A DNA stretch of 32,842 bases, from positions 1 through 32,842 of the forward strand of contig JAKOQZ010000088.1 in the NCBI GenBank assembly GCA_029778105.1, written 5' to 3'. The notes beneath the pieces are model-generated. The model was given only the letters and a program-made list of their open reading frames with translations, made no database searches and was not told where the DNA came from. Source of the DNA: Pseudomonadota bacterium. Lineage in GTDB: Bacteria; Pseudomonadota; Alphaproteobacteria; Micropepsales; Micropepsaceae. Shown piece after piece: positions 1 through 32,842 of this stretch; position 1 is the first letter of the stretch, and every line of letters begins with the position of its first letter. The position numbers and the translations under genes were made by a program.

Positions 1-717
1 CTGAAGGACGTCGTGAAGGGCGGCATCCGCGAGCGTTTCGCCGAACTGCGCGCCATGGGCATCCGCACGGTGATGATCACCGGCGACAACGCTCTCACCG
101 CCGCCGCCATCGCGGCCGAGGCCGGCGTCGACGAGTTTCTCGCCCAGGCGACGCCCGAAGCCAAGCTCGCGCTCATCAAGGCCGAACAGGCCAAGGGCAA
201 GCTCGTTGCTATGTGCGGCGACGGCACCAACGATGCCCCTGCGCTGGCGCAGGCCGATGTCGGCGTCGCCATGAACTCCGGCACCGCCGCCGCGCGAGAA
301 GCCGGTAATATGGTCGATCTCGACAGCGACCCGACCAAGCTCATCGAGATCGTCGCCATCGGCAAGCAGTTGTTGATGACACGCGGCGCGCTGACCACCT
401 TCTCCATCGCCAACGACGTCGCGAAATATTTCGCCATCATCCCGGCGATGTTCGTCGCCTTCTATCCCCAGCTCGGCGCGCTCAACGTCATGGGGCTCGC
501 CAGCCCGCAAAGCGCGATCCTCTCGGCGATCATCTTCAACGCGCTCGTCATTCTGGCGCTCGTGCCGCTGGCGCTGAAGGGCGTCGCCTATCGCGCCGTG
601 GGGGCGGCCAGCCTCCTGCGCCGCAACCTGCTCATCTACGGCCTCGGCGGCATCCTCGTGCCGTTCGCCGGCATCAAGCTCATCGACATGGCCGTCAGCG
701 CCATCGGCCTCGCCTGA
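1..717 (+). CDS. kdpB: KdpB, potassium-transporting P-type ATPase subunit B (3' part)
   Basis: This is the C-terminal part (about 238 residues) of KdpB, the P-type ATPase subunit that hydrolyses ATP to drive high-affinity K+ uptake through KdpA in the inner membrane. The reading frame is open from base 1, so the start and the phosphorylated-Asp region lie outside the window. Visible are the P-domain motifs MITGDN and the hinge motif [10 protein letters not shown], followed by KdpB-type [13 protein letters not shown] and several hydrophobic C-terminal membrane helices. kdpC follows after 14 bases. Family members have about 680 residues, so roughly a third is present. The call is secure because kdpC, kdpD and kdpE follow in the canonical order. 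Confidence 0.97.
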
Positions 718-731
718 AGGACTCCATCACC

Positions 732-1295
732 ATGCTCCGCCATTTCCGCCCCGCTTTCGTGCTGCTCGCGCTTTTCACGCTGCTGACCGGGCTTCTCTAT
801 CCGGCCGCCGTCACCGGCATCGCCCAGACGGTTTTCCCGTCCCAGGCGAACGGCAGCCTTGTCGCCAAGGACGGCCGGACAGTCGGCTCCGCGCTCATCG
901 GCCAGGTCTTCACGTCCGACCGCTATTTCCACGGCCGCCCATCCGCCGCCGGGGCGGGCTATGACGCCAGCGCCTCGTCCGGCTCCAATCTCGGGCCGCT
1001 GAGCCCGGTTCTGATCGACCGCGTAAGGGCCGACGCCGCCGCCCTGCGCGAGGCCGGCGTCGCCGGGCCCATTCCGGCCGATCTCGTCACCACCTCCGCG
1101 TCGGGGCTCGACCCGCACATCACGCCCGAGGCCGCCGCGCTTCAGATCGCCCGTGTGGCCAGCGCCCGCCATCTGTCCGAGGACACGGTGCGCGGCCTCG
1201 TCGCCGCCGCCACCGAGGGTCGCGATCTCGGCCTCCTGGGCGAACCGCGCGTCAACGTGCTGAAGCTCAACCTCGCCCTCGACGCCGCCTCATGA
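732..1295 (+). CDS. kdpC: KdpC, potassium-transporting ATPase subunit C
   Basis: KdpC (187 aa) is the small single-span subunit that stabilises the KdpFABC complex and assists ATP binding by KdpB. Residues 8-30 form one N-terminal membrane helix and the rest is a periplasmic domain. Family motifs seen are GRPSAAG, GSNLGP and the strongly conserved [12 protein letters not shown], and the length is usual for the family. It starts 14 bases after kdpB with AAGGACT upstream as a modest ribosome binding site, so it is surely co-transcribed. kdpD starts 34 bases downstream. Confidence 0.97.
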
Positions 1296-1329
1296 GGGGG
1301 AATCGGCTTTCCCCCCGTCTTCGGCGATA

Positions 1330-4028
1330 ATGCGCCCTCCTATGGCCGACACGCTCGCCTCCGCATCGTCCCAGCCGTCCGCACCGCGCGGGCGGCTGAA
1401 GATTTTTCTCGGCGCCGCGCCGGGGGTCGGCAAGACCTACGAGATGCTGCTGACCGCGCGGGCGCGCAAAGCCGACGGCGTCGATGTCGTCGTCGGCGTC
1501 GTCGAAACCCACGGCCGCGCCGAGACCGCCGCCCTCGTCGATGGCCTTGAGGCGATCCCGCTGCGCGCCGTCGCGCATGGCGGCCAGTCGCTTTCCGAAA
1601 TGGATCTCGACGCCATTCTCGCCCGCAGGCCCGCTTTGGTCCTCGTCGACGAGCTCGCCCACACCAACGCGCCCGGCAGCCGCCACCCCAAGCGCTATCT
1701 CGACGTGGAGGAGCTTCTCGCCGCAGGCATCGACGTCCTCACCACGCTCAACATCCAGCATGTCGAGAGCCTCAACGACGTCGTCGCCCGCATCACCCGC
1801 ATCCGCGTGCGCGAGACCGTGCCCGACGCCGTGCTCGACGCCGCCGACGACATCGAGATCGTCGACGTGACGCCCGACGACCTCATCCGCCGCCTCCAGG
1901 ACGGCAAGGTCTATGTGCCCGCTCAGGCCCGCCGCGCCCTCGACCGCTTCTTCACGCGCGGCAATCTCACAGCCCTGCGCGAACTGGCGCTGCGCCGCAC
2001 CGCCGACCGGGTCGACACCGCGCTGGTCGATCACATGCGCACGCACGCCATCGACGGGCCCTGGCCCGCGGGCGACCGCCTCCTCGTCTGCATCGCGGCG
2101 GGCGCGAACGCCGAGCATCTCGTGCGCCAGACCCGCCGCATGGCCGACCGCCGCCGCGCGCCGTGGATCGCGCTTCATGTCGAACTCCCCGCCGACACCG
2201 CCCTGAGCGAGGCCGCCAAGGCCGAACTCGGCGAAGCCATGCGCCTCGCCGAACGCCTCGGCGGCGAGGCCGTCACCCTGCCCGGCGGCCATCTCGCCGA
2301 CGACATCCTCGCGCTGGCCCGCGAGCGCAACGTCACCGACATCGTGATCGGCCGCCGCCGCCGCATCTGGTCCTTCGGCCGTCGTCTCTCCGACGCGCTC
2401 GCCGCCGAGGCCGGCCCCATCGCGGTCACGACGCTCGGCGGCGAGACCCCGTCCGCCGCCGCGCCGCGCGCCCGCGGGGCGCCGCCCGGCCTGCCCGCCT
2501 TCGCCGTCACCGCGCTCGCCGTCATCGCCGCGACCGGCCTCGGCCAGCTCATTCAGCCGGTCGTCGGGCTCGAGACCATCGATCTGGTCTATCTCGTCGC
2601 CGTGCTCGGCGTCGCAGCCGCCTTCGGCACCTGGCCGGCGCTGCTCGCCAGCCTCACCGCCTCGCTCGCCTACAACTTCTTCTTCCTGCCGCCGGTCCAC
2701 ACCTTCACGATCGCCGACCCGGCCAATATCGCGGCGTTCCTCGTCTTCCTGATCGTCGCGCTGGTGGTCAGCCAGCTCGCCGCCAGGGTGAGGGCGCAGG
2801 TCATCGCGGCCCGCGCCCGCGCCCGCACCACCGAGGCGCTCTACGGCTTCAGCCGCAAGCTCGCCGCCGCCGCCTCGCTCGACGATCTGCTCTGGGCGGT
2901 CGCCTTCCAGATCGCCTCGCTGCTGCGGCTCGAGGTCGTTCTGCTGATGCCCGAGAACGGCACGCTCGCGGTCCGCGCCGCCTACCCGCCCGACGACGAT
3001 CTCGACGCGGCCGATCTCGGCGCGGCGCGCTGGGCGCTCGACCGCGGCCGCGAGGCGGGGCGCGGGGCCGATACGCTGCCCGGCGCGAGGCGGCTGTTCG
3101 TGCCGCTGGCGACGCCCAAAGGCGTCGTCGGCGTCGCCGGCCTCGCGCGCCCGGGCGAGGGACCGCTGCTCGCGCCCGAAGGCCGCCGCCTGCTCGACGC
3201 CCTGCTCGGCCAGGCCGCCATCGCCATCGAGCGCACCGCGCTCAGCCACGAGATGGAGGCCGCCCGCGTCGAAACCGAAACCGAGCGCCTGCGCTCCGCC
3301 CTTCTCGCCTCGCTCAGCCACGATCTGAAGACGCCGCTCGCCGCCATTCTCGGCGCCGCCACCACCATCCGCGAATACGGCTCGCTCATCGACGCCCGGG
3401 CGGGCGGCGATCTCATCGAGACCATCGAGACCGAGGCCGCGCGCATGTCGCGCTTCGTCTCCAACCTGCTCGATCTCTCGCGGCTGGAATCGGGCGCCAT
3501 CCGCATCGACGCGTCGCCCGTCGATCTCGCCGACCAGGCCGCCAGCGCCGCCGCCCGCACCCGGCATCTCATCGGCGCGCGCACGCTCACCCTCGACGTT
3601 CCCGCAAGCCTGCCTATGGTGAGCGCCGATGCGCTGCTGCTGGAGCAGGTGCTGGTGAATCTCATCGAAAACGCCGCGCGCTACACCCCCGCCGACGCGG
3701 CCATCTCCATCGCCGCGCGCCGCAGCGAGGCGGGCGTCACGCTCGATGTCGGCGATAACGGCCCCGGCATCGCCGCCGCCGATCTGCCGCGCCTGTTCGA
3801 GCCCTATTTCCGCGCCGCCGACCGCGACCGTCGCAGCGCCGGGGCCGGGCTCGGCCTCGCCATCTGCCGCGGCTTCATGCGAGCCATGGGCGGCGCGATC
3901 GAGGCGCGCAATCGCGAGACCGGAACCGGCGCCATCTTCACGCTCACCTTCCCGGCCGCCCTCATCGTCGCGCCGCCGGCCGGCGCCGCCGCCGAGACAG
4001 CCCCCGAAGCAACCCCCGAGACGGCGGC

Positions 4029-4032
<4 letters not shown>
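1330..4032 (+). CDS. kdpD: KdpD, osmosensitive K+ channel sensor histidine kinase
   Basis: KdpD (900 aa, full length) is the membrane sensor kinase that activates KdpE when K+ is limiting. Order of domains: an N-terminal KdpD domain with Walker A GAAPGVGKT (28-36) and VDELAHTN; a universal-stress-like domain to about 370; four membrane helices (about 390-495); a GAF-like region; the phospho-acceptor H-box SLSHDLKTPL with His664; and an ATPase domain with ENAARYTP, GDNGPGI and GAGLGLAI. An alternative ATG lies at 1342; neither start has a clear Shine-Dalgarno, so I kept the longer form. Its stop overlaps the kdpE start by 4 bases. The tail after the ATPase domain (about residues 880-900) is Ala/Pro/Thr-rich and probably unstructured. 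Confidence 0.97.
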
Positions 4033-4712
<680 letters not shown>

Positions 4713-4792
4713 GGCCATCGCCTCGTCCGCGCCCGCCGCCGCCCCATCAAGGCCGCCGCGATTGACACGCCTCCGGGCGGCGCGCACCGTCC

Positions 4793-4807
4793 GTCAACTA
4801 AACTGAC
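4793..4807. promoter_or_regulatory. Putative MarR operator, site A
   Basis: GTCAACTAAACTGAC is a GTCA-N7-TGAC palindrome, 45 bases before the ATG of the SnoaL-like gene. The same architecture recurs at 6506, 7183 and 11660 and in degenerate form at 7149, so it is probably the binding site of the MarR protein encoded at 6613. Confidence 0.6.
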
Positions 4808-4851
4808 AACAAAGACGGTCGTCATGCGGCCGCATGCAGGAGGACGCGAAA

Positions 4852-5235
4852 ATGGCCGACACGCTCGAAAGCATCGCCGCGACGGCGGCGCGGTTCTTCG
4901 ACGCCGTGGAGAACGGAGACCCCGACACGCTGGCGGCGATCTACGATCCGGCCGTCGAGATCTGGCACAACACCGACCGTCTCACCATCACGCGCGAGGA
5001 GAACCTCGTCGTTCTGCGCGCCTTCATCGAACGCGCGCCGCGCCGGCGCTATACCGACCGCCGCCTCGTCGCCTTTCCGGGCGGCTTCGTGCAGCAGCAT
5101 CTGCTCATCGCCGAATTCGCCAACGGCAAGGTGCTCGAACTGCCCGCCTGCATCGTCTGCGCGGTCAGCGGCGGGCGCATCACGCGCCTCGACGAATATT
5201 TCGACAGCAAGCCGCTCGAACGGCTCGCCGGATAA
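4852..5235 (+). CDS. SnoaL-like / NTF2-fold protein
   Basis: This 127-aa cytosolic protein has the size and pattern of the SnoaL/ketosteroid-isomerase-like (NTF2-fold) superfamily. It opens with a helix containing ARFFDAVENGDPDTLAAIYD, followed by alternating strands and the ending ITRLDEYFDS, which is typical of this fold. The ATG at 4852 is chosen over an in-frame ATG at 4834 because AGGAGG at 4838-4843 sits at the right distance. Such proteins may be isomerases, cyclases, hydrolases or only ligand binders, so the substrate is unknown. A palindromic operator shared with the MarR-linked genes lies 45 bases upstream, which places it in the same regulon as the VOC, CoA-transferase and receptor genes. 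It converges on the next gene with 16 bases between. Confidence 0.85.
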   Translation: MADTLESIAATAARFFDAVENGDPDTLAAIYDPAVEIWHNTDRLTITREENLVVLRAFIERAPRRRYTDRRLVAFPGGFVQQHLLIAEFANGKVLELPACIVCAVSGGRITRLDEYFDSKPLERLAG

Positions 5236-5251
5236 GGGGCCCGGCGGCGCC

Positions 5252-5905
5252 TCAGTCTTCGGCGGGCTTGCGCCCGGTATCCAGAAAGTCCGTCGCCGCG
5301 AAATCGGTCGGCGCCGCGATCTCCACGATCGGATCGTCGCGGTCGTCGAACTCCAGGCGCAGCGCCCGCGTCATCACCGCATGCATGTCGTACATGCAGG
5401 TGATGTAGGTGAACTCCAGGATCTCCTCATCCGACAGGAACGTCTTGAGCTTGGCGAACAGGGCGTCCGGCACGCGGCCGTTCTGCGTGGTCAGGCAGTC
5501 GGTATAGGCCAGGACCGTGCGCTCCTTCTCGTCGAAGCAGGTCGCGACCTGCCAGTGCGGCACGGCGGCGATCTTCTCTTCCGGCACGTTGAGGCCGCGC
5601 AGCGACTTGCAGTGCTGCGAGAATACGAACTGGCTGCCCTTCACGAATCCGGCGCGCGTCTGGCCCAGCTCGCGCAGCACCGGATCGATCTTGCGGTTGG
5701 GGCTGCGATAGAAGGCGAAGCCCTTGCACGCATGCTCAAGGCATTCCGGCACAAGCGCGAACACGGTCCACCAGTCGCCGGGCGTGCCGGTCGCCGTGCC
5801 GGGCTCGGCGACCGGATCGCGATCGCCGAACAGCAGGTCGTACATGCGCAGCACGGTCTTGTCCGTCGCCTCGGCGCGCGGCACCTGCCTCAGACGGATG
5901 GTCAT
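5252..5905 (-). CDS. Carboxymuconolactone decarboxylase (CMD)/AhpD-like family protein
   Basis: This 217-aa protein resembles the CMD-like branch of the AhpD superfamily. The helical core contains REL-GQTRAGFVKGSQFVFSQH followed by GLNVPEEKIAAV, which matches the family pattern in which an H-rich helix precedes a GL-EEI turn. AhpD peroxidase-type proteins carry a CxxC pair with a His. Here only HCKS is present in that position, so peroxidase activity is unlikely and a CMD-like or unknown activity is more plausible. The ATG lies three bases after the stop of the VOC gene, so the two form an operon (VOC first). Expression is likely set by operator site B upstream of VOC. Role in the pathway is inferred only from the neighbours. 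Confidence 0.8.
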   Translation of the reverse strand: MTIRLRQVPRAEATDKTVLRMYDLLFGDRDPVAEPGTATGTPGDWWTVFALVPECLEHACKGFAFYRSPNRKIDPVLRELGQTRAGFVKGSQFVFSQHCKSLRGLNVPEEKIAAVPHWQVATCFDEKERTVLAYTDCLTTQNGRVPDALFAKLKTFLSDEEILEFTYITCMYDMHAVMTRALRLEFDDRDDPIVEIAAPTDFAATDFLDTGRKPAED

Positions 5906-5908
5906 GGC

Positions 5909-6439
5909 TCAGGCCTCTGCCGGTTCGACGGCGCGGGCCGGCGTGTGCCGCACATCTTCGGGGCCGAAGACTTTCGTCGTGGCCGCCAGCTCCATCATGA
6001 TGCCGTTGGGATCGGTGAAATAGACCGAGCGCACGAAGACGCCGGGATGCATCTTCGCCGAGACGCCGCCGTCGCTGTCGTCGTGATTGATGACCACCGG
6101 CAGCACCTTCACGCCGGCCGCCTCCAGCTTGGCGCGATATTCGTCCAGCTTGTCCTCGGGCACCGAGAACGCGACATGGTTCATCGATCCGACCGCCGAT
6201 TTGGAATCGGCGGGGAAGTCGCGCACCGATGCGACGCCCGGGGCCGCCTTGGGCGCATCGGCCCACCAGAAGAACGCCAGCAGATTGTCGCCGCCGCAAT
6301 CGAAGAAGAAATGCTGTCCGCCCGACGGCAGGGCCACGGTCTTCACCAGCGGCATGTTCAGCACGCCGGTATAGAACTTCACCGTCTCTTCCATGTCGCG
6401 GCAAACCAGCGCGAGGTGATTGATCCCTGTGGTCCGCAT
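5909..6439 (-). CDS. VOC superfamily (glyoxalase/extradiol dioxygenase-fold) protein
   Basis: This 176-aa protein is a two-module VOC metalloenzyme. The first module begins INHLALVCRDMEETVKFYTGVL (metal-ligand His8) and the second begins MNHVAFSVPEDKLDEYRAKL. A final acidic ligand is offered by DPNGIMMELA. The start at 6439 is chosen because GGAGGAGA precedes it at good spacing; an upstream extension would be Arg-rich and without homologous character. VOC enzymes include lyases, isomerases, epimerases and dioxygenases; the substrate cannot be told. It is the first gene of a two-gene unit with the CMD-like protein and diverges from the MarR gene, with a shared operator between them. Confidence 0.9.
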   Translation of the reverse strand: MRTTGINHLALVCRDMEETVKFYTGVLNMPLVKTVALPSGGQHFFFDCGGDNLLAFFWWADAPKAAPGVASVRDFPADSKSAVGSMNHVAFSVPEDKLDEYRAKLEAAGVKVLPVVINHDDSDGGVSAKMHPGVFVRSVYFTDPNGIMMELAATTKVFGPEDVRHTPARAVEPAEA

Positions 6440-6462
6440 GGCGTTCTCCTCCCCACCCACTT

Positions 6463-6494
6463 TATCGGGTCGTGTTCGGCGCAACCTATCGGGT
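6463..6494 (-). repeat. Direct repeat TATCGGGT (two copies) in the VOC-MarR intergenic region
   Basis: TATCGGGT occurs at 6463-6470 and 6487-6494, 24 bases apart, between the VOC start and operator B. The second copy sits in CAACCTATCGGGT; a near-identical CAACTTATCGGGT lies upstream of the lasso ABC gene at 18742-18754. Function is unknown; it could be promoter or activator sequence for VOC. Confidence 0.35.
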
Positions 6495-6505
6495 GCGCGC
6501 AATTC

Positions 6506-6520
6506 GTCAACTTAATTGAT
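6506..6520. promoter_or_regulatory. Putative MarR operator, site B
   Basis: GTCAACTTAATTGAT lies 67 bases from the VOC start and 93 bases from the MarR start. Its inner 13 bases, TCAACTTAATTGA, are identical to the reverse complement of site C at 11660-11674. The position between divergent genes fits an autoregulatory MarR operator. Confidence 0.65.
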
Positions 6521-6612
6521 GAAATCCGAATGGACGCCCGGCGCGCTGGCGGCTTTCGCCGCATGCCGTTCGGCCTTAGGCTGCACGCTCCCTCGTATTC
6601 GCTGCGGACCGT

Positions 6613-7119
6613 ATGCAAGAGACCCGCTTTCTGATCGTCCCCCTGCTTCAGGGCTTTTTCTGGTTTGACGACGGCCTTCAGGCGCTCCTGCAGAAAAAGG
6701 GATGGGGCCACGTCACCCGTCCGCAATCCATGGTGATGATCAATATTCTCAGCGGCACGGTGCGCCCGTCCGACATCGCCCGCAACCTGGGCATTTCGCG
6801 CCAGGCGATCCACTCGACGATCAACCAGATGGTCGAGATGGGCATGCTTGAAATGCGCGACGATCCCGAAGACGGCCGCTCCAAGGTGGCGGCCTTGTCG
6901 GGCATGGGCGAGGAAATGCGCATGGACGCGAACGCCGCCGTCGAGGCCCTCTCTGACGAGCTCGCGCGCCGCATCGGCAAGGCCAATATCGCCGCGCTCC
7001 ACAAGGCCTTCGCCGCCGACTGGGGCGCCCCGCCGCTCACCCCGGAAGAGCTCGGCATCGCCGAACCGGCCGCGCCCGCCGGCAAGGCCAAAGCGAACGC
7101 GAAGGCGAAGCGGCGCTGA
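6613..7119 (+). CDS. MarR-family transcriptional regulator
   Basis: This 168-aa protein is a MarR-type winged-helix repressor. The DNA-binding part is clear: VRPSDIARNLGISRQAIHSTINQ (helix-turn-helix) followed by the MarR wing signature DDPEDGRSK. The N-terminal helix has an aromatic stretch GFFWFDDGLQALL and the C-terminus is an Ala/Lys-rich tail. MarR proteins usually repress divergent and nearby genes and release DNA on binding a small phenolic, acyl-CoA or similar ligand. The ATG at 6613 has only a weak ribosome site. Operator B in the divergent region and matching palindromes before the SnoaL-like gene, the TonB receptor and the CoA-transferase point to a local regulon. The ligand is unknown. 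Confidence 0.9.
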   Translation: MQETRFLIVPLLQGFFWFDDGLQALLQKKGWGHVTRPQSMVMINILSGTVRPSDIARNLGISRQAIHSTINQMVEMGMLEMRDDPEDGRSKVAALSGMGEEMRMDANAAVEALSDELARRIGKANIAALHKAFAADWGAPPLTPEELGIAEPAAPAGKAKANAKAKRR

Positions 7120-7148
7120 CGCCGCGCGCCGGGTGCGACAAAATATCT

Positions 7149-7163
7149 GTCATATAGATTTAC
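7149..7163. promoter_or_regulatory. Putative MarR operator, degenerate site D1
   Basis: GTCATATAGATTTAC keeps one GTCA arm and a TTAC arm, centred 34 bases upstream of site D2. It may be a weaker second site upstream of the TonB receptor. Confidence 0.4.
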
Positions 7164-7182
7164 AAAATTGCCGCCGTAGATC

Positions 7183-7197
7183 GTCATCTAGGTTGAC
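7183..7197. promoter_or_regulatory. Putative MarR operator, site D2
   Basis: GTCATCTAGGTTGAC is a GTCA-N7-TGAC palindrome 78 bases before the receptor ATG. It overlaps TTGACA (7194-7199), a possible -35 element, although no convincing -10 was found. Overlap with a -35 would suit repression. Confidence 0.55.
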
Positions 7198-7274
7198 AAT
7201 AATTCTCCCTCCCGCATTCTCGCGGCAATAACCGGACAAAGCGCCGGACATAAAAATCCATGGGAGGAGATTTA

Positions 7275-9443
7275 ATGCGGTCACGTACGCGCACGCGCAC
7301 ACTCATGTCTTCGGCGGCCCTGTTGTGCCTGTCGGGACTGGCTTTCGCTCAGGCCCCCGCGCCGGCAGGCGACACCGACGATGCCGGCGAGGAAGTCGTC
7401 GTCACCGCGCAGAAGCGCGAACAGCGCCTGCAGGACGTCCCGCTTTCGGTGACCGCCTTCACCGCGAAGACGCTGGAAAACCAGGCGACGCAGAGCCTCA
7501 CCGATCTCAACGCCAAATCGCCGAACGTCGTTCTCGCGCCGGTCGGCGCCTATCCTTACGCCAGCGCCTTCTACATGCGCGGCCTTGGCTTCGCCGACGT
7601 GGAATCCTCGTTCGAGCCTTCGGTCGGCGTCGAAATGAACGGCGTCTATCTGGCGCGCAACTCCGGCGCGCTGCAGGATTTCTTCGACATCGCCTCGGTC
7701 GAGGTTCTGCGCGGGCCCCAGGGCACGCTCTACGGCCGCAACACGATCGGCGGCGTGGTCGCGGTGCGCACCAAGCGCCCCGACGGATCGTTCGGCGGCG
7801 AGGCGATGGGCACGATCGGCGATCATGGCCGGCGCGAGGCGCGGTTCGCGATGAACTTCCCGATCAGCGCCGATCTCGCCGGCCGCGTCTCGCTGCTCTA
7901 CAAGACCTATGACGGCTATACGTGGAACGCGACGCGCGGCGTCAAGGAAGGCGACAGCGAAACGCTCGCCGGCCGCCTCACCCTCGCCTACACGCCTTCC
8001 GAGAATTTCGACGCGACGCTGATTCTCGACATCAATCAGGAGCGCGGCTCGGGCGCCTCGTTCCGCAACGCCTCGCTTCCCGGACAGGTCTACGCCAATC
8101 CCGGCTTCGCGACGACCGGCGGCGATCCGCGCATCGTCTATGGCGGCGCGCCGATTTTCGCCGACCTCGACACCTGGGGCGCCGCGCTGGAGATGAACTG
8201 GAACCTCGGCGCCGGCACGCTCACCTCGATCACCGGCTATCGCGAGTTCAAGGATCGCGTCTTCTCCGACTATGACGCCAGCGCGCTCACCTTCTTCCAG
8301 GCGCTGCGCGACCAGACGCACTGGCAGTTCAGCCAGGAGCTGCGCCTCGCCTCCAACGGCGACGGGCCGCTCAACTACGTCGTCGGCGCGTTCCTGCTCG
8401 ATCAGAACTACGACATCTCGAACGCCCAGTCGGGCCTCATCTATGGCGGCGGCACGCTGGTCCAGCTCGCCAGCCAGGACAACACGGCCTACGCCATCTT
8501 CGGCCAGCTCGATTACAACGTGACCGAAAAGCTCATCCTCACGGCGGGCGGGCGCTACAGCTTCGAAAAGAAGACGTTCACCAACGATCCGCTCGGCGCG
8601 GTCGGCCCCTCCACCTTCGAGAAGAGCTGGGACGATTTCTCGCCCAAGCTCGGCGTCTCCTACGCCTTCAACGACGACATTCTGCTCTACGCCCAGTGGC
8701 AGCAGGGTTTCCGCAGCGGCGGCTATAACGGCCGCGCGGCGACGCCCACCTCCGTCGGCCCCTATGATGCGGAGAATGTCGACGCCTACGAAGCCGGCCT
8801 CAAGATGACGCTGGACGAGGGCAGGCTGCGGCTCAATCTCGCGGCCTTCTCCAACACCTATTCCGACATGCAGACCGGCGTGCAGGGCCTCACCAGCGGC
8901 GGCCTCTACGAAACCATCATCGTCAACGCCGCGTCGGCCAGCATCAAGGGCTTCGAGGTCGAGGCGAACTGGGCGGTCGGGGGCGGCTTCACGCTCAACG
9001 CGTCGGTCGGCTATCTCGACGCCGGGTTCGACGACTTCTTCGCCGATCTCACCAGCGACGGCGTAAGCAACCCGACCGACAATTCCGACCTGCCGATGCC
9101 CTATGCGCCCAAATGGTCCGGCTCGCTCGGCCTGACCTACGCGCACGATTTCGAGTTCGGGCGCCTCACCTTCAACACCAATGTCGTCTACATGGACGAC
9201 ATGTACACTGCGGGCGGCACCATCAACCGCGTGTCGGACGTGCAGGTGCGCGAGGAGAACACGCTGCTCGACGCCACGCTGGCTCTCGACGCGCCGGACG
9301 ATACCTGGCGCATTGCGCTCTGGGGCAAGAACCTCACCGACGAACTGGTCATCAACAACACGTTCAATATCGGCCCGCTCGGCAATCTGCGCATCTATGC
9401 GCCGCCGCGCACCTGGGGGCTCGATCTCACCGTCCGCTTCTGA
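7275..9443 (+). CDS. TonB-dependent outer-membrane receptor
   Basis: This 722-aa protein is a TonB-dependent transporter of the outer membrane. It starts with an Arg-rich signal peptide ending near LAFAQA, then a TonB box EEVVVTAQKREQRLQDVP, a plug domain with VEVLRGPQGTLYGRNTIGG, and a long beta-barrel ending in the usual aromatic residue (LTVRF). The ATG at 7275 follows GGGAGGAG; an in-frame ATG at 7260 lies inside that site and is rejected. No FecR-type signalling extension is present. The 'AQKREQRLQDVPLSVTAF' style is typical of alphaproteobacterial receptors for organic substrates rather than only siderophores. Two MarR-type operators upstream place it in the catabolic regulon, so it probably imports that pathway's substrate. 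Confidence 0.95.
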   Translation: MRSRTRTRTLMSSAALLCLSGLAFAQAPAPAGDTDDAGEEVVVTAQKREQRLQDVPLSVTAFTAKTLENQATQSLTDLNAKSPNVVLAPVGAYPYASAFYMRGLGFADVESSFEPSVGVEMNGVYLARNSGALQDFFDIASVEVLRGPQGTLYGRNTIGGVVAVRTKRPDGSFGGEAMGTIGDHGRREARFAMNFPISADLAGRVSLLYKTYDGYTWNATRGVKEGDSETLAGRLTLAYTPSENFDATLILDINQERGSGASFRNASLPGQVYANPGFATTGGDPRIVYGGAPIFADLDTWGAALEMNWNLGAGTLTSITGYREFKDRVFSDYDASALTFFQALRDQTHWQFSQELRLASNGDGPLNYVVGAFLLDQNYDISNAQSGLIYGGGTLVQLASQDNTAYAIFGQLDYNVTEKLILTAGGRYSFEKKTFTNDPLGAVGPSTFEKSWDDFSPKLGVSYAFNDDILLYAQWQQGFRSGGYNGRAATPTSVGPYDAENVDAYEAGLKMTLDEGRLRLNLAAFSNTYSDMQTGVQGLTSGGLYETIIVNAASASIKGFEVEANWAVGGGFTLNASVGYLDAGFDDFFADLTSDGVSNPTDNSDLPMPYAPKWSGSLGLTYAHDFEFGRLTFNTNVVYMDDMYTAGGTINRVSDVQVREENTLLDATLALDAPDDTWRIALWGKNLTDELVINNTFNIGPLGNLRIYAPPRTWGLDLTVRF

Positions 9444-9464
9444 AACGGCCGGCGCAGATAACGA

Positions 9465-9496
9465 AAGGGGCCGCGCTCACAAGGCGCGGCCTTTTT
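9465..9496 (+). terminator. Rho-independent terminator after the TonB receptor
   Basis: GGCCGCGC (9469-9476) and GCGCGGCC (9484-9491) form a perfect 8-bp stem with a 7-base loop, followed by TTTTT. The T run overlaps the stop of the opposing lyase gene, so it separates the two converging units. Confidence 0.85.
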
Positions 9497-10395
9497 CATG
9501 CGCCCCTGGGAAAGCCGCCCGCCCGGCTCAGCATCGCCGGCACTTCGGCGATCTTCAGCTTCTGCGCCAGCCAGGGCGCGATCGCCGTCAGTTTCTCAAG
9601 GTCGAACCCGGTTTCCACGCCGCTGCGCTCCAGCGCATAGACCAGGTCTTCCGTCCCGATATTGCCCGTCGCGCGCGGCGCGAACGGGCACCCGCCGATC
9701 CCGCCGGTGCTCGCGTCCAGCCGCGTCACGCCGCACTCGAAGGCCTTCAGCGCATTCGCGATGCCGGTATTGCGCGTATTGTGGAAATGCGCCCGCAGCG
9801 TCACGCCCGGCGCCGCCGCCGCCACCGCCCGGAACACCCGTTCCACCTGCGCCGGCACCGCCACCCCGATCGTATCGGCCAGGGCGATTTCCTTCGGCTG
9901 CGCCGCCGCCAGCCGCCGCGCCATCTCCGTCACATGCGCCACCGGCACCTCGCCCTCAAACGGGCACCCGAAGGCCGTCGCGATCGTCACCTGCGCCGGC
10001 ACCCCGGCGTCACGCGCCATCTCGATCGCCGACACCGCCATTTCGACGGACGCGTCACGCGTCTGCTTCTGGTTTTTGACACCGAAAACATCGCTCGCCA
10101 CCGCCACCAGACCGATCTCGTCGACACCGCTGGCGAGGGCCCGTTCGACACCGCGCAGATTGAGCACCAGACCCACCCGCGTCACCCCCGGACGGGCCGG
10201 AATCCCGGCGATCACGGCCTCCGCATCGGCCATCTGCGGCACGCGTGCCGGATTGACGAAACTGGCGATTTCCAGCCGTTTCGCGCCCGCCGCGATCAGC
10301 CGCTCGATGAAGTCGATCTTGTCCGCCGTGCTCAGCGTTTCCGCCTGATTCTGCAAACCGTCACGCGGCCCGACCTCGACGATCTCGACGCTCAC
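9496..10395 (-). CDS. HMG-CoA lyase-like protein (HMGL family)
   Basis: This 299-aa enzyme belongs to the HMGL TIM-barrel family and has the full length of bacterial hydroxymethylglutaryl-CoA lyases, which split HMG-CoA into acetyl-CoA and acetoacetate. Catalytic and metal-binding residues are present: VGPRDGLQN (Arg11, Asp12), the HFHNTRNTG region (His203, His205), and GGIGGCPFAPRATGN with active-site Cys236 and Asn245. The start overlaps the end of the CoA-transferase gene by four bases, so the two are coupled. This pairing suggests that a 3-hydroxy-3-methylglutarate-like or other branched hydroxy-diacid is first made into a CoA ester and then cleaved. The exact substrate is inferred and could differ. 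Confidence 0.92.
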   Translation of the reverse strand: MSVEIVEVGPRDGLQNQAETLSTADKIDFIERLIAAGAKRLEIASFVNPARVPQMADAEAVIAGIPARPGVTRVGLVLNLRGVERALASGVDEIGLVAVASDVFGVKNQKQTRDASVEMAVSAIEMARDAGVPAQVTIATAFGCPFEGEVPVAHVTEMARRLAAAQPKEIALADTIGVAVPAQVERVFRAVAAAAPGVTLRAHFHNTRNTGIANALKAFECGVTRLDASTGGIGGCPFAPRATGNIGTEDLVYALERSGVETGFDLEKLTAIAPWLAQKLKIAEVPAMLSRAGGFPRGA

Positions 10396-11600
10396 GGCCG
10401 CACCCCGATGACGCCGGCCCCGGCCAACCGCCCGATCTCGGCCTCATCCAGCCCCACGAAATCGCGCAAAACCGCCGCCGTATCCCGCCCCACCGCCGGC
10501 GGCGGCGTAAAGCTGTCCTCATAGGTCACCGACAACTTCACCGGATTCCCCGGCTGCTCCACCTGCCCCCCGCTATCCAGCGGCACCCGCACCCGCATCT
10601 GCCGCGCCAGTGCCTGCGGGTCCGCAAAGGCATGGCTCAGTTCATTCACAGGCGCCGCCGGCACCTTCGCCTTGGCCAAAACCTCCAACCAGTGCTCGCA
10701 GCTTTCCTTTTCGAAGGCCGCCTGCACGCGCTCCACGATGAACGCCTTGTTGGCGAACCGACCGCGCTGGTCGGCGAACAACGGATTGTTCAGCGCCTCA
10801 TCGCCCAGAAGCGCCACAAGATTGGCCCAACCGCTGTCGGCAATCACCGCGACGATCAGATGCCGCGTTGTCGTCCGGAACGTGTCGTAAGGCACGTGCA
10901 CAAAATGCCCGTTACCGCTGCGCCCCGGCGAGATGCCCGACATCAGATACATCGTGCCCATATAGTTGAGCAGCGAGAGCTGGGCGTCGAACATCGAGAT
11001 ATCGATATGCTGCCCGCGCCCTGTCGTATGCCGCGCCTCGACCGCCGCGAGGATGCCGATCGTCCCGAACATGCCGCCAGCCAGATCGCCGATGGGAATT
11101 CCGGCGCGCAGCGGCTCGCCGTCTGCGTGGCCGGTCAGCGACATGCCGCCGCCCATGCCCTGCGCCACCAGATCGAAGGCCGGCCGGTTCGGCAGCGGCC
11201 CCGTCTCGCCGAATCCAGAAATCGCGCAGGTGATGATGCGCGGATTGATCGCCGACAGCCGCGCATAGTCGATCTTCAGCCGCTCAGTGACGCCGGCGCC
11301 GAAATTGCTGACCACGATGTCGGCCTTTTCCACCAGCCGATAGAACAGCTTCAATCCGTCTTCGGACTTCAGGTCGATCGCGACGCTCTGCTTGTTTCTG
11401 TTGAGGGTGAGGAAATACGCCCCCATTCCGTCGCGCGAAAACTCCGGCGCGTTCTCCAGCAGACGGCGCGTGCCCTCGCCCTTGCCGGGAGGCTCGACCT
11501 TGATCGTTCTTGCGCCGAGATCCGCCAGCAACAACGTGCCATACGGCCCCGACAACATGTGCGTCAGATCCAGCACGACAAGACTTTCCAGCGCCTTCAC
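10392..11600 (-). CDS. CoA-transferase family III (CaiB/BaiF-type)
   Basis: This 402-aa protein is a class III CoA-transferase, which moves CoA between carboxylic acids via an aspartyl-CoA thioester. It shows the family opening ALESLVVLDLTHMLSGPYGT, the nucleotide/CoA-binding KVEPPGKGEGTR, the conserved NRNKQSVAIDLK, and GIPIGDLAGGMFGT with the likely catalytic Asp172. I chose the GTG at 11600, preceded by GGGAGCGGGA, because the product then begins exactly as family members do; an ATG at 11630 would add ten residues. It is the first gene of a two-gene unit with the lyase. Operator site C lies 60 bases upstream, inside the end of the lasso B2 gene. Acid substrate and CoA donor are unknown; succinyl-CoA is common in relatives. 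Confidence 0.93.
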   Translation of the reverse strand: MKALESLVVLDLTHMLSGPYGTLLLADLGARTIKVEPPGKGEGTRRLLENAPEFSRDGMGAYFLTLNRNKQSVAIDLKSEDGLKLFYRLVEKADIVVSNFGAGVTERLKIDYARLSAINPRIITCAISGFGETGPLPNRPAFDLVAQGMGGGMSLTGHADGEPLRAGIPIGDLAGGMFGTIGILAAVEARHTTGRGQHIDISMFDAQLSLLNYMGTMYLMSGISPGRSGNGHFVHVPYDTFRTTTRHLIVAVIADSGWANLVALLGDEALNNPLFADQRGRFANKAFIVERVQAAFEKESCEHWLEVLAKAKVPAAPVNELSHAFADPQALARQMRVRVPLDSGGQVEQPGNPVKLSVTYEDSFTPPPAVGRDTAAVLRDFVGLDEAEIGRLAGAGVIGVRP

Positions 11601-11659
11601 GCGTCCCGCTCCCGTTCTTTCGCAGATCATAGCGGAGAGCCGCCCGCCAACTCAACATT

Positions 11660-11674
11660 GTCAATTAAGTTGAT
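11660..11674. promoter_or_regulatory. Putative MarR operator, site C
   Basis: GTCAATTAAGTTGAT is upstream of the CoA-transferase gene. Its inner 13 bases are the reverse complement of site B at 6506-6520. The TAA stop of the lasso B2 gene (11665-11667, minus strand) lies within it. Confidence 0.62.
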
Positions 11675-12123
11675 GATATCGTTTCGGGTGCCTGCGCCGG
11701 AAATGTTGCCAGCAGGGCGAAGGACGACGCGAGTTCGGTACCCAGAACATCAAGCTCGCCGCAACGCACCCATACATGGGCCGACAACGGCTTGTCCTGC
11801 GTCGCCGGAGCGACGCCATAGAACATGGTCGAATCGACGCCGCGGCGCCGGAGCATAAGCTGCGCCGTAAGCCCTTGCTCGATGCACATGGCGCGCAACG
11901 GACTGCGTTTGGCCGCCGCCATGACCGCCCATCTGACCTGACGGATGATTTCGTCGCGGTCGGCCGTGCTTGCAACGGTGCGCCGCAGCTTCCTCGAAGC
12001 GAGGCGGCCGACATGGCGAAACGGAATGACGCGGATAGCCGGCGCAGCCATCACGACGAGCAGCATCGACTCGATCAGGAGCCTCGCTTCGCGCCATGAC
12101 AGGCTTCGCCAGGATCTCGCCAT
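11665..12123 (-). CDS. Lasso peptide biosynthesis B2 protein (leader peptidase)
   Basis: This 152-aa protein matches the transglutaminase-like B2 protein of lasso-peptide clusters, the cysteine protease that removes the leader from the precursor. The expected catalytic triad is visible: Cys80 in CIEQGLTAQLMLRRRGV, His116 in AHVWVR and Asp125 in LDVLG. The N-terminal part is basic and helical, as in relatives. It begins six bases after the methyltransferase stop and is the last gene of the minus-strand lasso operon. B1 (RRE) is encoded separately at 15163, so this is a split-B system, unlike the fused B protein of many proteobacterial clusters. Its stop codon lies inside the putative operator of the next gene. 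Confidence 0.9.
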   Translation of the reverse strand: MARSWRSLSWREARLLIESMLLVVMAAPAIRVIPFRHVGRLASRKLRRTVASTADRDEIIRQVRWAVMAAAKRSPLRAMCIEQGLTAQLMLRRRGVDSTMFYGVAPATQDKPLSAHVWVRCGELDVLGTELASSFALLATFPAQAPETISST

Positions 12124-12129
12124 GACGCG

Positions 12130-13173
12130 CTAACGCCTCTCCAGCCAGAACCAGGTGCTTTGACCGTCATGTCGACCGCCGGCCTCGATGGCTTGACCGG
12201 GCACGGTGTCGATCGGCGTCACCCCATGGAATTCCAGACCGAAGGCATGCGCCGTCTCGTCGAGCGTGTCGTAGACGATCCCATGGCCAAGATGGAACCG
12301 GACCCACTGGATAAGCCCGTCGACCTGACCGCCTGATGCAGTCAGCGATACGGCGCCCCGCTCCGGCGGGTAGGAGCCCGACTGAAAGTCGAAGTCGAAG
12401 ATGGTCCGGCTCTCGCTCCGCAGCGCCACGCTCGGCTGCTGTTTGGTATAGCCGCTGGGTGCGAAGCGATTGAACGCCGAGAGATCGAACCCGTCGACGA
12501 TCATCATCTGGCGGTTTTCCGGCTTCAGGTCGTGCGCCAGCGCGAGCATGATCTCCGCGCGCGACGGGATGAAAGGCGCGGCCGGCACAGCCAGACGGCG
12601 CTTCGCATCGTCGACGGCCTTGGTCGCACCCTGGGCGATGAGATTGTTGGCGAGATTATCCCAAATCACCACATCCGCCGGACCTTGCATGTCGACGCCG
12701 AGCTGCAGATCGGTCGAAAGCTTGGCGACCACCTTGACCCGGTCCGAAAGTCCGTTCGCCGCCACGGTGTCGCGCACGGCGTCTGCAATCGCCGGATTCT
12801 GCTCGCAGGCGATGACTTCATCCGCGCCGCAGCGCGCCGCAAGCATCGCGAACAGCCCTGTGCCGGCGCCGATATCGAGAACGCGGCCGCCTTTCACAAG
12901 CGCCGCCTTGAGCGCGCGTTCGTAGAGCGCGTGCCGGTTCACGTCCTGCACCATCGTGAAATACCAGGAACCGATCCCGTGGCCGATCACGCTCCTGGCG
13001 AGCGCGGCAAGTTCTGGATCGTGCGGCGAGGCCGCCAGCACCCGCTCGCAGACCTCGCGCGCCTCCCGCTCCCGCCCTTTGGCCAGCAGGAATGTGCGCG
13101 CGAAGTTCAGGAGCGCAACGGGATTGCCCTCCAGCCTCGACAGCAGCAGATCGGTCGTGTCGTCAGACGTCAT
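12130..13173 (-). CDS. PRMT-fold SAM-dependent methyltransferase in the lasso cluster
   Basis: This 347-aa protein is a class I SAM-dependent methyltransferase with the overall pattern of protein arginine methyltransferases. A TPR-like helical N-terminus (1-60) precedes SAM motif I VLDIGAGTGLFAML (98-111) and an acidic ligand at Glu124. The PRMT-like beta-barrel part begins near PFIPSRAEIML. The double-E loop of true PRMTs is not evident: the region reads IWDNLANN (170-177) where SExxG would be expected. It sits between cyclase and B2 genes with gaps of 12 and 6 bases, so it is an integral lasso-operon gene. The predicted peptide core has no Arg or Lys, so methylation of a carboxylate, amide or terminus is more likely than of Arg. 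The target is inferred. Confidence 0.8.
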   Translation of the reverse strand: MTSDDTTDLLLSRLEGNPVALLNFARTFLLAKGREREAREVCERVLAASPHDPELAALARSVIGHGIGSWYFTMVQDVNRHALYERALKAALVKGGRVLDIGAGTGLFAMLAARCGADEVIACEQNPAIADAVRDTVAANGLSDRVKVVAKLSTDLQLGVDMQGPADVVIWDNLANNLIAQGATKAVDDAKRRLAVPAAPFIPSRAEIMLALAHDLKPENRQMMIVDGFDLSAFNRFAPSGYTKQQPSVALRSESRTIFDFDFQSGSYPPERGAVSLTASGGQVDGLIQWVRFHLGHGIVYDTLDETAHAFGLEFHGVTPIDTVPGQAIEAGGRHDGQSTWFWLERR

Positions 13174-13185
13174 AAGGGCCCGGCT

Positions 13186-15111
13186 TCAATGGTTGCTGCC
13201 TGTGACTTTTCGAATGAACTGAGCCGCTGAAACGGCATCGAGAAATGCGTATCGGTATTCTGCCATGACCTCGTCCGACACGTCCTGCGCCGGCCAGTCT
13301 TCGATGAGCTTGCGCAGTCTCGGCACGTCGAACAGCTCATTGGTCAGGCTCATCGCCTCGATCCGGTCGACTTCGGCGCTCAGACGAGGCTTGATCTGGG
13401 TCAGGAGGTCGAGCCAGTCGGCGCCCTGATAGCCGCGGCGCGTTTCCGACAGCACAGCCGCCGGCACCCTGTCGGCCAGCACATGCCTGATGAGCGCCCG
13501 TGGTTCGCCATCAAAGCTGTAGTGTTCGCTGGGAATGCGCAGGGTGAACTCGACAAGCCGCCTGTCTGCGGTCGGGTCGCGGTAATCGATGCCCCAGCGC
13601 GAGAGCATCCCCTTCCTGTAAGCGCCATTGTCGCCGGAAAGCAGGCATAGCCGCGCATCCACGCCCCTCTTGGGCGTGTAATGAGTCTGCTCGGTATGGC
13701 GGCGGCCGAGGATATCGGTGACGCCGTTGTCCGCACGCAGCCATTGCCGGCGCAGCGCCGAATAGCGCGCGGCGTCGATGGGCAGCCGCCCGGCCGCGCG
13801 CCGCCCTTTCCGCCAGAGCTTGAGGGGCAGCCAGGGCGCCACCGAGTTCCAGACGGCGCCGCGCCACCGTGTCTTGCCGCGGCGGCGCTGCGCGTTCGCC
13901 GCCCTGAACCAGGCGATCACACGCCCCTGCGCCAGCAGCTCTGGCAGAACGGCCATGCCGTGGTAGCTGATCGTCGCATTGCCCGCATCGCCGGTGAGGA
14001 TCACGCCCAGGCCGCGCGCCTTGGCCTCCGCAGCGACCGCTTCTTCCGCGAGCAGCGGAAACGGATTGCGCAGCGGTTCGCCGAAGGCGATCGCATAGCG
14101 CTCGGAAGCGGCGATCGCATCGCCCGATGCGCTCACCAGCACATGATCCATATTGTCATGCATGGCGGCGGTCATCGCAGCCGCCGGTCCCTCGTCGCAG
14201 ATGACATCGGGAGAAAGCGCCGGATCGTATTTCCCACGGGGCACCACGGTCAGGGCGACCACGCGCCTGCCCGTCTTCGACAGCGCGATGGCCGCCGTGC
14301 TGGCGACGGCCGAACTGTCGAAGCCCGCGCTCAGATGGGCGCCGACTCCCCGCTCGGCGCCCCGCAGGGCCGCCTCCACTGCATTGCCGAGGCGCTCGCG
14401 CAATTCCACAACAAGGGAGGCGTGGCTTCGAGGCGGCAACGGCGTCAGGTCCGGCTGCCAATAGCGCACGGCCTGCGCGCGCCCGTCGCTCAGCCTCACG
14501 ATATGCCCGGGCGGAACGCGCCTGACATCGCTGTAGGGCGACGCGCCGGCGTCATCGGCAAGCGTCAACAGCCGCAGCAGATCATCCCTGTCGAGTGCTC
14601 GGGACGCTTCACCAAGGGCGACCAGACCCTCGGGCATCGAGGCGAACGCCGCGCGGTCCGGCGAGACGGAATAATATAGCGGACGCTCCCCGAGCGGATC
14701 GCGGGCCAGCAGAAGGTGCTGCTCGACCGCGTCCCATATCGCGATTGCGAACGGACCGTAGATGCGCGCGATCGCGTCTTCGCCCCAACGCTCGACAGCC
14801 GCCGCGACGACGGCGAGATCGCTCATGCGCGGAGCCGCTGCGCCCAGTCCGATGTCGGCGATGAAGCTGTCGCGTTCGGTCAGACGCACATCGCCGACGA
14901 TCAGGTACCGGCCACCGCCGCACCGATAGGGCTGCGCGTCGAACGCGTCCTCGGGAACGAGAGTGGTCAGGCGACAGCCCATCGATGCGCCGCCAAGGCT
15001 CGCCTGCCGCGGCTCCGCCAGTCCATAGGCCGTCAGGGCGACCAGCATGTCCGCGGTGTCTCGCGCGGTGCACGCGGCGTCCTGACGATAGCTGCCGCAG
15101 ATCGCCGTCAC
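13186..15111 (-). CDS. Lasso peptide cyclase C (asparagine synthetase-like)
   Basis: This 641-aa protein is an asparagine-synthetase-B homologue acting as lasso cyclase: it adenylates the side-chain carboxylate of an Asp/Glu in the core and joins it to the new N-terminus while folding the tail through the ring. The ATP-pyrophosphatase motif is SAGFDSS (Ser261 to Ser267). The N-terminal glutaminase-like domain lacks the Cys2 nucleophile (it begins M-T-A-I-C), as is usual for lasso cyclases that do not need glutamine. The start is GTG at 15111, preceded by a weak ribosome site. It lies 51 bases after B1 and 12 bases before the methyltransferase. The insert rich in Arg and Trp (about 400-440) is within normal variation. 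Confidence 0.93.
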   Translation of the reverse strand: MTAICGSYRQDAACTARDTADMLVALTAYGLAEPRQASLGGASMGCRLTTLVPEDAFDAQPYRCGGGRYLIVGDVRLTERDSFIADIGLGAAAPRMSDLAVVAAAVERWGEDAIARIYGPFAIAIWDAVEQHLLLARDPLGERPLYYSVSPDRAAFASMPEGLVALGEASRALDRDDLLRLLTLADDAGASPYSDVRRVPPGHIVRLSDGRAQAVRYWQPDLTPLPPRSHASLVVELRERLGNAVEAALRGAERGVGAHLSAGFDSSAVASTAAIALSKTGRRVVALTVVPRGKYDPALSPDVICDEGPAAAMTAAMHDNMDHVLVSASGDAIAASERYAIAFGEPLRNPFPLLAEEAVAAEAKARGLGVILTGDAGNATISYHGMAVLPELLAQGRVIAWFRAANAQRRRGKTRWRGAVWNSVAPWLPLKLWRKGRRAAGRLPIDAARYSALRRQWLRADNGVTDILGRRHTEQTHYTPKRGVDARLCLLSGDNGAYRKGMLSRWGIDYRDPTADRRLVEFTLRIPSEHYSFDGEPRALIRHVLADRVPAAVLSETRRGYQGADWLDLLTQIKPRLSAEVDRIEAMSLTNELFDVPRLRKLIEDWPAQDVSDEVMAEYRYAFLDAVSAAQFIRKVTGSNH

Positions 15112-15162
15112 GCCTGGCCGCCCTGCGCTGGCTCGCTCAAACGCGCTTCCCCTGCCCGTCCT

Positions 15163-15444
15163 CTAGCCGGCGACCAGAAGCAGGCCTTCTCTGCTCAGGT
15201 CTTCGAGCAATGCCTGTGTCTGGGCTTGGCACTCCGGCAGGCTGACCTCGTATTCGCTCACCAGCTGCGCGCAGATCTCACCGACGGTGAGAGGCGCGGC
15301 GAGCAAATCCCAGATTCGGGTGCCGACGGCGTTCAGGCCGTAGCAAACGCCCTTGTTCACATCGAGCGCGACGGTCTGCCCGTCGACCTGGGCGGAAATC
15401 GCCGCGCCAGAGCGCCCGACACGGGATGACAGGGTCAGGACCAT
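15163..15444 (-). CDS. Lasso peptide B1 protein (PqqD-like RRE)
   Basis: This 93-aa protein is a PqqD-family RiPP recognition element (RRE), the part that binds the precursor leader and presents it to the B2 protease and cyclase. Typical features are two short N-terminal strands, the signature VNKGVCYGLNAVGTRIWDLL (29-48) and the helical domain LTVGEICAQLVSEYEV. The length is usual for stand-alone lasso B1 proteins. It follows the precursor gene after an 82-base gap holding a terminator hairpin, and precedes the cyclase by 51 bases. The start ATG at 15444 has only a weak GGTAA ribosome site. Confidence 0.92.
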   Translation of the reverse strand: MVLTLSSRVGRSGAAISAQVDGQTVALDVNKGVCYGLNAVGTRIWDLLAAPLTVGEICAQLVSEYEVSLPECQAQTQALLEDLSREGLLLVAG

Positions 15445-15463
15445 GAATGACTGTTACCTTGCA

Positions 15464-15503
15464 CAACAAAGAAAAGGCGTCGCCGAACCATGTCAGCGAC
15501 GCC
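15464..15503 (-). terminator. Intercistronic terminator/attenuator between lasso A and B1
   Basis: On the minus strand, GGCGTCGC (15503-15496) and GCGACGCC (15483-15476) form a perfect 8-bp stem with a 12-base loop, followed by TTTTCTTTGTT. Located just after the precursor gene, it probably lets the precursor be made in excess over the B1-C-M-B2 genes through partial read-through. Confidence 0.8.
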
Positions 15504-15526
15504 AAACGATGCGACCGATCTGACGT

Positions 15527-15679
15527 TCAGGACGTCATCATGCCGTTATCGCCGGTTCCGCCGCCGATCATCTCGACGGCCATGCCGGGACCGGCTTCGG
15601 CCCGGACGGCGTCCATGCGCACAAGAACCGGACGCTCCCAAACGGCGCGCGGGGCGCGATCTTCAAGGACTTTTTCCAC
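15527..15679 (-). CDS. Lasso peptide precursor A (50 aa, GTG start)
   Basis: This gene encodes a 50-residue precursor. The start is GTG at 15679, preceded by TTGGAGGGATC; the frame stays open upstream to 15775 but without a ribosome site. The leader (1-28) carries the RRE-binding pattern WERPVLV, with Trp14, Pro17 and Leu19 in the Y/W-x2-P-x-L arrangement of lasso leaders. The predicted core (29-50, 22 residues) begins AGPG, contains AVEMIGGG and ends GMMTS. From Trp to AGPG is 15 residues, the same spacing I recall for the paeninodin precursor, whose core also starts AGPG. Ring closure would be Ala1 to Glu8 (8 residues); Gly2 to Glu8 (7) is an alternative. The C-terminal Ser is the expected phosphorylation site of the adjacent kinase. 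The leader -2 residue is Ala, not the usual Thr. Confidence 0.83.
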   Translation of the reverse strand: MEKVLEDRAPRAVWERPVLVRMDAVRAEAGPGMAVEMIGGGTGDNGMMTS

Positions 15680-15756
15680 GATCCCTCCAACAAAAACCCA
15701 AACCTCCGACATCAGAGGCCAGCCAATGGCAAGACCGTCATGTAGAGTTCCAGCGA

Positions 15757-15808
15757 GTCCGGAGTCTACGGACACTGCGTGATAAATTTACCTTAAAACT
15801 GAAAAAAG
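15757..15808 (-). promoter_or_regulatory. AT-rich putative promoter/leader region of lasso A
   Basis: The stretch 15781-15808 is strongly AT-rich in an otherwise GC-rich region and lies between the kinase stop and the precursor start. It could carry a separate promoter for precursor A, but no confident -35/-10 pair was found. A small inverted repeat, GTCCG/CGGAC (15757-15761 and 15769-15773), would lie in its 5' untranslated region. Confidence 0.35.
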
Positions 15809-15822
15809 TGTGCGCCGCAGCA

Positions 15823-16743
15823 TCACGGCTGTTCGGTCATGGCGTCCATGTGCCTCACCAGCGCGGCAGCAGAAGCCTCAAAGTGCTCAAATCCGGCGGG
15901 CCTTGAAAAGGCAAAGACTGGGACCTGCTGCGCCAATCGGGCGGCGGTCTCGAAGTAAACCCGCGACTCTCCGGCCATATCCGCAAATTGACGGCGATAG
16001 ATATTCTGCACGATGACCGCCACGGCTTGCGCACCTTCCAGCCGCTCGATGGCCGTTTCGCCGTTTTCCGCCAACCGCAACCAGTAGATCGCCCCGACGC
16101 AAAAGGAGCCCGAGGCAAGTTGACTTAGCGGTATCTCGAACTTGTCATCCATCCAGCTGACAGGCCTCAGCCCGTCCGATGTCTGCCCGAACGCGTGCAG
16201 CGCGTCGCGCCACAGCTTCATCCTGGGGATGCCCGCGTGAGCCTTCAAACCCTGCGTGGTTTGCTCGATGGCCAACAGATCGTCGGTGAGCAGCGGCAGA
16301 CCGGCCCGCGAGAAATAGGCGGCGAGGGTCGACTTGCCGGCCCCGGAATCGCCGCACACGGCGAAGGCGGCGTTGCCGCGGACAACGCAATTGGCGTGCA
16401 GTGGAAGCAGCCGGCGCTGGTAAAGAAGAACTGCGACGCAGGTGCCGAGCAGATAGGCTTCGGTCTGGTCCGCCGTCGCGCCCGGCCACGGCCGCACCTC
16501 CATCACCGATCCGGCGGCGATGCGGAAAACACCTGATTCCGGAATCTCCAGAACCGCCGCATCAGCGGAGATCTCGACGAACATTTCATCGATCGCGACG
16601 GGCCCGCGCGGTGAGGGCACATCGCCCAGGCAGATATCGACGTCCCAGCGCTCGCTCACCGGAAGACGCCGGGGCTCCAGCGCGTGAACAGGAAACGCAG
16701 ACCGAAAAACCAGCCCGAAGGCGGCATAGAAAAATTGCGTCAT
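15823..16743 (-). CDS. HPr kinase-like lasso peptide kinase
   Basis: This 306-aa protein belongs to the HPr-kinase-like family found in some lasso clusters, where characterised members (ThcoK, PadeK) phosphorylate the C-terminal Ser of the precursor peptide. It has LPLHANCV (114-121, a conserved His), P-loop GDSGAGKST (131-139) and LLTDD (151-155) for Mg2+. It is not a true HPr kinase, as it lacks the N-terminal domain and the conserved CA-loop context. It follows the ABC gene by 36 bases and precedes the precursor, whose last residue is Ser, in agreement with this role. CGGGTC/GACCCG (16744-16749 and 16759-16764) forms an inverted repeat directly before the start; its meaning is unknown. Confidence 0.88.
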   Translation of the reverse strand: MTQFFYAAFGLVFRSAFPVHALEPRRLPVSERWDVDICLGDVPSPRGPVAIDEMFVEISADAAVLEIPESGVFRIAAGSVMEVRPWPGATADQTEAYLLGTCVAVLLYQRRLLPLHANCVVRGNAAFAVCGDSGAGKSTLAAYFSRAGLPLLTDDLLAIEQTTQGLKAHAGIPRMKLWRDALHAFGQTSDGLRPVSWMDDKFEIPLSQLASGSFCVGAIYWLRLAENGETAIERLEGAQAVAVIVQNIYRRQFADMAGESRVYFETAARLAQQVPVFAFSRPAGFEHFEASAAALVRHMDAMTEQP

Positions 16744-16779
16744 CGGGTCAGTCCGCTCGACCCGAAAGGGCTTGGGCCA

Positions 16780-18627
16780 TCAGATAGAGCCCTCCAGGTC
16801 GGACTTGCTGATCGCCACCAGCTGCTCGCGAAGCGACGCGTAGCTTCCGCGCCGCACGATCCGCCCCTCGCCAAGGATGCAGATCTCGTCACAGAATCGC
16901 AGACTTTCGGCGCGATGCGCGATCAGAATGATCGTCAGCTCAGGGCGCAGCGCGTTGAGCCGCTCGAGAATTTTGCTCTCGCGCCCAACATCGATCGCAT
17001 TCGTCGCTTCGTCCAGGATCAGCAGGCGCGGGCGTCGGATCAGGGCGCGGGCGAGCGCGATCATCTGCCGCTCTCCGCCCGAGACCAAAGCGCCTCGCTC
17101 GCCGACGACCGTCTCCAGACCGTTCGGCAGACGATTCACGACCTCACCCGCGCCCGAAACCTCCAGCGCCTCCGCGATCTCGCGCGCGCTCGCCCCCGGA
17201 TGCGACCAGAGCAGGTTCTCCTTTACCGTGTCGTTCAGCAGAAAGGCGTCCTGCGCGACATAGCTCAGATGATCGCGCCAGGCGGGGCGTTCCGTCAGGT
17301 TGACCTCCGCGCCGCCGACAAGGATGCGGCCCGATTGCGGGGCGTGGAGGCCGACGATCAGATCCGCCAGTGTGGTTTTGCCGCCGCCGGAAGCGCCGGC
17401 CAGCCCGATGAAGCCACCCTTCGCAATGGAAAGGCTGACGTCGGCAATGCCGGCCTGGCGGCTCTCCGGCGTGTCCGAACCCGGGTGGATATAGTGAACC
17501 TGCTCAAGGCGGATATCCTGAAACGCCAGAGGCGAGGGATCTGCCGCGATGGTGCGCGTCTGAAGTTCGGCCACAAGGCCGTCCAGCGTGCGCACGGCAG
17601 GCAACGTCCGCACAAGATTCAGCAGATGAGAGTGAAGCTGCAGGGCGGGTCCGCTCAGGCGGGAAATGATCACGATGAATGTCAGCAGCACCGCCGCCGG
17701 CACCTTGGCATAGGCGACCCCGAAGGTTGCGATGGCCGCGACGGTCAGTGTGCCCAAAACCGTCAGGACGAAGCGGACCCTGTTCTGCTCGGCGACGAAC
17801 CCGATCTCCGCCACCAGCATCCTGTCCAGTGAACGGCCGAATTGAGAGACGAACGAGGTCTGCAGATTCTGGCTCATGGCGAGTTTCATGGCGCCGAGGA
17901 ACTGCGTCACATCGTTGAGCAGCGACAGATGGGCGTCGTTGGTGAACTCGCCCAACCGTCGCGCCCGTTGCAGCAGGCCACGGGCGATCAGCGCGCTCAC
18001 CCCCAGCAGGACGAAAGCCAGCAGCGACAGCGCCGCATCGAGATAGAGCGAGATCGCGGCATAAACGGCGATGGCCATGACGGCGACGCAGGACTCCACC
18101 AGGCCGACCGCAGCCTGCCCCACGCGATAGATCTCGGTCCCCAGCAGATGGAGAATGCGGGAATGGCGCACGCCGGCGATGCTGCCCCAACCCGCCCTGC
18201 CGAGAAGACCGATCACCGTCTTCTGTCGATCGATCAGATAGGAGGACTCGATCTCGGCGAGGAGGATTTGCCGCGATGCCAGCAAAGCGCCCCGCGCAAT
18301 CATGGCCACGACGAATAATCCGACGATTCCGGCGAGCATGCCGCCGGCCGTCGTCAATCCGACAAGCTCGAAACCTTCGCTGACGGCTCGCGTAAGACGG
18401 CTTGGCGTTGCCGTCTCCCCGGAAATTTCCAGCAGCGGAACGAGAAGGATCAGCCCCAGTCCCTCGCTGAGGGTCGCAAGAACGACGAGCAGCACCGCAC
18501 GCGCCGCCCTGCCCCGCGCAAAGCCGGCGAAGCTGCGAGCGAAGGCGAATATCTCAGCCAGAAGTTGGCCGGTCGGCGACCTAGCGCGCAAGAAGCGACC
18601 CTGATTGCGGTGCGCCGGCGCATCCAT
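16780..18627 (-). CDS. ABC transporter, TMD-NBD fusion (lasso exporter D)
   Basis: This 615-aa protein is a half-type ABC exporter with the membrane domain (six helices, about 35-330) joined to an ATPase domain. Walker A is GASGGGKTT (about 410-418), the signature LVSGGERQMIALARAL is followed by Walker B LLILDEATNAID and the H-loop LIAHR. It very likely exports the finished lasso peptide and provides self-immunity, as D proteins do. It is the first gene of the minus-strand operon. I chose the ATG at 18627, though its ribosome site is weak; an in-frame TTG at 18744 would add 39 residues that look non-coding. No lasso isopeptidase gene accompanies it. Confidence 0.9.
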   Translation of the reverse strand: MDAPAHRNQGRFLRARSPTGQLLAEIFAFARSFAGFARGRAARAVLLVVLATLSEGLGLILLVPLLEISGETATPSRLTRAVSEGFELVGLTTAGGMLAGIVGLFVVAMIARGALLASRQILLAEIESSYLIDRQKTVIGLLGRAGWGSIAGVRHSRILHLLGTEIYRVGQAAVGLVESCVAVMAIAVYAAISLYLDAALSLLAFVLLGVSALIARGLLQRARRLGEFTNDAHLSLLNDVTQFLGAMKLAMSQNLQTSFVSQFGRSLDRMLVAEIGFVAEQNRVRFVLTVLGTLTVAAIATFGVAYAKVPAAVLLTFIVIISRLSGPALQLHSHLLNLVRTLPAVRTLDGLVAELQTRTIAADPSPLAFQDIRLEQVHYIHPGSDTPESRQAGIADVSLSIAKGGFIGLAGASGGGKTTLADLIVGLHAPQSGRILVGGAEVNLTERPAWRDHLSYVAQDAFLLNDTVKENLLWSHPGASAREIAEALEVSGAGEVVNRLPNGLETVVGERGALVSGGERQMIALARALIRRPRLLILDEATNAIDVGRESKILERLNALRPELTIILIAHRAESLRFCDEICILGEGRIVRRGSYASLREQLVAISKSDLEGSI

Positions 18628-18739
18628 GCAGGACACGCGCGGCGCTCTTGGAGGCGGATGGCGACATCGGGCTGCGTTTACCTTGCTCGGCCATGCGAGA
18701 TGCGCCGCGAGCGAAATGGTGATCAGCCGCTCGCAGGCT

Positions 18740-18757
18740 GTCAACTTATCGGGTCAG
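18740..18757 (-). promoter_or_regulatory. Putative promoter/regulatory element upstream of the lasso ABC gene
   Basis: On the minus strand GACCCGATAAGTTGACA holds a perfect TTGACA (18744-18739) that could be a -35 element; no clear -10 follows. The plus strand reads GTCAACTTATCGGGTC: its first nine bases equal those of MarR operator B, and CAACTTATCGGGT nearly repeats the sequence at 6482-6494. This may regulate the lasso operon. Confidence 0.35.
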
Positions 18758-18761
18758 CCAA

Positions 18762-18797
18762 ACGGCAAAGAGGCCCGGGCGAAGCCGCCCGGACCTG
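18762..18797 (-). terminator. Probable terminator after the DUF2892 gene
   Basis: CCGGGCG (18775-18781) and CGCCCGG (18786-18792) form a 7-bp stem with a 4-base loop. On the minus strand it is followed by GCCTCTTTGCCGTTT, a moderate T-rich tract. It lies 17 bases past the DUF2892 stop and would separate that gene from the lasso operon. Confidence 0.5.
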
Positions 18798-18813
18798 AAA
18801 CGGCCGAGCCCGC

Positions 18814-19014
18814 TCAGAAGGCGGCGCCTTGCTTGATCCCGCAGGCCTTGAAGACCATGGCGGCCGGACAGAACCCGGTCACGGCCGCCTGCATCATGTT
18901 CACCCCGGCGAAGGCCGAGAGAAGGAGAAACCCGGGGTGGACGAAATATCCCAGCGCAAGGCCCAGCAGCACGACAAAGCCGGCAAACATCAAAACGGCG
19001 CGATCCAGCGTCAT
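18814..19014 (-). CDS. DUF2892 family inner-membrane protein (YgaP-like membrane part)
   Basis: This 66-aa protein has two hydrophobic helices (about 6-24 and 29-48) and the DUF2892 signature GVNMMQAAVTGFCPAAMVFKACG, which also occurs in the membrane part of the rhodanese YgaP. DUF2892 proteins are often encoded with rhodaneses and sulfide regulators; the function is unclear. The ATG at 19014 follows GGAGATCGGAGA; a longer frame to 19110 would cover the operator and is rejected. It diverges from the ArsR-type regulator, with an inverted repeat between, so it is probably a target of that repressor. Two cysteines (CP and AC) are present and could carry persulfide, which is a guess. Confidence 0.85.
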   Translation of the reverse strand: MTLDRAVLMFAGFVVLLGLALGYFVHPGFLLLSAFAGVNMMQAAVTGFCPAAMVFKACGIKQGAAF

Positions 19015-19082
19015 GGCGATTTCTCCGATCTCCGAGGGTGACGACCACGTCCACCCGCAGCGCCAATAACCACACACTTGAT

Positions 19083-19106
19083 ATATATGCAATAGTGCGC
19101 ATATAT
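19083..19106. promoter_or_regulatory. Inverted repeat, putative ArsR/BigR-type operator
   Basis: ATATATGC (19083-19090) and GCATATAT (19099-19106) form a perfect 8-8-8 inverted repeat in an AT-rich island between the divergent DUF2892 and ArsR genes, 21 bases before the ArsR ATG. This is the expected place for the repressor's own operator. Confidence 0.65.
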
Positions 19107-19126
19107 GCATATAGAAAGGCCGTCAG

Positions 19127-19468
19127 ATGGATATCGATCCAAACCGCATGAGGCAGGCTGCGGGCGAAGCCAGCGCGCTGCTGTCGAAACTCTCCAATCC
19201 CAAGCGATTGATGATTCTCTGCCGCCTGGTCGATGGCGAGGCCAGCGTCGGAGAACTCGCAGAGTTCTCCGGGTCGGCCCAGACGGCCGTTTCGCAGCAG
19301 CTCGCGATCCTTCGCAATGCCGGCCTCGTGTCGACGCGGCGCGACGGCCAGACCATCTACTACAGCCTGTCGAGCGCCTCCGCGCGCATGATCATGGAGG
19401 CGGCCTACAACGCGTTCTGCGCCCCCGCCTCCGGGAAAAAGGCCGGCAAGTCAGGAGTGAAAAAATGA
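19127..19468 (+). CDS. ArsR-family regulator of BigR/SqrR type
   Basis: This 113-aa winged-helix repressor is close in pattern to the BigR/SqrR branch, which senses sulfide-derived persulfides through two cysteines. The helix-turn-helix reads SVGELAEFSGSAQTAVSQQLAILRNAGLV and the wing TRRDGQTIYYSL. Cys32 (LMILCRL) and Cys98 (YNAFC) are 66 residues apart, the same separation as Cys41 and Cys107 of SqrR. No metal-binding ELCVCDL motif of classical ArsR/SmtB proteins is present. The ATG is preceded by AAAGG. Its stop overlaps the rhodanese ATG (ATGA). Function as a persulfide sensor is inferred from the Cys spacing and the rhodanese neighbour. Confidence 0.85.
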   Translation: MDIDPNRMRQAAGEASALLSKLSNPKRLMILCRLVDGEASVGELAEFSGSAQTAVSQQLAILRNAGLVSTRRDGQTIYYSLSSASARMIMEAAYNAFCAPASGKKAGKSGVKK

Positions 19469-19785
19469 CGATCGTTCGGAATTTAACGCCAGCTCAGGTT
19501 TCGATGGCGCTGGGAAAGGGCACCTGTGACCTCATCGACGTGCGCGAGCCCGACGAGTTCGCGGCGGCGCGCATTCCCGGCGCCGTATCGATGCCTCTGT
19601 CCTCGTTCAGCGTGGCGGATATCCCACAGGAAACCGGCCGGCTGACGGTCATCTCGTGCGCGGCCGGTGGACGGTCCATGCGCGCTGCGGAGCAGTGCGC
19701 GCGCGCCGGCCTCACCGTTTTCAATCTTACGGGCGGGCTGTCGGCCTGGGCGGACGCCGGACTGCGTGTGGAAAGGGAACGCTAG
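19465..19785 (+). CDS. Single-domain rhodanese (sulfurtransferase)
   Basis: This 106-aa protein is a single-domain rhodanese that transfers sulfane sulfur via a cysteine persulfide. It has DLIDVREPDEFAAARIPGA in the N-terminal half, the active-site loop CAAGGRS with catalytic Cys65, and the closing LTGGLSAWADAG. There is no signal peptide, so it acts in the cytosol. The ATG overlaps the regulator stop and is preceded by AGGAG. The adaptor gene of the RND pump begins one base after the stop. The context supports a role in persulfide or sulfide handling controlled by the upstream regulator. Confidence 0.93.
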   Translation: MTIVRNLTPAQVSMALGKGTCDLIDVREPDEFAAARIPGAVSMPLSSFSVADIPQETGRLTVISCAAGGRSMRAAEQCARAGLTVFNLTGGLSAWADAGLRVERER

Positions 19786-19786
19786 G

Positions 19787-20716
19787 ATGTTGCGCGTCGC
19801 ATGGCTCACGGCGATTCTTTTTGTCGCGCCGGCTTTCGCCGAAGACTTGGTCGTCGCGGAAACCGCGCTGCGCGACCCCAAGCCGGTCTTCGCAACCATC
19901 GAAAGCCGCAACGTCGTCCCCGCCCGTGCCCGTATCGGCGGAACGGTGGCCGAGCTGTCTGTGAGGGAAGGCGATCTTGTGACGGCCGGGCAGGAAATCG
20001 CCTCGGTGGGCGACGACAAGCTGGCGAGCCAGCTGGTCGCGCTGAAGGCGGAAGCCGACAAGACCGCGGCAGATCTGGCGCGCGCCCGCGACCTTGCGGC
20101 GCGCGGCGTCATCGCCAAGGCGCAGCTCGACGCCGCAGCAGCGGCGGCCTCGGTCGCTCAAAGCCGTCTCGAGGCCCAGCGCCAGCTTCTTGCCGAAGGT
20201 CAGGTTTTCGCGCCGCGCGCCGGCCGCGTCCTCCGCGTCCCCACGACGACCGGCGCGGTGGTGATGCCAGGCGAGGCGATCGCCGTGATCGCCGATGAAA
20301 CCTATGTCCTTCGCGTTCGCCTGCCGGAAAGACACGCGCGCTTTCTGAAAGCCGGTGACGACATCCAGATCGACAACGGTGACGGTGCCCGGAAATCCGG
20401 CAAGATCACGCTGGTCTATCCGCAGATCGAGGACGGCCGCGTCGTCGCAGACGCCGCCGTCGAGGGGCTCGAGCAGTACTTCGTCGGAGAGCGCGTTCGA
20501 GTCTTGGTCGCGTCGGAGCCGCGCCCGGCCATTGTCGTCCCATCGGTCTATGTGCTGACCCGGTTCGGCGCCGACTATGTCCGGCTGAAGGCGTCCGATG
20601 GCAGCGTCGTGGATGCGCCGGTCCAGATCGGCCAGCCCCTCATGCTGGAGACCGGCGCCGCCGCAATCGAGATCCTCAGCGGGCTGCGCCCCGGCGACAC
20701 GCTGGTGCAGCCGTGA
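19787..20716 (+). CDS. RND efflux periplasmic adaptor (membrane fusion protein)
   Basis: This 309-aa protein is the periplasmic adaptor of an RND efflux pump. Residues 1-18 form a signal peptide (cut near AFA-ED). A lipoyl-like half (IGGTVAELSVREGDLVTAGQEIASV) is followed by a short coiled coil (about 80-145, with KAEADKTAADLARARDL), the second lipoyl half and a beta-barrel domain. It is shorter than AcrA-type adaptors (about 380-400), having a short hairpin. The stop overlaps the GTG start of the pump gene by four bases. No outer-membrane TolC-like gene is nearby, so the channel is presumably encoded elsewhere. Confidence 0.92.
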   Translation: MLRVAWLTAILFVAPAFAEDLVVAETALRDPKPVFATIESRNVVPARARIGGTVAELSVREGDLVTAGQEIASVGDDKLASQLVALKAEADKTAADLARARDLAARGVIAKAQLDAAAAAASVAQSRLEAQRQLLAEGQVFAPRAGRVLRVPTTTGAVVMPGEAIAVIADETYVLRVRLPERHARFLKAGDDIQIDNGDGARKSGKITLVYPQIEDGRVVADAAVEGLEQYFVGERVRVLVASEPRPAIVVPSVYVLTRFGADYVRLKASDGSVVDAPVQIGQPLMLETGAAAIEILSGLRPGDTLVQP

Positions 20717-23700
20717 AACTGGGCCTGTCCGGCAGCCTGACGCGCGCCACCATCGCCTCGCCGCTAACGCCGCTTTTGCTGCTGGCGGCCTTGGCCGTCG
20801 GGCTTCTGGCGCTGTTCGTGATCCCGCGCGAGGAAGAGCCGCAGATCAGCGTCCCGATGATCGACATCCAGGTCCGCGCCGACGGCCTGAAGGCGCAGGA
20901 CGCGGTAGAGCTTGTCACCAAGCCGCTGGAGGCCATCGTCAAGGGCATCGACGGCGTCGAACACGTCTACAGCCAGACCAACGATGGCGGGGCGGTGGTG
21001 ACGGCGCGCTTCAAGGTCGGCACCGACCCCGACAACGCCATCCTGCGCGTTCAGGAGAAGGTCCGCGCCAATTACGACAAGATCCCGGTCGGCATACCCG
21101 AGCCGCTGATCGTCGGCCGCGGCATCAACGACGTCCCCATCTTCGTGGTGACCCTCTCCGCCAGGCCCGGCGCCTCCGGGCGCTGGCCGGAGAACGAGCT
21201 TTTCAAGGTGGCCGACGAACTGCGCTACGAGCTCACCAAGGTCGAGAATGTCGGCATCAGTTTCATGGTGGGCGGCCGGCCCGACCAGATCCAGGTTCTG
21301 CCCGACCCCGCCAAGCTGTCCCTCTATGGCGTGACGCTGCAGCAGCTGACCGCCAAGGTCCGTGAAGCGAACACAGCCTTCGCGGCAGGCCGCCTGCGCC
21401 AGACCGGCTCCGCGATGGACGCCGAGATCGGCCAGACGATGAACGGCATGCCGGACATCGGCCAGCTCCTGCTCACCACGCGCGACGGCCGGGCGGTCTA
21501 TGTCCAGGATGTCGCGAATGTCGTGATCGGGCCCAAGCCCCAGGACTCCCGCGTCTGGACGCTGACGCCGGGCGAGGGTCGCGTCTGGACCGAAGCCCCT
21601 GCCATCAGCCTCGCATTCGCCAAGCGCCCCGGCGCCAATGCGGTGAACATCTCCGCCGCGCTCGAGGCCAGGCTGCACAGCCTGGAAGGCGGCCTGATAC
21701 CGCCCGATCTCGCCGTCGAAATCACGCGCAATTACGGCGAAACGGCCAACGAGAAAGCGAACGAGCTGCTCTTTCACCTCGGCCTCGCGACGATCTCGAT
21801 CGTTCTGTTGATCGCCTTCGCCATCGGCTATCGCGAGGCCGTGGTCACCTTCGTCGTGATCCCCACGACCATCCTGCTGACGCTCTTCGCAGCCAATCTG
21901 ATGGGCTACACGATCAACCGCGTCAGCCTCTTCGCGCTGATCTTTTCCATCGGCATCCTTGTCGACGACGCGATCGTGGTGATCGAGAACATCGCGCGGC
22001 ACTGGGCGATGCGCGACGGCCGTTCGCGATCGAGAGCCGCCATCGAAGCGGTCGCCGAGGTCGGCAATCCCACCATCGTCGCGACCCTGACGGTGATCGC
22101 CGCCCTGCTGCCGATGCTCTTCGTGTCGGGGCTGATGGGCCCCTATATGGCGCCGATCCCGGCCAATGCATCGGCGGCCATGATCTTCTCGTTCTTCGTC
22201 GCGATGGTCATCGCGCCGTGGCTCATGACGAAGCTCGCGCCGAAGGACCAGGCGGCGGCCGGCGCGCACCACGCGCACGGCGTCGATCGGCTGGGCCGGC
22301 TTTATCGGCGCGTCGCCGCGCCGGTGCTGAAATCCCGCCGCAGCGCGTGGGTGTTTCTTCTGACGGTGGGCGCCGCGACTCTGCTCTCGCTGGTCCTGTT
22401 CGCAACCGGCGGCGTCACCGTCAAACTCCTGCCCTTCGACAACAAGTCCGAACTCCAGGTCGTGGTCGACCTGCCGGAAGGTTCCAGCGTCGAGGAGACG
22501 CAGCGCGTGCTTTCGGCGATCGCCGTCCGCGCCGGCGCGATGGGCGAGGTTGTCAGCATGCAGGCCTATGCCGGCGCCGCCTCGCCTTTCAACTTCAACG
22601 GCCTCGTGCGCCACTACTATCTTCGCGCGCAGCCCGAGATGGGCGATCTGCAGATCAATCTGCAGCCCAAATCAGACAGGGCGCGCGAAAGCCACGAGAT
22701 CGCGCTCGAACTGCGGCAGCGCCTGGCCGGGCTCGACCTGCCCGAGGGCGCATCGGTGAAAGTGGTCGAAGTTCCGCCAGGCCCGCCGGTGATGGCGACT
22801 CTTCTGGCCGAGATCTACGGCCCCGATCCCGCCACCCGCCGCGCCGTGGCGGGCGAGCTGAAGAAGATCTTCGCCGACGTGCCCTACATCGTCGATGTCG
22901 ACGATTCCTTCGGCCAACCCCGCCCCCGCCTGCGCATCGCGATCGATCAGGAACAGGTGGAGTTCTTCGGCGTTCGTCAGAGCGACGTCTACGACACGGT
23001 TCGCACCCTGCTCGACGGCGTCACGGTCGGCTACTCCCATCGCGGCGAGGGGCGCGATCCGATCGAGATCGTCGTCCGTCTGCCGAGGTCGGGGCTCAGC
23101 TGGAACGCGCTGTTGGCATCCACCCCGGTTCCCGCCGATCAGATTCCGGGCGGCAAAGGCGTCGTCGAGCTGGGCGATGTGGTCAAGGTCTCCACCGAGC
23201 AGGGCTCCTTTCCGATCTATCGGCGCAACGGACGCTTCGCCGAAATGGTCACGGCCGAGCTGGCGGGCGCCTATGAAGCGCCGATCTACGGCATGATGGA
23301 TGTGGCGAAGCGCGTCCACGCCCACGATTGGGGCTCGCTGCCCGAGCCGTCGATCCTGATCTACGGGCAACCCGGCGACGAATCCCGGCCAAGCCTGTTA
23401 TGGGACGGCGAATGGGAGATCACCTATGTGACCTTCCGCGATATGGGCGCGGCGTTCATGGTCGCGATTCTCGCGATCTACGTCCTCGTCGTCGCGCAGT
23501 TCGGGTCGTTCCGGCTGCCTCTGGTCATCCTGACGCCGATCCCGCTCACATTGATCGGGATCATGCTCGGCCACTGGATGCTGGGCGCGGCGTTCACGGC
23601 GACATCGATGATCGGCTTCATCGCGCTCGCCGGAATCATCGTGCGCAATTCGATATTGCTGGTCGATTTCATCCGTCACGGCAAAAGTGAAGACACGCCG

Positions 23701-23937
23701 CTCCCGGAAAGGCTGCTGGAAGCCGGAGCGATCCGCTTCAAGCCGATCCTTCTGACGGCCATCGCGGCGATGATCGGCGCGGCGACGATTCTTCTCGATC
23801 CCATCTTCGAAGGCCTGGCCATTTCTCTGCTGTTCGGGCTGGCGTCGTCGACCCTGCTGACCGTGCTGGTGATCCCCGCGATCTACATCGCGCTGCGCTC
23901 GCCGCGCACGACCGAGCCTCGCAAAGCGATCGGCTAG
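20713..23937 (+). CDS. RND-family efflux pump permease
   Basis: This 1074-aa protein is a full-length resistance-nodulation-division permease, the proton-driven inner-membrane pump of a tripartite efflux system. It has the N-terminal helix, two large periplasmic loops and about 12 membrane helices. The proton-relay acidic pair is in GILVDDAIVVIENIARH (Asp418, Asp419). It opens with GTG overlapping the adaptor stop, which indicates tight coupling. It lies in one transcription unit with the sulfide-type repressor and rhodanese, so its cargo may be a sulfur compound or a toxic by-product; this is inference, since the loops do not reveal the substrate. Confidence 0.94.
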   Translation: MKLGLSGSLTRATIASPLTPLLLLAALAVGLLALFVIPREEEPQISVPMIDIQVRADGLKAQDAVELVTKPLEAIVKGIDGVEHVYSQTNDGGAVVTARFKVGTDPDNAILRVQEKVRANYDKIPVGIPEPLIVGRGINDVPIFVVTLSARPGASGRWPENELFKVADELRYELTKVENVGISFMVGGRPDQIQVLPDPAKLSLYGVTLQQLTAKVREANTAFAAGRLRQTGSAMDAEIGQTMNGMPDIGQLLLTTRDGRAVYVQDVANVVIGPKPQDSRVWTLTPGEGRVWTEAPAISLAFAKRPGANAVNISAALEARLHSLEGGLIPPDLAVEITRNYGETANEKANELLFHLGLATISIVLLIAFAIGYREAVVTFVVIPTTILLTLFAANLMGYTINRVSLFALIFSIGILVDDAIVVIENIARHWAMRDGRSRSRAAIEAVAEVGNPTIVATLTVIAALLPMLFVSGLMGPYMAPIPANASAAMIFSFFVAMVIAPWLMTKLAPKDQAAAGAHHAHGVDRLGRLYRRVAAPVLKSRRSAWVFLLTVGAATLLSLVLFATGGVTVKLLPFDNKSELQVVVDLPEGSSVEETQRVLSAIAVRAGAMGEVVSMQAYAGAASPFNFNGLVRHYYLRAQPEMGDLQINLQPKSDRARESHEIALELRQRLAGLDLPEGASVKVVEVPPGPPVMATLLAEIYGPDPATRRAVAGELKKIFADVPYIVDVDDSFGQPRPRLRIAIDQEQVEFFGVRQSDVYDTVRTLLDGVTVGYSHRGEGRDPIEIVVRLPRSGLSWNALLASTPVPADQIPGGKGVVELGDVVKVSTEQGSFPIYRRNGRFAEMVTAELAGAYEAPIYGMMDVAKRVHAHDWGSLPEPSILIYGQPGDESRPSLLWDGEWEITYVTFRDMGAAFMVAILAIYVLVVAQFGSFRLPLVILTPIPLTLIGIMLGHWMLGAAFTATSMIGFIALAGIIVRNSILLVDFIRHGKSEDTPLPERLLEAGAIRFKPILLTAIAAMIGAATILLDPIFEGLAISLLFGLASSTLLTVLVIPAIYIALRSPRTTEPRKAIG

Positions 23938-24057
23938 GAAAGACTGGAACAAACGGCCCGCTTCTCGAACGGCACGTACGGGACGGGACCGGTGCCCTGG
24001 ACGGCTGCGCAGGGCCGCGCACGGCAGCCCCAGCAACCGCCCGGCGCGGGCCGGCGC

Positions 24058-24285
24058 CTATTTCTTCGGGTCGGGGAAGCTCAGATATTTCTTGAGCACC
24101 GCGTCGGCCTTTTTCTGCGGCACGGTCATGTAGAGCCTGCACAGCGATCCCAGGATCTCGTGCTTACAGGCATGCAGGGCGCTGATCTGCTCCGGCGTAA
24201 GCCCTGCGATGGACTTCGGGTCCATGCACATGACCTGGGCGCCGCCCGCCACCAGACTTTGCGAAAATCGTTCACGACTTGCCAT
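24058..24285 (-). CDS. Hypothetical 75-aa Cys-containing protein
   Basis: I do not recognise a family. The protein is small, with three cysteines (20, 40 and 49), a central helical part (LTPEQISALHACKHEILGSLCRLYMTV) and a Lys-rich end. There is no signal peptide or clear membrane helix. The ATG at 24285 follows AGAGGTG at good spacing, which supports a real gene. It diverges from the next hypothetical gene over about 90 bases, which contain a repeated TAGGTTGT. The Cys/His residues might bind a metal, but they do not form a known motif. Confidence 0.6.
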   Translation of the reverse strand: MASRERFSQSLVAGGAQVMCMDPKSIAGLTPEQISALHACKHEILGSLCRLYMTVPQKKADAVLKKYLSFPDPKK

Positions 24286-24296
24286 AAATACACCTC

Positions 24297-24334
24297 TAGG
24301 TTGTGCGCACTTGGCGCTTAACTCCTTAGGTTGT
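24297..24334. repeat. Direct repeat TAGGTTGT in a divergent promoter region
   Basis: TAGGTTGT occurs at 24297-24304 and 24327-24334, 30 bases apart (about three helical turns), between two divergent unknown genes. It might be a regulator site. Confidence 0.3.
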
Positions 24335-24375
24335 CTTTCGATTCGACGCAACCCGCGCGGCAGGAGACCTTCACG

Positions 24376-24795
24376 ATGAAAAATGGCTCATACGCTTACC
24401 GTTTCGATGGTGCGTCCATGGCGGATGGCGCGCCCTACCACCTTGTCGGGGTCGGGCTCATGAAGATCGCGGGAGGCAAGATCACAGGCGATCACCGCTC
24501 GTCGGTGCTGGCGCTCAAGGGCGATGACGCCGCCCTCTTCCACACCGCATTCAAACTGACCGGAAAGACCGCATCCTCCGGCGGCTTCACAACCGCGACG
24601 ATCACCTTCACCTGCACCGGCGCCGATTCGAACGGCCGCAAACTGCCCATCCGGCAGACCCTCACCGGAACATTCGATTTCGTGCCGGCCGGCGAGGGGC
24701 GCTACTGGTTGATTTCGTCGGGCGCGCGCAACAAGACGCTGAAAAGCTGGGCCGCCGAAGCCGTTTCCGGCGAAGCCGTCAGACTCAAGGAATGA
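24376..24795 (+). CDS. Hypothetical 139-aa protein, beta-rich
   Basis: No family is recognised. The sequence is rich in Gly, Thr and alternating hydrophobic residues and looks like a small beta-barrel or sandwich (for example GVGLMKIAGGKITGDHRSS and TATITFTCTGADSNGRK). There is no signal peptide, and a single Cys is present. The ATG follows GGAGACC at 24363-24369, a good ribosome site. An upstream in-frame start at 24331 has none. The 3' end overlaps the convergent cyclase gene by 11 bases. It diverges from the Cys-containing hypothetical gene, which may share control with it. Confidence 0.65.
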   Translation: MKNGSYAYRFDGASMADGAPYHLVGVGLMKIAGGKITGDHRSSVLALKGDDAALFHTAFKLTGKTASSGGFTTATITFTCTGADSNGRKLPIRQTLTGTFDFVPAGEGRYWLISSGARNKTLKSWAAEAVSGEAVRLKE

Positions 24796-27730
24796 CCGCC
24801 AGAACCCTCTGCTCGGCCCATCCCGACCCGATCGCCCTGGCGAGCGCCAGCGCCTCGTGCAGATAGGGCGCCGCCTGTTCCGGTCTGGCGCAACACAATG
24901 CCCGCACCCGCAACGTTTCCGCCCGGAAAAACCGCTCGGCGGGATTCATCGATAGGGCTCTGTCGCACGCAGCGCGCGCCGCCTTCAGATCACGATTCTC
25001 CAGGTGCGATTGGGCCAGCCATGTCAGATACATGGTTTGGCCGTTCTGCGACCGGTTGGCGGTCATCCGCCCAAGCCCGTCCTGCATCATGGCGATTCCG
25101 GCCTTTCGACGCCCCTGCATGACGAGCGCACGTCCGAGGACGATGCGCGCGGTCGCCGAGAACTGCGGAAACCCTTCCGCGTCTGAAATCGTCATCGCCG
25201 CCCGCGCCAACCGCGCCGCTTCGCCCGGCTCGTCCATCAGCACATACGTCATGGCGGCCATGTAGAAGGCGAAGGCGCGGACATAGGGCACGGTCGATTT
25301 CTCGCCGTGGGCCACAACCTTGGCATTGCGCTGGCGCGCAAGGCCGGCACGGCCGAGCAGCCAGGCATTCACCGCCGCATTGCCGACGGTCTGGGGGACG
25401 GCGCCTGGACGGCGCACGAAGGCGGGGGTGCGGAAGCTGCCCGCCCCGGCGCGATAGGCTGCCTCGCCCTCGACCAAGGCGCCGACGCGATAGGCCGTGG
25501 TCATCTGGATCATGAACGCCGTGCCCAGTGTCTCCGGCCCGCCATCGGCCTCGGCAAGGGGCATCGCGCGGGCCGCAAGCTCACGTGCCCGGCCGTAATC
25601 GCCGGCGCTGGACGCCGCCATCCATTCCGCCGCGATCTGGTTGAACAACCGGCCGCTTTCGCCGAGCCGCTCTGCCAGAGTCCGGGCGCGTGCCGCCGCC
25701 TCGGCGACTGCGGGTGCGGAGTAGCCGTCGGTGATCTGCAGCGCGTTGGTCAGCGCACTGCTGAGCTCCATCTCCTCGCGGTCCCGCTCGATGCTGGCGG
25801 GCATCTGCGTCAACATCTCCATGGCCGCACGGTAGGCGCGCGCCGCTTCGCCATGCGCGCCCTCTGCGACATATCGGCGGCCGAGATCGCGATAGGCGTC
25901 AGTCGCCCGCCGCAGATCTCCCGCCTCGCGCCAGTGACGGGCGATCGTCTCCGCAGAAGCGCCCGTCTTTGCGGCCAGACCCGCCGCCCGGCGATGCAGC
26001 GACCGGCGGTCGTCTCTCAGCAAAGACGCATAGGCGGCTTCATGAATGAGCGCGTGACGAAATGCATACTGCCCTGCCCGAATCGTCAGCAGATCGGACC
26101 GAAGCAATGATTTCAGATCCGCGCTGACGCGCCGCGCGGGGAAGCGCGTCAGACGGCGCAGCAGACTTTCTTCAAAACGTGGGCCCAGAACCGACGCGAC
26201 CCGCGCCAGCGAGGCAGCTGAGCCGGTCGCATCCAGACGCGCCGTCAGCAGCCCCGACAGCGTATCGGGCAACGCGTTGATCCGTTGTGGCGCGGTGATG
26301 AGATGCGTCGCCAGCTCCTCGGCGAAGAGCGGATTGCCGTCCGACCGCCGGACCAGCGCTTCGACACCTTCCGCCGCCAGATCCGGCCCGGCGATCCGAC
26401 CCACGATGCTGCCGATCGCCGTCTTGCTCAGCGGCGCAAGCCTTATCGCCTGCCCGCCCGTCATCAACCGCCCCAGCGCCGGAATCGCCGCGCGGGACGA
26501 CCCGATGACGAGAAGCGGGGCGCTCGTCTTGGTGGTCAGCAGCGTTCTGACCAGCTCCAGCGTCGAGGGATCGACCCACTGCAGGTCTTCGATCACGATA
26601 ATCCCCGGCTTGTCGGCTGTCCGGGCCAGCAGCCAGGAGACCAGCGAGGCATTCAGGCGCCGCCTGCGGTCTTCGCCGCTATACACGCCCTGATCTTCAT
26701 CATCAGCCAGCCCCATAAGGCTCGCAATAGGTCCGATCACGCCGGCAGGCATGACGCCCGACAGCGCCAGCATCTTCTCCAAGCTCTTATAGGTCAGACC
26801 CTCGTCGCTGTCCGATGCGGACAGGATCAACCGCCGCGCAATCGCATAGGCGGTGCCTTCCTGCGAAGGGTCTGCTGCGGCTTCAAGCCAGACATGGCTT
26901 TCACCCGAGATCCTGCGCTGAAACTCGTAGATCAGGCGGGATTTTCCGATGCCTGCCTCGCCCAGCACCGGCACAAACACCAGCCGGCCGGATTTGGCGC
27001 GCCGCCAGGCCGAGGCCAATTGCGCGAGTTCATCCGATCGCCCCGCCAGCGGCGCATGCCGGTGCGCCAACCGTTCCGACAGAGGCTGGCTGAAGTCAGC
27101 GGCGCTCTCGACGGCGAAGGCCGTTTCGGGCTTGGCGAAACCCTTCAACTCAAGACCGGAGATCGGCGCCATCTCAAAAAGGCCGGCGGCAAGCCGTGCC
27201 GTCGCGGCGCAGACCACGACCTGTCCCGGCGCCGCGACGGCCTGCAGACGTGCGGCAAGGTTAGGGGCGCTCCCGATGACGCCGCGCTCCGAGGCGGCGC
27301 CCTTGCCGACCAGATCCCCGATGACCGTCGGCCCGGTCGCAATTCCGCACCGCACAGACATCGCATGGCCGTGCGGCGGGACGAGTGTACGGGCGGCTTC
27401 GCAGACGGAAAGCGCCGCCCTGATGGCCCGGGCAGGGTCGCCTTCGCGCGCCAGCGGATAGCCGAAATACGCCATGATGCCGTCGCCGGTATAGCGCGCG
27501 ATGAACCCGCCGGAGCTTTCTATCCGCTGCGCGAAGGCGTTGAGATAGGCGTGAAGCACATCGCGCGAATCTTCAGGGTCGAGCCGTTCGGTCAGCTCGA
27601 CCGAACGCACCAGATCGCAGAACAGCACCGTCACCTGACGGCGCTGTGCGCCGCCGGAAACGATCCCTGTACCTCGCGTCTGCCCCTGCATGCCCCTGCG
27701 GATGGACTGACCGCCCGGGTTCTTCACCAT
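24785..27730 (-). CDS. Class III adenylate/guanylate cyclase-AAA ATPase-TPR protein
   Basis: This 981-aa cytosolic protein joins three parts. An N-terminal class III nucleotide cyclase domain (about 30-210) has metal-binding Asp39 (LFCDLVRS) and Asp83 (YTGDGIMAYFGYP) and the transition-state pair Asn157/Arg161 (NLAAR). A STAND/AAA-type ATPase domain follows, with P-loop GEAGIGKSR (257-265) and Walker B IIVIEDLQW. The C-terminal half (from about 590) has TPR-like helical repeats. The family position usually holding the purine-selecting Lys (AKYMGD) is Arg79 (ARYTGD). It starts 49 bases after the Crp gene on the same strand and follows GAGGGG, so they are probably co-transcribed. Activity may be changed by the Lys to Arg exchange; ligand and input signal are unknown. 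Confidence 0.9.
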   Translation of the reverse strand: MVKNPGGQSIRRGMQGQTRGTGIVSGGAQRRQVTVLFCDLVRSVELTERLDPEDSRDVLHAYLNAFAQRIESSGGFIARYTGDGIMAYFGYPLAREGDPARAIRAALSVCEAARTLVPPHGHAMSVRCGIATGPTVIGDLVGKGAASERGVIGSAPNLAARLQAVAAPGQVVVCAATARLAAGLFEMAPISGLELKGFAKPETAFAVESAADFSQPLSERLAHRHAPLAGRSDELAQLASAWRRAKSGRLVFVPVLGEAGIGKSRLIYEFQRRISGESHVWLEAAADPSQEGTAYAIARRLILSASDSDEGLTYKSLEKMLALSGVMPAGVIGPIASLMGLADDEDQGVYSGEDRRRRLNASLVSWLLARTADKPGIIVIEDLQWVDPSTLELVRTLLTTKTSAPLLVIGSSRAAIPALGRLMTGGQAIRLAPLSKTAIGSIVGRIAGPDLAAEGVEALVRRSDGNPLFAEELATHLITAPQRINALPDTLSGLLTARLDATGSAASLARVASVLGPRFEESLLRRLTRFPARRVSADLKSLLRSDLLTIRAGQYAFRHALIHEAAYASLLRDDRRSLHRRAAGLAAKTGASAETIARHWREAGDLRRATDAYRDLGRRYVAEGAHGEAARAYRAAMEMLTQMPASIERDREEMELSSALTNALQITDGYSAPAVAEAAARARTLAERLGESGRLFNQIAAEWMAASSAGDYGRARELAARAMPLAEADGGPETLGTAFMIQMTTAYRVGALVEGEAAYRAGAGSFRTPAFVRRPGAVPQTVGNAAVNAWLLGRAGLARQRNAKVVAHGEKSTVPYVRAFAFYMAAMTYVLMDEPGEAARLARAAMTISDAEGFPQFSATARIVLGRALVMQGRRKAGIAMMQDGLGRMTANRSQNGQTMYLTWLAQSHLENRDLKAARAACDRALSMNPAERFFRAETLRVRALCCARPEQAAPYLHEALALARAIGSGWAEQRVLAVIP

Positions 27731-27779
27731 GTCGCCCCTCGCATGGCGAAGTGAACATCGCCAGCGCGTCTCTCACAAG

Positions 27780-28472
27780 TCACGTCAGCGGGTCAGATAC
27801 AGATGCCAACTCGCGCACCGACATTTCCAATCGCTCAAGATCGAGAAAACACAGTCGCTTGTGTCCGGTCGTGATCACGCCGAGCCGGGCCAGCCGCCGA
27901 AGCTCGCGCGTAACGGCCTCGCGATGCGAACCGATGCGGGCGCCGAGCTCTTCATGCGTCGGCGCCGGCGCGATGACGGTCGACGGCGCCGCCAAACGCG
28001 CCATGCGCAGCAGCTCGCTATGCAAACGGGCCTGCATGTTGAGCGCGCTCAGTTCGAAAACACGCTCCGTCAGCCGCCTGACCTCCGCTCCGAGACGCCG
28101 CGCCAGCCAAAGCGAGGCTTCGGGCGATGTCTCAAGGCACTTCAGAAAGTCGGACCGCGCCATTACGGAAAGCGTCACGGGCTCGATGGCGACGACGCTC
28201 GCCGAGCGCGGGCCGCCGTCCAGCGCGGCGAGCTCGCCGAAAACGTCGCCGGGCGCAAGATCTCTCACCGAGACCGCACGTCCCGCCGGACTGTGCAGAA
28301 CGATACGCGCAGCGCCCGAAACGAGACAGAATACGTCCAATGATCGCGCACCGTTGGAGAGGATGGTCTTGCCCGCAGGAACGCGTCTTTCAACCAGGTG
28401 CACAGCGATGCTCTGCCGCAGCGCCGGCGGCAGGAACGCAAAGGGTGGCGGCGATGCCGAACGGCCGTTCAT
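27780..28472 (-). CDS. Crp/Fnr-family transcriptional regulator
   Basis: This 230-aa protein is a Crp-type activator. The cyclic-nucleotide domain has GDVFGELAALDGGPRSASVVA, which keeps the phosphate-binding FGEL and R-S-A residues of cAMP-binding Crp proteins. The C-terminal HTH is PTHEELGARIGSHREAVTRELRRL. The ATG at 28472 is the only good start, although GGAGG lies unusually close to it; longer forms would begin with TTG or GTG and lack better ribosome sites. There is no Fe-S cysteine cluster of Fnr type. The cyclase gene follows on the same strand, so the two may form a cAMP signalling unit. It diverges from the small gene at 28522. Confidence 0.9.
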   Translation of the reverse strand: MNGRSASPPPFAFLPPALRQSIAVHLVERRVPAGKTILSNGARSLDVFCLVSGAARIVLHSPAGRAVSVRDLAPGDVFGELAALDGGPRSASVVAIEPVTLSVMARSDFLKCLETSPEASLWLARRLGAEVRRLTERVFELSALNMQARLHSELLRMARLAAPSTVIAPAPTHEELGARIGSHREAVTRELRRLARLGVITTGHKRLCFLDLERLEMSVRELASVSDPLT

Positions 28473-28521
28473 ACCTCCGACTAGACCGGTCCCCCGGCCG
28501 CTGCGCAACCCGACGGGGGCT

Positions 28522-28869
28522 GTGGGAAATGCCACAGACGTCTCAACCGCCCTTCGCCACGCTCTCGCCAACGTCTGGTCGGCCGCCCAGAGCCGACTGA
28601 TCGCGGGAGCGAAAGGAAACCGGTTGGCGAAGGCCTATATCGTGATTGCGCGGTCCGGCATGAAGCGGGGGCGCTATTTTGACGGCATTGTCGTTCGTGA
28701 AGACTCGATATTCCTGCCGCCCTACCGGAAGGTGTTCGGTCCGACCCGGCGCACGCAATGCCTTATCTGGCGCGCCACGCATTGCGATCCGCTGCCCGAA
28801 TGGCGCGGCGCCGAAAACCGTGTGGTCTATCTCAGACCACCCGCGGAAGTGACGGAGATGGGCCGTTGA
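28522..28869 (+). CDS. Hypothetical protein (115 aa; start uncertain)
   Basis: I do not recognise a family. The reading frame shows coding character, with the stretch AYIVIARSGMKRGRYFDGIVV followed by PPYRKVFGPTRR and CLIWRATHCDP. It appears cytosolic, basic and with two cysteines. The start is uncertain: GTG at 28522 gives 115 residues, and TTG at 28624, preceded by AAAGGAAA, gives 81. Its TGA overlaps the TTG of the next gene (TTGA), which supports a two-gene unit. It diverges from the Crp gene 50 bases away. Confidence 0.5.
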   Translation: MGNATDVSTALRHALANVWSAAQSRLIAGAKGNRLAKAYIVIARSGMKRGRYFDGIVVREDSIFLPPYRKVFGPTRRTQCLIWRATHCDPLPEWRGAENRVVYLRPPAEVTEMGR

Positions 28870-29129
28870 GCAAGGTCGAAGTCGCCGTATCCGGATCGGT
28901 GTCCCGATGCTGGCTCTGGATCGACGCGGCGCCCTTGGCTGTCGTGGACGGACGCGGGGCCATGGATCTCGCGCCCGGGCGGCACCTGCTCACCTGGGTC
29001 ATGGCTGGCGAGAGGGGCGAGACGCTCAGCGTCACGCTCAGCCGCGGGATTCGCACCTTGCTTCCCCGGCGTGCGCGCATGCCGGCCTCCAAGCCGCTGG
29101 GCTTCGGCGGCGTGTATTTCGACGTCTGA
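28866..29129 (+). CDS. Hypothetical 87-aa protein, TTG start
   Basis: No family is recognised. The product is beta-rich (KVEVAVSGSVSRCWLWIDAAP then GRHLLTWVMAGERGETLSVTL) and ends FGGVYFDV, with one Cys. The TTG start at 28866 overlaps the upstream stop, and GGAG lies about nine bases before it, which suggests translational coupling to the upstream hypothetical gene. A longer ATG form from 28758 would overlap that gene in another frame and has no ribosome site. It converges on hemC with six bases between the stops. Confidence 0.5.
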   Translation: MSKVEVAVSGSVSRCWLWIDAAPLAVVDGRGAMDLAPGRHLLTWVMAGERGETLSVTLSRGIRTLLPRRARMPASKPLGFGGVYFDV

Positions 29130-29135
29130 GAGCGG

Positions 29136-30068
29136 CTAGAGATTCAACAGACGCCCAGCACGCAGCTTGAGGGCGTCGCCGGTTGTTTTGCCCAGGGCGT
29201 GCGCATCGGCCACCGTTGGCGTTTCCTCCAGCCGGACGGCTGCGACTTCCCGGGCCGAACCATCAAGCGCATAGACTTCGGCCCGCAGCCCAAACCCGCC
29301 GCCCGGCTCGTTCGCCGCATGGATCGCGATCGCGCTGCGGCACGAGCCATCGAGCGCCGCAAGGCACGCTCGCTCGGCGGCGAGCGCAACAGCCGTCGGC
29401 GCGTCATCGACCAGAGCGGCAAGGGCGCGCGTCTCCTCGTCGTCTGACCGGCACTCCAGCCCGACCACACCCTGCCCCGCAGCGGGCAGAAACTGGGCCG
29501 TCGCCAGAGGCGCTACCGCGGGTTGCAGCCCCAGCCGGTTAAGACCCGCCATGGCCAATAGCGTCGCGTCCGCTTCGCCGCGGGCCAGCTTGTCCAGCCG
29601 CGTCTGGACATTGCCGCGGAACAGCACGATCGACAGGTCCGGCCTTTGGTGCAGCAGCGCCGCAGCCCGGCGCGGACTGGTGGTGCCGACGCGCGCGCCG
29701 GGCTTCAGGACGGCGATCGAATCCGCACCCAAAAGCGCATCGCGGGCATCCTCTCGCGGCAGGGCCGCAACGATTCCCAGGCCTTCTGGAAGCACACCCG
29801 GCACGTCTTTCATGGAGTGGACCGCCAGATCGACGCGCCCGTCGAACAGTGCCTCCTCCAGTTCCTTGACGAACAAGCCCTTGCCGCCCGCCTCCGCCAG
29901 AGGCCGGTCGGTGATGCGATCGCCGCTCGTCTTGATGACGACCAGCTCAAGGCGCTCCGCCGCCTCAGTGTCCGACCAGCCCATGGCCGCAGACAGGCGA
30001 CGAATGGCCTCATGCGCCTGCGCCAGCGCCAGCGGAGACCCGCGTGTACCAATCCGAAAGCGTTTCAC
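29136..30068 (-). CDS. hemC: HemC, hydroxymethylbilane synthase (porphobilinogen deaminase)
   Basis: HemC (310 aa) joins four porphobilinogens into hydroxymethylbilane in heme and other tetrapyrrole synthesis. The sequence begins IGTRGSPLALAQA and holds ASP-containing catalytic HSMKDVP (Asp88), GTTSPRRAA, FRGNVQTRLDKL and LDGSCRSAIAIHA with the dipyrromethane-cofactor Cys243. Length is normal and nothing is missing. It is a single gene here: the upstream region holds a palindrome and a divergent small gene, and no hemD follows. Confidence 0.97.
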   Translation of the reverse strand: MKRFRIGTRGSPLALAQAHEAIRRLSAAMGWSDTEAAERLELVVIKTSGDRITDRPLAEAGGKGLFVKELEEALFDGRVDLAVHSMKDVPGVLPEGLGIVAALPREDARDALLGADSIAVLKPGARVGTTSPRRAAALLHQRPDLSIVLFRGNVQTRLDKLARGEADATLLAMAGLNRLGLQPAVAPLATAQFLPAAGQGVVGLECRSDDEETRALAALVDDAPTAVALAAERACLAALDGSCRSAIAIHAANEPGGGFGLRAEVYALDGSAREVAAVRLEETPTVADAHALGKTTGDALKLRAGRLLNL

Positions 30069-30217
30069 TCATGCGCTCCTGAAGCGATCAGCCCCTCAAG
30101 CCCGACATCCAGCGCCACGTCAAGGCAGCGCCGTCGCCGCGATGGGACGTAGACACGGCGTTGCAGCAGCCGCCTGTCGCAACGGCGAAACCTGGATACG
30201 AAGGATGCCGGAACAAC

Positions 30218-30234
30218 AATGCATGACATGCATT
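30218..30234. promoter_or_regulatory. Perfect 17-bp palindrome between hemC and a small gene
   Basis: AATGCATGACATGCATT is a perfect palindrome around one base, 69 bases before the ATG of the 68-aa gene and 150 bases upstream of hemC. It could be an operator for either; no known consensus is recognised. Confidence 0.4.
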
Positions 30235-30302
30235 TAGCTCTTTATTGCACCGCACAATTCTGGTTTGCTCCCCACTAAGGTCAATGTGCAGGAAACCGAC
30301 TC

Positions 30303-30509
30303 ATGCATGCGATCTCTGCCCCTGAATGGCCCAGCACGGCCAGACTGACCGAGCCGACGCTGCGGGCGACGGCCGGGGTGCTGATCCGGGCCTATGGCTC
30401 GGGCGCCATTGACGAGGCCAGAACCCGGCTGACCGATGCATTGCAGGATCGCGACATCGAGGCCGCGGCCGCCTGGCGCCGGCTTATCGCGATCCTCGCA
30501 GAAGACTAG
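30303..30509 (+). CDS. Hypothetical 68-aa helical protein
   Basis: No family is recognised. The product is Ala/Arg/Glu-rich and predicted helical (LRATAGVLIRAYGSGAIDEA followed by a second helix DIEAAAAWRRLIAILAED), with no signal peptide. The ATG follows AGGAAA at good spacing. The palindrome 69 bases upstream could control it. The small size leaves some doubt, but codon use and the ribosome site support it. A frame on the opposite strand here is less convincing. Confidence 0.6.
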   Translation: MHAISAPEWPSTARLTEPTLRATAGVLIRAYGSGAIDEARTRLTDALQDRDIEAAAAWRRLIAILAED

Positions 30510-30675
30510 GTCCCGGCGAGCGCCCGGTCGGCGCAAGCCGCGTATTCAGCGAGGATGCGGCACGGCGAGCGGCGCCGCGTCCGACTGTCACGACAATTCA
30601 GATAAATTGGACTGAATGCGGAAACCCCGCCGAAACGGCGCCCGGATAGCTTCCGGTCGCGAGACGGGGAACCGA

Positions 30676-30831
30676 ATGACCGACATTTCTGGCGTTGATC
30701 CGGATTACTCAGGCGTCGTGAGCCAGCCTGCCGAAGGCATGCGGCTGGACTGGGTCTCTTGCGTCACCTGGATGGGCGCCGCCCTGTTGTCGGCGGGCTT
30801 CTGGACCCTGGTCGTATCGACGGTCGCCTGA
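30676..30831 (+). CDS. Hypothetical small membrane protein (51 aa)
   Basis: This 51-residue product has one C-terminal hydrophobic helix (about 26-50, VSCVTWMGAALLSAGFWTLVV) after a polar, acidic N-terminus. No family is recognised. The ATG at 30676 follows GGGGA; an in-frame start at 30616 lacks a ribosome site. It converges on the gene ending at 30840. It is likely a single-span inner-membrane protein, but function is unknown. Confidence 0.55.
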   Translation: MTDISGVDPDYSGVVSQPAEGMRLDWVSCVTWMGAALLSAGFWTLVVSTVA

Positions 30832-30839
30832 ACGACGCT

Positions 30840-31541
30840 TCACGAGCGCGCGTCTGAGGCTGTCTTTCTGACGCGCACCCGGTTGATCCACTGCACTGCC
30901 TCGGGGTTGCCCGAAAACGCTGCCTGCAGGGCCGCATCCGCGCCCGGCTCAAAGACCAGTTGTGCGAGCGAACGCCGCCATTCGTGGCGGGCCCAGATCG
31001 TCTGCAGATCCTCGATCGCGAGCGCCTGCACGGCCTGATCGAGCTTATCCCAGCACAACATCGCCGTCCGGGTCCGCACGACGATGAACGGCAGGATCAG
31101 ATTGCGCGACAGATAGGCGACCTGCAGCGCCGAAACCGCACCCGCCTCGTCGCCGCTCGCGGCCCGCGCCCACGCCATCGCGGTCCAAGCGCGCGGCTCA
31201 AGAGGAATGCTGCGCACGGCGATCCCCAGCGGGTCCAAAGCCGCCGTATAGAACGACTTCGCAGCGCCTTCCTGACCGTCGCGTCGCGAAAGATCGCCTT
31301 GCTGGACATAAAGCAGCCCGCGGGTCGCGGAGATTTCGCCATCGCGCTGCGCGCGGCGCGCAAGCAGATGCGCCACCGCCTCATAAGATTCCGGCGATGC
31401 GACGGGATCGGCTTCGAGCCGCTCGACCGACGCAAGCGCCCGGTTGGCCTCAAACCCCGACTGGAGGCCCGAAATGCCCAACACGGCCAGGCCGAGGCCC
31501 GGCGTCATCGCGATCGCGCGGATTGCGATCCGCCCGAGCAT
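30840..31541 (-). CDS. Hypothetical membrane-anchored protein in exopolysaccharide operon
   Basis: This 233-aa protein has one N-terminal hydrophobic segment (about 10-30, AMTPGLGLAVLGISGL) that could anchor it or act as an uncleaved signal, and then helical repeats resembling a TPR-like solenoid (for example ESYEAVAHLLARRAQRDGEIS and GDEAGAVSALQVAYLS). It begins one base after the Wzc-like stop, so it is co-transcribed and probably works with the polysaccharide machinery. No enzyme motif was seen. The start at 31541 (ATG) is chosen over a longer form that would overlap the Wzc gene. Confidence 0.75.
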   Translation of the reverse strand: MLGRIAIRAIAMTPGLGLAVLGISGLQSGFEANRALASVERLEADPVASPESYEAVAHLLARRAQRDGEISATRGLLYVQQGDLSRRDGQEGAAKSFYTAALDPLGIAVRSIPLEPRAWTAMAWARAASGDEAGAVSALQVAYLSRNLILPFIVVRTRTAMLCWDKLDQAVQALAIEDLQTIWARHEWRRSLAQLVFEPGADAALQAAFSGNPEAVQWINRVRVRKTASDARS

Positions 31542-31542
31542 G

Positions 31543-32842
31543 TCAGGACTGATAGTACTGGGTGTACTTCGAATAGGCCGACGTGCCGTATGAGTAGATC
31601 GTCGACCGGCGGGCATCGGTCCGGTTCAGCACCACACCGGCGATCACGGCGCCGGCATCGCGAAGCTGGCGGATCGCTGCGGCGACCGCATCGCGCGCCG
31701 TCTTTTCCCAGCGCACGGTGAAGACGACCGAGTCGACATGCTTCAGGATCAACTTGGTGTCGTTGATCAGCAGCGCCGGGGCGGAGTCGATGACGACGAA
31801 ATCGTAGTTGGCGCGCAGCTGCTCGATCAGTTGGCCGATCGCGTTGGACGCCAGAACGTCAGGCGGGCTGATCGCCGGCTGGTTGACGCCCAGAATGTGC
31901 ATCGACGATTTCGGATCGATCGCCATCGCCTCGGACAGCGAGGTTCGCCCGGCAAGGTACTCGATAACCCCGCCCGCTCCGGCTTCGGCCTTCGAGACGC
32001 GCATGACATTCGGGTGCCGCAGGTCCAGATCGAGCAGCGCCACCTTGGCCTCGCCACGACTTTTGAGACGGGCAAGCGAAATCGCCAACGTGGTCTTGCC
32101 TTCGCTCGGCAGCGCCGATGTCACGAGCACGACCTTCGGCGGCTTGTCGACATTGGAGATCGCCAACGCGGTCTGCATGCTGCGGATCGCTTCGGTATAG
32201 GCGGATAGAGGCTTGTCGACCACGAGGCTGGCCGGGTCGGAAGCCCGGCCCTTGCGCCCGGCATCGGGCACCGAAGCGATGGCGGCAAGACCCAGATTCT
32301 GCTCCACCTGCTCCAGTGTGCGGAAACCATTGTCCAGACGATCGACGATGAAAGCGACGGCGACGCCGAAGAACAGCGCAACGGGAATCAGCGCGCCGAA
32401 GACCAGAGTCGCGCTGCGCGGCGAGCTGGGCCGGACGGGGATCTGAGCTTCGGACAGGATTCGGGCGTCCGGGCTCTGGATTTCGTCCGTGCCCTGCGTG
32501 CTCTTCAGCCGCGCCAGCATCGCTTCATAGAGATTGCGGATCGAGTCGGCCTCGCGCTGCAGGGCGCGAAGCCCGACGACGCCCTGGCGTTTGTCGTTGG
32601 CCGTCGATTCCAGTTCGTCGAGCCGGGCCTGAATGGCGTTCTCGGTCGCGACCGCCGCCGCAAGCTCGGCGCGCATCGAGCCGACGATCCGTGAAGTTTC
32701 TTCGCTGATCTTCGAACGGATATCGCTCAGCTCCGAACGGGCCTGCATCACCTTGGGGTGGCGGTCCTGATACTTGTTCAGAAGCTCCGCGAGCTTGACG
32801 CTCAACTCGGCCTCCTGGCTGCGAAGGCTTGAGATCAGCGGC
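31543..32842 (-). CDS. Wzc-like polysaccharide co-polymerase/tyrosine autokinase (5' end missing)
   Basis: This partial gene (at least 432 residues, open to the window edge) encodes the C-terminal part of a polysaccharide co-polymerase fused to a bacterial tyrosine kinase, which controls chain length and export of a capsule or exopolysaccharide. The periplasmic coiled coil is followed by the second membrane helix (LVFGALIPVALFFGVAVAFI) after a Pro-rich SSPRS. The kinase has Walker A SALPSEGKTT, Walker A' LLDLDLRHP and Walker B FVVIDSAP. The Tyr-rich tail (six Tyr in the last 20 residues) is the autophosphorylation cluster. The protein's N-terminus and the rest of the operon lie beyond the window. 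Confidence 0.93.
   Translation of the reverse strand, partial: PLISSLRSQEAELSVKLAELLNKYQDRHPKVMQARSELSDIRSKISEETSRIVGSMRAELAAAVATENAIQARLDELESTANDKRQGVVGLRALQREADSIRNLYEAMLARLKSTQGTDEIQSPDARILSEAQIPVRPSSPRSATLVFGALIPVALFFGVAVAFIVDRLDNGFRTLEQVEQNLGLAAIASVPDAGRKGRASDPASLVVDKPLSAYTEAIRSMQTALAISNVDKPPKVVLVTSALPSEGKTTLAISLARLKSRGEAKVALLDLDLRHPNVMRVSKAEAGAGGVIEYLAGRTSLSEAMAIDPKSSMHILGVNQPAISPPDVLASNAIGQLIEQLRANYDFVVIDSAPALLINDTKLILKHVDSVVFTVRWEKTARDAVAAAIRQLRDAGAVIAGVVLNRTDARRSTIYSYGTSAYSKYTQYYQS

Follow-up and report, generated by a model that had tools for sequence, protein, structure and literature searches.

A kinase-type lasso-peptide gene cluster carrying a PRMT-like methyltransferase with a replaced double-E loop

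The seven-gene locus

We analysed positions 11665-18627 of the window (the whole 32,842-nucleotide stretch of DNA under study), which the initial annotation had described as an apparently complete lasso-peptide cluster on the minus strand. All seven genes are open, and in the direction of transcription they are ordered D-K-A-B1-C-MT-B2, as follows:

16780..18627, minus strand: D, ABC exporter with membrane domain and ATPase, 615 aa (Pfam ABC_tran 3.6e-30; ATG at 18627)
15823..16743, minus strand: K, kinase of the HPrK/PEPCK superfamily (conserved motifs, profile, Foldseek)
15527..15679, minus strand: A, precursor MEKVLEDRAPRAVWERPVLVRMDAVRAE / AGPGMAVEMIGGGTGDNGMMTS, 50 aa (GTG start, GGAGG just 5')
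15476..15503, minus strand: terminator-like hairpin between A and B1 (11 pairs, then TTTTCTTT)
15163..15444, minus strand: B1, PqqD-like leader-binding protein, RRE (PF05402, NF033536, PDB matches)
13186..15111, minus strand: C, lasso macrolactam synthetase, Asn-synthetase-like (PF00733, NF033535, ATP loop)
12130..13173, minus strand: MT, TPR-like N-terminus and PRMT-like SAM methyltransferase (sequence and fold, PRMT7 best)
11665..12123, minus strand: B2, leader peptidase, transglutaminase-like (NF033537, PF13471, conserved Cys and His)

The D/K, B1/C, C/MT and MT/B2 gaps measure 6-51 bp, so that the cluster looks like a single operon; we found no long repeats in the cluster region. The hairpin between A and B1 is probably an attenuator that would yield excess precursor mRNA. 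Its fold z was -1.98 and such matches in the region were no more numerous than in shuffled sequences, so its position is the main argument for this role.

With its order and the family matches of its core genes, the reading of the locus as a complete lasso biosynthetic cluster is supported, and the split B1/B2 arrangement held. B1 matched PF05402 (7e-18) and NF033536 (4e-18) and, among solved lasso RREs in the PDB, the lasso PqqD chaperone 9x90 (8e-11) and TbiB1 (2e-9). B2, in which the catalytic Cys and His are conserved, falls within the lasso leader peptidases (NCBIfam NF033537 lasso_biosyn_B2, 1e-22, 80.8 bits against a cut-off of 33; Pfam PF13471, 1e-18). The membership of C in a lasso family, on which the initial annotation also depended, was less clear-cut: its top NCBIfam match was the lasso cyclase NF033535 (2e-55), yet at 188 bits against a strict cut-off of 525, which is a caveat to reading the operon as a lasso operon. 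The Asn_synthase (PF00733, 5e-24) and GATase_7 domains of C were both over the Pfam cut-off, and its ATP loop, LSAGFDSS, is intact and conserved. The reading frame of D reaches 18744, and we chose the ATG at 18627 as its start; its translation contains a Walker A motif (GLAGASGGGKTT), the signature VSGGERQ and the Walker B motif LLILDEA.

The kinase had been called HPr-kinase-like. As to superfamily and motif this was borne out: alignment with 10 cluster kinases showed that H116, GDSGAGKS (131-138) and D154-D155 are kept, so that the H...GxxGxGKS...DD motif, with the conserved His-Lys-Asp-Asp at H116, K137, D154 and D155, is intact. A PDB search with the single sequence gave no match, and a family profile was needed to reach the best solved match, HPr kinase 1jb1 (4.9e-6). 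In overall fold, however, the AF2 model (pLDDT 88) matched PEP carboxykinase (Foldseek 3e-9) more closely than it did HPr kinase (6e-6). HPr kinase and PEP carboxykinase are members of one superfamily.

The precursor, too, proved largely paeninodin-like. Its leader contains WERPVL, a form of the paeninodin-like WxxPxL element with W at -15, and its core, AGPGMAVEMIGGGTGDNGMMTS, starts with AGPG as does that of paeninodin, could form a ring between A1 and E8, and ends in ...MMTS with a C-terminal Ser22. The precursor thus has both the YxxPxL-type leader and the Asp/Glu at core position 7-9 expected in lasso clusters. The likeness did not extend to the residues before the core, where Ala rather than Thr stands at -2, and Glu at -1. 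Thr(-2) is not strictly required in lasso leaders, Ile(-2) having been validated and Ile, Val or Ala(-2) predicted (PMC10368454).

In the aggregate, the cluster resembles those of the paeninodin, or phosphorylated lasso, group (PadeK, ThcoK, SyanK, PsmK, BsfK) in its split B1/B2, C and D genes, its kinase motif, its C-terminal Ser, its AGPG core start and the W/Y at -15. It differs from them in the residues at -2 and -1, in having E8 rather than D9 as ring acid, and in the addition of a PRMT-like methyltransferase between C and B2.

Recurrence of the cluster and its genomic setting

A scan of contigs for the gene pattern gave five loci only, and genome searches at the level of genera gave closer relatives. 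The order C-MT-B2 recurs, with relatives of the window's genes, in five Novosphingobium genomes (L126, L176, L177, L178 and L179); because the same order is thus found in six genomes, chance adjacency of MT can be ruled out. The full order K-A-B1-C-MT-B2, with homologous precursors at the same place, is present in L126, L176, L177 and L178, and L179 has B1-C-MT-B2. The set of seven genes proposed earlier is therefore matched in these four genomes for every gene except D. The initial annotation had considered a PRMT-like methyltransferase unusual in lasso clusters, and the combination is indeed rare; it is recurrent rather than a single occurrence, as the five Novosphingobium loci and further kinase-lasso loci show.

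The genes flanking the cluster have relatives 68-81% identical in a genome of the same genus (G011), where both flanks lie on one contig. Contamination of the MAG contig is accordingly unlikely. As G011 shares these flanks but contained neither a lasso cyclase nor a close relative of MT, we regard the contig as native and the cluster as accessory; GC content gave no island signature. On plasmids, the window cyclase had no close counterpart (best 36%), and MT had only weak relatives; no lasso gene lies near the best of these, on Tistrella pTM2. The Tistrella enzyme bears the annotation '50S ribosomal protein L11 methyltransferase', under which genome mining would overlook enzymes of this kind. 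A genuine L11 methyltransferase was ruled out as the identity of MT, since PRMT7 is a far better match.

The methyltransferase and its altered loop

The predicted PRMT fold of MT was upheld. Its best solved match was PRMT7 both by sequence (phmmer, 2e-22, at ~20% identity) and by Foldseek (5.8e-23), although the model was of moderate confidence (pLDDT 76, low at 66-76 and 220-245). The SAM-binding motifs are kept: motif I (VLDIGAGTG), the acidic ribose-binding E124, and D77/R80. At the THW-loop position MT has Q289-W290; TbPRMT7 also has Gln in this loop, Q329 (PMC8226133). WDNLANN (171-177) replaces the PRMT double-E loop, with D172 and Q181 opposite both PRMT7 glutamates. In TbPRMT7 the glutamates that clamp the guanidinium group are E172/E181 (PMC8226133).

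The window enzyme and its five Novosphingobium counterparts group together in a single clade (100/98, from an alignment without the loop columns), whose sister is another lasso-associated enzyme, L148 (98/92). Both double-E glutamates are replaced in all six members and WDNL[A/G]NN is present in all six, whereas E at 172 is retained in 33 of 34 relatives; the clade also has changes of its own at further near-invariant positions (H71Y, N81H, L108F, W311F). PRMT-like relatives in seven other kinase-lasso loci have kept the glutamates; one double-E relative, L149, accompanies the core GISYRIGDGISNLT, for which methylation of Arg is plausible. In our reading, the clade descends from PRMT7-like enzymes, having lost the guanidinium clamp and gained the WDNL[A/G]NN loop. 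The window core contains no Arg, Lys or His, which makes arginine methylation unlikely. With both catalytic glutamates lost and an Arg-free core, the name PRMT applies to the fold and ancestry of MT and not to arginine methylation.

The methyltransferases of two known lasso groups are of other kinds. LasF (lassomycin) and StspM are SAM methyltransferases that form methyl esters at the C-terminus, the target proposed below for MT as well; the model of StspM takes mitomycin-7-O-methyltransferase as its template and has His and Glu as the catalytic pair (PMC9266682). MT gave no O-methyltransferase family among its Pfam matches, and no kinase is described for StspM or LasF. The methyltransferases of the aspartimide lassos (lihuanodin LihM, cellulonodin-2) are PIMT homologues that target a conserved ring Asp6 (PMC9266682). 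PIMT and lassomycin-type identities for MT had no family support in Pfam or Foldseek. A report on metanodin clusters from soil metagenomes describes loci in which the B gene is split and mentions 'phospho- or methyltransferases, where present', with no type of methyltransferase given in the text consulted; one cluster only, from the other architecture group, was expressed (PMC12670498). The open papers searched contained no account of a PRMT-like enzyme in a lasso cluster.

A doubly tailored product and the role of MT

Our preferred reading, to which we assign a probability of about 0.7, is that the operon makes a doubly tailored lasso peptide, phosphorylated and methylated, with MT acting on a site other than arginine. 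The steps for B1, B2, C, K and D are drawn from established knowledge of their families. B1 would bind the WERPVL leader; K is expected to phosphorylate the C-terminal Ser22 on the linear precursor; MT would methylate a site other than arginine, with SAM as donor; B2 would cut after Glu(-1); C would close the ring by joining Ala1 and Glu8, with the tail threaded through it; and D would export the finished peptide. By calculation, the cyclised core has a monoisotopic mass of 2021.831 Da, which would rise to 2101.798 Da with the phosphate and to 2115.813 Da with phosphate and methyl together ([M+2H]2+ 1058.914). That MT acts on the peptide is likely. Where it would do so is much less certain: the likeliest target is the C-terminal region, M-x-S-COOH, where either the C-terminal carboxylate or the phosphoserine would become an O-methyl ester, and we put this forward tentatively. 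It is suggested by the M-x-S end, which is present in 5 of 5 clade precursors and in none of 19 other distinct kinase-lasso precursors, but which may be common by descent rather than by function. Somewhat more speculative is the proposal that the WDNL[A/G]NN subfamily left arginine chemistry and became a dedicated RiPP tailoring enzyme that O-methylates the C-terminus or phosphoserine of lasso precursors.

The leader without Thr(-2) and the Arg near the C-terminus in L126, L176 and L177 are caveats to the preferred reading, and the latter leads to the first alternative, that MT is still an arginine methyltransferase, acting on core Arg (as in the Novosphingobium core end PRRMMGS) or on the leader Arg in (V/I)RM; the window enzyme would then target the leader or some other protein. 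The core of the Novosphingobium sp. 18050 cluster is one that contains Arg. Its PRMT7-like ancestry and the invariance of the leader Arg (5/5 clade precursors) are consistent with this, as is the occurrence of core Arg in 5 of 9 MT-bearing clusters and in none of 14 without MT in the whole sample, a pattern that would suit a PRMT-like function, at any rate in clusters other than that of the window. We nevertheless consider it improbable: both clamp glutamates are replaced in every clade enzyme, the window and L178 cores are Arg-free, and a modification of the leader would go with the removed leader.

Similarly improbable is the proposal that MT is a dead enzyme comparable to the TbPRMT3 prozyme and serves as a scaffold that keeps the precursor, C and B2 together instead of methylating. 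TbPRMT3, which has lost its double-E residues, has also lost activity (PMC8226133), and the TPR-like N-terminus and constant position of MT between C and B2 would suit such a role. Yet motif I, E124 and D77/R80 are kept, dN/dS among the closest pairs is 0.05-0.20, indicating purifying selection, and the replacement residues are themselves invariant, as would be expected of new chemistry more than of decay. Very unlikely is methylation of an Asp/isoAsp-type site at core D16-N17-G18 to give an aspartimide, as in lihuanodin and cellulonodin-2: PIMT-bearing lasso clusters are known (PMC9266682), the window core has this deamidation-prone DNG and MT has a weak PF01135 match in its Rossmann region, but its best relatives are PRMTs, none of the PDB matches listed is a PIMT, and DNG is absent from the other clade precursors.

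Kinase-type lasso clusters, and methyltransferases in a few lasso clusters, were already known. What is new, at the level of sequence, is the replacement of both double-E glutamates throughout a lasso-associated clade that keeps its SAM motifs, and a PRMT-like enzyme in a lasso cluster may represent a new kind of peptide tailoring. If the C-terminal proposal is true, the products would be phosphate-methyl or phospho/methyl-ester lasso peptides, and we found no earlier account of such products. With PRMT-fold enzymes that have the double-E in some kinase-lasso loci and a clamp-replaced clade in others, these clusters constitute a natural experiment; comparison of the two kinds of enzyme would reveal how the scaffold of an arginine methyltransferase switches substrate, and the clade could yield a tool for peptide methylation.

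Operon layout and genomic setting

All seven genes of the lasso-peptide cluster proposed in the initial annotation lie uninterrupted on the minus strand (11665-18627) and are transcribed in the order D-K-A-B1-C-MT-B2:

Features of the lasso operon
16780-18627, minus: D, ABC exporter
15823-16743, minus: K, kinase
15527-15679, minus: A, precursor, 50 aa
15503-15476, minus: terminator-like hairpin of 11 pairs, then TTTTCTTT, directly 3' of A
15163-15444, minus: B1, PqqD-like
13186-15111, minus: C, cyclase
12130-13173, minus: MT, PRMT-like methyltransferase
11665-12123, minus: B2, lasso B2 (NCBIfam)

Family searches gave D as an ABC exporter and B1 as PqqD-like, with matches to solved lasso RREs. 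The lasso-family membership claimed for B2 and C was borne out: B2 scored above the NCBIfam lasso B2 cut-off, and lasso cyclase was the top NCBIfam match for C (2e-55), though under that model's strict cut-off. By family profile the closest solved relative of K was HPr kinase, and its confident predicted model (pLDDT 88) best matched PEP carboxykinase, an enzyme of the same superfamily, with weaker scores for HPr kinase. K had no above-threshold Pfam match; it retains H116, GDSGAGKS and D154-D155, the motif that lasso kinases were shown to require (PMC9266682, PMC10368454).

Gaps between the genes are 6-51 bp, except on either side of A. The start codon of A is most likely the GTG at 15679, immediately 3' of GGAGG, which gives a predicted 50-aa product with leader MEKVLEDRAPRAVWERPVLVRMDAVRAE and core AGPGMAVEMIGGGTGDNGMMTS. 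This core begins AGPG, as does that of paeninodin, and ends in Ser, the C-terminal residue that lasso kinases of this type phosphorylate. The hairpin folds only modestly better than shuffled sequences (z about -2), and terminator-like matches in the region are no more numerous than in shuffles; the main argument for a terminator-like site is its position behind A, where it would leave precursor mRNA in excess over enzyme mRNA.

The window spans an entire contig; the draft genome it comes from is 89% complete, with 3.8% contamination. The operon is flanked on one side by a CaiB-type CoA transferase, an HMG-CoA lyase-like protein and a TonB receptor, and on the other by YgaP-like and ArsR genes and, assigned by eye, a rhodanese-like ORF and an RND-type efflux protein; these neighbors look unrelated to it. 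A genome of the same genus (G011), which lacks both a lasso cyclase and a close relative of MT, carries relatives of the CoA transferase and RND genes together on one contig, which makes the cluster an accessory addition to a native contig.

Identity and distribution of the methyltransferase

The PRMT fold claimed for MT agrees with both searches made: among all PDB chains PRMT7 ranked first by sequence (2e-22), followed by PRMT9 and other PRMTs, and PRMT7 was also the first match of the predicted structure (pLDDT 76). The N-terminal segment is TPR-like; residues 66-76 and 220-245, possibly substrate-binding parts, are modeled with uncertainty. The L11 methyltransferase label on a Tistrella relative was unsupported by sequence comparison.

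We found no description of PRMT-like enzymes in lasso clusters in open papers. In the 96 genomes of the window's family, MT was absent from the neighborhoods examined around 20 lasso-type cyclases related to C, cyclases that mostly have a kinase nearby. A locus in Novosphingobium sp. 18050 (L126) has K-A-B1-C-MT-B2 in the order of the window, and a search of 196 Novosphingobium genomes yielded four further enzymes, 52-97% identical to that of L126: L176, L177 and L178 keep its order, and L179 has B1-C-MT-B2 at a contig end. The nearest of these enzymes share 47-48% identity with the window MT, and D was found in the window only. Elsewhere in the window's family, MT relatives adjoin lasso kinase and B1 genes at L034, with a cyclase present, and at L032 and L127, without C or B2. 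Additional MT relatives sit in the kinase-lasso loci L128, L129, L148, L149 and L153; at L150 the relative has a kinase alone nearby. Lasso kinase, cyclase or B1/B2 genes lie near 14 of the 40 enzymes in our tree, where the lasso-linked rows cluster beyond shuffles, and a 385-genome sample of the class held no further close relatives. From these neighborhood, genome and tree results, the association of MT with lasso loci is real, rare and recurrent; the added methyltransferase, called unusual in the initial annotation, is rare but not unique.

Several of these loci had further features. L034:5000-15300 combines an NTP_transf_5 nucleotidyltransferase, a 2OG-Fe(II) oxygenase, a PRMT-like methyltransferase with the double-E glutamates, a cyclase, two kinases and B1. 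L127:8489-11035 holds kinase, B1 and a double-E methyltransferase, with no C or B2 within the region examined, and may be either a remnant or a trio put to non-lasso use. Directly upstream of the kinase in three Novosphingobium loci (L126:5337-6230, L176:4183-5076, L177:13739-14617) is a protein of ~295 aa with an HxD...H pattern, possibly a 2-oxoglutarate oxygenase; the copies tested had no Pfam or NCBIfam match, and D occupies its place in the window. Precursors from the same loci (L126:7319-7471, L176:6163-6315, L177:12509-12745) have Asp10, counted from the conserved boundary after AE, as their sole acidic core residue, which would imply either a ring of ten residues, where 7-9 is usual, or a cleavage site shifted by one to two residues toward the C-terminus. 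The predicted core TGIQFGPEILILLS, with a Thr1-Glu8 ring, is identical at L083:7766-7918, L084:8215-8364 and L086:7820-8068, from three genomes in the window's family, and follows partly different leaders.

Replacement of the double-E loop and candidate substrates

PRMTs hold the guanidinium of their substrate between two clamping glutamates in the double-E loop (TbPRMT7 E172 and E181; PMC8226133, PMC12153873, PMC9469100), the first of which is kept in 33 of 34 comparison enzymes. The window MT and the five Novosphingobium enzymes instead have WDNL[A/G]NN at this loop, where Asp (172) replaces the first Glu and the position of the second holds Gln or Ala. All six also carry H71 to Y, N81 to H, L108 to F and W311 to F, at positions near-invariant among relatives, while the SAM-binding elements VLDIGAG[TS]G, E124, D77 and R80 are intact. 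In a tree built without the loop columns the six form a single clade (support 100/98) whose sister is L148, a lasso-linked double-E enzyme (98/92). With dN/dS of 0.05-0.20 between the closest pairs, the replaced loop and kept SAM elements are more in keeping with a switch to another substrate than with decay.

Arginine methylation by the Novosphingobium members of the clade is still conceivable. Arg occurs in the cores of 5 of 9 MT-bearing clusters and 0 of 14 MT-less ones (Fisher p 0.004, relatedness uncorrected), a signal that runs counter to a C-terminal target. On the other side, C-terminal M-x-S is found in 5/5 known clade precursors and 0/19 other distinct kinase-lasso precursors, ring sequences diverge strongly among the clade precursors, and the window and L178 cores contain no Arg, Lys or His. 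For these reasons we favor, from few and related sequences, a target at the C-terminus, where MT may form a methyl ester of the carboxyl or phosphate group; methyl esters at that end have a precedent in lassomycin-type clusters (PMC9266682).

Precursors beside two double-E methyltransferases (L149:10045-10209 and L153:10272-10469; cores GISYRIGDGISNLT and GISYRPSDGLSNLTA) both have Arg5 in the ring and are candidates for true arginine methylation, which is a plausible activity for the double-E group.
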